Part shown: piece by piece, positions 1 through 64,000 of the stretch
How positions within the stretch are numbered: position 1 is the first letter of the stretch
How the letters are laid out: every line of letters begins with the position of its first letter
Origin: Klebsiella electrica
GTDB lineage: Bacteria; Pseudomonadota; Gammaproteobacteria; Enterobacterales; Enterobacteriaceae
Length of the DNA stretch: 64,000 bases
Assembly (NCBI RefSeq): GCF_006711645.1
Contig: NZ_CP041247.1
Coordinates: 4,030,001 to 4,094,000 of the forward strand
Reading direction: 5' to 3'
The notes under the pieces: generated by a model
Database searches by the model: none
The model's input: the letters and a program-made list of their open reading frames with translations, nothing else
Told to the model about the DNA's origin: nothing
Program-made: the position numbers and the translations under genes

Positions 1-866
1 CAGAACGGATCGGTCAGCCACGCCTTCGGGCCAATGCCGAAGAACGACAGAATCGCGTTGTTGATCACCCCAAACGAGTCGTTGAACATCCCCGCAAACA
101 CCAGGATAGTGACAAAACCCGGAACCGCCCACGGCAGGATAAAAATGGTGCGAATCATCGGTTTAAAACGCAGATCTTTCTGGTTCACCAGGATGGCCAG
201 CAGCACGCCGACGGTGCATTGCAGGGTCGTCGCCAGCAGCGTCCACACCACCGTCCACTGCAGCACGTCAAAGAAGGTCGTGCGCCAGATAGAGAGCGTG
301 AAAATATTAATAAAGTTTTTAAAACCCACCCAGTCCACCAGCTTCGCCGGCGGCGTGTGGTAGAGGTTGTAGTTAGTAAACGCGATGGCAAAGCCAAAGA
401 GAATCGGGAAGATGACGACGAACACCAGCAGAATAAAGCCGGGGCTGATCATCAGATAGGGAAACCCCTGGTTTAACAGCATCTGATACTGTTTGCGCAC
501 GCTGTTCAGCGCCATGCCTTCATCGCGCTTTTTGCCGTTAACCCAGGCGTCGCGCAGCGAAAGAGAGTAAATGAGCAGGCCGAAAGCGACGATCAAAACG
601 CTGATGATCCCTTCCGCCAACAGGAAAATAGAGTTATCCCGCGGGACTTCCTCACCCAGGGTGTAGAGCCCCCACAGCCCTTCCTGCAGGAAGTCATAAA
701 AAACCCCCATGAAACTGCTCAGCAGAACCAGGAAGACAAGCCCCTTCAGCCACTGGCGATGATAAAACTGGCCAAAACCCGGCACGACAGCCAGCAGCAG
801 GCCGCACCACGCATGGCGGCCTGCGCCGCGCGACTCGGCAATATTTTCGCTGGGATTGATAATCAC
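1..866 (-). CDS. cymF: ABC sugar transporter permease, MalF/CymF type (3' end outside window)
   Basis: Inner-membrane permease of a maltose/cyclodextrin-type ABC importer. About 288 codons are visible; the C-terminus lies beyond the left edge. Translation begins at a GTG at 866, seven bases after an AAGGAG ribosome site, so the frame has no early ATG. The product starts MIINPSENIAES and shows hydrophobic segments near residues 22-55, 80-100, 140-165 and 205-230. It reaches the region typical of MalF-like proteins (FAIAFTNYNLYH, then ILPWAVPGF), just before the EAA loop. It lies 120 bp downstream of the binding-protein gene on the same strand, as in the Klebsiella cym cluster. The family is certain; the cym name rests on gene order and resemblance. 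Confidence 0.8.
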   Translation of the reverse strand, partial: MIINPSENIAESRGAGRHAWCGLLLAVVPGFGQFYHRQWLKGLVFLVLLSSFMGVFYDFLQEGLWGLYTLGEEVPRDNSIFLLAEGIISVLIVAFGLLIYSLSLRDAWVNGKKRDEGMALNSVRKQYQMLLNQGFPYLMISPGFILLVFVVIFPILFGFAIAFTNYNLYHTPPAKLVDWVGFKNFINIFTLSIWRTTFFDVLQWTVVWTLLATTLQCTVGVLLAILVNQKDLRFKPMIRTIFILPWAVPGFVTILVFAGMFNDSFGVINNAILSFFGIGPKAWLTDPF

Positions 867-880
867 ACACCACTCCTTCT

Positions 881-908
881 GAAAACGGGAGGTCCTCCTC
901 CCGTTTCT
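881..908 (-). other. Intercistronic stem-loop between binding protein and permease genes
   Basis: An inverted repeat with arms of about 11 bp (AACGGGAGG / CCTCCCGTTT) and a 4-base loop lies between the stop of the binding-protein gene and the permease start. No U-run follows on the minus strand. In mal-type operons such hairpins protect the upstream mRNA and lower permease expression; that role is inferred here. A second, weaker stem with G-U pairs lies at about 930-963. Confidence 0.6.
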
Positions 909-986
909 TTACATCTATGCCCTGATAATCCGGGTAACAGGTCAGCGGCCAACGCGCCTGTCACCTTACAATGACGGACATCGCGA

Positions 987-2219
987 TTACTGGTTGCTGG
1001 CCTGCATGGCCTCAATCTGCATCTTGATCTGTTTCTCAGCATTATCGAGCGCCGCCTGCGGCGGCTGTTTGCCGGTCAGGCTGAGCTCCAGCGCCGCGTT
1101 CGCCGGCCCCCACACTTCGCCCATTTCCGGGATCCCCGGCATCGCCGTGGCGCGAGCGGACTGCACCGCCACCGCGCTGGCTTTTTCGTCATTTTTGATA
1201 AGCGGATCGTCAATCATTGCTTTCAGTGCCGGGATCTCGCCGGTTGCCACATAGCGAGCCTTCACGTACTGCGGCTGGTTGATAAACGCAATAAACTGCT
1301 GCGCCAGCGCTTTGTCTTTACTCCAGGTCGACACCACGTAACCTTTTACGCCAAGGAACGAGCTCATCGGTTTGCCGTCTGGCAGCGTCGGCAGCGGCGC
1401 AACGCCGTAGTTAATCCCCGCCGCTTCGTACGGCTGGAACGCCCATGGACCGTTGATCACCGCCGCCGCTTTTTTCTCCGTGAATAGCGAATCGATGGCG
1501 TTCAGCCCGTTATCACCGAGGATCCCCGCCGGGAAGACCTTGTCGCTATAGAATTTTTTCAGGAAGGTGACGGCTTCGACCGCACCGGGCTTATTCAAAC
1601 CGACGTCCTGCGGGTTAAAACCGCCCTTCTCGTTTTTGCCGAAGATATAGCCGCCCATCGGGCCAATCGCCCCCCAGCTGTAATAGATCTGATCGAACTT
1701 CGCCAGCAGGCCATATTTGTTCTGCGCCCGCTGCGCTTTCGAATAGTCGAACCACGCCTGCAGGCTATCCAGCGGTTTGTCGATCAGGTCTTTGTTGTAA
1801 ATCAGCACCAGGGTTTCCACCGCTTTCGGCACGCCATACAGCACGTTATCCATCCGGAAGGCATTGATTGACGCCGGGGTGAATACCTCCTGCTTCGCCT
1901 GATCCAGCGTCAGCGGCGACAGCAGCCCCTGCACTACCGCCCCTCCGAGCTGATCATTGGGGATAACCAGCACATCCGGGCCAATACCGGCCGGGCCATC
2001 AAGGCGCAGCTTTTCCAGCTGCTGGGCATAGGGCATCTCCTGCACGTTGACCTTAACGTCATACTGTTTTTCAAAATCGCCGATCGCGGCTTTAATCCCG
2101 GCGGATTTTTTGATGTCTTCCCAGACGTTCAGCTGGCCGGCGGCGTGAGCCTGCAGGCTGACAAGCTGCCCGGCAGCCAGAGTCGTGAGGATAAGTGCAG
2201 CAAGGATGTTCTTTTTCAT
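987..2219 (-). CDS. cymE: Periplasmic cyclodextrin/maltodextrin-binding protein (CymE-like)
   Basis: Solute-binding protein of the ABC importer, 410 residues. The start at 2219 (MKKNILAALILTT) was chosen because GAGG lies 6 bases upstream and a classical signal peptide follows, probably cleaved after AHA (residue 26). An upstream in-frame ATG would add 14 residues ahead of the signal and is unlikely. The mature part begins AGQLNVWEDIKKSAG and has family 1 binding-protein features (VLVIPNDQLGG, AVINGPWAFQPYE, FINQPQYVKAR). It should bind maltodextrins or cyclodextrins and deliver them to the permease encoded downstream. Substrate is inferred from its resemblance to K. oxytoca CymE; MalE/GanO-type ligands are alternatives. 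Confidence 0.82.
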   Translation of the reverse strand: MKKNILAALILTTLAAGQLVSLQAHAAGQLNVWEDIKKSAGIKAAIGDFEKQYDVKVNVQEMPYAQQLEKLRLDGPAGIGPDVLVIPNDQLGGAVVQGLLSPLTLDQAKQEVFTPASINAFRMDNVLYGVPKAVETLVLIYNKDLIDKPLDSLQAWFDYSKAQRAQNKYGLLAKFDQIYYSWGAIGPMGGYIFGKNEKGGFNPQDVGLNKPGAVEAVTFLKKFYSDKVFPAGILGDNGLNAIDSLFTEKKAAAVINGPWAFQPYEAAGINYGVAPLPTLPDGKPMSSFLGVKGYVVSTWSKDKALAQQFIAFINQPQYVKARYVATGEIPALKAMIDDPLIKNDEKASAVAVQSARATAMPGIPEMGEVWGPANAALELSLTGKQPPQAALDNAEKQIKMQIEAMQASNQ

Positions 2220-2573
2220 TATCAACCTCATGTGAAGGTATAACAATTTATTGGTTTTCATTTGATGACTTCATTTATCACTGAATGTGAATCAACTGAT
2301 AAATGGCGACTTACAACGCTAAATACAGATTTTCCTTATTTGTTATACGCTACGCTTTGAAGGCGTATAAAACTACATGAAGCTACCAGTTGTGTGATCG
2401 TGATTGCAGAAATGAAACATCGATGTAGGGCTCAAAAATACTGGAAGTTATAGTCATCCCATGATTTCAGTGCTGTTGAGCATTGTTCAGCCAGGTTGTT
2501 ACACGTAGTACAAAAAACCGCTGCAACCCTAATCCCAACGGCAAATAACGCTTACTAACCCCGGGGAATGTTG
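2220..2573. promoter_or_regulatory. Divergent control region between cymE-like and cymD-like genes
   Basis: A 354-bp AT-rich region without a gene that separates the divergent transporter genes. It holds a perfect 7-bp inverted repeat TTTATCA/TGATAAA (2274-2303), a perfect 8-bp inverted repeat TTATACGC/GCGTATAA with a 12-bp spacer (2343-2370), and a CRP-like site at 2393-2408 (TGTGA-N6-TTGCA, 8 of 10 consensus positions). Divergent catabolic sugar genes are usually CRP-activated, so this layout is sensible. The exact promoters were not resolved. Confidence 0.5.
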
Positions 2574-3683
2574 ATGTCCAATATACGACTGAGGAATGTC
2601 ACCAAACGGTTTGGTACGACCGTGACGCTGCACCAGGTCAATCTTGATATCGAAGACGGTGAATTTGCGGTCTTTGTCGGGCCATCCGGCTGTGGGAAAT
2701 CGACTCTGCTGCGGATGATTGCCGGGCTTGAGGAGGTCAGCGATGGCGAGGTGCTGATCGGCGATGAGGTGATGAATGATGTGGTGCCCGCCCACCGCGG
2801 CGTGGCTATGGTTTTCCAGTCCTATGCGCTCTATCCGCACATGACGGTGGCGGAAAATATGGGCTATGGCCTGAAAGTCAATAAAGTGCCAAAGGACGAA
2901 ATTCGTCGTCAGGTCGAAATGGTGGCCAAAACGCTGCAGTTGACCCATCTGCTGGACCGCAAACCGAAACAGCTCTCCGGCGGCCAGCGTCAGCGCGTGG
3001 CTATCGGCCGCGCCATCGTCCGTAACCCGCGGGTGTTTATGTTTGATGAGCCGCTCTCAAACCTCGATGCGGAGCTGCGCGTCGAGATGCGTCTGCACAT
3101 CGCCAAACTGCATCATGAGCTGAAAACCACCATGGTGTATGTCACCCACGATCAGGTGGAAGCGATGACCCTGGCCGACAAAATCGTGGTGATGAACTAC
3201 GGGAAAGTCGAGCAGATGGGGTCGCCGATGGCGCTGTACTACAACCCGGTCAACCGGTTCGTCGCCGGTTTTATCGGCTCGCCGAAAATGAACTTTCTGC
3301 CCGCCACGGTCAGCGCCTGGCAACCGGGGCAGCTCACCGTGCAGATGGCGCAGCAACACAGTCTGACGCTGAATATCACAACCTCGCCGCTACAACCCGG
3401 TGATGCGGTGACGCAGGGGATTCGCCCTGAACATCTGTCGACCGATGTGCGCAGCGGTACGGTCGTGGAGTTTCAATGTGAAGTGGTTGAACGCCTGGGG
3501 AACAACACCTACCTGTTCGGCCAGTGCTACGGGCATGACAACGTTAAAATTCTGCTGCCTGGCGATGTGCACTTCCGCCCGTGGCAGAAAATCGACGTCG
3601 CCTTTGACGACCGCTTCTGTATGGTCTTCGATGAAAACGATCTGCGGATCAGTACCGATATTACGGCGCCGGATGCCCATTAA
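2574..3683 (+). CDS. cymD: ABC transporter ATP-binding protein, MalK/CymD type
   Basis: ATPase subunit of the sugar importer, 369 residues. The ATG at 2574 is preferred to the one at 2568 because GGGG lies 7 bases before it. It has Walker [11 protein letters not shown]-loop [13 protein letters not shown], signature LSGGQRQR, Walker [13 protein letters not shown] and the H-loop YVTHDQ. After about residue 235 comes a MalK-type C-terminal OB/TOBE domain (GIRPEH). It is divergent from the binding-protein and permease genes, so the complex is encoded on both sides of one control region. No gene follows for 258 bp. Confidence 0.88.
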
Positions 3684-3941
3684 AAACATCTGGCTGTCAT
3701 GATGACGCTATAAGCTGAACCTGGATGCTGATAACGCAAGCTATTGGCATGCCAGCTTTAACCCTCGTTTTAATCCGCACCGCTCAGTGCCTCGACCGCT
3801 GCGGATCATCCACTGTTAGCCCGATATCCGCGCCATGTCGTGATTCGGGCATTTTTTAAATAATAATCATTGCCCCCCGTCTGCGACCTTTTCCGCCATC
3901 GGATATACTCATCAAATCCCCAATAACATCAGGATATACGC

Positions 3942-5501
3942 ATGACGACCAGCAATCTGGTGAGTCTGGTTACCGGGGTATTGATACTCGCCGTCATCGT
4001 GCCGATAGCCTTAAGTATCTGGCTGGCGACCAGTCAGGCAAAAATACTGTTTTATTCCGAACTGGATAACTACTCTTCCCGGGTGCTGATGCGCATCCAG
4101 CAGGTGGCAAGCCAGGCAAGAGAAGCGCTGCAGGAAGCCGATGCCCACGGCGCAGCCGCCTGCAGCCCACAGCATTTGCTCGCGATGCGCCGAATCGCCT
4201 ATACCCATCGCTATGTGCAGGAGGTGCTGTGGCTCCAGGGTTCGGTGCCGCAATGTTCTTCTCTCGAAGATCACCCTACCCCGGTCTCCTTCCCTGTCCC
4301 CGATCATGTCACCACCGACGGCTACCGGGCGTGGCTCACGTCGGTCAACGATCTCGGTCTGCAGCGCAAAATGACGGCGCTGGGCAGTGAGCATCATGTC
4401 GTGATGATCGATCCTGCCTCATTTATCGATATCATTTCGCCGGGCCAGGAAAATATTCATGCGATTCTGTTTGGCATCGAAGACAAACAGGTGATTACCA
4501 GCAGTGAGCCTCTCGACCCGGTGGTGTGGAATCAAATCAATCACCTGGCCGGCCAGACGCTCACCGTCGACAACAGGGTTTATCGCCTCCATCGTATCCC
4601 TGAACTGGGGCTGGCTATCGCCACCTGGTCATCCACGCTCCCGTTGCAGGAAAAATTCCGCCATCAGCTGGCGCTGTGGCTGCCCCTCGGCCTGTTTATC
4701 AGTCTGCTGACCTCATTTTTGCTCCTGCGACTGCTGCGTACCTTACGCTCGCCGCGCTATGGGATGCTGGATGCGCTGCACTCTGACGCGATTCAGGTCC
4801 ATTACCAGCCCATCGTCTCACTCAAAGATGGCAAAATCGTCGGCGCCGAAGCGCTGGCGCGCTGGCAGCAGCCCGACGGCAGCTTTTTGTCGCCGGATAT
4901 TTTTATTCCGCTTGCCGAACAAACCGGGCTCATTACCCAGTTAACCGAAGATATTGTGCGGAAAATTTTCGCCGATCTCGGCCCGTGGCTGCACGCGCAT
5001 CCGGAACTCCACATTTCAATTAACTTGTCGGTCGACGATCTGCGCTCGCCTGCCCTGCCAGCCCTTCTGGCCGATAGGCTTCGCCAGTGGGAGATCGCGC
5101 CGGCGCAAATTACGCTTGAGCTGACGGAGCGCGGTTTCATCGATCCCGAGACCACTCTGCCGGTGATCGCCCGCTATCGCCAGATGGGGCACAGTATTTC
5201 AATCGATGATTTCGGGACCGGTTATTCCAGCCTTAGCTACCTGCAAAAACTGGATGTCGATATCCTGAAAATAGACAAATCCTTCGTCGATACCCTCGAA
5301 TATAAGCCGCTGACGCCGCATATCATCAAAATGGCAAAAGCGCTCCATCTGGCCACCATTGCCGAAGGCGTCGAAACTCAGGAACAGCGCGACTGGCTGT
5401 GTCGCCACGATGTGCTCTATGCCCAGGGCTGGCTGTACAGCCCGGCGTTGCCGAAAACGCAGTTTATGCTGTGGGCGGAAAATAACCTGAGAGCGCATTG
5501 A
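3942..5501 (+). CDS. pdeB: c-di-GMP phosphodiesterase PdeB (CSS-motif EAL protein, YlaB)
   Basis: Membrane-anchored phosphodiesterase that hydrolyses c-di-GMP to pGpG; 519 residues, near the length of E. coli PdeB. A first membrane helix (about residues 7-29), a periplasmic CSS domain with the CSS triplet at 105-107 and a partner Cys at 74, a second helix (about 243-264) and a cytoplasmic EAL domain follow in order. Catalytic motifs are intact: EAL at 303-305, NLS, LELTE, DDFGTGYSSLSYL, KIDKSFV and AEGVET. In this family periplasmic thiol oxidation (DsbA/DsbB) is known to control activity. It lies close to ybaA, as in E. coli. An AGGA sequence precedes the start. Confidence 0.93.
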   Translation: MTTSNLVSLVTGVLILAVIVPIALSIWLATSQAKILFYSELDNYSSRVLMRIQQVASQAREALQEADAHGAAACSPQHLLAMRRIAYTHRYVQEVLWLQGSVPQCSSLEDHPTPVSFPVPDHVTTDGYRAWLTSVNDLGLQRKMTALGSEHHVVMIDPASFIDIISPGQENIHAILFGIEDKQVITSSEPLDPVVWNQINHLAGQTLTVDNRVYRLHRIPELGLAIATWSSTLPLQEKFRHQLALWLPLGLFISLLTSFLLLRLLRTLRSPRYGMLDALHSDAIQVHYQPIVSLKDGKIVGAEALARWQQPDGSFLSPDIFIPLAEQTGLITQLTEDIVRKIFADLGPWLHAHPELHISINLSVDDLRSPALPALLADRLRQWEIAPAQITLELTERGFIDPETTLPVIARYRQMGHSISIDDFGTGYSSLSYLQKLDVDILKIDKSFVDTLEYKPLTPHIIKMAKALHLATIAEGVETQEQRDWLCRHDVLYAQGWLYSPALPKTQFMLWAENNLRAH

Positions 5502-5541
5502 GCTACGCTTAAGGTAACTCCATAAAAGGGAGAGTTCCCTG

Positions 5542-6087
5542 ATGCAAAAACATCCCTGGCCTTTACACGATGTGCGCCACTGGCTGGAACCCGGTGCCGT
5601 GGTCTTAATCAGCAGTCGCTGGCAGGATCGGAATAATATCATGACCCTTGGCTGGTATACGGTGCTGGAGTTTTCCCCCTCGCTGGTCGGGTGCATGATT
5701 TCCGCCGGCAATATCAGTTTCGACATGATCCGCCGCAGCGGGGAGTGCGTTATCAATCTGCCTGATGCCGCCATGGCGGAGACGGTCGCCAGAATCGGTA
5801 ACTGTGACGGCGACACGGTGGACAAATTCGCTGCCTTCCGGCTTACCGCGGAAGGCAGCGAACGGGTGGCCGCGCCGTCGATTGCCGAGTGCCACGCCAG
5901 CTTTGAATGCCGGCTCTTCGACGATGCGCTGGTGGAGAGCTATAACTTCTTTATTTTTGAGGTGGTGGCGGCAAAGGTTAAACCGCAGCCCGTCTGGCCA
6001 CAGACCCTGCATTACAGCGGCGGCGGTCTGTTTCGTACCGACGGCGACGTGCGCGATTATAGCCATCTGTTTACCAAAGTATCCTGA
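5542..6087 (+). CDS. Flavin reductase-like domain protein (FMN-binding split barrel)
   Basis: 181 residues, start ATG at 5542 after GGGAG. The sequence fits the flavin reductase-like/FMN-binding split-barrel family: an early strand ending in VVLISS, then NIMTLGWYTVLEFSPSLVGC, and a later GECVINLPDAAMAE. Members bind FMN and reduce flavin with NAD(P)H or act as small oxidoreductases; the substrate here is unknown. It starts 40 bp after pdeB on the same strand and may be cotranscribed. It has no counterpart in the equivalent E. coli position. Confidence 0.75.
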   Translation: MQKHPWPLHDVRHWLEPGAVVLISSRWQDRNNIMTLGWYTVLEFSPSLVGCMISAGNISFDMIRRSGECVINLPDAAMAETVARIGNCDGDTVDKFAAFRLTAEGSERVAAPSIAECHASFECRLFDDALVESYNFFIFEVVAAKVKPQPVWPQTLHYSGGGLFRTDGDVRDYSHLFTKVS

Positions 6088-6134
6088 CCACGCCACTGCC
6101 GTCCCCTTCAACAGGAAAGGGACGGCGGCAAAGC

Positions 6135-6488
6135 TTATTCATCCAGTAACGGCAGGAAGCCGCCGAAAATCATTCGTTGGCCATCAAACGGCATGCTATC
6201 GCCTAACGCCTTCATCCTTGGGTCGGCCATCATGGTGGCATTCGCCACGTCGCGCACCTCTTTTGACGGATATTCTATCCAGCTGAACACGACCTCTTCG
6301 TCGCTCCCGGCTTTCACCGCCATGCGAAAATCGGTGAGCTTACCGTCCGGCACATCGTCCGCCCAGCACTCCACCACCCGTAGCGCGCCAAACTCTTTAA
6401 ACAGCGGTGCGGCCTTTGCTGCCAGCTCGCGATAGGCCTCCTTATTTTTCGCGGGCACGGCAACGACAAAACCATCAACGTACTTCAT
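6135..6488 (-). CDS. ybaA: DUF1428 family protein YbaA
   Basis: Small cytoplasmic protein of 117 residues, the same length as E. coli YbaA, of unknown function. The start MKYVDGFVVAVP at 6488 is preceded by GGAGA 8 bases upstream; a longer reading to 6536 has no ribosome site. It has the ferredoxin-like dimeric alpha/beta-barrel look of the DUF1428 group (VVECWADDVPDG, VVFSWIEYPS). It is convergent with the flavin reductase gene and followed on the same strand by the yczE unit. Confidence 0.9.
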   Translation of the reverse strand: MKYVDGFVVAVPAKNKEAYRELAAKAAPLFKEFGALRVVECWADDVPDGKLTDFRMAVKAGSDEEVVFSWIEYPSKEVRDVANATMMADPRMKALGDSMPFDGQRMIFGGFLPLLDE

Positions 6489-6580
6489 GAGTCTGATCTC
6501 CGAAGTGAACAGCGCGACCGGAAAACCCGGCCGCATCTGTAAGGCTAAGTTTAGCCCTCATCCCTTGTAACGGGATAAAA

Positions 6581-7195
6581 TCAGGAGACCACCTCACCGG
6601 TCGCGGTAGCCGTTTTGCGCACCACCGGCTGGCGAAACCAGGGTAAGCACAGCTGAATAAGCGGCCCGATCGTCAGCGCATAAAGCACGGTTCCGACGCC
6701 AAAGGTCCCACCCAGCGCCCAGCCGATCGCCAGCACCGATAGCTCAATGACGGTGCGGATACCCCGCAAAGACCACCCGGTACGGGCATGCAAGCCGGTC
6801 ATCAGTCCATCGCGCGGCCCGGGGCCAAAACCGGCGCCAATATACATTCCCGTCGCCAGAGCATTGAGCACGATAGCGCCGATCAGCATCAGGCTGCGCC
6901 ACACCAGCAACTCCATCGGCGGCAGGACCGCCAGCGTCGCGTTTGCCGCCAGCCCCAGTACGATCACATTGCTGACCGTTCCCAGTCCCGGCATTTGACG
7001 CATCGGGATCCACAGCAGCAGCACCGCCGCCCCGGTCAGAATGATCACCGTGCCAAAGTCGAGGCCAAACTGCTTACCGACGCCGAGATGAAAAACATCC
7101 CACGGATCGGCACCCAGATTGGCATGAACAAACAACGCGGTCGACACGCCGTACAGAACAAGACCGATATAGAGCTGCACTAATCGACGTAACAT
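6581..7195 (-). CDS. yczE: YczE/YitT-like integral membrane protein
   Basis: 204 residues with five to six hydrophobic helices and the glycine-rich motif GAGFGPGPRDGLMTGL typical of the YczE (DUF161-related) family. Its biochemical function is unknown; in other bacteria members are linked to transport or to control by a neighbouring MocR regulator. It is divergent from the MocR gene with 87 bp between start codons, a classic regulator-target arrangement. Control by that regulator is inferred from position alone. Confidence 0.85.
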   Translation of the reverse strand: MLRRLVQLYIGLVLYGVSTALFVHANLGADPWDVFHLGVGKQFGLDFGTVIILTGAAVLLLWIPMRQMPGLGTVSNVIVLGLAANATLAVLPPMELLVWRSLMLIGAIVLNALATGMYIGAGFGPGPRDGLMTGLHARTGWSLRGIRTVIELSVLAIGWALGGTFGVGTVLYALTIGPLIQLCLPWFRQPVVRKTATATGEVVS

Positions 7196-7282
7196 TTTTT
7201 ACCTCTGGATGATTGCGGACCTCGCCATCATCAGCAAAAATGGATTGATAATTAATGGCCAGTTTTTTAAAAGTGGATCGCT

Positions 7283-8710
7283 ATGGTTTCTCGTCGCTTC
7301 GGTACCCAATCGCTGGTACGCCTGCTGGGCCACTGGCAAGAGTCTTCGACCCGAACGCCGCTCTGGCGCCAGCTGGCGGACGCCCTGCGTCTGCTGATTC
7401 TCGATGGTCGCCTGACGCTGGAGACGCGGCTCCCGGGCGAACGGGAGCTGGCTGCGGCCCTGAACGTCAGCCGCACCACGATCGCCAGCGCGCTCGGCCA
7501 GCTGCGTGAAGAGGGTTATCTTTACAGCCGCCAGGGCAGCGGTTCGCGTATCGCGCTGCCGGAACGTGCAGACACGGCGACAAAAGAGACCCTCCATCCA
7601 TCATCGGTCAATCTGGCCACCGCCGCCCTGAGCGCCGGACCGGAGATTCACCAGGCCTATCATCAGGCCCTGACGATGCTGCCGCAGCATCTGTCCAATA
7701 CCGGTTACGACCAGCACGGGCTACCGGTTTTGCGGGAGGCGATAGCCCGCCGCTACTGCGAACGAGGTCTTCCAACCCGCGGCGATGAAGTGATGATTGT
7801 GAACGGCGCGCTGAACGCCTTTTCGCTGGTGCTTCGTCTGCTCACCGGGCCTGGCGATCGCGTGGTGATCGATGCGCCGACTTATCCCATGGCGATCAGC
7901 GCCATTCAGGGCGCCTCCTGCAGGCCGGTCAGCGTCGCCCTGCCGCAACATGGCTGGGACTGCGACGGACTGGCGGCAACCATTGCGCAAACCGCACCAC
8001 GGCTGGCATGGCTGATGCCTGATTTTCACAACCCTACCGGCCGTTGTATGGATAGCGCCACCCGCCAGCGGGTAGCCGATATAGCGGCGCAAACGCGTAC
8101 GACGCTGGTGGTCGACGAGACAATGGTGGATTTATGGTACAACGCCCCGCCGCCTCCGCCGCTGGCGACCTTCAACGCCGAGGCGCCGGTTATCACGATT
8201 GGCTCGGCCGGAAAAAGTTTCTGGGGGGGATTACGTATCGGCTGGATCCGCGCTTCCGCACGCACCATCGCCTCGTTAGTTCAGGCCCGGGATTCACTCG
8301 ATCTGGGCACGCCGCTTCTCGAACAACTGGCCTGCAGCTGGTTGCTCGAAAATGATCGGGCCTGGCTCCCGGCGCGTAGAGCCATGCTGGCCGCACGCCG
8401 CGATATGTGCGGCGCGCTCATGACGGAATACTTCCCCCACTGGCGCTTCACATCGCCGGCAGGCGGACTCTCTTTTTGGGTGGAATTACCGGACATGCTG
8501 GCGACCATCTTCTCGGCAAGAGCAGAAAGTCTTGGGATCCATATTGGTACCGGAACGCGCTTCGGCCTGGCTGGCGCCTTTGACCGCTATTTGCGTTTAC
8601 CTTTCACCCTGGACGATGAGCCGTTGCGCAGCGCATTTACCACCCTGCAGCCCATCTGGGCAGGTCTGGCGCAACAGAATGAAAATACGAGAATGCGTAA
8701 AATAATATAA
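7283..8710 (+). CDS. yczR: MocR/GntR-family transcriptional regulator (YczR-like)
   Basis: 475-residue regulator with an N-terminal GntR-type winged helix (about 25-90; PGERELAAALNVSRTTI) joined to an aminotransferase fold-I domain. The PLP-binding lysine is K311 in SAGKSFWGGLRIGW; DFHNPTG (about 247-253) and the Asp of VVDET also match PLP contacts. Such proteins sense PLP or an amino compound and control a nearby gene, here probably the divergent yczE. The start at 7283 has GTGGA five bases upstream. A proline run (PPPPPP near 290) lies in a loop. Confidence 0.88.
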   Translation: MVSRRFGTQSLVRLLGHWQESSTRTPLWRQLADALRLLILDGRLTLETRLPGERELAAALNVSRTTIASALGQLREEGYLYSRQGSGSRIALPERADTATKETLHPSSVNLATAALSAGPEIHQAYHQALTMLPQHLSNTGYDQHGLPVLREAIARRYCERGLPTRGDEVMIVNGALNAFSLVLRLLTGPGDRVVIDAPTYPMAISAIQGASCRPVSVALPQHGWDCDGLAATIAQTAPRLAWLMPDFHNPTGRCMDSATRQRVADIAAQTRTTLVVDETMVDLWYNAPPPPPLATFNAEAPVITIGSAGKSFWGGLRIGWIRASARTIASLVQARDSLDLGTPLLEQLACSWLLENDRAWLPARRAMLAARRDMCGALMTEYFPHWRFTSPAGGLSFWVELPDMLATIFSARAESLGIHIGTGTRFGLAGAFDRYLRLPFTLDDEPLRSAFTTLQPIWAGLAQQNENTRMRKII

Positions 8711-8719
8711 TAAAATATC

Positions 8720-8741
8720 GACGGGCTGGATTCAGCCCGTC
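8720..8741. terminator. Hairpin between convergent yczR and the 71-aa gene
   Basis: Perfect 9-bp stem GACGGGCTG/CAGCCCGTC with a 4-base loop. Read on the minus strand it is followed by an AT-rich, U-containing stretch; on the plus strand it is followed by A's. It could end transcription of either convergent unit, more likely the minus-strand pair. Confidence 0.5.
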
Positions 8742-8841
8742 AAAAATCATCATCCATGACGCATATGAGATGTTTTTTATAAATTGCGCTTCATGATGTC
8801 ATTGCTATATGTCAGCCTGATGACATCAATGAAAAATTTCA

Positions 8842-9057
8842 TTAATGCTGGCGGGGGATGGGAAAGCTTTTTAATGAGATAATAAAACCATCTTCATCTT
8901 TTTTAATTTTCGCCCCGGTTTCACACCAGTCGGAGGCAATGCGAAAGAACTCATCACTACCGATATTCCAGTTGAGGCGAACATGCTTAACATACCCTGA
9001 ACGTAACAGATCGCAGGCTTCGCTATAGTTGCTGGCTGTAGAGAGTTGTTGTTTCAT
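8842..9057 (-). CDS. Small protein of unknown function, partner of the ribbon-helix-helix gene
   Basis: 71 residues, no signal peptide or membrane helix, two Trp and two Cys. I do not recognise the family. The ATG at 9057 overlaps the stop of the upstream ribbon-helix-helix gene by 4 bases (ATGA), so the two are translationally coupled. The middle (YVKHVRLNWNIGSDEFFRIA) looks like a compact alpha/beta fold. The gene is clearly more AT-rich than its surroundings. The coupled regulator-then-small-protein layout resembles type II toxin-antitoxin modules, but nothing in the sequence proves toxicity. Confidence 0.7.
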   Translation of the reverse strand: MKQQLSTASNYSEACDLLRSGYVKHVRLNWNIGSDEFFRIASDWCETGAKIKKDEDGFIISLKSFPIPRQH

Positions 9058-9317
9058 TTTTTCTTCTTCAGAATTTTTCTTAATGCTTTGATTTCTTTAG
9101 GGGTTAATGGAGAAGCTTCTTCTTCGGTATGCTGACTATCAATATCCTCTTCCGAAACCCCCGCCTCACCTGCTGAATCTGCTATCTGGAAGGCCAGCAG
9201 CAGCAGTTTCTCCGTTGCAGTACCCAGATTCTCGTCATTTACTTCCGCATAATGACGCAGCTTTTCTTTTAACTCTGCATCAATTTTTACGTTCAAAACT
9301 ACTGTAGTCATCGTCAT
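9054..9317 (-). CDS. Ribbon-helix-helix (CopG/Arc-like) small protein
   Basis: 87 residues. The N-terminal 45 (a beta-strand TTVVLNVKID, then ELKEKLRHYAEVND and GTATEKLLLLAFQ) fit a ribbon-helix-helix DNA-binding fold. The tail is acidic (EEDIDSQHTEEEAS) and then very basic at the C-terminus (KALRKILKKKK). The start may be the ATG at 9317 or the one at 9311; GGGAA lies upstream of both. It is first in a two-gene unit with the 71-residue protein. DNA binding and autoregulation are inferred. Confidence 0.72.
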   Translation of the reverse strand: MTMTTVVLNVKIDAELKEKLRHYAEVNDENLGTATEKLLLLAFQIADSAGEAGVSEEDIDSQHTEEEASPLTPKEIKALRKILKKKK

Positions 9318-9703
9318 GCTTCCCGTGCAATAAATTTATCATAATTAATACACGAAGTTAACAAACTGATCCAGTCATATATTTTTCAACTGATAGCCAG
9401 ACAATAAATGCCTACAGATAATCTGCCAGTTATATATGACATGAAGATGACACTGATATTTCAGTATCATTTCAAATTTATGACAAATAGTTTTAAGGCA
9501 TAAACAAAGGGTATTTTTAGAGACGACACTGACAGGCACGAACCGCGCAAATTCTCCGCTATTTATCTTGCTGGCACGATTCGGGAGTACAATAATCCGG
9601 CAAAACGCTCCGACATGCAAAATGCGCAAGGTGGTTTTTTGCTGAGTGCGGGAACACGGGAACAGATGAAAAAAGAAAGAAAAAAACAAGGATCCCCAGA
9701 ATT
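9318..9703. other. AT-rich non-coding stretch upstream of the ribbon-helix-helix gene
   Basis: No convincing gene on either strand; the readings found lack ribosome sites and family character. It presumably holds the promoter of the minus-strand small-gene pair. An imperfect palindrome at 9449-9468 (ACTGA-TATT-TCAGT core) is a possible operator about 130 bp upstream of the start. Next to ffs, the minus strand has U-rich tracts (complement of 9672-9688) that could end 4.5S RNA transcription. Confidence 0.5.
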
Positions 9704-9817
9704 GGGTGGGGGCCCTGCCAGCTACATCCCGGCACACACGTCGTCTGCTCTGGCTGCTTCCTTCCGGATCTGACCTGGTAAACAGAGTAGCGTTGCGGGA
9801 GAACCAACAGAGCCCCC
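9704..9817 (-). ncRNA. ffs: 4.5S RNA (signal recognition particle RNA)
   Basis: RNA component of the bacterial SRP, which binds Ffh and targets membrane proteins during translation. The minus strand from 9817 begins GGGGGCTCTGTTGG and ends GGGCCCCCACCC at 9704, exactly 114 nt as in E. coli. The conserved apical region with GGAAGGAAGCAGCC and the adjoining CAGGTCAGATCCGG is present, so the Ffh-binding hairpin is intact. A promoter and a short leader precede it; the leader is presumably removed by RNase P. Confidence 0.97.
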
Positions 9818-9849
9818 ATTGAGAGCGTCGTTATCCAACGCGCAGGCGC

Positions 9850-9878
9850 ATTATCCCTACTGGACCGGCTAATTGCAA
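9850..9878 (-). promoter_or_regulatory. Promoter of ffs
   Basis: On the minus strand, -35 TTGCAA (9878-9873) and -10 GATAAT (9855-9850) are separated by exactly 17 bp. The predicted start at about 9842 gives a leader of about 25 nt before the mature 4.5S RNA, matching the RNase P-processed precursor known in E. coli. The discriminator is GC-rich, as expected for a stable RNA. Confidence 0.75.
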
Positions 9879-10160
9879 GCAACCCCCAACCAGATGCTGG
9901 TTTATTGTGCAACCGCGTGCAGAAAGCTTGCGCTATCACCCCAAAGGGGCCTGCCACAGGCTGTCGACCCGCTATTTCTGCCGCCGCCGCGGGCGGCACG
10001 GCGGCGATGCCCGGACACAATTTTCCGTTTCGATACGCGTCTTGCGGACTAAATTAAGGGATTGCGAGCGCTATCGCAGCACATTTTCCTGTCGCCATCC
10101 ATACTTCACGCCATATCGCCGTACTCTTTTTAATCAATCTCTGACCTCAAGGGTAATGGA
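9879..10160. other. Intergenic region between ffs promoter and the 135-aa gene
   Basis: No recognisable gene. It contains a GC-rich patch with inverted repeats (CCGCCGCCGCGGGCGG and the nearby GGCACGGCGG, about 9980-10006) and the upstream region of the next plus-strand gene, with AGGG seven bases before its ATG. Confidence 0.4.
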
Positions 10161-10568
10161 ATGAGTGAAGCTCCCCGTTTAACCACGACCCTCGCCATGC
10201 CAGAGATCGACGGCGTCACCCTCTCCTTTCAAGGGCTGAATTTCCTGCGCCCGGAATTGATGCTGGATTTCGTCAGCGTCAGCAGCGGTACTCTGCTGGC
10301 GGTTACCCCGGTTGCCGTGCTCTATTCCACGGTCGGCGTCCTGCGGCGTATTGATTTGCGCAAACTGCCCATCGAAGTCAGCGGCCGCATCATCTACCCG
10401 ATCTCCTCGCAGCAACTGCCTTCCCTGCGGGCAAAGCTGATTATCAACGCCGGCTCCCGACGGCTGAAATTTTTAGAAAGTTTGCTGGCCATCAGCCCGC
10501 ACGACAACGTGCATGGGATGCAGATTCTTGGCCTCGCGCTCGATTTCACTATCGTCAAACCCGTATAG
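10161..10568 (+). CDS. Unknown 135-aa protein
   Basis: Open frame with a good ribosome site (AAGGG seven bases before ATG), codon use like its neighbours and no signal peptide. I do not recognise the family. One hydrophobic segment (about residues 43-61) is followed by a basic, alternating strand-rich region (LRRIDLRKLPIEVSGRIIYP) and a second basic stretch (SRRLKFLESLLA). The fold could be a beta-barrel of the PilZ kind, but the PilZ RxxxR and (D/N)xSxxG motifs are not clear. It lies 65 bp upstream of atl on the same strand. Confidence 0.6.
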   Translation: MSEAPRLTTTLAMPEIDGVTLSFQGLNFLRPELMLDFVSVSSGTLLAVTPVAVLYSTVGVLRRIDLRKLPIEVSGRIIYPISSQQLPSLRAKLIINAGSRRLKFLESLLAISPHDNVHGMQILGLALDFTIVKPV

Positions 10569-10633
10569 CCCCGCGCTGTACAGGTACGCAGTCAGCGCTT
10601 ATTCTGAGCCTTTCCCGGTTTACAGGACGCACG

Positions 10634-10945
10634 ATGGATTCTCACGACACTTTTCCCCGGCGGGTCTGGCAAATTGTGGCCTCCATTCCAGAAGGTTACG
10701 TCGCCACCTATGGCGATATAGCGCGACTGGCGGGATCCCCCCGCGCGGCGCGCCAGGTTGGCGGGGTCCTCAAGCGCCTGCCCGAAGGTTCCACGCTTCC
10801 CTGGCACCGGGTGGTCAACCGTCACGGCGACATTTCCCTTACCGGCCCGGATCTGCAGCGTCAGCGCCAGGCGCTGCTGGCTGAAGGCGTGCAGGTATCC
10901 GGCGGCGGCCACATCGATCTGCAGCACTATCGCTGGATTTACTGA
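10634..10945 (+). CDS. ybaZ: Alkyltransferase-like protein (Atl/YbaZ)
   Basis: 103 residues matching the DNA-binding half of O6-alkylguanine transferases. The active-site PCHR motif is PWHR here (LPWHRVVNRHG), so the catalytic Cys is replaced by Trp. Proteins of this type bind O6-alkylguanine without repair and hand it to nucleotide excision repair. The helix-turn-helix and arginine finger region (TYGDIARLAGSPRAARQVGG) is present. AGGA lies 6 bases before the start. The length fits the compact Atl form. Confidence 0.92.
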   Translation: MDSHDTFPRRVWQIVASIPEGYVATYGDIARLAGSPRAARQVGGVLKRLPEGSTLPWHRVVNRHGDISLTGPDLQRQRQALLAEGVQVSGGGHIDLQHYRWIY

Positions 10946-10948
10946 AGG

Positions 10949-10975
10949 CAAAAAAATGCCCCAGGCAAGGGGCAT
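10949..10975 (-). terminator. Rho-independent terminator of ybaY
   Basis: Perfect 7-bp stem ATGCCCC/GGGGCAT with a 6-base loop; on the minus strand it is followed by seven U's (complement of 10949-10955). It lies between the convergent ybaZ and ybaY stops. Confidence 0.8.
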
Positions 10976-10982
10976 AGATGGT

Positions 10983-11495
10983 TTACTGCGCGGCGGGGGT
11001 ATCGCTGCTGGCGACCGGTACGGCCATCTGCTGCACCGGCACCAGAACCAGGTCGGCACGGTTCCCTCCGCCATTCACCACCGTCTGCACGGTATCGGTG
11101 ATAAACATCAGCCTGCCGCCAACCGTGATAGCCGAACTCAGCAAAATTCGCGCGTCAGGCTTAATGTCCGCCTGGTTATACGGCAGGACGAAGTCATACG
11201 GCGGCTGTTTACCTTCGGTACGAACCGTTTTCTGCGCCAGCACACGCGACGGCGCATCGGCTAACGACGCATCCGACAAGGTCACGGTGAGTACCGCATC
11301 CGGCGGTAGGGCGACTTTCTGCCGGATGGAAATAGTCCCTGAAACATTAGGCTGTTGCTGCGATGAGGTCAGTGAGGCAATGCCATAAGGATCGGGGGCA
11401 GCCGCATGGCTGGCCGTGTTTGCGCCGTGATTATTCGCGCAAGCGGTCAAAGCGGTTGCAACGGCTAAAGCACTTAACATATAGGCAAATTTCAT
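10983..11495 (-). CDS. ybaY: YbaY family lipoprotein
   Basis: Predicted lipoprotein of 170 residues. The signal MKFAYMLSALAVATALTAC ends in a lipobox with lipidated Cys near 19. The rest resembles the YbaY/YscW-type beta-rich domain (VSGTISIRQKVALPPDA, TVTLSDASLAD). Its function is not established; the family is related to chaperone lipoproteins of secretion systems. The tail is Pro/Ala-rich (SSDTPAAQ). It is divergent from tesB across 233 bp. Confidence 0.85.
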   Translation of the reverse strand: MKFAYMLSALAVATALTACANNHGANTASHAAAPDPYGIASLTSSQQQPNVSGTISIRQKVALPPDAVLTVTLSDASLADAPSRVLAQKTVRTEGKQPPYDFVLPYNQADIKPDARILLSSAITVGGRLMFITDTVQTVVNGGGNRADLVLVPVQQMAVPVASSDTPAAQ

Positions 11496-11728
11496 TATGT
11501 TCTCCTTTTCATCCCTTTACATGCAGGAGTATGTCCTGCCTACTGGCGAGCAGTAACATTGGCATCGTGCATAAGTGTGGCACAGATCTCAGTTCTCTTC
11601 CTGCAAACGCCACTTTATTCAGATTATTACACCCATCGGACCACTTGCGATTCCAGGTTATACTTGGCCTCAATACGCACTGCGCGACACGTACTGCGCA
11701 ACGCAGTTATCATTGATTGAGGGTAAAT

Positions 11729-12592
11729 ATGAGTCAGGCACTAACCAATCTGCTGGCATTATTGAATCTGGAAAAAATTGAAGAAGGGTTATTCCGCGGG
11801 CAGAGTGAAGATCTGGGCTTACGTCAGGTTTTTGGCGGCCAGGTCGTCGGTCAGGCGCTGTACGCGGCGAAAGAAACCGTGCCTGCCGAGCGTCTTATCC
11901 ACTCATTCCACAGCTATTTCCTGCGCCCAGGCGACAGCCAGAAACCGATTATTTATGACGTCGAAGTGCTGCGCGATGGCAACAGCTTCAGCGCCCGTCG
12001 GGTCGCGGCCATTCAAAACGGGAAACCTATTTTTTATATGACCGCCTCTTTCCAGGCCCCGGAGCCCGGCTATGAGCATCAGAAATTGATGCCGGACGCC
12101 CCTGCGCCGAATGGTCTGCCTTCCGAAACCGACATCGCGCGTAAGCTGGCGCACCTGCTGCCGCCGCAGGCCAAAGATAAGTTCCTCAGCGACAAACCGC
12201 TGGAAATCCGCCCGGTGGAGTTTCACAACCCGCTGAAAGGCCACGTTGCTGAACCGACCCGTCAGGTGTGGATCCGCGCCAACGGCGCGGTGCCGGAGGA
12301 TATTCGCATCCATCAGTACCTGCTGGGCTACGCTTCCGATTTCAATTTCCTGCCGGTGGCGCTCCAGCCGCACGGCGTCGGGTTCCTGGAACCGGGGATG
12401 CAGGTAGCGACGATCGACCACTCAATGTGGTTCCATCGCCCGTTCAACATTAACGACTGGCTGCTGTACAGCGTTGAGAGCACTTCCGCCTCCAGCGCCC
12501 GGGGCTTTGTTCGCGGTGAGTTTTATACTCAGGATGGCACGCTTGTGGCATCAACGGTGCAGGAAGGGGTCATGCGCAACCGTCACGCATAA
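11729..12592 (+). CDS. tesB: Acyl-CoA thioesterase II
   Basis: Hydrolyses medium- and long-chain acyl-CoA to the free acid and CoA in the cytosol; 287 residues, one more than E. coli TesB. The start at 11729 ([16 protein letters not shown]) follows GAGGG; a TTG 12 bases upstream would add four residues and is not needed. It is a double hot-dog protein. Motifs include [13 protein letters not shown], the catalytic Asp region [21 protein letters not shown] and the Gln of STVQEG near the end. Confidence 0.95.
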
Positions 12593-12637
12593 GGCGTCAT
12601 CCGTGACGGGCCATTCCCGATACGCTCCCCCATGACG

Positions 12638-12663
12638 AAAAAAGCCTCCCGTCGGGAGGCTTT
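12638..12663. terminator. Bidirectional terminator between tesB and amtB
   Basis: Stem GCCTCCC/GGGAGGC with a 3-base loop, flanked by six A's on the left and TTT on the right. It serves the convergent tesB and amtB; the better U-run is on the amtB (minus) strand. Confidence 0.85.
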
Positions 12664-12689
12664 GCTGCTACTGGAGACAACTCAATTTA

Positions 12690-13976
12690 TCAGGCGTTGT
12701 AGGCATTTTCGCCGTGGCTGTTGACGTCCAGACCTTCGCGCTCCTGCTCTTCCGGAACACGCAGACCTACGGTCATATCCGCCACTTTATAACCGATGAA
12801 GGCGACAATACCGGACCAGACGATAGTGATGCCGATACTTTCCAGCTGTACCAGCAGCTGATGGCCCATGGTCACGCCTTCCGCGTAGCCGACGCCGCCC
12901 AGAGAGGTTGCGGCAAAGATACCGGTCAGGATACAGCCCACGATCCCGCAGACACCGTGTACGCCGAACACATCGCACGGGTCATCAACACGCAACCAGC
13001 GTTTCAGAACCGTTACGCCCCACAGACCCGCCAGGCCGGAAGCGATACCCACAATCAGTGAGCCGCCTACGCCGATGTAACCACATGCCGGAGTGACACC
13101 AACCAGACCGGCAATCGCACCGGAACAGGCACCTAACAGAGAAGGTTTACCGCGGGTCGCCCATTCGCCGAAGGTCCAGGCCAGAATGGCCGCAGCGGTC
13201 GCCACAACGGTGTTGACGAAAGCCAGCGCGGCAATTTCGTTCGCCGCACTCGCCGAACCGGCGTTAAAGCCAAACCAGCCAACATACAGGATTGCCGTAC
13301 CGGTGAAGACCATCGGCAGGTTATGCGGTTTGAACGCTTCTTTGCCAAAGCCAACGCGTTTGCCCATCATATAGGCGCCCACCAGACCGGCAACGGCGGC
13401 GTTGATATGCACCACAGTACCACCGGCGAAATCCAGCGCGCCGTGCGTCGCCAGCAGACCACCGCCCCATACCATGTGCGCAATCGGCACATAGGAGAGG
13501 GTCATCCAGACGACGACGAAAATCAGCACCGCGGAGAAGCGAATACGTTCAGCCAGTGCGCCCACGATCAGGCCAACGGTGATACAGGCGAAGGAGCCCT
13601 GGAAAGCGACGTGGATGTACTGATAGAAGGTCCCCATCAGCGCTTTCAGCTCAATGTTTTTCAATAATACCCAGTCGAAGCTGCCGAAGAAGCTGCCGCC
13701 GGTACCAAATGCCAGCGTGTAGCCATAAACGACCCACAGCACGCATACCAACCCAAAGGTGACGATGACCTGGGTCAGCATAGAGAGCACGTTTTTACCG
13801 CGAATCAGGCCGCCATAGAACAGCGCAATGCCCGGAATGGTCATAAACAGCACCAGCGCGGTGCAAATCATCATAAAGGCGTTGTCGGCTTTATCTGCCA
13901 CTGCCGGTGCGGCCATCGCCAGCCCCGGAAGCAGTGCCAGCGCACCCAGACCTGTTTTCATTGTTGCTATTTTCAT
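12690..13976 (-). CDS. amtB: Ammonium transporter AmtB
   Basis: Trimeric inner-membrane ammonium channel, 428 residues as in E. coli. The start at 13976 (MKIATMKTG) gives a cleavable signal ending AMA before APAVADKADN; a frame opening at 13994 adds six residues and is less likely. Eleven membrane helices follow. The twin-His pore is present (H in VPIAHMVWGGG and in VFGVHGVCG) together with the phenylalanine gate region. The cytoplasmic tail VPEEQEREGLDVNSHGENA is intact. It lies 33 bp after glnK in one operon and is blocked by unmodified GlnK when ammonium is plentiful. Confidence 0.97.
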   Translation of the reverse strand: MKIATMKTGLGALALLPGLAMAAPAVADKADNAFMMICTALVLFMTIPGIALFYGGLIRGKNVLSMLTQVIVTFGLVCVLWVVYGYTLAFGTGGSFFGSFDWVLLKNIELKALMGTFYQYIHVAFQGSFACITVGLIVGALAERIRFSAVLIFVVVWMTLSYVPIAHMVWGGGLLATHGALDFAGGTVVHINAAVAGLVGAYMMGKRVGFGKEAFKPHNLPMVFTGTAILYVGWFGFNAGSASAANEIAALAFVNTVVATAAAILAWTFGEWATRGKPSLLGACSGAIAGLVGVTPACGYIGVGGSLIVGIASGLAGLWGVTVLKRWLRVDDPCDVFGVHGVCGIVGCILTGIFAATSLGGVGYAEGVTMGHQLLVQLESIGITIVWSGIVAFIGYKVADMTVGLRVPEEQEREGLDVNSHGENAYNA

Positions 13977-14009
13977 TTTCTCGATCCCCATCACTGTGTG
14001 GTCTGGACG

Positions 14010-14348
14010 TTACAGTGCCGCTTCGTCGGCTTCGCCGGTGCGGATGCGAATAACGCGTTGCAACTCGGCGACAAAAATTTTGCCATCGCCAATTTTTCCG
14101 GTGTAGGCCGCTTTACTAATCACATCAACGACCTCATCAAGCTGATCGTCGGCAATCGCGACATCAATCTTCACCTTTGGCAGAAAATTGACGCTATATT
14201 CGGCACCACGGTACAGCTCGGCGTGGCCTTTCTGACGGCCAAACCCTTTTACCTCAGTGACCGTCAGGCCCTGAATGCCGATGGAAGATAACGCTTCACG
14301 CACATCTTCCAGTTTGAATGGTTTGATTACCACGGTAACCAGCTTCAT
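14010..14348 (-). CDS. glnK: Nitrogen regulatory PII protein GlnK
   Basis: 112-residue PII signal protein that reads 2-oxoglutarate, ATP/ADP and glutamine state and gates AmtB. The start at 14348 (MKLVTVVIKPFKLEDV) is set by the strong GGAGGGG; the reading to 14390 is spurious. The T-loop with the uridylylated tyrosine (GAEYSVNFLPKVK, Tyr51) and the signature KIGDGKIFV are intact. It is first gene of glnK-amtB, controlled by a sigma-54 promoter and NtrC sites just upstream. Confidence 0.97.
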   Translation of the reverse strand: MKLVTVVIKPFKLEDVREALSSIGIQGLTVTEVKGFGRQKGHAELYRGAEYSVNFLPKVKIDVAIADDQLDEVVDVISKAAYTGKIGDGKIFVAELQRVIRIRTGEADEAAL

Positions 14349-14402
14349 AAGTCCCCTCCGCTCTGAATTCGTAATGGCAGCAGCTAACACGCAGGGAATA
14401 AA

Positions 14403-14417
14403 GCAAGGGCTATGCCA
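14403..14417 (-). promoter_or_regulatory. Sigma-54 promoter of glnK-amtB
   Basis: On the minus strand TGGCAT-AGCCC-TTGC matches the -24/-12 consensus TGGCAC-N5-TTGC at 9 of 10 fixed positions. It lies about 55 bp upstream of the glnK start. Confidence 0.88.
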
Positions 14418-14424
14418 GAAATGA

Positions 14425-14449
14425 AAAAGGGCCGCATAGCGGCCCTTTT
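14425..14449 (-). terminator. Terminator of mdlAB, just upstream of the glnK promoter
   Basis: Hairpin with arms AAAAGGGCCGC/GCGGCCCTTTT and a 3-base loop, followed on the minus strand by U's. It ends mdlAB transcription and insulates glnK. Confidence 0.85.
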
Positions 14450-14512
14450 AAGGCAGAAAACAGAAGAACGGCATAAGAAGAAGGCGGAAAAGCACCGGTC
14501 ACAGCCAAAAAC

Positions 14513-14527
14513 GCACCATTACAGTGC
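14513..14527. promoter_or_regulatory. NtrC-binding site upstream of glnK
   Basis: GCAC-N7-GTGC dyad, the NtrC enhancer consensus, about 110 bp upstream of the sigma-54 promoter. A half site GCACC lies at 14546-14550. Both lie in the gap beyond the mdlB stop, on the far side of the mdlAB terminator from the promoter. Confidence 0.75.
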
Positions 14528-14590
14528 ACATAGCGTTACATTTTTGCACCATGCTAAACCACGCCAGCACCACTGCCTGCTTATAGTGCA

Positions 14591-16369
14591 TCAGGCAATC
14601 AGCGACTCTTCCTGCGCGCTGGCGGCCAGCTCTTCACCAGCCAGCTGCAGCTGATACATTTGCCAGTAGCGCCCTTTGGCTGCCAGCAACTGCTGATGAT
14701 TGCCGCGCTCGACGGCCTGCCCACGGTGGAGCACCAGAATGGTGTCAGCCTCAACAATCGTCGACAGGCGATGCGCAATCACTACCAGCGTGGTGTGCTG
14801 GCGAACTTTGGCCAGCGCTTGCTGAATCGCCTGTTCGGTGCCGGAGTCAATATTCGCCGTCGCTTCATCGAGAATCAGAATCTGCGGGGTATCCACCAGC
14901 ACCCGCGCCAGCGCCAGCAGCTGCTTCTGACCCACCGAGAGATTATTCCCCTGCTCGCCCAGCTGCGTGTAAATCCCCTCGCTCATCCCGCGCGCCAGTT
15001 CCGCCAGTTGCACCGACTCCAGCGCTTCCCAGACCTGCGCCTCGCTGATATCGCGACCGAGCGTGACGTTGGCATAAAAGGTATCCGCCAGCACCACCGG
15101 ATCCTGCTGCACCATAGCGACGCCCTGGCGCAACGCGCTGTGGCTCAACGAGGAGAGCGGACGACCGTCAATACGAATTTCCCCTTTGCTCAGCGGGTAG
15201 TAGCCCATCATCAGGCTGGCAAGCGTGCTTTTGCCGCTGCCGGTATGGCCGACCAGCGCCACAAAACCACGGGACGGAATCTCCAGGTTGATATCCTGCA
15301 GCACCAGGCGATCGCCGCGATAAGCAAAAGAGAGGTTCTCAATCGACACCGTGCCGCTGCGCAGCGGCGCGCTATCCTGCCCCCACTCCTGACGCGGGCG
15401 ATCCATCAATTCGAAGACGCGCTCGCCGGCGACCACCGCCTGCTGAAGCATCGATTGCTGGGTCGTCAGCTCAATCAGCGGCTCATTCAGACGCCCAAGA
15501 TAGCTGATAAAGGCGTACAGCACCCCGACTTCAATCGTGCCAGCCGAGCTGAATCCGAACAGCATCAGCAACCCGCAGAGTACCAGCGTTGAGAACAGGC
15601 TCAGCAGCGGGCGCAACAGGAAACCATCGAGGCGCAGCGTTTGCATCCGCGCCAGATAGTGCGCATAGCTGGCTTCGCGCATCCGCTCGCCGAAGCGCGC
15701 CTGCTGGCGGAACTGCTGGATAACCCCCATACCATTGATGACTTCATTAAAGCCGTCGTTGATATCCGCCAGCCAGGCACGCACCCGGCGCACGATCGGC
15801 GTGCTGTAGCGTTGATAAATCATCATCACAATCAACACCGCCGGGAAAATAGTCAGCGCCACCAGCGCCATGCGCCAGTCAAGGCTGAACATCGCCACCA
15901 GCATGGCGCCAATCAGCGCCGCGCTACGCAGCACCGTCGCCACCACCGTGACGTACAGATCGCGGATCACTTCCGTGTCGTTGGTGACGCGGGAGATCAG
16001 CTGCCCGACCGGCTGGGTATCAAATTCACTCAGCGGCTGGCGCAGCGCCGCATCCATCACATCACTGCGTAGCTGCTGCACCACGCCAACGGCGGCGCGA
16101 TTAAACAGCAGCGACTGGTTATAGTGCAGGGTCGCCGCGAGGATCTGTAAGCCGAGATAGGCCACGGCCAGACCGCAGACCAGCTTCAGCGGCACGGCGT
16201 TCTTCGCCACCATATTGTCGATAAAGTAGCTGATCAGCAGCGGGCCACTGACCTCGGCGGCCGCGGCAATCCACATCATCACCACCGCAATAATCAGCGG
16301 CTTACGCCACGGAGAACCGTAGGCCAGCAGACGTTTTAAAGTCGGCCAGAGCTCGGAAAAACTACGCAT
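14591..16369 (-). CDS. mdlB: ABC exporter half-transporter MdlB
   Basis: Multidrug-type ABC exporter subunit, 592 residues (E. coli 593). The start at 16369 ([15 protein letters not shown]) follows family alignment; a longer reading to 16501 runs through the end of mdlA and is rejected. Six membrane helices in the first 320 residues are followed by a nucleotide-binding domain with [17 protein letters not shown] and [12 protein letters not shown]. The start overlaps the end of mdlA by 8 bases, so the two are coupled and should form a heterodimer. The physiological substrate is unknown. Confidence 0.95.
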
Positions 16370-18134
16370 CAGCGGCCTCCTCGTGATCCTGCGGCGCATC
16401 GTCCAGCGCCGCTTCCAGCTGTTGATAGCGATACATGTCGCGATACCAGCCGGGTTGCGCCGCCAGTCCGTCGTGGCGACCGCGCTGGACAATATGCCCA
16501 TGCTGCATCACCAGAATCTCGCTGGCTTCAGTCAGTGCCGACAGGCGATGGGCGCTGATAATAACCGTTCGCCCCTCTCCCCATTGCCGCAGGTTATGCA
16601 ATATCTGATGCTCGGTCCGGCCATCCACCGCCGACAGCGCATCGTCAAGAATCAGAATCTCCGCCTCCAGCAGCAGCGCGCGAGCGATGGAAATGCGCTG
16701 TTTTTGTCCGCCGGACAGCATCACGCCGCGTTCGCCGACTTCCGTTTCATAGCCCTGAGGCAGGCGCAGAATATCGTCGTGCACGCTGGCCAGCCGCGCA
16801 ACATGCTCAATTTGCTCCGGCGTCGCATCGGGCCTGCCAAGCGCGATGTTGTTGGCGACGGTGTCGGAAAACAGGAACGGCGTCTGGTTCACCACCGCCA
16901 GACGGGCGCGCCAGCTATCGAGCTGCAGCCGCGTCAGCGGAATATCATGGAAGCGAATATCCCCTTGCGTGACGTCAAAGTGGCGCTGGATCAGCGCCAG
17001 GATCGTACTTTTCCCTGCGCCGGTTGGCCCGCAAATACCCAGCATTTGCCCAGGCTGGAGCACAAAGTTGACCTTCTCCAGCGAGGTCTTATTCGCCTGC
17101 GGATAGATAAATTCGCGTACGGCGACGCTCAGCGCCCCGCGCCCTTCCGGGGCCAGCTCATGACCATCGTTGACGGTCGGCGCTTCTTCGAGCATCGTGC
17201 GGATCCGACTGTAGGCCGCGCTGCCGCGTTCCACGATGTTAAACATCCATGCCAGCGCCAGCATCGGCCAAATCATCAAACCGAGATACATCACAAAGCT
17301 GGTCAACTGGCCGAGGGTCATACTGCCCTGCAGCACCATCCAGCTCCCTCCGCCGATTGCCAGCAGGTTAGCCGTGCCAATCGCGATATAGATAGTCGGG
17401 TCAAAGCGCGCATCAATCCGCGCCACGCGCATGTTCTTTCTGCCGGTATCCGCCGCATCGGCAGCAAACTGCGCCGATTGCCGGTCCTCCAGGCCAAAGG
17501 CCTTAATCATGCGGATACTGGTCAGGCTCTCCTGGGTGCGATCGTTGAGGCTGGAGAATGCCGCCTGCGCGACGCGGAAACGTTCATGGAGCGCATCGCC
17601 GTTACGCTTGATAACCAGGGCCATCACCGGCATCGGCAACAGCGCCAGCAGAGTGAGCTGCCAGCTGATTTGCGTCGACATCACGATCAATACCGCACAG
17701 CCCATCACCAGCGAGTCCACCAGCGTCAGCACCCCTTCCCCCGCAGCAAACACCACCCGATCAACATCGTTGGTGGCGCGGGCGATCAGGTCGCCGGTGC
17801 GGTGGCGCAGGTAAAAGGCCGGATGCTGACGGCTGAGCTGACGATAAAAGTCCTCCCGCAGCTCCACGGCCAGCTGATAAGAGGCGCCAAAAAGCAGCAC
17901 GCGCCAGACGTAGCGCAGCAGATAGACCATCACCGCGATCAGGACTAACGCGCCGATCCACATCCACACCTTCTCTGCGGTGTAATGTTGTCTGGTGACG
18001 CCATCAACCACGATCCCCACCACCTTTGGCGGAATCAGCTGTAAAACGGCGATAATGGCCAGCAGGGCAATAGCACCGAGATAACGGCGCCACTCCCGGC
18101 GGAAGTACCAGCTAAGTTGAGCAAATAATCGCAA
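16362..18134 (-). CDS. mdlA: ABC exporter half-transporter MdlA
   Basis: Partner of MdlB, 590 residues when started at the TTG at 18134, the same length as E. coli MdlA. AGGA lies 9 bases before that TTG; no ATG fits. The product starts (M)[16 protein letters not shown], then six helices and a nucleotide-binding domain with [19 protein letters not shown] and [12 protein letters not shown]. The Walker B Asp-Asp in place of Asp-Glu marks a degenerate ATP site, usual for one half of a heterodimeric exporter. It begins 42 bp after decR on the same strand. Confidence 0.94.
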
Positions 18135-18176
18135 GCAGTTAAATCCTGAGTGTATAAATCGTCGCGGCAAACGCCG

Positions 18177-18635
18177 TTAATCAATAGGTAAAGCAGTGGT
18201 GTATTTTATCTGTTCCATCGCGAAACTCGAAGTGACATCAGACAACCCGGGGACGCTGTTCACCAACCGTTTATAAAAATCATCGTAGCGTTTCATATCC
18301 GCTACCTGCACCCGCAGCAGGTAATCATACTCTCCCGCCATCCGCCAGAAACCGAGGACTTCCGCCATCTGCGTGACTTCGCTGACGAACCGGCAGTACC
18401 AGTCGCTGCTGTGATGCTGGGTCTTGATCAGCACAAATGCCGTCAGACCGAGGCCAAGCTTTTCGGCATCCAGCAGCGCCACGCGACCGAGCAGGATACC
18501 CTCATCTTCCAGCCGTTTCAGCCGTTTCCAGCAGGGCGTGGTGGTCAGATTAACGGCATCGGCCAGCGCCTGCAAAGAGAGGGTGCAGTCAGTTTGCAGT
18601 AAAGAAAGCAGCTTACGGTCAATTTTATCTAACAC
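18177..18635 (-). CDS. decR: Lrp/AsnC-family regulator DecR (YbaO, CyuR)
   Basis: 152-residue regulator with an N-terminal helix-turn-helix (about 5-60; [25 protein letters not shown]) and a C-terminal RAM ligand-binding domain. In E. coli the ortholog responds to cysteine and activates cysteine detoxification. It is divergent from a cysteine desulfhydrase gene with 115 bp between starts, which supports the same role here. mdlAB lies immediately downstream. Confidence 0.92.
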
Positions 18636-18750
18636 CGGGCACCTCTGGAGAAAAATGTTCTCCTTTCATTGTAATTGAAAGGCTAAATAGCAACAATTTT
18701 TCCTCGCACTTCCGCTAAGCTGGGCACAAAATGACAAACAGGAAATAACG

Positions 18751-19803
18751 ATGAAGAGCGCCTGGGTAAAACACGCCATCAGTGAAATTAACGCCGATTA
18801 TCAGCGTTCCGCCGACACGCACCTTATTCGCCTGGCGCTGCCCGGCTTCCCGGGTATTCAGATCTACCTGAAGGATGAGAGCACCCATCCTACCGGCAGC
18901 CTGAAACACCGCCTGGCGCGTTCTCTGTTCCTTTACGGACTGTGTAACGGCTGGATTAAAGAAGGGACGACGATTATCGAAGCCTCTTCCGGCTCGACGG
19001 CAGTCTCTGAAGCCTACTTCGCACGCCTGCTCGGCCTGCCGTTTATCGCCGTCATGCCTTCCTGTACGGCGAAACGCAAAATTGAGCAGATTGAGTTTTA
19101 TGGCGGACGCTGTCACTTCGTCGAGAGCGCGTGCGAAATCTATGCCGCCTCCGAGAGACTGGCTCGCGAGCTGAACGGCCATTATATGGATCAATTTACC
19201 TTCGCTGAACGGGCGACGGACTGGCGCGGCAATAACAATATTGCCGACAGCATTTTCCGGCAGATGACCCATGAACCGCATCCGCAGCCCGCTTATATCG
19301 TGATGAGTGCGGGGACCGGCGGAACATCGGCCACGATTGGCCGCTATATCCGCTGTCAGGGCTATGATACTCAACTATTGGTGGTCGATCCGCAAAACTC
19401 GGTGTTCCTCGACTACTGGCAGAGCCGCGATGCCGACCTGCGCAGCCCGGTCGGCAGCAAAATAGAAGGTATCGGTCGCCCGCGCGTCGAGCCGTCATTT
19501 ATTCCTGACGTCGTCGATGAGATGCTGCGGGTGCCGGACGCAGCCAGCGTCGCCAGCGCCCTGTGGCTGGAAACGCTGCTGGGTCGCAAAGTCGGCGCCT
19601 CCACCGGCACCAATATGTGGGGGGTGCTTGAGCTCGCCGTGCGTATGCGCGCCGAGGGGCGTACCGGTTCTATCGTCACTCTGCTGTGCGACAGCGGCGA
19701 ACGCTATCTGGAGAGCTATTACAACCCGCAGTGGGTCGCAAGTCAGATAGGCGATATCACTCCGTGGCAGGCAAAAATCGCGGCAATGGTAAACACACAA
19801 TAA
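18751..19803 (+). CDS. cdsH: PLP-dependent L-cysteine desulfhydrase CdsH
   Basis: 350-residue fold-II PLP enzyme of the cysteine synthase family. The Schiff-base lysine lies in [15 protein letters not shown], and the phosphate-binding and substrate loops [11 protein letters not shown] and [12 protein letters not shown] are clear. Salmonella CdsH, next to the decR (ybaO) homolog, converts cysteine to pyruvate, ammonia and sulfide; gene context here is the same. AGGAAATAACG precedes the ATG. It is absent at this locus in E. coli K-12. Activation by DecR is inferred from the divergent layout. Confidence 0.85.
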
Positions 19804-19833
19804 AAAAAAGCCAGACACCGTGGCGCCTGGCTT
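19802..19833 (-). terminator. Terminator of cof
   Basis: Stem AAGCCAG/CTGGCTT with an interrupted extension (ACACC/GGCGC), followed on the minus strand by at least seven U's. It overlaps the cdsH stop codon and lies between convergent cdsH and cof. Confidence 0.75.
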
Positions 19834-19848
19834 GCTGGAAAGGTCTGT

Positions 19849-20667
19849 TTATTCGGGGGAATAAGGAAGATCGGGATAATCCAGCCAATGCGTTAAAAAA
19901 TGGGAGACCGCTTCATGCCGGCAGTCTCCAATAACCGGTAAATGCGGAAGTTCAGCTTTGAGCTGCGGCATCGCGTTACCCATAATGACCCCGCGCCCCA
20001 CGCTACCGAGCATTTCGCGGTCGTTCATGGCGTCGCCAAACGCCATACAATCCTGCATCGACAGGCCCAGATGCTGGCTGAGTACCGCCAGCGCAGCGCC
20101 TTTATTACACCCATTTGGCAGCACTTCCAGGCAGTCGAACGCTGAAAAACAAATATGCGCGCGATCGTCGAGCGCTTCAGCCAGCTGAACGTTGAGCCGC
20201 CGGAGATCGTCGTGCTCGCCGCAGAAGCAGACTTTGGTGACGTTATCCGCCGGCATCCGTCTGGGATCGGATATCTGATAGCGGAAGCCGCTGAAAATAT
20301 GCGCTTTCAGCAATCCGGGCATCTCCTGGCCGGTAAACCAGCCGCCATCATTAAAGACGTGCATGCTGGCCGCCGTGTCCCAGCGGCGGTGGAGCACCGC
20401 TTCCGCGACGCCAGGATCGAGATCGCGGCGGTGCAGCTCTTCTCCATCCACGGCATGAATCCGCGTACCGTTACCGGTAATTAAGTAGGCATCCAGCGAG
20501 AGTTCACCGATGACGTGGCGCATTTCCAGCACATGGCGGCCCGTGGCAAAGGTCAGGGTAATGTCACGATCGCGCAGACGCTTCAGCGTTGAGCGCGTTG
20601 ACGTTCCCAGACGGTGGTCCGGCAGCAGCAGCGTGCCGTCCATATCAAATGCAGCGAGTCTTGCCAT
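19849..20667 (-). CDS. cof: HAD phosphatase Cof (HMP-PP phosphatase)
   Basis: 272 residues, same as E. coli Cof. It is a Cof-type IIB HAD hydrolase with motif I FDMDGTLL, motif II TFATGRH, the Lys region GCNKGAAL and motif [12 protein letters not shown]. In E. coli it hydrolyses 4-amino-2-methyl-5-hydroxymethylpyrimidine pyrophosphate and other small phosphates. The start at 20667 ([11 protein letters not shown]) follows GGGAA; a reading to 20841 runs into repeat DNA and is rejected. Confidence 0.94.
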
Positions 20668-20814
20668 GTGAGTTCCCAAAAGCACGGTGAGTTTTACTTG
20701 AGTTCCAGTATTGCCTGAGATATACGGAAGTAATAGTGAATAGATAAATTTTATTGTTCCGGGTTTATAAACCGTGCTCGCGCAGGCTCCGAAGGGGCGA
20801 GGCCGAAGGACAGC
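20668..20814. other. cof upstream region
   Basis: Non-coding. AT-rich between 20690 and 20760, where the cof promoter is expected, then GC-rich sequence that merges into the repeat arrangement upstream of ybaE. Confidence 0.4.
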
Positions 20815-20990
20815 CCGGGTAACGGGTGTGAGCAAGCGCAAGCAGCACAGAGGCAGCCTTGTCAGATGAGGTGAATAATACAGCCTGCATCAAGGCGGCA
20901 AAGGCGCGAATCCCCGGAAGCTTACTCCAGTAAGTGACCGGGGTGAGCAAGCGTAGCCAACGCAGAGGCCGGTTGAAGGATGAAGTGTCT
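20815..20990 (+). repeat. Intergenic repeat, one full and one partial copy, leading into ybaE
   Basis: The full copy (about 20920-20990) begins with a small hairpin (CTTAC-TCCA-GTAAG), continues with TGACCGGGGTGAGCAAGCG and AGCCAACGCAGAGGCC, and ends GTTGAAGGATGAAGTGTCT right before the ybaE ATG. A diverged copy of its second half (GGGTGTGAGCAAGCGCAAGC and CACAGAGGCAGCC) lies at about 20819-20870. The same element recurs at the window's right edge upstream of ribH. Its AAGGA supplies the probable ybaE ribosome site. Confidence 0.7.
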
Positions 20991-22691
20991 ATGAGGTTAT
21001 TAAACCGTCTGAACCAGTACCAGCGCCTCTGGCGGCCCTCCTCCGGCGCGCCGCAGCAGGTGACGGTCGGCGAACTGGCTGAACGCTGTTTTTGCAGCGA
21101 ACGCCATATTCGAACGCTGCTGCGTCAGGCTCAGGAGGCCGGCTGGTTGAGCTGGCAGGCCGCTCCCGGGCGCGGAAAACGCGGCACGCTGATTTTTCAC
21201 ACCGCGCCAGAAGCCTTACGTAATGAGATGATGGAGCTGGCGCTGAATAATGGTCAGCAGAAAAACGCGCTGGAGCTGGCTCAGTTGGCGACGGAAGAGC
21301 TGAAGGCGCTGCTTTCGCCTTTTCTTGGCGGTCAGTGGCAAAACAATACGCCGACTTTGCGTATTCCCTACTATCGCCCGCTTGACGCACTGCGGCCGGG
21401 TTTTTTACCTGGCCGCGCCGAACAACATCTTGCCGGGCAAATTTTTTCCGGACTGACGCGCTTCGGGACGCACAGTAGCTCTCCGGTCGGAGATTTAGCT
21501 CATCACTGGCAGGTATCGCCGGACGGCCTGTGCTGGCAGTTTTATATCCGTTCAACGCTGTTCTGGCATAATGGCGATCCGCTAGAAACGCCGCAGCTTC
21601 AGCGGCGACTGCTGATGTTGCTGGAGCTACCCGCCCTGCGCGCCCTGTTTGCCAGTATTAACCGCATCGATGTCACGCATGCGCAGTGTCTGACGATTAC
21701 GCTGCATCGCCCGGATTACTGGCTCCCTTTCCGCCTTGCCAGCGACGGCAGCGTACTGGCGCATCCCGATGAACCAACGGTCGGCAGCGGGCCGTTTCGC
21801 CTGCAACTGTTCAGCCCGGAACTGGTGCGGCTGGAGAATCATCCGCGCTATCATCTGCACCACCCGCTGATCCAGGCGGTGGAGTACTGGATAACTCCCC
21901 AGCTGTTTGAGCAGAATCTGGGCACCAGCTGCCGCCACCCGGTGCAGATTACCATTGGCGATCCGGACAAGCTGGCAAATCTTCGTCAGGTCAGCAATAG
22001 CATCAGCCTCGGATTTTGCTACCTGACGCTGCATCAAAGCCCTCGCCTCAGTAAAGCTCAGGCGCAGCGGCTGGTATCGCTGATTCACCGTTCTTCACTG
22101 CTAAAGACACTTCCGCTCGACGAAGATTTGATTACCCCCAGTCACGAGGTGTTGCCCGGATGGACCATTCCCCAGGGGCCGGAGAATCAGGATGTGCCTC
22201 TGCCTGAACAGCTTACGCTGCTGTATCACCTGCCGGTCGAACTGCACACGATGGCAGAACAGCTCCGCCTGCGGCTTGCCGCCCTCGGCTGCGAACTGAA
22301 GCTCATTTTTCACGACGCCAAAAACTGGCACGGTTGCCAGGAACTGGCGCAGGCGGATTTGGTCATGGGCGATCGGCTGATCGGCGAAGCGCCGGAATAC
22401 ACGCTGGAGCAGTGGCTGCGCTGCGATACGATGTGGCCCCATTTATTGACCGGGGCGCAATATGCTCATCTGCAGGCCACCCTCGATGCCGTCCAGGCGC
22501 AGCCTGAAGAACGCAGCCGCAACGAAGCGTTGCGCAATGTTTTCAATATCCTGATGGACGATGCCATCATGACGCCGCTATTTAATTACCATTATCGTAT
22601 CAGTGCCCCGCCGGGCGTGAACGGCCTGCGGCTTAACGCCCGAGGCTGGTTTGATTTCACCAGCGCCTGGCTACCGCCATCACCGCCGTGA
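20991..22691 (+). CDS. ybaE: SgrR-family transcriptional regulator YbaE
   Basis: 566 residues, matching E. coli YbaE. The start at 20991 (MRLLNRLNQYQRLW) gives the family length; a reading from 20934 runs into the upstream repeat. It has an N-terminal winged helix (about 30-90; VGELAERCFCSERHIRTLLRQ) and a solute-binding-protein-like domain (about 150-560; WQVSPDGLCWQFYIR). The architecture is that of SgrR, a sugar-phosphate stress regulator. Target genes and ligand are unknown. Confidence 0.92.
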   Translation: MRLLNRLNQYQRLWRPSSGAPQQVTVGELAERCFCSERHIRTLLRQAQEAGWLSWQAAPGRGKRGTLIFHTAPEALRNEMMELALNNGQQKNALELAQLATEELKALLSPFLGGQWQNNTPTLRIPYYRPLDALRPGFLPGRAEQHLAGQIFSGLTRFGTHSSSPVGDLAHHWQVSPDGLCWQFYIRSTLFWHNGDPLETPQLQRRLLMLLELPALRALFASINRIDVTHAQCLTITLHRPDYWLPFRLASDGSVLAHPDEPTVGSGPFRLQLFSPELVRLENHPRYHLHHPLIQAVEYWITPQLFEQNLGTSCRHPVQITIGDPDKLANLRQVSNSISLGFCYLTLHQSPRLSKAQAQRLVSLIHRSSLLKTLPLDEDLITPSHEVLPGWTIPQGPENQDVPLPEQLTLLYHLPVELHTMAEQLRLRLAALGCELKLIFHDAKNWHGCQELAQADLVMGDRLIGEAPEYTLEQWLRCDTMWPHLLTGAQYAHLQATLDAVQAQPEERSRNEALRNVFNILMDDAIMTPLFNYHYRISAPPGVNGLRLNARGWFDFTSAWLPPSPP

Positions 22692-22757
22692 TGAAGCTGG
22701 TCGCCGCGCCTGTCAGGCGCTACCATATCGCTTTCACTTTGATTGTCAGGAATTGCC

Positions 22758-23453
22758 ATGAAACGCGCCGTAGTTGTCTTCAGCGGAGGACAAGATTCAA
22801 CAACCTGCCTGGTGCAGGCTCTGCAACAGTACGATGAAGTGCACTGCGTCACTTTTGATTATGGCCAACGCCACCGCGCGGAAATTGACGTTGCGCGCGC
22901 TCTGGCGTTAAAGCTGGGCGCCGTTGCCCATAAGGTGCTCGACGTGACGCTGCTCAACGAGCTTGCCGTCAGCAGTCTGACCCGCGATAACATTCCGGTG
23001 CCGGACTATGAGCCGGAAGCCAGCGGTATCCCGAATACCTTTGTGCCCGGACGAAATATCCTGTTTTTAACACTGACGGCGATTTATGCCTACCAGGTCA
23101 AGGCGGAAGCGATCATTACCGGCGTTTGCGAGACCGATTTTTCCGGCTACCCGGACTGCCGCGACGAGTTCGTGAAAGCGCTGCACCATGCCGTCAGCCT
23201 GGGAATGGCGAAAGATATTCGCTTCGAGACGCCGCTGATGTGGCTGAACAAAGCCGAGACATGGGCCTTAGCCGATTACTGGGGCCAGTTAGCGCTGGTG
23301 CGCCATGAAACCCTGACCTGCTATAACGGCATTAAGGGCGACGGCTGCGGACAGTGCGCGGCCTGTAACCTGCGCGCCAACGGGCTAAGCCAGTACGAAG
23401 CCGATCGACCAGGTATTATGGCCGTGATGAAGCAGAAAACCGGGCTACAGTAG
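22758..23453 (+). CDS. queC: 7-cyano-7-deazaguanine synthase QueC
   Basis: ATP-dependent synthesis of preQ0 from 7-carboxy-7-deazaguanine in queuosine biosynthesis. 231 residues as in E. coli; start at 22758 after AGGAATTGCC. The PP-loop [12 protein letters not shown] and the C-terminal four-Cys zinc site ([17 protein letters not shown]) are intact. It is monocistronic in appearance, 66 bp after ybaE. Confidence 0.97.
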
Positions 23454-23560
23454 CCGCTTATTTCCCGGTAGCGACTGACGCCTTCGCGGGCCTGCGAGAA
23501 CCGCGTATACCATCAGGCCCGTAGCCCGCCAGCGTACTCCTGTACCCAATCCGCAACGAC

Positions 23561-23595
23561 CTACAGGCCGGGCAGGCATCAGCCGCCACCCGGCA
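23561..23595. repeat. REP-like palindromic element
   Basis: An imperfect palindrome of the enterobacterial REP kind, CTACAGGCCGGGC at one end and GCCACCCGGCA at the other, between convergent queC and fadM. Related GC-rich fragments continue at 23470-23535. Confidence 0.65.
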
Positions 23596-23666
23596 TTTTC
23601 TCGATTAACGTTAGCTGAAACAGATGCGCAGCGGCGCCTCCGGGACAGACTCCTGCGCTGGGCCTG

Positions 23667-24068
23667 TCAGCAAGACTCCAGCTGCACCAGTTTCTCGCGC
23701 AGTTCGCCCTCCAGCGGCAGCGCCTTCTGCGTTTTAAGATCGATGCAGACAAAGGTGATTAGCGCATCGGCTACCACCTCGCCGTTAGGGTTAAGGGTGA
23801 CGACCTGGCTTAACGTCCCGCTTTTTCCGTTCAGCTGTTCCAGTTTGCTGGTGACGGTGAGCACATCGCCTAATACCGCCGGACGTCGATAGTTGATATT
23901 GATATTCACCACCACGAAGGCGATGTTACGTGCGGTCATCCAGTGAAAGGCCGGGCTGCTTTCCAGGCCATCCCAACGCGCCTCTTCAAGAAACTCCAGA
24001 TAACGCGCATTATTGACGTGCTGATAGACGTCGAGATGATAGCCGCGAACTTTGATTTGTGTCTGCAT
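23667..24068 (-). CDS. fadM: Long-chain acyl-CoA thioesterase III FadM
   Basis: 133-residue single hot-dog thioesterase (YbaW) that clears inhibitory acyl-CoAs during oleate beta-oxidation. The start at 24068 (MQTQIKVRGYHLDVY) is preferred because AAGG is too close to the ATG at 24077. The motif LDVYQHVNNARYLEFLEEAR holds the catalytic Asp and the helix of 4-hydroxybenzoyl-CoA thioesterase-like enzymes. In E. coli it is under FadR control; no operator was checked here. Confidence 0.95.
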   Translation of the reverse strand: MQTQIKVRGYHLDVYQHVNNARYLEFLEEARWDGLESSPAFHWMTARNIAFVVVNININYRRPAVLGDVLTVTSKLEQLNGKSGTLSQVVTLNPNGEVVADALITFVCIDLKTQKALPLEGELREKLVQLESC

Positions 24069-24178
24069 AGCGCACATGCCTTATCTTTCATTGTTGTTTT
24101 GAGGTCAGAGGTCACACCACTCGTGTGACCTCTTCAGTCTGGCAAATAATAACGACTGTGCAAACTTGTACTGCAAAT

Positions 24179-24667
<489 letters not shown>

Positions 24668-24695
24668 TTACTGATTTTTGCGAAGCGTCACGAAA

Positions 24696-26570
24696 TTATG
24701 GCTGCTGGTCGATGGCATCGCCGAGTTTAATTTTCGCAGACTTACGCAGGTTGCTCATCAGCGCTTCGAAAGCAATCTGAGCATTGTTCTGCGTGATGCC
24801 TTGAACCATGGCTTTTTTCTGCTCTTCCGGCATGTCGCCGGCTTTCACTTCATCCAGCGCCAGCAGCACCACGTTGCCTTTGATGTCGCTACCCATACCG
24901 TAGACAGGTTTACCCTGCTGCGGCAGCGGCAGAGCAAACGTCGCCTGGCTCAATGGATCCTGACCGGTACGGGCCAGCGTCTGCGCCGGACCGAAGCTTA
25001 AACCTGCGGCTTTCATCGCCTCGTCACCTTTGCCATCTTTGAACGCCGCCAGCAGCTTGTCTGCATCCAGCTTCGCCTGTTGTTCAGCTTTGGTGTGTTT
25101 TACGATATCGATAACCTGCGCTTTCACATCCGCCAGCGGCTTCACGGCTTCCGCTTTATGCTCGCTGATGCGCAGAACAAATGCGCGATCGCCATCGACG
25201 GTGATGATATCGGAGTTGCTGCCCGGTGTACCGTTCTCGCCCACCAGACCGCCGTTGAAAATAGCATCGGAGACCGGTTTAAAGTTCAGCTCTTCCGGCA
25301 GATTGTCACGCCCAAACCAGCCGGTTTCGCTCACTTTCACACCCGCAGCCTGTGCGGCGCTGGCAAGAGATTCGTTATCATTGCTGGCCGCATCGCTCAC
25401 TTTCTGCTGTAGCGCGTAGTAAGCATCCAGCGCTTTTTCCTGCTTCACTTTCGCCGCGATATCATCGCGAACGTCAGCCAGCGGTTTAACCTTCGCCGGC
25501 TGAACATCATCAAGACGGACAACCAGGAAACCCACGGAAGATTTAATCACGCCAGAAAGCTGGCCTTTTTCTTTCAGACCGGCATTTTTCAGCTCCGGCA
25601 CCGTTGCGGCATCTTCCATCCAGCCCATATCGCCACCGTTGCGGGCAGAGATAATGTCGGTAGATTTTTCTTTCGCCAGGGCGGCGAAATCGGCCCCTTT
25701 CTTCAGTTCATCCAGAATAGTCTGGGCATCGGCTTCGGTCTTGGTCTGAATCACGCTGTAGCGGTTACGCTGCGGCTGCGTGAACTGATCCTGGTGCTGA
25801 TCATACCAGGACTGAATTTCCTGGTCAGAGGCGTTCTCCTGCATGCCAGCCGCATCCATTTTGATGTAGCTGACGCGGAACTGCTCCGGCGCCATGAAAC
25901 GGGCCTGGTTTTGCTGGTAGTAAGCGTTGATTTCCTCATCGCTCACCGTCTGCTTCGCCGCCAGCGCGTTGACATCAATGGTGGCTTCACGCACTACGCG
26001 TTGCTGAGATACCAGCGCAGCCAACTGATCGGACTCACCGGACAGCATAAAGTCGGTACCGGCAATGGCATTAATCAGCTGCTGAGTCGTCAGCTGGTTG
26101 CGCAGCGCCTGCGCGTACTGATCGGTGGTCATACCCATTTGATTCACGATACCGCCAAAACGTTCGTTATCAAATTTGCCGTTAGTCTGGAAAGCCTGGG
26201 TCTGGAAGATAGCCTGTTTGACTTGAGCATCGCTGACGCTCAGTCCAAGTTCGCGGGCGTACTGGTCAAGCAGCGACTCGTCAATCAGACGGTTCAGCAC
26301 CTGCTGACGCATGGTTTTCATGTAGTTTTCGTTGGCCGCCAGTTCCGAGAACTGATCGCCAAGCTGCTGCTGCATACGGTTACGTTCGCTGGCAACGGCA
26401 TTTTCAAACTGCGAGCGACCAATTTCCTGGTCGTTAACTTTCGCGGCATAATTGTTACTGCCGCCAATCAGGTAACCACTCACCCCGGTCAAAATGAACG
26501 AGATAATGATAATACCGAAAATAATCTTGAGCACGACGCTATTGGCGGCCGTGCGTAGGTTGTCCATCAT
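24696..26570 (-). CDS. ppiD: Periplasmic folding chaperone PpiD
   Basis: 624 residues, one longer than E. coli PpiD. The start is the first Met of MMDNLRTAANS. One N-terminal membrane anchor (about 15-36) is followed by a SurA-like chaperone region and a parvulin-type domain (about 265-365; YSVIQTKTEADA, GGDMGWMED, GQLSGVIKSSVGFLVVRLDD). PpiD docks at the SecYEG translocon and helps newly exported proteins fold; its parvulin domain has little isomerase activity in E. coli. It is downstream of hupB. Confidence 0.96.
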   Translation of the reverse strand: MMDNLRTAANSVVLKIIFGIIIISFILTGVSGYLIGGSNNYAAKVNDQEIGRSQFENAVASERNRMQQQLGDQFSELAANENYMKTMRQQVLNRLIDESLLDQYARELGLSVSDAQVKQAIFQTQAFQTNGKFDNERFGGIVNQMGMTTDQYAQALRNQLTTQQLINAIAGTDFMLSGESDQLAALVSQQRVVREATIDVNALAAKQTVSDEEINAYYQQNQARFMAPEQFRVSYIKMDAAGMQENASDQEIQSWYDQHQDQFTQPQRNRYSVIQTKTEADAQTILDELKKGADFAALAKEKSTDIISARNGGDMGWMEDAATVPELKNAGLKEKGQLSGVIKSSVGFLVVRLDDVQPAKVKPLADVRDDIAAKVKQEKALDAYYALQQKVSDAASNDNESLASAAQAAGVKVSETGWFGRDNLPEELNFKPVSDAIFNGGLVGENGTPGSNSDIITVDGDRAFVLRISEHKAEAVKPLADVKAQVIDIVKHTKAEQQAKLDADKLLAAFKDGKGDEAMKAAGLSFGPAQTLARTGQDPLSQATFALPLPQQGKPVYGMGSDIKGNVVLLALDEVKAGDMPEEQKKAMVQGITQNNAQIAFEALMSNLRKSAKIKLGDAIDQQP

Positions 26571-26721
26571 GGTGTAACAACGCTCCGCTGTAGATGACTG
26601 TAGCTCGCGCAGCATAGCACGTGATGGCTGCCGCGCGTGAGGACCTATTTTGACAAGAAAATGGGGGGATTGTCAGCCCACAAGTGCGTACAAACACACA
26701 TAAAGTCGGGTTTCGGGCAAA

Positions 26722-26748
26722 TAAAAAAGGCACATCTCGCGATGCGCC
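26722..26748 (-). terminator. Terminator of hupB
   Basis: Stem GGCGCATC/GATGTGCC (one G-U pair) with loop GCGA, followed on the minus strand by UUUUUUAUU. Confidence 0.85.
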
Positions 26749-26783
26749 CTTGTACTTCGTCACATTCCCTGATGGGAAGCCGA

Positions 26784-27056
26784 TCAGTTTACCGCGTCTT
26801 TCAGCGCTTTACCGGCACGGAAACCCGGCACTTTGGCAGCAGCGATGGTAATTTCTTTACCTGTTTGCGGGTTGCGACCGGTACGGGCAGCGCGCTCTTT
26901 CACAGCAAAGGTACCAAACCCGACCAGCGCAACGTCATCTCCAGCCTGCAGAGATTCAGTAACAGAAGCAATTAAAGCATCTAACGCACGTCCGGCTGCA
27001 GCTTTAGAAATGTCCGCACCCGCAGCAATTTTGTCAATCAGTTGAGATTTATTCAC
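26784..27056 (-). CDS. hupB: DNA-binding protein HU-beta
   Basis: 90-residue nucleoid protein. It has the HU fold with [21 protein letters not shown] at the N-terminus and the DNA-binding arm ([21 protein letters not shown]). It forms HU heterodimers with HU-alpha and bends DNA. It stands downstream of lon as in E. coli. Confidence 0.98.
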
Positions 27057-27194
27057 TGTTCTCTTCCTCTCTTTATAATTTATATCGCACCAGAATCCTT
27101 CGTGGTGCGACCGCGCAGCAGTTATATCAGGACTGTCATGCCCTTACAACAGAGTTGTAGATGACCCCCTGCCAGCGATCTAAGTTAGCTACAC

Positions 27195-27231
27195 AAAAAA
27201 AGGCTGGCAAGTACGAATTTACTTCCCAGCC
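27195..27231 (-). terminator. Terminator of lon
   Basis: Stem GGCTGG..AGTA / TACT..CCAGCC on the minus strand followed by UUUUUUUG. It is positioned 33 bp after the lon stop. Confidence 0.88.
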
Positions 27232-27263
27232 CCACTTTTCTTAGCGCTATTTGCGCGAAATCA

Positions 27264-29618
27264 CTATTTTGCCGTGACGACCTGCATGCCAAAGGGTTCG
27301 TTCTGCAACGCAAGTGTCAGAACTTCTTCGATTCGTTTCACCGGATGGATATCTAAATCGGCAATAACGTTATCTGGAATTTCTTCAAGGTCACGTTTAT
27401 TTTCATCAGGAATCAGAACAGTCTTAATGCCGCCGCGGTGTGCCGCCAGCAGTTTTTCCTTCAGACCGCCGATTGGCAGCACCTGGCCGCGCAGGGTAAT
27501 TTCCCCCGTCATCGCGACGTCAGCGCGTACCGGATTCCCCGTCAGACAGGACACCAGCGCGGTACACATCGCGATACCGGCGCTCGGGCCGTCTTTCGGC
27601 GTCGCCCCTTCCGGAACGTGAACGTGAATATCACGTTTTTCGTAAAAGTCTGAGTTAATACCCAGCTTATCCGCACGCGAACGGACTACGGTCAGCGCAG
27701 CCTGAATAGACTCCTGCATCACTTCGCCCAGCGAGCCGGTATAGGTCAGCTTGCCTTTACCCGGCACGCAGGCGGTTTCGATGGTCAGCAGATCGCCGCC
27801 CACTTCCGTCCATGCCAGACCGGTGACCTGACCAACGCGGTTTTCGCTATCCGCACGACCGTAGTCATAGCGCTGCACGCCAAGGAAATCATGCAGGTTA
27901 TCGCCGCTAATCGTGATGTGCTTCAGTGACTTATCCAGCAGCAGCTGTTTGACCGCCTTACGGCACAGCTTGGAAATTTCACGCTCCAGCCCACGCACGC
28001 CCGCTTCACGGGTGTAATAGCGAATAATCCCGATAATCGCGCTGTCCTCAACGGTCAGCTCGCCTTTTTTCAGCGCATTACGCTCAATCTGCTTAGACAG
28101 CAGGTGGCGTTTGGCAATGTTCAGTTTTTCGTCTTCGGTATAACCGGACAGACGAATCACTTCCATACGATCCAGCAGCGGCGCCGGGATATTCATGGAG
28201 TTAGAGGTCGCCACAAACATCACGTCACTCAGATCGTAGTCCACTTCCAGATAGTGGTCGTTAAACGCCACGTTCTGTTCAGGATCCAGTACTTCCAGCA
28301 GCGCTGAAGCCGGATCACCGCGCATGTCAGAGGACATTTTGTCTATCTCATCCAGCAGGAACAGCGGGTTTTTCACGCCCACTTTCGCCATTTTCTGGAT
28401 CAGTTTGCCCGGCATGGAGCCAATATAGGTCCGGCGGTGACCGCGGATTTCCGCTTCATCACGCACGCCGCCCAGCGCCATACGCACGTATTTACGTCCG
28501 GTCGCTTTGGCGATGGATTGACCCAACGAGGTTTTACCCACCCCCGGCGGTCCAACCAGGCACAGAATCGGCCCTTTGAGCTTATTCACACGGCTCTGCA
28601 CCGCAAGATACTCAAGGATACGATCTTTCACGCGCTCAAGGCCGTAGTGATCGGTATCGAGGATCTCCTGAGCCTGACGCAGATCTTTTTTAACCTTGCT
28701 GCGCGCGTTCCACGGCACCTGCACCATCCAGTCGATGTAGCCGCGTACGACGGTCGCTTCCGCCGACATCGGCGACATCATCTTCAGCTTTTGCAGTTCC
28801 GCTTCGGTTTTTTCTTTTGCCTCTTTCGGCATTTTCGCCGCGTCGATCTTGCGCTTCAGCGCTTCGTTCTCGTCCGGGGCATCGTCCATCTCACCGAGCT
28901 CTTTCTGGATGGCCTTCATCTGCTCATTCAGATAGTACTCACGCTGAGATTTCTCCATCTGCTTTTTCACGCGGTTGCGAATGCGCTTCTCAACCTGCAG
29001 CAGATCGATTTCCGATTCCATCATCGCCATCAGATATTCCAGACGTTCGTTAATGTCGGACATCTCGAGGACGGACTGCTTATCGGCCAGCTTGAGCGGC
29101 ATGTGGGCAGCGATGGTATCCGCCAGGCGCGCGGGATCGTCGATGCTGTTGAGCGACGTCAGCACTTCCGGTGGGATTTTCTTGTTCAGCTTGATATAGC
29201 CTTCAAACTGACCGATCGCGGTGCGCACCAGCACTTCCTGCTCGCGTTCGTCGATCGCCGGCGATTCAAGGTACTCGGCTTTCGCTGAAAAATGCTCGCC
29301 GTTATCCGATAATGCAGAAATACGCGCGCGCTGCAGGCCTTCAACCAGCACTTTGACGGTGCCATCAGGCAGCTTCAGCATCTGTAAAATTGATGCCACG
29401 GTCCCGACGGTGAAAAGATCATTTACACCCGGCTCATCCGTCGAAGCTTCTTTCTGCGCAACCAGCATGATTTTTTTATCATGGTCCATAGCCGCTTCAA
29501 GACAACGGATAGATTTTTCCCGCCCTACAAACAGGGGTATGACCATGTGCGGATAAACCACCACATCGCGCAACGGCAATACGGGGATTTCAATGCGTTC
29601 AGAACGCTCAGGATTCAT
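27264..29618 (-). CDS. lon: ATP-dependent protease Lon
   Basis: 784 residues, same as E. coli. The start at 29618 ([18 protein letters not shown]) is taken from family alignment; the longer reading to 29726 overlaps the promoter. N-terminal substrate-binding domain, AAA+ module with [12 protein letters not shown] and FLLDEIDKM, and C-terminal Ser-Lys protease with PKDGPSAG (Ser679) and [10 protein letters not shown] (Lys722). It degrades misfolded proteins and regulators such as SulA and RcsA. A heat-shock promoter precedes it. Confidence 0.98.
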
Positions 29619-29699
29619 AGAGCTCTCTCTTAGTTTAAAGTCCGCCAGGTAGCCAGCGGCACGACTCGTCATCGCGACGCCGTTAATATGTAATCCAGT

Positions 29700-29727
29700 A
29701 TATGGGGATGTATTCCACACATTCAAC
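29700..29727 (-). promoter_or_regulatory. Sigma-32 (heat-shock) promoter of lon
   Basis: On the minus strand GTTGAAT and CCCCATAT are separated by about 13 bp, a good match to CTTGAAA-N(13-15)-CCCCATNT, 80-110 bp upstream of the lon start. Confidence 0.85.
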
Positions 29728-29748
29728 GGCGGGAATGCAGGAAAAATA

Positions 29749-29774
29749 AAAGGGGGGATAAAATCCCCCCTTTT
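29749..29774 (-). terminator. Terminator of clpX
   Basis: Stem AAAGGGGGGAT/ATCCCCCCTTT with a short loop; U-rich on both exits. It lies between clpX and the lon promoter. Confidence 0.88.
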
Positions 29775-29802
29775 TTGTTAACTGCTTGAGCGAGTTGGTT
29801 AA

Positions 29803-31077
29803 TTATTCACCAGACGCCTGCTGCGCTTCCGGTTTGCCATAGATCAGCAACGGCTTGCTCTGTCCGTCGATAACGGAGGCGTCGATAACCACTTTTTCCA
29901 CATCTTCCATTGACGGAAGATCGTACATGGTATCGAGCAGCGCCGCTTCAACGATAGAACGCAGACCGCGTGCGCCGGTTTTACGCGCCATCGCTTTTTT
30001 GGCGATCGCGTCCAGCGCTTCATCGCGGAACTCCAGCTCAGCGCCTTCGAGGTTGAACAATGCCTGATACTGTTTAGTCAGGGCATTTTTCGGCTCTTTC
30101 AGGATCTGAATCAGCGCTTCTTCGCTCAGCTCATTCAGCGTTGCGACGACCGGCAGACGACCGATGAACTCCGGAATCAGACCAAATTTGATCAGATCTT
30201 CCGGCTCAACCTGCGACAGCAGCTCGCCTTCGCTCGCTTTGTCGGATTTGGCTTTTACCGTCGCGCCGAAACCAATACCTGAACCGGTTTCTACACGATG
30301 GGAAATGACCTTATCCAGACCGGCAAACGCGCCGCCGCAGATAAACAGGATCTTAGAGGTGTCAACCTGCAAGAACTCCTGCTGCGGATGCTTACGCCCG
30401 CCCTGCGGTGGTACCGCGGCAACGGTCCCTTCGATAAGCTTCAGCAGCGCCTGCTGCACGCCTTCACCAGAGACATCGCGGGTAATCGACGGGTTATCCG
30501 ATTTACGCGAAATTTTGTCAATTTCATCGATGTAGACGATACCGCGCTGCGCTTTCTGTACGTCGTAGTCGCATTTCTGCAGCAGCTTCTGAATGATGTT
30601 TTCGACGTCTTCACCGACATAACCGGCTTCGGTCAGGGTGGTGGCGTCAGCCATGGTGAACGGCACATCCAGCAGGCGCGCCAGCGTTTCCGCCAGCAGC
30701 GTTTTACCGGAACCTGTCGGCCCAATCAGCAGAATGTTACTTTTACCCAGCTCAACGCCATTGCTGGTATCACCATTGCGCAGGCGTTTGTAGTGGTTGT
30801 ATACCGCAACGGCCAGCACTTTTTTCGCCGGCTCCTGGCCGATAACGTAATCGTCCAGGTGATGGCGGATTTCGTGCGGCGTCGGCAGCGCACTGCGTTC
30901 ACGATGCGGCGCGACTTCTTTAATCTCTTCGCGAATGATGTCGTTACATAAATCAACGCATTCGTCGCAGATATACACGGATGGCCCGGCGATCAGCTTA
31001 CGTACTTCATGCTGGCTTTTGCCGCAAAAAGAGCAATACAACAGTTTGCCCGAACCATCTTTGCGTTTATCTGTCAT
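29803..31077 (-). CDS. clpX: ClpXP ATPase subunit ClpX
   Basis: AAA+ unfoldase of the ClpXP protease, 424 residues as in E. coli. The start at 31077 ([15 protein letters not shown]) is preferred to the longer reading. Zinc-binding domain (CSFC and CDEC, residues ~15-40), Walker A GPTGSGKT, Walker B YIDEIDKI, pore loop GYVG and the IGF loop ([10 protein letters not shown]) that docks ClpP. It is downstream of clpP, with 132 bp between. Confidence 0.98.
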
Positions 31078-31209
31078 GAGTCCAAACCTCTTATTAAGTT
31101 CTTTGTGCCGCACACGACGACGCAAATGCCATTATCAGGCGCAAGCCGCTGACTCGCGTTGTGCCGCCCTACTTCAGACAAGTATAGCGGCCCCCTTACG
31201 CCAGGGGCA

Positions 31210-31833
31210 TCAATTACGATGGGCCAAAATGGAATCGACCAGGCCGTATTCCACCGCTTCGGAGGCTGACAAGAAACGGTCACGCTCGGTGTCGTTCTCA
31301 ATCTGCGCCAGGGATTGACCCGTATGGTGTGCCATCAGTTCATTCATCCGCCCTTTCACTTTCAGGATCTCGCGGGCGTGAATTTCGATATCCGTCGCCT
31401 GACCCTGATAGCCGCCCAGCGGCTGGTGGATCATCACGCGGGAGTTCGGCAGGCAGAAACGCTTGCCTTTTGCCCCTGCAGTCAGCAGGAATGCGCCCAT
31501 CGATGCCGCCTGGCCCATACAAATGGTGCTCACGTCAGGCTTGATGAACTGCATGGTGTCGTAAATCGACATCCCGGCGGTGATCACCCCGCCCGGAGAG
31601 TTAATGTACAGATAAATGTCTTTTTCCGGGTTTTCCGCTTCCAGAAAAAGCATCTGCGCCACGATCAGATTCGCCATGTGGTCTTCCACCTGGCCGGTCA
31701 GAAAGATGACGCGTTCCTTGAGCAGACGGGAGTAGATATCAAAAGAACGTTCACCGCGCGAGGTCTGTTCAATGACCATCGGCACCAGGGCCATATGGGG
31801 TGCAAAGTTATCTCGTTCGCCACTGTATGACAT
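31210..31833 (-). CDS. clpP: ClpP protease subunit
   Basis: 207 residues, same as E. coli. The start at 31833 ([14 protein letters not shown]) includes the 14-residue propeptide that is cleaved before ALVPMVIEQ. The serine protease triad is present: Ser in GQAASMGAF, His in [10 protein letters not shown], Asp in NDTERDRF. Forms a tetradecamer with ClpX or ClpA. A heat-shock promoter lies about 200 bp upstream. Confidence 0.98.
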
Positions 31834-32028
31834 TTCCGTCTCCTGGATTAATTTTGAATAAACCTGCCGCACTGATTGTAACCTTATGGACGGATTATCA
31901 GCCAGAGTCTTCTGTCCGTCATCATTCAAATTACCTGAATATCAACCTGACACCCACAACCTGAACGAATCCCGACAGACACGCTTCGTCATTATGCATG
32001 ATTTCACGCATGCGGTTTCGTCTCCTCG
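31834..32028 (-). promoter_or_regulatory. clpP leader region
   Basis: Non-coding leader between the sigma-32 promoter and the clpP start. It contains partial palindromes (GCATGATTTCACGCATGC, 31996-32013) of unknown role. No other gene seen. Confidence 0.4.
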
Positions 32029-32057
32029 TAGTGGGGGCGATGCAATCATAATTCAAG
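32029..32057 (-). promoter_or_regulatory. Sigma-32 (heat-shock) promoter of clpPX
   Basis: On the minus strand CTTGAAT and CCCCACTA are separated by 14 bp, close to the sigma-32 consensus, upstream of clpP. Confidence 0.8.
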
Positions 32058-32130
32058 CATAACAAGCTTTTGTCGTAACGCTATCATTGATATCGCATTT
32101 TCGCACTCATCCTGAAGCTATTGCTGCGAT

Positions 32131-32166
32131 AAAAAAAAACCCGCCGCCTCTCGGCAACGGGTTTTA
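32131..32166 (-). terminator. Terminator of tig
   Basis: Stem AACCCG..GCCG / CGGC..GGGTT on the minus strand followed by nine U's, 27 bp after the tig stop. Confidence 0.88.
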
Positions 32167-32192
32167 CCTGAACGTTAAACCGTGGGGCGAAA

Positions 32193-33833
<1,641 letters not shown>

Positions 33834-34151
33834 CTAGGCGATAGTTCCCGCGCCGCGGCAAGGAGGAGAGGCAAAGACCGTGTCCTGGAGACCTTCCCAC
33901 TCTTTAATCGTATAGGTATGCAGCGCCAGCGCATGCACAGTGCTCGACAGCTCCTCAGTCAGCGTACCGTAGATCATCCGGTGACGGTTGAGAAAACGCT
34001 CGCCGGTGAACCGATCGCTCACCAACACCACTTTAAAATGACTTTCAGAGCCAGCCGGGACATTGTGGCGATAACTTTCATCCACGACTTCGAGATACAC
34101 GGGGTCGAACGCTGCCCTAAGTTTTGCTTCGATCTGTTCACGTATCATCAT
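33834..34151 (-). CDS. bolA: Transcriptional regulator/morphology protein BolA
   Basis: 105 residues, same as E. coli. Start at 34151 ([11 protein letters not shown]). KH-like class II fold with the BolA signature [18 protein letters not shown] and [14 protein letters not shown]. The His used for [2Fe-2S] sharing with monothiol glutaredoxin is present. In E. coli it responds to stress and stationary phase through a gearbox promoter; I did not resolve that promoter here. Confidence 0.96.
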
Positions 34152-34576
34152 GAATTTTCTCCTCCGACAACGCTGAGATACCGCCATTCCTTTTAAATGT
34201 TAGCCGCTTTTACCGCTTCCATTAGGGGAAAACAACAAAAAATTAGCATTCTTCTGATATTTTCATTCAAAAGTATCAAGTTTACTGACTCTCTCCCGCC
34301 GAACAGCCGCCAGGATCGCGATAAAAATGGGAGAAGGCGATAAAATGTACAACGCGATGAATTTACATGCGCTGCTACTTCCCCTCGCCGTTGGCGATGT
34401 TATGATGGCGGTAATTTTCCTCAATGACCCCAAATAAAGTTGAGCGACGAAGGCTATAAACGGGAAAGTCCTCAGGCGCTTGCTGAAGTCAGCGACGAGG
34501 GCCAACAAGAGCCGCTAACGCAAGCGTTGCTTGATGTATGACGGGTATAACAACACCATGCGCTGAGACCCTGAAC
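34152..34576. promoter_or_regulatory. Divergent control region of bolA and yajG
   Basis: 425 bp without a convincing gene. The bolA side is AT-rich and should hold its stationary-phase promoter. The yajG side has a small hairpin (GCTAACGC-AA-GCGTTGC, about 34513-34530) and a GAGG-rich stretch. A minus-strand open reading at 34263-34508 has no ribosome site or recognisable family. Confidence 0.45.
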
Positions 34577-35155
34577 ATGTTTAAGAAAATTCTTTTCCCG
34601 CTGGTCGCGATGTTTATGCTGGCAGGATGCGCGACGCCTCCGACCACCATTGATGTATCGCCGAAAATGAGCCTGCCACAGCAGGATCCAAGCCTGATGG
34701 GCGTCACCGTCAGCATTAACGGCGCGGATCAGCGTCCGGATCAGGCGCTGGCGAAGGTCACCCGCGATAACCAACAGGTTACGCTGACCGCGTCCCGCGA
34801 TCTGCGCTTCCTGCTGCAGGAAGTGCTGGAAAAACAAATGACCGCGCGCGGCTATATGATTGGGCCGAACGGCGCAGTCGATCTGCAGATCATCGTGAAC
34901 AAACTATATGCCGACGTTTCACAGGGCAACGTGCGATACAACATCGCTACGAAGGCAGATATCGCGATTATCGCTACCGCCGCAAACGGCACCAAAATGA
35001 CCAAAAACTATCGCGCAAGCTACTCCGTTGAAGGCGCCTTCCAGGCCTCCAACCAGAATATCGCCAATGCGGTGAACAGCGTCCTGACCGATACCATCGC
35101 CGATATGGCGCAGGACACCAGCATTCATGATTTCATCAAGCAAAACGCACGTTGA
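34577..35155 (+). CDS. yajG: YajG family lipoprotein
   Basis: 192 residues, same as E. coli YajG. Lipoprotein signal MFKKILFPLVAMFMLAGC with lipidated Cys at about 18. The start at 34577 was chosen for the signal peptide. The rest is a soluble domain of unknown function (DPSLMGVTVSINGADQRP). It lies 43 bp upstream of ampG; the two are probably cotranscribed. Confidence 0.92.
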   Translation: MFKKILFPLVAMFMLAGCATPPTTIDVSPKMSLPQQDPSLMGVTVSINGADQRPDQALAKVTRDNQQVTLTASRDLRFLLQEVLEKQMTARGYMIGPNGAVDLQIIVNKLYADVSQGNVRYNIATKADIAIIATAANGTKMTKNYRASYSVEGAFQASNQNIANAVNSVLTDTIADMAQDTSIHDFIKQNAR

Positions 35156-35198
35156 TCGTCAGCAAACCCGGCCTCGCGCCGGGTTTGCGTCATAAGCT

Positions 35199-36674
35199 AT
35201 GTCCAACCACTACTTACGCATTTTCCAGCAGCCTAAATCAGCTATTTTGCTGATCCTTGGGTTTGCTTCCGGTTTGCCTCTCGCGCTGACCTCCGGCACG
35301 CTCCAGGCGTGGATGACCGTTGAAAATATCGATCTGAAAACGATCGGCTTCTTCTCACTGGTTGGTCAGGCCTACGTCTTTAAGTTCCTCTGGTCGCCGG
35401 TGATGGACCGCTACACGCCGCCGTTCCTTGGCCGACGCCGCGGCTGGCTGCTGACCACCCAGTTTCTGCTGCTTATCGCCATTGCCGCGATGGGGTTCCT
35501 TGAGCCCGCCAGCCAGCTCCGCTGGATGGCGGCATTAGCGGTAACGATCGCCTTCTGCTCCGCATCGCAGGATATCGTCTTCGACGCCTGGAAAACCGAT
35601 GTGCTGCCGGCCGAGGAGCGTGGCGCTGGCGCGGCCATCAGCGTACTGGGCTATCGCCTGGGGATGCTGGTATCCGGCGGTCTGGCGCTGTGGCTGGCTG
35701 ACCGCTGGCTCGGCTGGCAGGGAATGTACTGGCTGATGGCCGTGCTGCTGATTCCCTGCATTATCGCCACCTTACTGGCGCCAGAACCGAGCGATGTCAT
35801 TCCGGCGCCGAAAAGCCTCGAACAGGCGATCGCCGAACCGCTGCGCGATTTCTTCGGACGCAACAACGCCTGGCTGATCCTGCTGTTAATCGTCCTTTAT
35901 AAGCTCGGCGATGCCTTTGCGATGACGCTGTCCACCACGTTTTTGATTCGCGGAGTCGGTTTTGATGCCGGCGAGGTCGGAATGGTCAATAAAACGCTGG
36001 GACTTTTCGCGACGATTGTTGGCGCGCTGTACGGCGGCATATTAATGCAGCGCCTGACCCTGTTTCGCGCCCTGTTGATTTTCGGCGTGCTGCAGGGTGC
36101 CTCCAATGCCGGCTACTGGCTGCTGTCGATTACCGATAAACATCTTTATTCCATGGCGACGGCGGTCTTTTTCGAAAACCTGTGCGGCGGTATGGGCACG
36201 GCGGCGTTTGTCGCCCTGTTAATGACGCTGTGTAATAAATCGTTTTCCGCCACCCAGTTTGCTTTGCTGTCCGCGCTATCGGCAGTCGGTCGCGTGTACG
36301 TCGGGCCGATTGCCGGTTGGTTCGTCGAAACGCACGGTTGGCCAACGTTTTATCTGTTCTCTGTCTTTGCCGCCGTCCCGGGGATCCTGCTGCTGCTGCT
36401 CTGTCGGCAAACCCTGGAGTACACGCAGCGCACCGGCAACTTCATCCCGCGCACGCAATATCCGCAGACCTATGCCCTGGCGCTGCTGATTCTGGCTACG
36501 GGTTCGCTGATGCTGGGCGTATGGCTGTTGCTGCTGATACTCAATGCCCTCGACTTCACCGCTTTTTCCTTCCTGCCCATGCTGCTGGAAATTGCGGCCA
36601 TCACCGCTATCGTCGGCATTGTGCTCGGAAGTCTGCTTGACTACCTGGCGTTGCGGAAGAGCGCGCTGATTTAA
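35199..36674 (+). CDS. ampG: Muropeptide permease AmpG
   Basis: Inner-membrane MFS permease that imports anhydro-muropeptides for cell-wall recycling; 491 residues as in E. coli. About 14 hydrophobic segments; the first loop (LASGLPLALTSGTLQAWM; related IDLKTIGFF) and VMDRYTPPFLGRRRGW are family signatures. In species with ampC/ampR its imported ligands control beta-lactamase induction. Confidence 0.96.
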   Translation: MSNHYLRIFQQPKSAILLILGFASGLPLALTSGTLQAWMTVENIDLKTIGFFSLVGQAYVFKFLWSPVMDRYTPPFLGRRRGWLLTTQFLLLIAIAAMGFLEPASQLRWMAALAVTIAFCSASQDIVFDAWKTDVLPAEERGAGAAISVLGYRLGMLVSGGLALWLADRWLGWQGMYWLMAVLLIPCIIATLLAPEPSDVIPAPKSLEQAIAEPLRDFFGRNNAWLILLLIVLYKLGDAFAMTLSTTFLIRGVGFDAGEVGMVNKTLGLFATIVGALYGGILMQRLTLFRALLIFGVLQGASNAGYWLLSITDKHLYSMATAVFFENLCGGMGTAAFVALLMTLCNKSFSATQFALLSALSAVGRVYVGPIAGWFVETHGWPTFYLFSVFAAVPGILLLLLCRQTLEYTQRTGNFIPRTQYPQTYALALLILATGSLMLGVWLLLLILNALDFTAFSFLPMLLEIAAITAIVGIVLGSLLDYLALRKSALI

Positions 36675-40713
<4,039 letters not shown>

Positions 40714-40714
<1 letters not shown>

Positions 40715-41043
40715 TGAGTCATTCTGGCGATCATCACGGCGCTTCTCACGGCAGCGTAAAGAGCTACATGACAGGGTTCATCCTGTCGATCATTCTGACG
40801 GCGATTCCGTTTGCTATGGTTATGAGTGGCTCCGCATCGCATGCGGCTATTCTGGGAACTATCCTCGTCACTGCTGTTGTGCAGATTGTGGTACACCTGG
40901 TGTACTTCCTGCACATGAACAGCAAGTCTGACGAAGGTTGGAACCTGACCGCGTTTATCTTCACCGTAATCATCATTGCTATCGTTGTTGTGGGCTCCAT
41001 CTGGATTATGTGGAACCTGAACTACAACATGATGATGCACTAA
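40714..41043 (+). CDS. cyoD: Cytochrome bo3 ubiquinol oxidase subunit IV
   Basis: 109 residues, three membrane helices, needed for assembly of subunit I with CuB. The start at 40714 ([13 protein letters not shown]) is set by family length and by the TAATG overlap with cyoC; a longer upstream frame is a shadow inside cyoC. Confidence 0.97.
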
Positions 41044-41054
41044 GAGCGGCAAGT

Positions 41055-41942
41055 ATGTTTAAGCAATACCTGCAAGTAACGAAACCTGGCATCATTTTTG
41101 GCAACCTGATCTCCGTGATCGGCGGTTTCCTGTTGGCCTCCAAAGGTCACATCGACTATCCGCTGTTTGCATGGACACTCCTTGGGGTGTCCCTGGTGGT
41201 CGCCTCGGGTTGTGTATTCAACAACTACATCGACCGCGACATCGATCGTAAGATGGAACGGACGAAAAACCGGGTGCTGGTCAAAGGGCTGATCTCGCCA
41301 CAAGTTTCGCTGGTATACGCCACCTTGCTGGGTATTGCTGGCTTCATGCTCCTGTGGTTCGGCGCGAATCCCCTGGCCTGCTGGCTGGGGGTCATGGGGT
41401 TCGTGGTTTATGTCGGGGTCTACAGCCTGTACATGAAACGCCACTCCGTCTACGGTACGCTGATTGGTTCTCTCTCCGGCGCGGCGCCGCCGGTGATTGG
41501 CTACTGCGCGGTAACCGGTCATTTCGATAGCGGCGCGGCGATTTTGCTGGCTATCTTCAGCCTGTGGCAGATGCCTCACTCCTACGCCATCGCGATTTTC
41601 CGCTTTAAGGATTATCAGGCGGCGAACATTCCGGTGCTGCCGGTGGTGAAAGGCATTTCCGTGGCGAAGAACCACATTACGCTGTACATCGTGGCTTTTG
41701 CTGTCGCCACGCTGATGCTCTCTCTGGGCGGTTACGCCGGGTATAAATATCTGGTCGTGGCGGCCGCGGTGAGCGTCTGGTGGCTGGGGATGGCGCTGCG
41801 CGGTTACAAAGTGGCGGATGATAAAGTCTGGGCGCGTAAGCTGTTCGTCTTTTCTATCGTCGCCATTACCGCGCTGTCGGTCATGATGTCCGTCGACTTT
41901 ATGGTGCCCGATTCACACAATCTGCTGGCCTACGTCAGATAA
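41055..41942 (+). CDS. cyoE: Protoheme IX farnesyltransferase (heme O synthase)
   Basis: 295 residues, UbiA-type membrane prenyltransferase making heme O for CyoB. Asp-rich motif [15 protein letters not shown] and the second conserved loop ([20 protein letters not shown]) are present. The start at 41055 is set by alignment. Last gene of the cyo operon; a terminator follows. Confidence 0.97.
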
Positions 41943-41957
41943 GATTGTCGCTCTGAC

Positions 41958-41983
41958 AAACCCCGCTCCGGCGGGGTTTTTTA
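41958..41983 (+). terminator. Terminator of cyoABCDE
   Basis: Stem AACCCCGC-TCCG-GCGGGGTT followed by a run of T's. It sits between convergent cyoE and the IclR-type gene and marks the left edge of the accessory island. Confidence 0.9.
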
Positions 41984-41993
41984 TTGCCCGGAG

Positions 41994-42752
41994 TTATCCC
42001 ACCAGCATCGCCTGCGCGCTATAGAGCAGATCCAGATGGTCGCGACACAACGCATCCAGCGAAGTCCGCGACTGGTGAGAAGTCAGGCTCAGCGCCCCCC
42101 AGTACAGCCCTTCCCTGTCGGATAAAGGCACCGCCAGAACCAGCATCCCAATTTCAAACTCCTGCTCGATAGCGGCAAACCCCTGGCGCCGCACCACAGC
42201 AATTTTCTCCATCAGCATCGCCACGTCCGTCACCGTATACGGCGTGCGCTGTTCACGCTTAATACGCCGCAGAATCCTCTCGCACTCCTCTTCCGGCAGC
42301 GAGGCCAGCCAGAGTCGCCCGCCGGCGGTGCAAAATATCGGCACCCGCTCCCCTAACCGCACCGAGGTCGAGTTAAACGGCGTATGTTTGCTGCGCGCGA
42401 TATACACCAGTTCATCTTCATCAACCACCCCCACCGACGCATGTTCTTCGGTGCGGCTGGCAATGTACTCAACGATGGGACGGACCATACGCGGAAACTG
42501 TGCCGAATCGACATACGCCTGACCGAGGCGCAGCGCTTTTGGCGTCAGCCAGTAAGCGCGACCGTCGGTCTGCACATAGCGCTCGTGCAGCAGCGTCAGC
42601 AGAAAACGTCGTGCGGCGCTCTGCGTCAGGCCGCTCATTTTCGCCGCCTGAGGCACGGTGAGACGGGGAAACTCTTTGGAGAAAAGCTGAATCAAGGCCA
42701 GTCCTTTTTGCAGACCGACTATCAAATCGCGCGGATGTATTGTGTTTTGCAT
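41994..42752 (-). CDS. IclR-family transcriptional regulator
   Basis: 252 residues. N-terminal winged helix (about 10-75; LTVPQAAKMSGLTQSAARRFLLTLL) and the IclR effector domain (about 80-250; EHASVGVVDEDELVYIARS, VPIFCTAGGRLWLASL). It is nearest in look to the PcaU/PcaR/PobR subgroup that controls aromatic acid catabolism (my recollection; not searched). It is divergent from an eight-gene catabolic cluster across 152 bp, which contains a perfect palindrome. It probably controls that cluster. Confidence 0.88.
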   Translation of the reverse strand: MQNTIHPRDLIVGLQKGLALIQLFSKEFPRLTVPQAAKMSGLTQSAARRFLLTLLHERYVQTDGRAYWLTPKALRLGQAYVDSAQFPRMVRPIVEYIASRTEEHASVGVVDEDELVYIARSKHTPFNSTSVRLGERVPIFCTAGGRLWLASLPEEECERILRRIKREQRTPYTVTDVAMLMEKIAVVRRQGFAAIEQEFEIGMLVLAVPLSDREGLYWGALSLTSHQSRTSLDALCRDHLDLLYSAQAMLVG

Positions 42753-42786
42753 ATCAGCTCACATTTTTGCAACATTACCATCGATT

Positions 42787-42805
42787 CACTGCGATTATCG
42801 CAGTG
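42787..42805. promoter_or_regulatory. Palindromic operator candidate for the IclR-type regulator
   Basis: Perfect 9-bp arms around one base (CACTGCGAT-T-ATCGCAGTG), 35 bp from the regulator start and 100 bp from the shikimate dehydrogenase-like start. A further GCGATTAA lies at 42811. Size, symmetry and position suit an IclR-family operator. Confidence 0.7.
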
Positions 42806-42904
42806 GTGGTGCGATTAACAACCAATACGTCCGAATTCTGCGTTGTCGCTCTCAGGTTCCGCTGGAATACTTTCACAACATTCATTTAACAAATGAGGTT
42901 TGAA

Positions 42905-43726
42905 ATGGTCAGTGGATTCACGCAGGTGGTTGCCGTTATCGGCCATCCGATTACTCAGGTTAAATCCCCGGAGAACTTCAACCGCTACTTTGCCGACCAG
43001 CAGATGGACAGCGTCATGATCCCGGTCGATATCGCCCCGGAAGCGGTGGCGGATTATTTGCTGGCGTTACGTGGATGGCTGAACATGAGCGGCGTACTGG
43101 TCACCGTGCCGCACAAACAGCGCGCCGCCGCGCTGGTTGATGAGCTAACGCCGCGCGCCCGTCATCTCAACGCGGTGAATGTCATTCGCAAACTGGCGGA
43201 TGGCCGCCTGCAGGGCGATATGCTGGATGGCGTCGGCTTCTCGCTTGCCGCGGCGGCCCACGGTTTTCAGGCTGAAGGGAAGACCGCGCTGCTCTCCGGC
43301 TGCGGCGGCGTCGGCAGCGCCATCGCCTGGGGACTGTGTGAAGCCGGGATTCGCCAGCTGGCGCTACACGACCAGAATCCGGCCACGTTACAGCTGCTGC
43401 ATAACCGCCTCGCCACCCATTTCCCCCAGGTCCATCTCACTACGCTGCCCGACACCCTGAGCGGCCTTGATCTGCTGGTGAACGGCTCCCCGGCCGGGAT
43501 GGCAAACTTCGATCCGCTGCCGCTGCCGCAGGCTTTACTGGAGAGTCTGAGTCCGACAACCCACGTCGCGGACGTCGTGACCGCACCGGCGATCACGCCG
43601 CTGCTGGCTTTCGCCCAGGCGCGCGGCTGCGTAGTACAAACCGGCCCCGAAATGGCGCTGGCGCAGATGAAACTCATGGGGCAGTTCATCGGAGCCATCC
43701 CGCGGGAACAAGGAGCCGCGGCATGA
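42905..43726 (+). CDS. Shikimate/quinate dehydrogenase-like protein (AroE family)
   Basis: 273 residues; the start at 42905 has GAGGT 7-8 bases upstream and is preferred to 42893. The AroE fold is clear: catalytic-lysine motif VTVPHK (K71), NAVN (89-92), catalytic Asp D108 and the nucleotide-binding GCGGVGSAIA (about 135-144). The usual GDNTDG motif reads GDMLDG: Asn and Thr are replaced, while the Asp stays. The entry motif is VKSP in place of SKSP. The set suggests oxidation of a ring hydroxyl in a relative of shikimate or quinate. It is not the housekeeping aroE. The stop overlaps the next start by 4 bases. Confidence 0.82.
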   Translation: MVSGFTQVVAVIGHPITQVKSPENFNRYFADQQMDSVMIPVDIAPEAVADYLLALRGWLNMSGVLVTVPHKQRAAALVDELTPRARHLNAVNVIRKLADGRLQGDMLDGVGFSLAAAAHGFQAEGKTALLSGCGGVGSAIAWGLCEAGIRQLALHDQNPATLQLLHNRLATHFPQVHLTTLPDTLSGLDLLVNGSPAGMANFDPLPLPQALLESLSPTTHVADVVTAPAITPLLAFAQARGCVVQTGPEMALAQMKLMGQFIGAIPREQGAAA

Positions 43727-45398
43727 AAAGCTGGGATGTGATTGTCATCGGTAGCGGCGCCGGCGGGTTTGCCGCCGCCGTCACGGCCTGCTGCAAAGGG
43801 CTGTCGGTGCTGATGCTGGAAAAAGCGCCGCAGTTTGGCGGCACCTCGGCGATTTCCGGCGGAGCGGTATGGATCAACGATACCGACCAGGCACGCGCGC
43901 AGGGGAAAAGCGGCACCGCGGACGCGATCAAAACCTACCTGAAAACCATCATCGGCGAACAGAACTATCGTCCGGACATCGTCGATGCGTTTGTCACTTC
44001 CGGGCGCGAGGCGCTGGCGTTCCTCGAACAAGAGGGCGCGGTGAAGTACAGTCTGCGCCCCTCTCACCGGACTATTACCCTGATGAGCCGGGCGCCGTGG
44101 ACTGCGGACGCGCACTGGAAGTTGTGGAGTACGACGGGCGCCAGCTCGGCGATCGCTTTCGCGATCTGCGCTCTCCCCCACCGGGGATGCTGTTATTTGG
44201 CGGCATGATGGTCAACCGCGTGGATATCCAGCATTTTCTGGAGATGCGCCGCTCGCTGCGCTCGTTATCGCACTGCGCGAAGCTGCTGCTGCGCTATGCG
44301 CGCGATCGCCTCAGCCACCCGCGCGGTACCCGGCTGGCGATGGGTAATGCCCTAATTGCCCGCATGGCCACCGTGGCGCTGCGCAAAGGCATGACGCTCC
44401 GGCTCAACGTCAACGTCCTTTCGCTGGTTGAACACGAGGGCGCGGTCACCGGCGTCAATATTGAATGCGACGGCCAACAGGAGACCTTACAGGCGCGCTG
44501 CGGCGTGGTGCTGGCCGCCGGCGGCTTTGCCGCAGGAGCGCTGGCGGCACGCTACCGGCCGCATACCCGCGAGCATTACTCCATGTCACCTGCCGCCAAT
44601 GATGGCGCCGCATTCCGTCTCGCCGGCGCACTCCATGCCTGTGAAGGCGCCGACCTGTCGTCCAATTTTTTCTGGGCGCCGGTGTCGGTACTGCGCCACG
44701 CCGACGGGCGCGAAGAACGCTTCCCGCACCTGGTCACCGACCGGGCCAGGCCGGGGGTTATCGCCGTCAACCAAAAGGCGGAACGTTTCGTCAACGAATC
44801 AAACTCTTACCACCATTTCGCCAGCGCCATGCAAAGCCAACCCGAAAACGCCCCCTGTTTTCTGATCTGCGATGCTCTGGCGATGAAACGCTACGGCCTC
44901 GGTCTTGCCCGGCCCGCGCCGGTGAACAACGATGCGCTGATCGAGGCCGGCTACCTGCACAAAGCGGACTCCCTCGCCCGGCTTGCTCAACAGCTGGGGC
45001 TTGACGCACAAGCGCTCGCCGGGACGGTGGCCCGCTACAATCGCGATGCCGCGCAGGGAGAGGATCCGCAATTCGCCAAAGGCGGCAACAGCTATAACCG
45101 CGCGATGGGCGATCCGGCCCATCTGCCGAACGCCTGCAATGCCCCGCTGCTGAACGCTCCATTTTATGCCATCACCCTCTACACCGGTGATCTGGGCACC
45201 TCGCGCGGGCTGGTCACCAGCGAGAATGCCCAGGTCCTTAATCAACAACGTCAGCCGATCCAAGGCCTGTATGCCGTGGGTAACGATATGGACTCCATGA
45301 TGGCGGGCACCTACCCCGGTCCCGGCATCACGCTCGGCCCGGCGCTGACCTTCGGCTATCTCTCTGCCCGCCATATGGCACAACAACAGACCCCATAA
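43723..45398 (+). pseudogene. FAD-dependent KstD-like dehydrogenase, frameshifted
   Basis: FAD-binding dehydrogenase of the fumarate reductase/3-ketosteroid-delta1-dehydrogenase family in two frames. The first frame from 43723 carries the Rossmann motif (VIVIGSGAGGFAAAVTACC) and FGGTSAISGGAVWI. The second frame carries the rest to 45398 (VVLAAGGFAAGAL, GIYPGPG-type motif GTYPGPGITLGPALTFGY). The protein changes frame at a run of four C's (44058-44061); one more C would restore LRPLSPDYYPDE and give 558 residues, near its 567-residue paralog. Either a real disruption, a phase-variable tract or a sequencing error. Starts with a 4-base overlap with the AroE-like gene. Confidence 0.85.
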
Positions 45399-45411
45399 CA
45401 GGAGAAACACC

Positions 45412-45732
45412 ATGATCTATGAAAAACGCACCTACACCCTCAATCCGCTGAAAATGGCCGACTGGCTGGCGCTGTACAAAAGCGATGCTTACGCCGTCCA
45501 GACCGAGCACCTCGGCAAGCTGATCGGCTTTTTCTTCACCGAAATCGGCGTGGTCAATCAGGTCGTGCATATCTGGGCTTACGAGAGCCTCGACGATCGC
45601 CTGGTACGCCGGGCGCGCATGGCGCAGGACGAACGCTGGCTGACCTTCTCGCGTAAAAACCGCGAGCTGGCGGCCGTTGAGCGGCTGGAGTCGGTCCTGC
45701 TGCGTCCTGCTGATTTTTCACCGCTGCAATAA
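45412..45732 (+). CDS. NIPSNAP family protein
   Basis: 106 residues, start after AGGAG. It is a dimeric ferredoxin-like alpha/beta-barrel protein of the NIPSNAP family (MIYEKRTYTLNPLKMADWL; VVHIWAYESLDDRLVRRARM). Bacterial members are often found with aromatic or cyclic-acid catabolic genes, in small enzymatic or accessory roles that are not well defined. It lies between the two KstD-like genes. Confidence 0.85.
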   Translation: MIYEKRTYTLNPLKMADWLALYKSDAYAVQTEHLGKLIGFFFTEIGVVNQVVHIWAYESLDDRLVRRARMAQDERWLTFSRKNRELAAVERLESVLLRPADFSPLQ

Positions 45733-45742
45733 GGGGCCGGAG

Positions 45743-47446
45743 ATGAGCGGGCATAAAAAGGTGGATGTGCTGGTCGTCGGTTCCGGCGCGGCGGGGCTTT
45801 CCGCCGCGGTGACCGCCGCCCTCAAGGGTGCCAGCGTCCTGCTGGCCGAAAAGGAGTCGGTTATCGGCGGCACCAGCGCCTGGTCAGGCGGCTGGCTGTG
45901 GATACCGCGCAATCTGCTCGCCCGCGAAGAGGGCATCCAGGAGCAAGAGGACGCGCCGCTGACCTATCTGCAGCACGAGATGGGCGGCCAGCCTGCCGAT
46001 GCGCGCCTGCTCACCTTCCTGCAGCAGGGCCCGGAGATGATCGACTTCTTCCGCCGCCATACGGCGGTGCAGTTTCTCTCCGGCAGTCAGATGCCGGATT
46101 TTCACATGTCGCCGGGCTACGCCCAGGGGGGGCGTTCGGTGACGGCACAACCGTTTGATGGACGCTTGCTGGGTGACTGGCTGCACCGCCTGCGCCCGCC
46201 GCTGGAGACCATCAGCCTGGCCGGGATGGGCATCGCTGGCGGCAACGATATGGCACACTTTTTTAATGCCACCCGCTCCCCGCGATCGGCGGTGTATGCC
46301 GCCCGGCGTCTGCTGCGTCACGGCTGGCAACGACTGCGCGCTGGCCGCGGGCAGCATCTGGTTAACGGTAACGCGCTGATTGGCCGCCTGCTGCGGTCGG
46401 CGCTCGACGCAGGCGTCAGTATTCAACTGAATGCCCCTGTCGTTCGCCTGCTGACATCATCGGCTGGGGTCAGCGGCGCGGTACTGCGCAGCGATGATGG
46501 CGATATTGAGGTTCAGGCCGATGCCGTAATCCTCGCCTGCGGCGGCTTTCCGCACGATCGTCAGCGCCTGGCGCAGCAGGTTCCGCACGCGGCGGGCGGC
46601 TACGGTCACTTCTCCGCCGCGCCGCCGGGTAATCAGGGCGACGGTATCCGGCTCGGGGAATCGGTCGGCGGTCAGTTCGACGCCTCGCTCAAACACGCCA
46701 TGGCCTGGGCGCCGGTCTCCCGCGTCACCCTCGCGAGCGGCCTGCAGCTGGTCTTCCCGCACCTGGTGGAACGCGCTAAGCCGGGGTTTATCGCCGTCTT
46801 GCCCAACGGCAGGCGTTTTACCAATGAGGCCGACTCCTACCACGACTTTATTGCCGCGCTGCTCGCCGCAACGCCTGCGGGAGAACAGCCGGTAGCGTGG
46901 CTGCTGGCCGATAGCCGGACGCTACGTCGCTACGGTCTGGGCCACGCCCGCCCCTTTCCGTTTTCACCCGCAGCATGGCTGCGCACGGGCTATCTCCGCT
47001 CGGCCCCCACGCTGGCGGCGCTGGCGGAGCAATGCGCCATCGATGGCGGGCAGCTGGTGGAGACGGTGGCGCGCTTTAACGACTGCGCCGCGCGAGGGGA
47101 AGACCCGGAATTTCAGCGCGGCGCCTCGGCCTATAACCGGGCGCAGGGAGATGCCAGGCATCCTCATCATCCCACGCTGGGTCCACTGCGCCACGCGCCC
47201 TTTTATGCGGTGCGTATATTACCGGGTTCGCTGGGCTCTTTTAGCGGGCTGAAAACCGATGAACAGGCGCGCGTGCTGGATGCGCGTCAACAGCCGATCG
47301 CTGGTCTCTACGCCATTGGCAATGATATGTCGAGCGTGATGCAGGGGTACTACCCCAGCGGCGGTATTACGCTCGGCCCGGCCATGACCTTTGGCTATCT
47401 GGTGGGGAAAACGCTGGCCGCCAGGATAACAAAAACAGCATCGTAA
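45743..47446 (+). CDS. FAD-dependent KstD-like dehydrogenase, intact
   Basis: 567 residues. The start at 45743 (MSGHKKVDVLVVGSGAAG) follows AGGGG. N-terminal FAD site (VVGSGAAGLSAAVTAALKG, GGTSAWSGGWLWIP) and the C-terminal motif GYYPSGGITLGPAMTFGYL are those of 3-ketosteroid delta1-dehydrogenase-like enzymes, which desaturate a ring next to a ketone. It is a clear paralog of the upstream frameshifted gene (both have PHLV near mid-protein and GNDM near the end). Substrate unknown; a ring ketone formed by the AroE-like enzyme is a reasonable guess. Confidence 0.85.
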   Translation: MSGHKKVDVLVVGSGAAGLSAAVTAALKGASVLLAEKESVIGGTSAWSGGWLWIPRNLLAREEGIQEQEDAPLTYLQHEMGGQPADARLLTFLQQGPEMIDFFRRHTAVQFLSGSQMPDFHMSPGYAQGGRSVTAQPFDGRLLGDWLHRLRPPLETISLAGMGIAGGNDMAHFFNATRSPRSAVYAARRLLRHGWQRLRAGRGQHLVNGNALIGRLLRSALDAGVSIQLNAPVVRLLTSSAGVSGAVLRSDDGDIEVQADAVILACGGFPHDRQRLAQQVPHAAGGYGHFSAAPPGNQGDGIRLGESVGGQFDASLKHAMAWAPVSRVTLASGLQLVFPHLVERAKPGFIAVLPNGRRFTNEADSYHDFIAALLAATPAGEQPVAWLLADSRTLRRYGLGHARPFPFSPAAWLRTGYLRSAPTLAALAEQCAIDGGQLVETVARFNDCAARGEDPEFQRGASAYNRAQGDARHPHHPTLGPLRHAPFYAVRILPGSLGSFSGLKTDEQARVLDARQQPIAGLYAIGNDMSSVMQGYYPSGGITLGPAMTFGYLVGKTLAARITKTAS

Positions 47447-47512
47447 CCGACATCTTACCAGGGACGGCAGTACACATAACAACAATCACCTGCAACTGTA
47501 CCGGAGTCTTTT

Positions 47513-48331
47513 ATGAACATGCGAACTCTGTCCCTCGCCGCGCTCACCGTGCTCGACGTTCCGCCACCGGAACAGGTGCGGATCGCGGCACAAACCGGCT
47601 TTACTCACGTTGGCCTGCGTCTGCTCCCCGCCACGCCGACCGATCCTGACTACGCTATGCTCGGCGATACCGCAACCGTTCGCGCGACCCTCTCTGCGCT
47701 GATGGAGACCGGCATTCGCGTATCAGATGTCGAAATCGTGCGTCTGACGAGCGATTTTTCGCTTAATGCCCGCCTGGAAAGCTTTCTTGAAACCGCCGCG
47801 CGCCTGGGCGCCCGGCAGGTGCTGGTGGCCGGTAACGATAACCACCTGACCCGCAGCGCTGAAAATCTTGCCGCGCTCGCCGAAACCGGCCGGAAGTATG
47901 GTTTAACCATGAATCTGGAGCCGATGCCGTGGACCCAGCTGCGTACCATCGCTGACGCCAGACGGCTGATTTCCGCCAGCGGGCGGGCGGACATCGGGAT
48001 TCTGATTGACGCCATCCACTTCTGGCGCGCGGGAGAGTCGCTCTCCAGCCTCGCCGACCTGCCGCCAGAGTGCCTCAACTATATGCAGCTGTGCGACGCT
48101 CCGGCGCAGATTCCCGATAACGAACAGGAGTTGATCCATCAGGCCCGCGCCGCGCGGAAGGTACCGGGCGAAGGCGGGCTGGATCTGCATGGTCTGATGT
48201 CCGCGCTGCCGACGACGCTACCGGTATCGCTGGAAGTGCCGTTAAGCGGCGCCCAGGGCGCTCTACCGGCCCTCAACCGCGCGCGGTTGCTGTTCAATGC
48301 CGCCCAGTCTTACCTGCACGCTTGCGCATAA
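47513..48331 (+). CDS. Sugar-phosphate isomerase/epimerase-like TIM barrel, 3-dehydroshikimate dehydratase-like
   Basis: 272 residues of the AP endonuclease 2/IolE-type TIM barrel. Likely metal and substrate residues: E136 (NLEPMPW), D166 and H169 (LIDAIHFWR), Q192 (YMQLCD) and E241 (SLEVPL). This spacing is what I recall for fungal/bacterial AsbF-type 3-dehydroshikimate dehydratases, although other isomerases share it. With an AroE-like partner it might make protocatechuate from 3-dehydroshikimate or act on a related intermediate. GGAG precedes the ATG. Confidence 0.78.
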   Translation: MNMRTLSLAALTVLDVPPPEQVRIAAQTGFTHVGLRLLPATPTDPDYAMLGDTATVRATLSALMETGIRVSDVEIVRLTSDFSLNARLESFLETAARLGARQVLVAGNDNHLTRSAENLAALAETGRKYGLTMNLEPMPWTQLRTIADARRLISASGRADIGILIDAIHFWRAGESLSSLADLPPECLNYMQLCDAPAQIPDNEQELIHQARAARKVPGEGGLDLHGLMSALPTTLPVSLEVPLSGAQGALPALNRARLLFNAAQSYLHACA

Positions 48332-48341
48332 GGAAAACCCT

Positions 48342-49706
48342 ATGACTCAGACCCAACGCCTGGATGTCAGAGAGTTAATCAACAACAATCCGCTCAGCCG
48401 TTTTCAGAAACTGGTGGTTTTCTTAGGCTTTTGCGTGATTGCGCTCGACGGTTTTGATATTGCGATTATGGGGTTTATCGCGCCGACGCTGAAGCATGAA
48501 TGGGGCGTGACTAACTATGAGCTCGGCTTCGTCATCAGCGCGGCGCTGATTGGCCTGGCCCTGGGGGCGCTCCTCTCCGGGCCGCTCGCCGACTGGCTGG
48601 GGCGAAAAAAAATCATCGTCAACAGCGTCTTTTTCTTTGGCTTCTGGACTATCGTCACCGCCTTCTCGCAGAACATCGAACAGATGATTTTCTTCCGTTT
48701 TATGACCGGACTGGGACTCGGCGCGGCGATGCCCAATATCGGCACGCTGGTATCGGAGTATGCCCCCGAGCGTCGTCGCTCCTTTCTGATTACGGTGATT
48801 TTTTGCGGCTTTACCTTCGGTGCGGCGGCGGGCGGCTTTTCCGCCTCGTGGCTGATCCCGCGCTTTGGCTGGCATTCGCTGATGGCGCTCGGCGGGATTC
48901 TTCCGCTGTTGTTTGCGCCATTGCTCATCTGGCTGCTGCCGGAGTCAGTGCGCTTTCTGGTGGTTAAACGCGCGCCGGCGGCACGTATTCGGGCGATATT
49001 ACAACGGCTCTACCCGGGACAAATTGCGGATAACGCTGAATTTACACTCCCGGCACAGCCCGTCAACGCCAACGCCATGCGCCTTGTCCTCTCGCGCCAG
49101 TACCGCCTCGGCTCGCTGATGTTATGGCTGGTCTATTTTATGGGCCTGTTTCTGGTTTATATCCTCGGCAGCTGGCTGCCGACGCTGGTCAAAGAGGTCG
49201 GGCTGACCGTCAGCCAGGCCGCGGTGATGACGGCGATTTATCAGGCCGGCGGCACCATTGGCTCTCTGTTCGCCGGGTGGCTAATGGACCGCATTAACCC
49301 CCATCGGGCACTGGGGCTGATTTACGCCATCGGCGGCCTGTTTACAATGGCCATAGGCTACGCCGCCGCCAGTTTTGCGCTGCTGTGCCTGCTGGCCTTC
49401 GTCAGCGGTGCTTGCCTGAACGGCGCGAATACCGGGATGAATGCGCTCTCCGCCCGCTATTATCCGACCCAGGCGCGCGCTACCGGCTCCAGCTGGATGC
49501 ACGGCGTCGGCCGAATGGGCGCCATCCTCAGCGCCTTTGCCGGCGCGGAAATGATGGCGCTCAATCTCAGCTTCGAAAGTGTCTTTTTAATCCTTGGGAT
49601 CCCGGCAGCATTCACCGTCGTCGGTCTGGTGGTGAAGGGGCTGTTTGCCAGCGATGCCGAATCTGCCTCCCCGACCCCCTCCCCCTCACTGAGGAGTCTG
49701 TCGTGA
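48342..49706 (+). CDS. MFS transporter, aromatic acid:H+ symporter (AAHS) family
   Basis: 454 residues, 12 membrane helices. The start at 48342 (MTQTQRLDVRELI) follows AAGGA. Features of AAHS-type carriers (PcaK, MhpT, shikimate-type): DGFDIAIMGFIAPTLK in helix 1 and GPLADWLGRKKI between helices 2 and 3. The likely cargo is an acidic ring compound fed to the neighbouring enzymes. The gene overlaps the next (broken) frame by GTGA. Confidence 0.88.
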   Translation: MTQTQRLDVRELINNNPLSRFQKLVVFLGFCVIALDGFDIAIMGFIAPTLKHEWGVTNYELGFVISAALIGLALGALLSGPLADWLGRKKIIVNSVFFFGFWTIVTAFSQNIEQMIFFRFMTGLGLGAAMPNIGTLVSEYAPERRRSFLITVIFCGFTFGAAAGGFSASWLIPRFGWHSLMALGGILPLLFAPLLIWLLPESVRFLVVKRAPAARIRAILQRLYPGQIADNAEFTLPAQPVNANAMRLVLSRQYRLGSLMLWLVYFMGLFLVYILGSWLPTLVKEVGLTVSQAAVMTAIYQAGGTIGSLFAGWLMDRINPHRALGLIYAIGGLFTMAIGYAAASFALLCLLAFVSGACLNGANTGMNALSARYYPTQARATGSSWMHGVGRMGAILSAFAGAEMMALNLSFESVFLILGIPAAFTVVGLVVKGLFASDAESASPTPSPSLRSLS

Positions 49707-49994
49707 GCTAAATTCGTCTTGCCGTCATTGGCGCGGGCGCCATCGGACGCAAACATATTGCGGTGCTTCGCGCTAACCCACGGGCTGAGCTGGTCGCCCT
49801 CGCCGATCCTTTGCCCGAAGCGCAGGCGCCTGGATATCGCAGGGTATGACAACGTTGAAGCCATGCTGGATGCGGTACAGCCGCAGGGCGTGATTAACGC
49901 CACGCCCAATCTTCTGCATGTGCCCTGCGCGCTGGCGATCCCGCAGATGCAGTGCTGGCGCTATGCGAAGCGGGCGGCTGGCCAGGCGGCCTAA
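49703..49994 (+). pseudogene. Decayed Gfo/Idh/MocA-type oxidoreductase remnant
   Basis: The frame opens with GTG overlapping the MFS stop. The third codon is TAA (49709-49711), where AAA would be expected. Behind it the reading continues as a Rossmann oxidoreductase (AVIGAGAIGRKHIAVLRANP, LVALADPLPEAQ), then shifts frame near 49835 to YDNVEAMLDAVQPQGVINATP and LLHVPCALA before losing the EKP motif. The rest of a normal 330-350-residue protein is missing; a GC-rich tail to about 50070 may be its last piece. Several lesions make sequencing error unlikely. Confidence 0.85.
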
Positions 49995-50013
49995 TCCGCA
50001 TCCACAGGCACCG

Positions 50014-50449
50014 GCGCAATCCCGCATTACGCCGACTTTTCAGCGCGCTTTGGCGTGCGAGGAAAAAGAAAAATAAATTTCATTTAAAGATAAAATGAAT
50101 ATTAATCGTTCATTATTTCAGCGTCCCACGTCGCAGCATCACGCTTTCCCGGCCAGACGCATCAGTTAAACCAGCTTTAATCATCTCATTTCATACGTTT
50201 TTAACCAAACGACCGTTCATCAGGAGCCCAGCGGACGGTGGGATAATCTTGATGATTTTTCGATCCTTCTCGCATAAATAAAAATTTAATTTCATATAAT
50301 GATAAAAATGAAATAAATATTTTTATACCTGTTTTAACCTTCCTCAGGCCGCCGTTTGGTCGCCAGGCTGGCGCCAGAGTCCTGCCCCGCTTCCTCATGC
50401 AGGGAGCAAATCTCATCAGACATCCGTACTTTGTATCAAGGAGAACACC
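50014..50449. promoter_or_regulatory. AT-rich control region with a pair of similar palindromic elements
   Basis: 436 bp upstream of the intact Gfo/Idh gene, no gene seen. Two related elements lie about 211 bp apart: 50077-50104 and 50289-50316. Both read TTTCAT-N-TAA-N-GATAAAA-ATGAA with symmetrical TTTCAT/ATGAA(A) ends. Their base content contrasts with the GC-rich genes around. They could be regulator sites that loop or a duplicated upstream-activating sequence. Confidence 0.5.
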
Positions 50450-51628
50450 ATGTTAAACGGCATGAAACCCCTGCCCCGCTCCCTGCGCTGGGGAATGGTC
50501 GGCGGCGGAGCCACCAGCCAGATTGGCTACAGCCACCGCTCGGCCGCGCTGCGTGACAATGTCTTTACCTTGCTGGCCGGCGCCCTGGATATCGATGCCG
50601 AACGCGGACGCCAGTTTGGTGAACAGCTCGGGATCGCGCCGGAGCGCTGTTATGCCGATTATCAAACGCTGTTTCGCGAAGAGGCGCTGCGTCCTGACGG
50701 TATAGAAGTGGTATCGGTAACCACGCCGAACAATACCCACTTCGCCATTACCAAAGCGGCGCTGGAAGCCGGACTGCACGTGGTCTGTGAAAAACCGCTC
50801 TGCTTTAGCGCCGCCGAAGCCCAGGAGCTGCGGGAGCTGAGCATCAAGCATAACAAAATCGTCGGCGTCACTTATGGCTATGCCGGGTATCAGATGATTC
50901 AGCAGGCGCGGCAGATGATTGCCGACGGGCTGCTCGGGCAGATTCGAATTATCAATATGCAGTTTGCCCATGGTTTTCATAATAAAGCCGTCGAACTGCA
51001 GGCGGAGTCCACCCGCTGGCGCGTCACGCCGAAGTATGCCGGACCAAGCTACGTGCTGGGCGACCTGGCAACGCATCCGCTCTTTGTCGCCGAAACGATG
51101 GCGCCGCATCTCAACATTCGCCGCCTGATGTGTTCCCGCCAGAGTTTCGTCGCATCGCGCGCGCCGCTGGAAGATAACGCCTTTGTGCTGATGGAATACG
51201 ACAACGGCGCCATCGGCTCAATGTGGACCAGCGCGGTCAACAGCGGCGCTATGCACTCGCAAAAGGTGCGGATCGTCGGAGAGAAAGCCAGCATCGAGTG
51301 GTGGGATGAGCATCCCAACCAGCTCAGCTATGAGGTACAAGGTGAGCCGGCGCGGGTGCTTGAGCGCGGCATGCCGTATCTCAGCGCCGCGGCCCTGGCC
51401 GACGATCGGATCGGTGGCGGTCACCCGGAAGGGCTGTTTGAAGCGTGGGCAAACCTCTACCGGCGCTATGCGATAGCCATCGATGCGATGGATCGCGGCG
51501 ATCGTGGGTTTCTGGAGCACTTCTGGTACCCGGATGTTGAAGCCGGTCTGCACGGCGTCTACTGGGTGGAGCAATGCGTGAAATCCGCCGACGCCGGCAG
51601 CCAATGGGTTGACTTTAATTTACAATAA
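50450..51628 (+). CDS. Gfo/Idh/MocA-family oxidoreductase
   Basis: 392 residues, start after AAGGAG. N-terminal NAD(P) Rossmann fold (GMVGGGATSQIGYSHR), the conserved EKP near residue 119 (VVCEKPLCFSAAE) and the C-terminal alpha/beta substrate domain (ITKAALEAGLHV; DLATHPLFVAETM with the catalytic Asp/His region). The long form and GGGATSQ match myo-inositol 2-dehydrogenase-like or 1,5-anhydro-fructose-type enzymes; substrate unknown. It is the last gene of the island, with its own upstream region, then a terminator. Confidence 0.85.
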   Translation: MLNGMKPLPRSLRWGMVGGGATSQIGYSHRSAALRDNVFTLLAGALDIDAERGRQFGEQLGIAPERCYADYQTLFREEALRPDGIEVVSVTTPNNTHFAITKAALEAGLHVVCEKPLCFSAAEAQELRELSIKHNKIVGVTYGYAGYQMIQQARQMIADGLLGQIRIINMQFAHGFHNKAVELQAESTRWRVTPKYAGPSYVLGDLATHPLFVAETMAPHLNIRRLMCSRQSFVASRAPLEDNAFVLMEYDNGAIGSMWTSAVNSGAMHSQKVRIVGEKASIEWWDEHPNQLSYEVQGEPARVLERGMPYLSAAALADDRIGGGHPEGLFEAWANLYRRYAIAIDAMDRGDRGFLEHFWYPDVEAGLHGVYWVEQCVKSADAGSQWVDFNLQ

Positions 51629-51636
51629 ATGCCATC

Positions 51637-51672
51637 AACCAGTGGAGCCTTCGCCACTGGTTTCTTTATTTT
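51637..51672 (+). terminator. Terminator after the island's last gene
   Basis: Stem AACCAGTGG/CCACTGGTT with an 8-base loop, followed by TCTTTATTTT, 9 bp after the stop. Confidence 0.85.
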
Positions 51673-51784
51673 CCCCGCGCTTACCGCATCATGCAACACA
51701 GCGGTAATATCTGTTAAACAAACATTTATTTACGCTTCTGGCTGCCACCACTACACTAGTCGCAGTTTGTAGATTGAGGTGGTA

Positions 51785-53149
51785 ATGAACGACAATAAAA
51801 TGACGCCAGGTGAACTGCGCGCGACCTGGGGTCTGGGGACCGTATTCTCGCTGCGTATGCTCGGCATGTTTATGGTTTTGCCGGTTTTGACCACCTATGG
51901 CATGGCGTTACAGGGCGCCAGCGAAGCGCTGATTGGCTTGGCTATTGGTATCTATGGTCTGGCTCAGGCCATATTCCAGATTCCGTTCGGCCTGCTTTCC
52001 GACCGCATTGGCCGTAAACCGCTGATTGTCGGCGGCCTGTTAATCTTCGTTATCGGCAGCATGCTAGCTGCGCTGAGCGACTCCATCTGGGGCATCATTC
52101 TTGGACGCGCGCTGCAGGGTTCCGGCGCGATTGCCGCGGCGGTCATGGCGCTCCTCTCCGATTTAACCCGCGAACAGAACCGCACGAAGGCGATGGCCTT
52201 TATTGGCGTCAGTTTCGGCGTCACCTTTGCCATCGCCATGGTGCTGGGGCCGATTATTACTCACCAACTGGGCCTGCATGCGCTGTTCTGGATGATCGCC
52301 ATCCTGGCGACGATCGGCATCCTGCTGACGCTGTGGGTGGTGCCGAACAGTCACAACCACGTCCTGAACCGCGAATCCGGTATGGTGAAGGGCTGTTTCA
52401 GCAAAGTGCTTGCCGAGCCGAAGCTGCTGAAGCTCAACTTCGGCATTATGTGCCTGCATATCATGCTGATGTCCACCTTTGTGGCCCTGCCAGGGCAGCT
52501 GGAAGCCGCCGGTTTCCCCGCCGCCGAGCACTGGAAAATTTACCTGGTCACCATGCTGATTTCGTTTGTTTCGGTGGTGCCGTTTATCATCTACGCCGAA
52601 GTGAAGCGCAAGATGAAACACGTGTTCCTGTTCTGCGTCGCGCTGCTGCTGGTGGCCGAAATCGTCCTGTGGGGCGCGGGCGGCTATTTCTGGGAGCTGG
52701 TCGCCGGCGTTCAGCTGTTCTTCCTCGCTTTTAACCTGCTGGAAGCCCTGCTTCCCTCTTTAATCAGTAAAGAGTCGCCGGCGGGCTATAAAGGCACCGC
52801 GATGGGCGTCTATTCGACCAGTCAGTTCCTTGGCGTGGCGATTGGCGGCGCGCTGGGCGGCTGGGTAGACGGCTTCTTTGATTCGCAAACCGTATTCCTG
52901 CTCGGCGCGCTGCTGGCGATGCTGTGGCTGCTGGTTGCCGGGACGATGAGCGAACCGCCGTACGTCAGCAGCCTGCGGGTCGAAATTCCCGATCAGGTGG
53001 TGGCTGATAGCGCGCTGCAGGAGCGTCTGCAGAGCACAGAAGGGGTCAAACAGGTGCTGGTGGTCCCCGACGAACGTTCGGTGTATATCAAGATCGACAG
53101 CAAGGTGACCAACCGCTTCGAAATTGAGCAGGCCATCAAAGGGGCGTAA
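51785..53149 (+). CDS. yajR: MFS transporter YajR with C-terminal YAM domain
   Basis: 454 residues, same as E. coli YajR. The start at 51785 (MNDNKMTPGELRATWGLG) follows GAGGT. Twelve membrane helices with motif A GLLSDRIGRKPLIVGG between helices 2 and 3, then a cytoplasmic ferredoxin-like YAM domain (about 390-454; VSSLRVEIPDQ, KQVLVVPDERSVYIKID). It is a proton-driven drug-type exporter; its natural substrate is not known. It marks the return to conserved gene order. Confidence 0.95.
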   Translation: MNDNKMTPGELRATWGLGTVFSLRMLGMFMVLPVLTTYGMALQGASEALIGLAIGIYGLAQAIFQIPFGLLSDRIGRKPLIVGGLLIFVIGSMLAALSDSIWGIILGRALQGSGAIAAAVMALLSDLTREQNRTKAMAFIGVSFGVTFAIAMVLGPIITHQLGLHALFWMIAILATIGILLTLWVVPNSHNHVLNRESGMVKGCFSKVLAEPKLLKLNFGIMCLHIMLMSTFVALPGQLEAAGFPAAEHWKIYLVTMLISFVSVVPFIIYAEVKRKMKHVFLFCVALLLVAEIVLWGAGGYFWELVAGVQLFFLAFNLLEALLPSLISKESPAGYKGTAMGVYSTSQFLGVAIGGALGGWVDGFFDSQTVFLLGALLAMLWLLVAGTMSEPPYVSSLRVEIPDQVVADSALQERLQSTEGVKQVLVVPDERSVYIKIDSKVTNRFEIEQAIKGA

Positions 53150-53153
53150 AAAA

Positions 53154-53178
53154 AGCGGGGACTTCCCCGCTTTTTTTA
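53154..53178. terminator. Bidirectional terminator between yajR and yajQ
   Basis: Stem AGCGGGG-ACTT-CCCCGCT with A's on the left and seven T's on the right; works for both convergent genes. Confidence 0.9.
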
Positions 53179-53219
53179 TTGGCTGACGTTTGCAGATGAT
53201 ACGCCAGCGCCGCTCCGGC

Positions 53220-53711
53220 TTAGTCGCGGAAGTTTTTGAACTGGAACGGCTGTCCCAGGTCGCCACCGCGCACCAGCGCCATCACCGCCTGCAGATCGTC
53301 GCGCGCTTTACCAGTAACGCGAATCTCTTCGCCCTGAATTTGCGCCTGCACCTTCAGCTTGCTGTCTTTGATCAGCTTGACGATTTTTTTCTGCGTCGCG
53401 CTCTCAATCCCCTGCTTCAGCTTCGCATCGACGAACCAGGTTTTCCCGCTGTGCACGAACTCGTCCGGCACTTCGATAGAACTGCCTTCAATGCCGCGTT
53501 TTAACAGCTTGGCACGCAGAATATCCAGCAACTGGTTAATCTGGAAATCAGACTCGCTGAGGACCTTGATGGTCTCGTTTTTTTCGTTCAGTTCGAAGCT
53601 TGCTTCAACGTTACGAAAATCAAAACGCGACTCCACTTCACGGGTCGCATTCTCTACGGCATTTCGAACTTCCTGAAGATCGACTTCAGAGACAATATCG
53701 AAAGATGGCAT
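53220..53711 (-). CDS. yajQ: YajQ family nucleotide-binding protein
   Basis: 163 residues, same as E. coli. The start at 53711 ([19 protein letters not shown]) was chosen for length and family; an upstream reading to 53786 is rejected. Two ferredoxin-like folds. Orthologs bind nucleotides, and in Xanthomonas one binds c-di-GMP. With PdeB also here that is notable but may be coincidence. Confidence 0.95.
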
Positions 53712-53890
53712 CTTTTCCTCTCCTTCTGTTTCTTTTGCGTTGCATAATACCCGCAACGCGACATAACTCAACTGGTTATCCCGCAAGCATAGCCGATGTT
53801 CTGATGCTCAAGGCGCGGCTGCAGCCGGCAGCGCAACGAGTATATACTTTAGCTATAAATGCCTGGGGTAGTCGCAGGTGAGGAGGAACA

Positions 53891-54802
53891 ATGAAAGTAA
53901 CCGTACTCGGATGCGGTGCGCTGGGGCAACTGTGGCTAACCGCGTTATGCAAACACGGACACGATGTCCAGGGCTGGCTGCGCGTCCCACAACCCTTCTG
54001 TAGCGTCAATCTGATTGAGACCGACGGGACAATTTTTAATGAGTCGCTAACCGCCAACGATCCTGACTTTCTCGCCAGTAGCGACCTGCTGCTGGTGACC
54101 CTGAAAGCCTGGCAGGTCTCTAACGCGGTAAAAAATCTGGCCCAGACGCTACCCGCCTCGTCGCCGATCCTGCTTATCCATAACGGCATGGGAACCGTCG
54201 ATGAGCTGAAAGGCGTGCAGCAGCCGCTGCTGCTGGGCTCCACGACCCAGGCTGCGCGCCGCGACGGCAACGTCATTGTGCACGTCGCCAGCGGCACGAC
54301 GCATATAGGCCCGGCGAAAGACTATCCGCAGGATTACAGCGACCTGGCCGATACCCTGCAAAGCGTCCTGCCGGACGTCGCCTGGCATAATAACATCCGC
54401 CCGGCAACGTGGAGCAAACTGGCGGTCAACTGCGTGATTAACCCGCTGACGGCGCTGAAGGAGTGCCGCAACGGCGATTTGCGCGACTATCCGCAGGAAG
54501 TTGAGGTCATCTGCCGGGAGGTCGCCGCGGTCATGGAGCGCGAAGGTATTCATACCTCACCGGAAAACCTGTTATTTTATGTTCATCAGGTCATTGAAAG
54601 TACGGCAGAAAATATCTCTTCGATGTTGCAGGATATCCGCGCGCAGCGTCGTACGGAAATCGACTATATCACCGGTTTTCTACTGAAGCGCGCCCGCGCT
54701 CACGGCCTTGCCGTACCGGAAAACGCCCGTTTGTTTGAACTGGTAAAGCGTAAGGAGAATGAATATGAGCGCGTCAGCACTGATTTGCCTCGCCCCTGGT
54801 AG
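53891..54802 (+). CDS. panE: 2-dehydropantoate 2-reductase
   Basis: NADPH-dependent reduction of ketopantoate to pantoate for CoA; 303 residues as in E. coli. Rossmann motif [13 protein letters not shown], catalytic Lys in [18 protein letters not shown], and [16 protein letters not shown] in the C-terminal helical domain. GAGGAGG precedes the start. It overlaps yajL by 38 bases. Confidence 0.96.
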
Positions 54803-55358
54803 CGAAGAGACCGAAGCGGTCACCACCATGGATTTACTGGTCCGCGGCGGCGTGCAGGTCACCACGGCCAGCGTCGCCAGCGATGGCAGCCTGACTATCG
54901 TCTGCTCGCGGGGCGTCAAGCTGCTGGCCGATGCGCCGCTGGTCGAAGTCGCCGACGGCGATTATGACATTATCGTCCTTCCCGGCGGGATAAAAGGCGC
55001 GGAGTATTTCCGCGACAGCCCGCTGCTGGTGGAAACGGTCCGCCAGTTTCATCTTTCCGGACGCATTGTTGCCGCCATCTGCGCGGCGACGGCGACCGTA
55101 CTGGTGCCGCATAACCTTTTTCCAGTCGGCAACATGACCGGCTTTCCGGCCCTCAAAGATCGTATCCCTGAAGATCAGTGGCAGGACAAACGCGTGGTCT
55201 GGGACCCGCGGGTCAACCTGCTCACCAGCCAGGGGCCGGGAACAGCGATTGATTTTGCGCTCAAAATGATCGACCTGCTGGTCGGGCGTGAAAAAGCTTA
55301 TGAGGTTGCATCGCAACTGGTGATGGCGGCGGGGATTTATAACTACTACGAAGCCTGA
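54765..55358 (+). CDS. yajL: Protein/nucleic acid deglycase YajL (DJ-1 family)
   Basis: 197 residues. The start at 54765 ([19 protein letters not shown]) matches the family; the ATG at 54759 adds two residues. The reactive Cys lies in [12 protein letters not shown] (near 106), with Glu in GSEETEA. The usual Pro after ICAA is Thr here. It counters glyoxal/methylglyoxal damage and oxidative stress. Its start lies inside panE, so translation is coupled. Confidence 0.94.
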
Positions 55359-55380
55359 GCCACAGACGGCTACGCAACCG

Positions 55381-55414
55381 GTAGCCCGGATAAGGCATGA
55401 CTGCCGCTATCCGG
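55381..55414. repeat. REP-like element between yajL and thiI
   Basis: Palindrome GTAGCCCGGATAAGGC / GCCGCTATCCGGG between two convergent genes, typical of enterobacterial REP sequences. Confidence 0.75.
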
Positions 55415-55436
55415 GATTCTCTTCACGCGAAGCGGC

Positions 55437-56885
55437 TTACGGGCGGTAAACCTTCACGTTCTCAAAGCCCTGCTCACGCAGGTACAGCGCCTGCAGACGG
55501 CTCATCACGCCACGTTCGCACCACAGCAGCCAGGTTTTGCTCTGGTCGAGATTGCCGAACTGGGTGCTCAGCTTGTAGAACGGCAATGACACGACTTCAA
55601 CGCCTTCAACCTTCAGCGGCTTTTCATCCTGCTCATCAACAGAACGAATATCCAGAATGACGTCATTCGGGCTAAAGCCGGTTACGGTTTCTACTTCCAC
55701 CACGTCCTGCTGAGTCTGCTGGGCGATATCGCGAATATCCACGTTATTCGCTTCCGCCACCACTTTATCGAGGATGCTAAAGTCGAAGTTCTCTTCTTCC
55801 GCCTCAATATTCGCCTTCACCGCTTTCACGGTCGGGCTCTTCGAAATCACGCCGCAATATTCCGGCATGGTGCGGGCAAAATCTTCGGTGCCGATTTCAC
55901 GGGCCAGATCGATGATGTGCTCTTTATCGTGCGAAATCAGCGGGCGCAGAATCAGGGTGTCGGAGACATTGTCGATCAGACGCAGGTTGGTCAGGGTCTG
56001 GCTGGACACCTGGCCCAGCGCTTCGCCGGTCACCAGCGCCTGCACACCATAGCGTTCGGCGACTTTCGACGCCGCACGGACCATCATGCGCTTCAGCACT
56101 ACGCCCATCTGACCGTCGTCGACTTTTTCGAGGATCTCCCCCACCACCGGTTCGAAGTTAATCGCCACGAAACGCACGCGGTGTGAGCTACCGAAGCGGT
56201 TCCACAGGTAGTGCGCCACCTGACGAACGCCGATTTCATGCGCCGCGCCGCCGAGATTAAAGAAGCAGTAGTGTACGCGACAGCCGCGACGCATCAGCAT
56301 GTAGCTGGAGACGCCGGAGTCAAAGCCGCCGGAAATCAGCGACAGCACATCTTCCTGCGTGCCGATCGGGAAACCACCGATGCCTTCGTAGCGCCCTTTG
56401 ACCAGCAGCAGGCGGTCGTTTTCAATTTCCAGATTGACCGTAATGTCCGGGTCAGTCAGCTTCACGCGCGCCGTTTCGATATGCTGGTTCAGACCGCCGC
56501 CGACATAGCGCTCCACTTCGATAGAGGTAAACTCATGCTTCCCGCGACGTTTTACGCGCACGCAGAAGGTTTTGCCTTCCAGCGTTTCACGCCACAGCGG
56601 CAGCGTTTGCTCAAAAATATCGTGCAGTGAAGTAAACGGGACGTCTTCGACTTCCAGAATATGATGGATACCCGGGATTCGGGTCAGCGCATCGCGAATC
56701 ACCGGACGCTGATTTTCGTCTTTCGCGCGAACTTCGATATGATCCCAATGACGAACGACGGCAAGCGTCTCATCATAGTTTTTGAGAACGTTACGAATGT
56801 TCCCGGTTAAGATCTTAATGAAGCGCAATCTCACGGATTGGCTTTTGATGGTGATTTCCGGGAACAATTTAATGATAAACTTCAT
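55437..56885 (-). CDS. thiI: tRNA 4-thiouridine sulfurtransferase ThiI
   Basis: 482 residues, same as E. coli. THUMP domain (about 60-165), PP-loop [10 protein letters not shown] and a rhodanese domain with the active-site Cys456 ([10 protein letters not shown]). It makes s4U8 in tRNA and the thiazole sulfur of thiamine. The start at 56885 ([16 protein letters not shown]) has a weak ribosome site. Convergent with yajL; divergent from xseB. Confidence 0.97.
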
Positions 56886-57186
56886 GGCGACAATAGTTCG
56901 TTGGCAAGCCCGACGGGCTTTAAGCAAAAGTTGTACTGCAGCGCACCGCGGTGCCTGCATCCAGGGAGCGCAGTATATCACCATTGCGTACATTGCGCCT
57001 CGCATTGCGCGTTTTACATAAAATCATTCAGGATGCGCCCGCGCGGCGGGGGCATAACCCACTTGCCAGCCACCCGTTTGCGCGTTTTCGGCAACGATTC
57101 CGCGAAAGGATGAGGTGTATATTTGCTTAACCACGTGACTTCGTTACCATATTGCTGTCGCGACATTACAAGAGTCTATATTCACT
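56886..57186. promoter_or_regulatory. Divergent thiI/xseB intergenic region
   Basis: 301 bp with no gene. Control sequences of both units must lie here, but no clear -35/-10 pair was assigned. Confidence 0.4.
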
Positions 57187-57429
57187 ATGCCAAAGAAAAA
57201 TGAGGCCCCGGCCAGCTTTGAAACCGCCCTGGGCGAGCTGGAGCAGATTGTTAATCGTCTGGAAAGCGGCGCGCTGCCGCTAGAAGAGGCGCTCAGCGAA
57301 TTTGAGCGCGGCGTACAGCTGGCGCGTCAGGGGCAGGCCCGATTGCAGCAGGCCGAACAGCGCGTCCAGATTCTGCTGGCCGACAGCGAGGATAGCCCGC
57401 TGACGCCGTTTACACCGGATGCTGAATAA
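57187..57429 (+). CDS. xseB: Exodeoxyribonuclease VII small subunit
   Basis: 80 residues, helical-hairpin subunit that binds XseA. Motif [26 protein letters not shown] is typical. The stop codon is directly followed by the ispA ATG (no spacer). First gene of xseB-ispA-dxs. Confidence 0.96.
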
Positions 57430-58329
57430 ATGGACTTCTCGCAACAATTACATGCTTGCGTTGAGCAGGCCAACGACGCACTACGTCGTTTCCTCGCTCC
57501 GCTGCCTTTTCAGAACACTCCACTGGTTGAAGCCATGCAGTACGGCGCACTATTAGGCGGAAAACGCCTGCGCCCGTTCCTCGTCTATGCCACCGGCGAC
57601 ATGTTCGGCGTCAGCCGCGCGACGCTGGACGCCCCGGCCGCCGCCGTCGAATGCATCCATGCTTACTCTCTGATGCATGACGATCTGCCCGCCATGGACG
57701 ATGACGATCTGCGTCGCGGTCTGCCGACCAGCCACATTAAATTTGGTGAAGCAAACGCAATTCTTGCCGGAGATGCCCTACAAACGCTGGCATTTTCTAT
57801 ACTGAGTGATGCGCCAATGCCTGAAGTGCCGGACAGCGATCGTCTGGCCATGGTTTCGACGCTGGCGCAGGCCAGTGGCGTCGCCGGAATGTGCGGCGGA
57901 CAGGCGCTGGATCTGCAAGCCGAAGGCCACCAGGTTGACCTGCAGGCGCTGGAGCGTATCCATCGCCACAAAACCGGCGCGCTGATATGCGCCGCGGTGC
58001 GTATGGGCGCGCTGAGCGCAGGTGAACGCGGCCGGGCGGCCCTGCCGGCGCTCGATCGCTTTGCGCAAAATATCGGTCTCGCCTTCCAGGTCCAGGATGA
58101 CATTCTTGACGTGGTAGGGGATACTGCGACCCTTGGCAAACGCCAGGGAGCTGACCAGCAGCTAGGCAAAAGCACCTATCCTGCGCTTCTGGGACTTGAA
58201 CAAGCGCGTAAAAAAGCGCATGACCTGATTGAAGACGCCCGTCAGTCGCTGAGTGAGCTGGCCGCGCAATCTCTGGATACGACGGCACTGGAAGCGCTCG
58301 CGAATTACATAATTCAGCGTGATAAATAA
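57430..58329 (+). CDS. ispA: Farnesyl diphosphate synthase
   Basis: Condenses DMAPP/GPP with IPP; 299 residues as in E. coli. The first Asp-rich motif HDDLPAMDDDDLRRG and the second DDILDVVG are intact, plus GGKRLRPFLVYA. Directly adjoins xseB and is 16 bp ahead of dxs. Confidence 0.97.
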   Translation: MDFSQQLHACVEQANDALRRFLAPLPFQNTPLVEAMQYGALLGGKRLRPFLVYATGDMFGVSRATLDAPAAAVECIHAYSLMHDDLPAMDDDDLRRGLPTSHIKFGEANAILAGDALQTLAFSILSDAPMPEVPDSDRLAMVSTLAQASGVAGMCGGQALDLQAEGHQVDLQALERIHRHKTGALICAAVRMGALSAGERGRAALPALDRFAQNIGLAFQVQDDILDVVGDTATLGKRQGADQQLGKSTYPALLGLEQARKKAHDLIEDARQSLSELAAQSLDTTALEALANYIIQRDK

Positions 58330-58345
58330 ACAATAAGAGTCTCTG

Positions 58346-60208
58346 ATGAGTTTTGATATTGCCAAATACCCGACCCTGGCGCTGGTGGATTCCACCCAGG
58401 AGTTGCGTTTGTTGCCGAAAGACAGCCTGCCGAAACTGTGCGACGAACTCCGGCGCTACCTGCTGGACAGCGTCAGCCGTTCCAGCGGGCATTTTGCCTC
58501 CGGCCTCGGCACGGTCGAACTGACCGTGGCGCTTCACTACGTCTATAACACGCCTTTTGACCGTTTAATCTGGGACGTGGGCCACCAGGCCTACCCGCAT
58601 AAAATTCTGACCGGACGCCGCGATAAAATCGGCACCATTCGGCAGAAAGGCGGACTGCATCCGTTCCCGTGGCGCGGCGAAAGCGAATATGACGTCCTGA
58701 GCGTCGGCCACTCATCAACCTCCATTTCTGCGGGCATCGGGGTGGCGATCGCCGCCGCGAAAGAAGATAAACAGCGACGTGCGGTGTGCGTCATTGGCGA
58801 CGGCGCGATTACCGCAGGTATGGCGTTTGAGGCCATGAACCATGCGGGCGATATCAAACCCGATCTGCTGGTGGTGCTCAATGACAACGAAATGTCGATT
58901 TCGGAGAACGTCGGCGCGCTGAATAACCATCTGGCGCAACTGCTCTCCGGCAAACTGTACTCCACGCTGCGCGAAGGCGGCAAAAAGGTCTTCTCTGGCG
59001 TGCCGCCGATTAAAGAGCTGCTCAAACGCACCGAAGAACATCTCAAAGGGATGGTCGTGCCCGGTACCCTGTTTGAAGAGCTGGGCTTCAACTACATCGG
59101 CCCGGTGGACGGCCACGATGTACTCGGCCTGGTCAATACGCTGAAAAATATGCGCGACCTGAAAGGGCCGCAGTTCCTGCATATTATGACCAAAAAAGGT
59201 CGCGGCTATGAGCCGGCGGAAAAAGACCCGATTACCTTCCACGCGGTGCCAAAATTTGACCATACCAGCGGGGTTCTGCCGAAAAGCAGCGGCGGCCTGC
59301 CCTCCTACTCGAAAATTTTTGGCGACTGGCTGTGCGAAACCGCGGCGAAAGACAGCAAGCTGATGGCCATTACGCCCGCAATGCGCGAAGGCTCGGGGAT
59401 GGTCGAGTTTTCGAGGAAATACCCTGACCAGTATTTCGATGTGGCGATTGCAGAACAGCACGCGGTGACCTTTGCCGCCGGCCTGGCGATCGGCGACTAC
59501 AAGCCGGTGGTGGCCATTTACTCCACCTTCCTGCAGCGCGCCTACGATCAGGTGATCCATGATGTCGCCATCCAGAAGCTGCCGGTTTTGTTTGCCATCG
59601 ACCGCGCGGGAATCGTCGGCGCCGACGGACAAACGCATCAGGGCGCATTCGACCTCTCCTTCCTGCGCTGTATCCCGGATATGGTGATCATGACGCCGAG
59701 CGACGAAAACGAGTGCCGTCAGATGCTCTACACCGGCTATCACTACAATGAAGGGCCAAGCGCGGTTCGCTACCCGCGCGGGACCGGCACCGGCGCCACC
59801 CTGCAGCCGCTGGCCTCGTTGCCAATCGGCAAAGGCGTGGTAAAACGCACGGGCGAAAAAGTGGCGATCCTCAACTTCGGTACTTTGCTGCCAGAAGCGG
59901 CGCAGGTGGCAGACAAGCTCAACGCCACGCTGGTCGATATGCGTTTTGTCAAACCTCTCGATGATGCGCTTATTTTGCAGCTGGCCGCCGACCACGATGT
60001 GCTGGTGACGCTGGAAGAGAATGCCATTATGGGCGGCGCGGGCAGCGGCGTGAATGAGCTGCTGATGGCCAATCGCCGTGCGGTTCCGGTGCTGAATATT
60101 GGCCTGCCGGACGTTTTTATTCCCCAGGGAACGCAGGAAGAAGTGCGCGCCGACCTCGGTCTGGATGCCGCCGGTATCGAAGCGAAAATCACCACCTGGC
60201 TCGCATAA
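58346..60208 (+). CDS. dxs: 1-deoxy-D-xylulose-5-phosphate synthase
   Basis: First and rate-limiting step of the MEP isoprenoid pathway, also feeding thiamine and pyridoxal. 620 residues as in E. coli. TPP site [31 protein letters not shown], and transketolase central domain [15 protein letters not shown]. Cotranscribed with ispA. Confidence 0.97.
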
Positions 60209-60219
60209 CCCCCGTAACG

Positions 60220-60268
60220 GCTCCTGCTATGCTTAAAAGACCCCCTTTTTTAAGCGCATAGCAGGAGC
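60220..60268 (+). promoter_or_regulatory. Long stem-loop that includes the yajO ribosome-binding site
   Basis: Arms GCTCCTGCTATG+CTTAAAA and TTTTAAG+CG+CATAGCAGGAGC pair over about 19 bp with a two-base bulge and a short loop. The AGGAG (60263-60267) that serves the yajO ATG at 60275 is in the right arm. It is either a terminator of dxs (some T-run in the loop) or a translation-control structure. Confidence 0.7.
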
Positions 60269-60274
60269 AAATCA

Positions 60275-61249
60275 ATGCAATACATCACGCCTGAAGCCAC
60301 CCACCTGCGAGTTTCCCGGCTGTGTCTCGGCTGCATGACCTTTGGCGAGCCGGATCGAGGCAAGCACGCCTGGACCCTACCGGAAGAGAGCAGCCGACCG
60401 CTTATTCAGCGTGCGCTGGAAGGCGGCATCAACTTTTTTGATACCGCGAACAGCTACTCTGACGGCAGCAGCGAAGAGATTGTTGGCCGCGCGCTACGCG
60501 ATTTCGCCCACCGCGACGAAGTGGTGGTGGCGACAAAAGTGTATCACCAGGTCGGGGATCTGCCGGAGGGCCTCTCGCGTGCGCAGATCCTGCGCTCTAT
60601 CGATGACAGCCTGCGCCGCTTAGGTATGGAATATGTCGACCTGCTGCAGATCCATCGTTGGGACTACAGCACGCCGATTGAAGAGACCCTGGAAGCGCTA
60701 AATGAGGTTGTTAAGGTCGGGAAAGCGCGCTATATCGGCGCCTCATCGATGCACGCTCGCCAGTTTGCGCAGGCGCTACAGCTTCAGGAGAGCAACGGCT
60801 GGGCGCGCTTTGTGACCATGCAGGATCATTACAATCTGATTTATCGCGAAGAAGAGAACGAGATGCTGCCGCTGTGCCAGCGCTCGGGCGTATCGGTCAT
60901 TCCCTGGAGTCCGCTGGCGCGGGGCCGACTCACCCGTCCGTGGGGCGAAACCACCGCCCGGCTGGTATCCGATGAGTTTGGCAAATCGCTCTACAGCGCC
61001 AGCGATGAAAACGATGCGCTGATTGCGCAGAATCTGGCTGAAGTGGCGGAAGAAGTCGGTGCCAACCGCGCCCAGGTGGCGCTGGCCTGGCTATTGAGTA
61101 AACCGGGTATCGCCGCGCCAATCGTCGGCGCCTCCAGGCAGGAGCAGCTCGACGACCTGCTGGGCGCGGTGGATTTAACGCTGACGCCCGAACAGGTAGA
61201 AAAGCTGGAAGCGCCGTATAAGCCGCATCCGATTGTCGGGTTCAAGTAA
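60275..61249 (+). CDS. yajO: Aldo/keto reductase YajO
   Basis: 324 residues, AKR superfamily TIM barrel. The catalytic tetrad is Asp and Tyr of FFDTANSYSDG, Lys of VVVATKVYH and His of LLQIHRWD. In E. coli YajO has been tied to 1-deoxyxylulose formation from ribulose-5-phosphate; a position after dxs fits. Its ribosome site lies in a long hairpin. Confidence 0.94.
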   Translation: MQYITPEATHLRVSRLCLGCMTFGEPDRGKHAWTLPEESSRPLIQRALEGGINFFDTANSYSDGSSEEIVGRALRDFAHRDEVVVATKVYHQVGDLPEGLSRAQILRSIDDSLRRLGMEYVDLLQIHRWDYSTPIEETLEALNEVVKVGKARYIGASSMHARQFAQALQLQESNGWARFVTMQDHYNLIYREEENEMLPLCQRSGVSVIPWSPLARGRLTRPWGETTARLVSDEFGKSLYSASDENDALIAQNLAEVAEEVGANRAQVALAWLLSKPGIAAPIVGASRQEQLDDLLGAVDLTLTPEQVEKLEAPYKPHPIVGFK

Positions 61250-61270
61250 CTCATTGTTCCCACGAGGCTC

Positions 61271-61364
61271 CCGGCTCCCGGCTCGCGCTGCGCTTAGCCG
61301 GGCTACAGGTTCACCAACGCCTGCGGGCCGGTAGCCCGCACAGGTGCGCAGCACCGCCTCCGGG
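61271..61364. repeat. Pair of inverted REP-like elements (BIME-like)
   Basis: Two REP-type sequences in opposite orientation between convergent yajO and pgpA: GCTCGCGC..AGCCGGGCTACAGG (about 61281-61309) and GGTAGCCCGCACAGG..GCCTCCGGG (61330-61364). A short tandem GGCTCCC repeat (two and a half units) lies at 61265-61284. Confidence 0.75.
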
Positions 61365-61411
61365 AAACGCCTGCCTGCTCGATTTCCCAGGGGCGCTACG
61401 CAGGACCGTAT

Positions 61412-61918
61412 TTAGAAAAGACCAATCGGCCAGTGATGGCCTATGACGTACAGCACGCCGGCAGAGATCACCCCGGCGACGATATCATCGACCATGATCC
61501 CCATCCCGCCGTGAATATTGCGGTCAAACCAGCGAATGGGCCACGGTTTCCACATATCAAAAATACGGAAAATCACAAACCCGGCGGCGACCCATTGCCA
61601 GTCAAGCGTCGGCAACGCCATCAGGGTGATCCACATCCCGACAAACTCATCCCAGACAATACTGCCGTGGTCGTGGGTGCCCATATCTTTCGCCGTGCGG
61701 TGGCAAATATACACCCCGATACAGATGCTCATCATCACCACCAGCGAATAGAGCTGCCAGGGGAGAAATGTCATCAGATACCAGAACGGGATTGAGGCCA
61801 GCGAGCCCATCGTACCGGGCACCACGGGGCTTAACCCGCTACCAAAACCGGTCGCCAGCAAATGCCACGGATTGCGCATATTGAGGCGACTTTTTGCGAC
61901 ATCTTTACTACGCACCAA
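61412..61918 (-). CDS. pgpA: Phosphatidylglycerophosphatase A
   Basis: 168 residues, dephosphorylates PGP to phosphatidylglycerol. Motifs [27 protein letters not shown] and [14 protein letters not shown] with several membrane helices. The start is not ATG: TTG at 61918 or GTG at 61915; either overlaps the thiL end by about 8-11 bases. An ATG at 61879 would drop the KDVAKSR segment conserved in E. coli. Confidence 0.93.
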
Positions 61919-62882
61919 AGTGATCGTACCCCTGTAAATCCAGCTGGACCGGTTTACCGGATTGCATCAGCTGCAAACCGTCCGCCTCGGCGCTAATCTG
62001 TCCAATGCAGGTAAAGCGCGCCCCAAGCTGGCCGATAGCCACGTCAAGCGCGCCGCGGTTAAGCTCCGGCACGGTAAAACACAGTTCGTAGTCTTCACCG
62101 CCAGAGAGCGCCCAGCGCAGCGCCTGCTCCCTCTCTGCATGGCGCAGCAGCGCATCGGATAACGGCATTGCGTCAAGGTCGATCCGCGCGCCGCAGCCAC
62201 TGGCCTTCAGAATGTGCCCCAGATCGGAGATCAGACCGTCGGACAGATCGATAGCCGAGCTGGCCAGATCGCGTAGCGCCTGCCCTTGCAGCACGCGCGG
62301 CATCGGGCGCAGATGGCGCGCCAGCAGGTAGTCGGCGTCAGCGGCTGACTCCACCACCAGACGGTCCTGCAAAATAGCCAACCCTGCGGCGCTGTCGCCG
62401 GGGGTGCCGGTGACATATACCCAGTCGCCGGGTTTCGCCCCGGAACGCTTCAGCGCGCGCCCCGGCGGGACAAAACCGTGAATACCCAGGGTCATCGACA
62501 GCGGACCGCGAGTAGTATCACCGCCGATCAGCTGCATATCGTAATAGTTGAGCTGCATGAACAGGCTGTCGCTGAACGATTCCAGCCAGGCTTCATCCGC
62601 TGCCGGCAGCGTTAACGCCAGCGTTAACCACGCCGGTTCAGCGCCCATCGCCGCGAGATCGCTCAAATTGACCGCCAGCGCCTTGTAAGCGAGATCGGCA
62701 GGATCGATATCAGGTAAAAAATGGTTGCCCGCCACCAGGGTGTCGGTGCTGATTGCCAGCGTTTTTTTCTCGGGAATGTTCAGGAGAGCGCAGTCATCGC
62801 CGATGCCGGTTTCCACATCGAGACGCCTGCTTTTTACGCGATCAAAATAACGGGCAATCAGGGAAAATTCGCCGCATGCCAT
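61908..62882 (-). CDS. thiL: Thiamine-monophosphate kinase
   Basis: 324 residues. Makes thiamine diphosphate from thiamine phosphate and ATP. Motifs [24 protein letters not shown] and [13 protein letters not shown] are intact. It lies 76 bp after nusB in the ribH-nusB-thiL-pgpA unit and overlaps pgpA. Confidence 0.97.
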
Positions 62883-62958
62883 ACGTTATGCCTCAGCAAA
62901 AGAAAAGAATAAGGCCGGACCTTGCGTGGATGACATCCCGCGAGACCCGGCCTGGAGT

Positions 62959-63378
62959 TTACTTTTTGTTGGGACGAATTGCCGGGGCTGCTTTGTCCAG
63001 CACGCCGTTAACAAACTTGTGGCTATCTTCGGCGCCGAAGGTTTTCGCCAGTTCGATAGCTTCGTTAATCGCAACTTTGTACGGCACATCGTCACGTTTA
63101 GACAACTCGAACAGGGCGATACGCAGTACCGCTTTCTCTACCTGACCCAGCTCTTCAAGCAGTCGGGACAGGTACGGCTTCATCAGGCCGTCGAGGTATG
63201 CGCTGTTAGTCGCCACTCCGGACAGCAGTTCGCGGAAATACAGAACGTCAACATCTTTGACATCCTGCTCCGCCAGGAACTGGTATTCAACATCAGCGAT
63301 GTCGTTCTGGGACAACTGCCAGGAGTAAAGCGCCTGGACAGCACACTCACGGGCGCGGCGACGAGCAGCAGGTTTCAC
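62959..63378 (-). CDS. nusB: Transcription antitermination factor NusB
   Basis: 139 residues, all-helical RNA-binding protein that binds boxA with S10 (NusE) in rRNA antitermination. Start [20 protein letters not shown]. It lies 22 bp after ribH. Confidence 0.97.
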
Positions 63379-63400
63379 GGAATTCCCCTTACAAAAAAAT

Positions 63401-63871
63401 TCAGGCCTTGATGGCTTTCAATACGTTAATCATTTCCAGCGCGGTCAGCGCAGCTTCTGCGCCTTTGTTACCGGCTTTGGTACCAGCGCGTTCGATGGCT
63501 TGTTCAATGCTTTCTGTCGTCAGAACACCAAAGGCTACCGGGATTTCGCTGTCCTGCGCGACATGTGCGAGGCCATTGCTTGCTCCGCCAGCCACATATT
63601 CAAAGTGCGCGGTACCCCCACGAATCACCGTACCCAGAGCAATCACCGCGTCATATTTACCGGTTTTAGCCAGCACGCCAGCCGCCAGCGGCAGCTCATA
63701 CGCGCCTGGAACCCAAACAACGGTAATATTTTCATCTTTTACCTGACCGATGCGCTTGAGAGCGTCAATAGCGCCTTCCAGCAGGCTGTCATTGATAAAG
63801 TTGTTGAAACGCGCAATGGTGATGGCGACGCGAGCGTCCGGGGTAGCAACGTTAGCTTCAATAATGTTCAT
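63401..63871 (-). CDS. ribH: 6,7-dimethyl-8-ribityllumazine synthase
   Basis: 156 residues. Penultimate step of riboflavin synthesis. Substrate motifs [23 protein letters not shown] and the catalytic His in [14 protein letters not shown] are present. First intact gene of the operon visible here (ribD normally lies upstream, beyond the window). A short CCCC-GCAA-GGGG hairpin lies in the leader at 63894-63905. Confidence 0.97.
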
Positions 63872-63934
63872 ACTCTTCCTTCGGGTTCATATAGCCCCGC
63901 AAGGGGGGCGGATTCTATCATAATAATTTATACA

Positions 63935-64000
63935 CTTCATCCTTCAAACTGCCTGCGCGTTGGCAGCGCCTGTCGACCCCGGTCGCTTACCACCGTAAGC
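63935..64000 (-). repeat. Second copy of the structured intergenic repeat, upstream of ribH
   Basis: Read on the minus strand it begins GCTTAC-GGTG-GTAAGC, then GACCGGGGTCGACAGGCGC, GCCAACGCGCAGGCAG and TTGAAGGATGAAGTGTATAA. This matches the element before ybaE except in the hairpin loop and a few other sites. It continues past the right edge. Confidence 0.72.

Follow-up and report, generated by a model that had tools for sequence, protein, structure and literature searches.

The window analysed here, a stretch of 64,000 nucleotides of the Klebsiella electrica chromosome, carries between cyoE and yajR a group of genes that raises a question of function: what could a relative of shikimate dehydrogenase, two flavoproteins of the 3-ketosteroid dehydrogenase (KstD) type, a NIPSNAP protein, a TIM barrel and an aromatic-acid-type transporter do together? 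A sequence-only reading of the locus had proposed that an imported alicyclic hydroxy acid is oxidised to a ketone and then desaturated and/or dehydrated to an aromatic acid, such as gallate or protocatechuate. Our answer, to which we give a probability of about 0.62, is that the island would be a catabolic operon for hydroaromatic (i.e., hydroxylated cyclohexane) carboxylic acids, which are aromatized to a hydroxybenzoate.

The island and its distribution

The island TIM family, AroE, KstD-like FAD proteins, Gfo and other families were assigned by a profile scan of the ten island proteins. The unit reads AroE-like, FAD1, NIPSNAP, FAD2, TIM barrel, AAHS-type transporter and a Gfo remnant, with an IclR regulator divergent from it, and the features are as follows.

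41958..41979, + strand: terminator-like hairpin behind cyoE, upstream border (consensus match only)
41994..42752, - strand: IclR-family regulator, PcaR/PcaU/PobR-like (TIGR02431, 269.7 bits; IclR_C and HTH_IclR domains)
42790..42802, no strand: predicted operator TGCGATTATCGCA, a palindrome, with the conserved core of IclR-AroE gaps
42810..42819, no strand: TGCGATTAAC, predicted third half-site in direct orientation (spacing to the first box 20 bp)
42905..43726, + strand: AroE-like dehydrogenase of the RifI2 class, given from its probable start (open frame from 42893)
43723..45398, + strand: FAD1, KstD-like desaturase in two open pieces, frame broken near 44,060
45412..45732, + strand: NIPSNAP protein (PF07978, 110 bits)
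45743..47446, + strand: FAD2, KstD-like desaturase (profile and structure-homologue matches)
47513..48331, + strand: xylose-isomerase-like TIM barrel (AP_endonuc_2), related to the dehydratase domain of QuiC but altered in its pocket
48342..49706, + strand: MFS transporter of the aromatic-acid:H+ symporter (AAHS) type, PcaK-like (NF053517 and TIGR00895 matches)
about 49704..49994, + strand: GfoA, remnant of a Gfo/Idh/MocA dehydrogenase, between the transporter and GfoB
50450..51628, + strand: GfoB, second Gfo/Idh/MocA oxidoreductase, last gene
51637..51662, + strand: terminator-like hairpin, downstream border (consensus match only)

The total count of consensus matches to such hairpins is at chance level. 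As for the genes, the earlier reading was right about the families and the strand behind the divergent regulator; to be added are the broken frame of FAD1, the GfoA remnant and the start of the AroE-like gene, which is probably 42905 rather than 42893, since in all five relatives checked the corresponding methionine is closely preceded by a stop codon. The frame of FAD1 breaks near codon 113. Among the 17 further island loci tabulated, 15 have the gene in a single frame, and in the two exceptions (L002 and L013) many genes are fragmented. GfoA is intact in 13 of these 17 loci, for example in R. ornithinolytica (L012:13964-14992). Relatives thus carry both genes intact, and because both are broken here, the pathway is probably impaired in the K. 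electrica genome examined. GfoB is treated as a separate unit outside the conserved operon; it occurs in six of the 17 other loci (Klebsiella, Raoultella, Enterobacter JUb54 and one same-genus genome), and in two of them (L004, L005) it adjoins a GPH-type sugar transporter that is absent here.

The distribution of the island is patchy, with the NIPSNAP marker found in 9 of 295 Enterobacteriaceae genomes sampled, and where the marker is missing cyoE adjoins yajR in nine of the ten genomes checked. Where the island is present, its gene order is repeated at the cyoE/yajR site across several genera (the 17 other loci), with NIPSNAP proteins that are 92-99% identical, while two NIPSNAP relatives (L060, L063) are located away from the gene set. 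A core consisting of IclR and, divergent from it, AroE-FAD1-NIPSNAP-FAD2 is also found in a second genus, g447, taken as Pseudomonas, in 17 of the 20 loci fetched out of 25 (L172 and L173 have a fragmented FAD1, and the contig stops at the edge of L173 and L175), and neither the TIM barrel nor Gfo is part of that unit. The recurrent order and site, the empty site in genomes without the marker, and the core in a second genus mark the island as more than a chance assembly, which bears out its description as an accessory island between cyoE and yajR. The g447 unit, lacking TIM and Gfo, further indicates that AroE, FAD1 and FAD2 form a natural module, although the KstD-like pair is absent from 3 of the 20 g447 loci and from four plasmid loci fetched by their AroE match (L054, L055, L056, L064), so a RifI-class dehydrogenase can also occur without the pair.

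Enzymes, regulator and transporter

The AroE-like protein is 49% identical to PDB 4k28 (RifI2, a shikimate-dehydrogenase-family protein of Pseudomonas putida) and has the same altered motifs: by eye, the catalytic Lys and Asp are retained, and the usual carboxylate-binding Ser14 and Tyr215 are absent, as in RifI2. Homologues of 4k28 at 88-92% identity (L186, L187, L183) sit within the IclR / AroE-FAD1-NIPSNAP-FAD2 operon. RifI2 has reportedly been described as an enzyme only, and a catabolic role for it was not found in the literature searched; the operon context suggests such a role for the class.

FAD1 and FAD2 are FAD_binding_2-domain proteins that form separate clades, each common to Enterobacteriaceae and g447. 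Of the KstD positions Y119, Y318, Y487 and G491, which include the catalytic tyrosines, all four are kept in FAD1 (L012 copy) and three in FAD2, which has F at the Y119 position.

For the TIM barrel, the residues E136, D166, H169, Q192 and E241 singled out beforehand are as stated, and in the alignment they fall on the positions that serve metal binding and acid-base catalysis in QuiC-type dehydratases; in the QsuB numbering of the dehydratase site (from an excerpt of PMC7442255), the protein keeps E134/D165/Q191/E239, H168, R64 and R210. The metal ligands E134, D165 and E239 are found in 39/39 TIM proteins aligned, position 191 is Q or H in all of them, and the QuiC positions Arg64, His168 and Arg210 are kept in 29, 32 and 39 of the 39. 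The island protein thus has the fold, metal site, H168, R64 and R210 in common with the QuiC/QsuB/AsbF 3-dehydroshikimate dehydratases, but differs in being a single domain that often coexists with a QuiC-type enzyme and in two pocket residues: each of the 39 TIM proteins has Ala or Gly in place of Ser206 and Met, Phe, Ile or Pro in place of Leu136, whereas both are present in all 11 QuiC-type rows with an intact metal site (15 rows aligned in all). In the neighbourhood search suggested earlier, TIM-family loci have AroE (19/29), FAD (12/29), Gfo (13/29), QuiC-like (13/29) and IclR (11/29) genes nearby, each of which is found at 0/20 control loci.

The regulator scores slightly below the TIGR02431 (PcaR/PcaU/PobR) cut-off of 284.75 bits. 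The core of the predicted operator, CGATWATCG, is present in all 24 of the IclR-AroE gaps that were examined, 22 of which have the 13-mer unchanged (the list leaves out L002, L007, L009, L011-L015, L017, L051, L173 and L175), against a chance expectation of 0.0009 per 152 bp. PcaR/PcaU motifs have the same core, and three-box sites are described for PcaU/PobR (PMC8222616); the island has a predicted third, direct half-site, and its regulator would act from a PcaU/PcaR-like three-box operator. The best NCBIfam match of the transporter is PcaK (NF053517, 505.4 bits, cut-off 770), followed by TIGR00895, at 407.4 bits also under its cut-off (418.55).

Product, precedent and rival readings

Protocatechuate 3,4-dioxygenase (PcaH) is above cut-off in 9/9 island genomes versus 21/286 others (Fisher 3.5e-10), and in 5/5 island genera versus 11/149 other genera (Fisher 6.5e-6). 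PobA is likewise present in 9/9 island genomes versus 19/286 others. Six of the nine island genomes were scored from the NIPSNAP match alone, and the association can be partly due to shared ancestry and ecology. The LigA domain is part of gallate dioxygenases, and a LigA-type domain was found in one of the nine island genomes, which tells against gallate; protocatechuate or 4-hydroxybenzoate is, by these counts, the likelier product.

The earlier statement that no such pathway is described holds for the exact gene set, which was not found in the literature searched, but not for the chemistry: according to an excerpt of PMC9795900, citing Yamamoto et al. 2021, aerobic cyclohexanecarboxylate aromatization proceeds through a ring-hydroxyl dehydrogenase and then two consecutive desaturases to a hydroxybenzoate, and the island has two KstD-like desaturases. 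In that excerpt the dehydrogenase is of the SDR type, whereas the island's belongs to the shikimate dehydrogenase family, and the pathway comes without the NIPSNAP protein, TIM barrel, Gfo, AAHS-type transporter and PcaU-like regulator. It is therefore worth asking whether the island is the lower part of this route, from 4-hydroxycyclohexanecarboxylate to 4-hydroxybenzoate, with AroE-like replacing the SDR ChcB. Both FAD proteins match the ChcC1/ChcC2 desaturase models NF053676 and NF053677 (below cut-off), and the presence of PobA in all nine island genomes, the PcaK-like transporter and the published pathway speak for it too. We nevertheless judge this unlikely, because the P450 4-hydroxylase of that pathway was absent from the ten island proteins scanned, the frequent quinate/shikimate-type neighbours point to polyhydroxylated substrates, and two Enterobacteriaceae genomes hold a separate SDR-type sister cluster for that job, NIPSNAP-OYE-FAD-SDR, which adjoins PobA (L048) or a P450/reductase ORF (L047), as expected of the cyclohexanecarboxylate route.

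Improbable, in turn, is an additional quinate/shikimate pathway in which the TIM barrel would form protocatechuate by dehydrating 3-dehydroshikimate supplied by the AroE-like enzyme. Another cluster of this genome (L024) already encodes a two-domain protein of the QuiC type (750 bits to NF042435, cut-off 1200) with all nine compared dehydratase residues kept, and QuiC matches occur in 8/9 island genomes, all below the curated cut-off and partial in G074 and G195. That cluster resembles the island in its AroE-family dehydrogenase (about 44% identical), TIM-barrel dehydratase domain and MFS transporter, but has a TetR-type neighbour (by eye) and no recognised desaturase or NIPSNAP gene. The replacement of Ser206 and Leu136 throughout the TIM family, together with this resident enzyme, argues against the AsbF-type dehydration of 3-dehydroshikimate first suggested; moreover, two desaturases would be needless, and RifI2 reportedly shows low activity on shikimate, traces of activity on quinate and a preference for NAD+. 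The TIM barrel might instead be an epimerase or isomerase that turns other ring stereoisomers into the one on which AroE and the desaturases act: tagatose/psicose-type 3-epimerases, which have the same metal ligands, are also among the fold matches, and a QuiC whose dehydratase residues are intact often lies close to the TIM gene (9/29 loci). This is possible but doubtful, as sugar epimerases would not be expected to need Arg64, His168 and Arg210, which are mostly kept. A true KstD function on steroids or bile acids is highly improbable; the nearest solved structures are the 3-ketosteroid dehydrogenases 7p18 and 4c3x, but the NCBIfam models NF005882, NF009478 and NF009479 for such enzymes score far below cut-off, FAD2 passes the general model NF004789, the genes lie among those for AroE, a transporter of the aromatic-acid type and a regulator of the pca type, and no steroid-catabolism family was recognised in the ten proteins scanned.

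A proposed hydroaromatic acid pathway and its meaning

The aromatization of hydroaromatic acids fits the genes, the regulator and operator, the pcaH/pobA link and the count of unsaturations, so that the general scheme of import, ketone formation and desaturation or dehydration stands. Three dehydrogenations convert a cyclohexanol to a phenol, and as one dehydrogenase and two KstD-like desaturases supply three unsaturations, the conversion of a hydroxycyclohexanecarboxylate to a hydroxybenzoate is feasible. The sequences themselves show which gene families are present, that catalytic residues and gene order are conserved, the operator and the pca/pob link; from these we infer the reactions, their order, the substrate, the product and the effector. 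The AAHS-type transporter would bring in the ring acid, the RifI2-class dehydrogenase would use NAD(P)+ to turn a ring hydroxyl into a ketone, and FAD2 and FAD1 would take hydrogen from beside the ketone in two rounds, after which the product would tautomerise to a hydroxybenzoate, possibly with NIPSNAP as an auxiliary or tautomerising subunit. This product would most likely be protocatechuate (from 3,4-dihydroxycyclohexanecarboxylate) or 4-hydroxybenzoate, whose breakdown the host pob/pca genes would complete.

AroE, GfoA, FAD1, FAD2 and TIM together exceed the needs of a single linear route. Substrates that carry one extra hydroxyl (dihydroshikimate type) would probably take an alternative branch through the TIM barrel, along with the Gfo-type dehydrogenase in loci that have it intact; there the TIM barrel may supply the third unsaturation by eliminating water, replacing the FAD1 desaturation. 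Where a single FAD gene lies beside TIM, it is FAD2-side in 7/10 sampled loci and 5/5 plasmid loci; the three FAD1-side loci (L116, L122, L123) fit poorly with FAD1 and TIM as pure alternatives. More tentatively, and at less than even odds, these genes may represent an undescribed, phylum-crossing module for reduced relatives of shikimate and quinate, in which a RifI2 or Gfo-type enzyme would make the ketone, an FAD2-type flavoenzyme the first double bond, and either FAD1 or a new dehydratase derived from the QuiC fold the third unsaturation, the choice depending on the number of substrate ring hydroxyls.

For the RifI2 class, known from a crystal structure and unclear in its role, the operon proposes a job, a substrate class and assayable partner enzymes. 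It also names a TIM-barrel family that resembles the protocatechuate-forming dehydratase with a different pocket, and would add hydroaromatic acids to the compounds whose rings are aromatized by paired desaturases; hydroxybenzoate production from saturated ring acids would benefit from such enzymes.

Gene content and distribution of the island

The accessory cluster of the 5.79 Mb genome containing the window lies between cyoE and yajR, and its features, in order, are as follows.

IclR-type regulator, divergent from the plus-strand genes
AroE-like dehydrogenase of the RifI2 class, plus strand
FAD1, KstD-like desaturase, plus strand
45412-45732, plus strand, NIPSNAP protein
FAD2, KstD-like desaturase, plus strand
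TIM barrel protein related to QuiC, plus strand
AAHS-type transporter, plus strand
49704-49994, plus strand, GfoA, remnant of a Gfo/Idh/MocA gene
50450-51628, plus strand, GfoB, intact second Gfo/Idh/MocA gene

The gaps among the first seven plus-strand genes are short or overlapping, 66 bp at most, which suggests that these genes form a single transcription unit. The sequence-only reading had described this gene set largely correctly. In the window FAD1 is broken near codon 113, and GfoA is also broken, with a mere fragment remaining. FAD1 is a single frame in 15 of the 17 other island loci tabulated, the exceptions being L002 and L013, in both of which many genes are fragmented and whose sequence quality looks poor. 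GfoA is intact in 13 of these 17 loci, absent from three (L002, L005 and L050), and fragmented in one (L013). Although labelled as a Klebsiella pneumoniae plasmid, the record of L002 (CP125156.1, 5.37 Mb), with its cyo, yajQ, panE, and yajL genes, has the appearance of a chromosome.

At 94-99% protein identity, the islands of Raoultella planticola and R. ornithinolytica are the nearest to that of the window, and an identical gene order at the identical site recurs in Klebsiella, Raoultella, Enterobacter JUb54, Kluyvera, and Pseudocitrobacter. The NIPSNAP protein is the most conserved island protein, with 95-97% identity to its Kluyvera and Pseudocitrobacter counterparts, against about 73-83% for the other structural proteins. 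The distribution is patchy: the NIPSNAP marker (at least 92% identity) occurs in 9 of 295 Enterobacteriaceae genomes, of which three (G000, G153 and G009) were seen to have the whole island order and six were assigned through NIPSNAP identity, and matches at any identity occur in 13. Ten marker-free genomes were checked: in nine, cyoE and yajR are direct neighbours with about 125 to 800 bp between them, and in the tenth cyoE was absent from the stretch examined.

GfoB is outside the conserved operon, being present in 6 of the 17 other island loci and in none of those tabulated from Kluyvera and Pseudocitrobacter. In L004 and L005 it is preceded by a GPH-type symporter (only that of L004 was scanned), which is missing from the island of the window. 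Five Sinorhizobium plasmid records match the GfoB DNA at 72-73% identity along about 980 bp, which suggests transfer.

The core operon in a second genus and its predicted operator

The divergent IclR gene with AroE-FAD1-NIPSNAP-FAD2, here called the core, extends to a second genus (g447). This genus is taken to be Pseudomonas, since the AroE copies in it are up to 92% identical to the RifI2 structure 4k28, a P. putida protein. A strong AroE match was found in 25 of the 199 g447 genomes searched, and 17 of the 20 loci fetched from these 25 have the core, with a transporter ahead of FAD2 in two (L172 and L181). None of the 17 has a TIM or Gfo gene inside the core unit; a TIM gene lies elsewhere on the fetched stretch in six (L174, L178, L183, L184, L185 and L187). 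In a tree of 70 FAD proteins, FAD1 and FAD2 form distinct clades, each uniting Enterobacteriaceae and g447, which indicates that the pair travelled together.

The gap between the IclR and AroE genes of the window contains a predicted operator, TGCGATTATCGCA, at 42790-42802, with a direct half-site 20 bp beyond. Its core, CGATWATCG, is present in all 24 gaps examined (8 from Enterobacteriaceae, 1 from Burkholderia, 15 from g447), and 22 of them have the exact 13-mer; by chance the core is expected 0.0009 times per 152 bp of shuffled sequence. PMC8222616 gives WWWRKTCGATWATCGSAYRRW as the PcaR site and TTTGTTCGATWATCGMACAMA as the PcaU site, states that PcaU requires a third box, and lists quinate/shikimate metabolism within the sets regulated by the IclR family; its PcaR and PcaU motifs have a T to the left of the core, whereas the island site has a G.

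The TIM barrel and its neighbours

Relatives of the TIM barrel occur in 27 of the 397 genomes of a phylum sample, the window's own included, and all 30 matches outside that genome fall into 29 loci.

Families found in the 29 TIM loci; each was found in 0 of 20 control stretches taken from these genomes
AroE-family: 19
KstD-like FAD: 12
Gfo: 13
QuiC-like: 13
IclR: 11
MFS: 4
NIPSNAP: 2

Both FAD types accompany AroE, NIPSNAP, TIM, and IclR in L109 and L118, and of the ten TIM loci with a single FAD gene, seven have it on the FAD2 side and three (L116, L122 and L123) on the FAD1 side of the FAD tree. The plasmid loci that the tree includes (L057, L058, L059, L061 and L065), five in number, are all FAD2-side. 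The association crosses phyla, since a Rhodococcus plasmid (L061:1061-9807) carries MFS-AroE-OYE-AKR-Gfo-FAD-TIM in a single run, a possible actinobacterial counterpart of the TIM branch. The other counted families are absent at four of the 29 loci (L096, L105, L106 and L119), MFS transporters are the sole other family at L100, and an Azospirillum plasmid locus (L062) has the TIM gene and lacks a close KstD-like FAD.

L101-L104 encode two-domain QuiC-like proteins (32-36% identity) without the dehydratase metal residues, and in the TIM subfamily near them His168 is replaced by Tyr. Apart from the island, the genome of the window carries a quinate/shikimate-type cluster (L024:5687-10556), with a regulator of TetR type as judged by eye, a two-domain QuiC-like protein, an MFS transporter, and an AroE-like protein.

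Proposed chemistry and its precedent

A ring with one oxidisable hydroxyl would become a phenol through three unsaturations, which could be supplied by the AroE-like enzyme and two desaturases, or equally by a dehydrogenase, an FAD2-type desaturase, and a dehydrating TIM barrel. Two ways to the third unsaturation would explain FAD1 and TIM as partial alternatives, and Enterobacteriaceae with both as maybe using two related substrates; the three FAD1-side TIM loci do not fit neatly. The earlier proposal of a ketone, then desaturation or dehydration to an aromatic acid, appears right in outline.

The precedent for this chemistry, described in PMC9795900, is the oxidation of 4-hydroxy- to 4-oxocyclohexanecarboxylate, converted by two successive desaturases to 4-hydroxybenzoate. 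A sister cluster in two Enterobacteriaceae genomes (L047:7047-12026 and L048:4844-11055) encodes an SDR, a regulator of AraC type by eye, NIPSNAP, OYE, and a KstD-like FAD protein 46% identical to FAD2, with PobA adjoining in L048; it seems to be a cyclohexanecarboxylate to 4-hydroxybenzoate route, and a closer copy of that precedent than the island. Adjoining it in L047 (13265-16075, minus strand) is an unusual single frame of 936 residues that fuses a BenC-type reductase, an FCD regulator-type domain, and a cytochrome P450.

As to the product, PcaH is above cut-off in 30 of the 295 genomes and PobA in 28, each including all nine island genomes, and a LigA domain is found in one of the nine (G153); the Fisher tests are optimistic, the genomes being related; at genus level PcaH gives 6.5e-6. 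Our first choice for the core is conversion of 3,4-dihydroxycyclohexanecarboxylate to protocatechuate, and for the TIM branch a dihydroshikimate-type acid as substrate. On this reading the island would use paired desaturases in a novel form of ring aromatization, linked with a gene neighbourhood of the hydroaromatic-acid kind, and points to a possible role for the RifI2 class.
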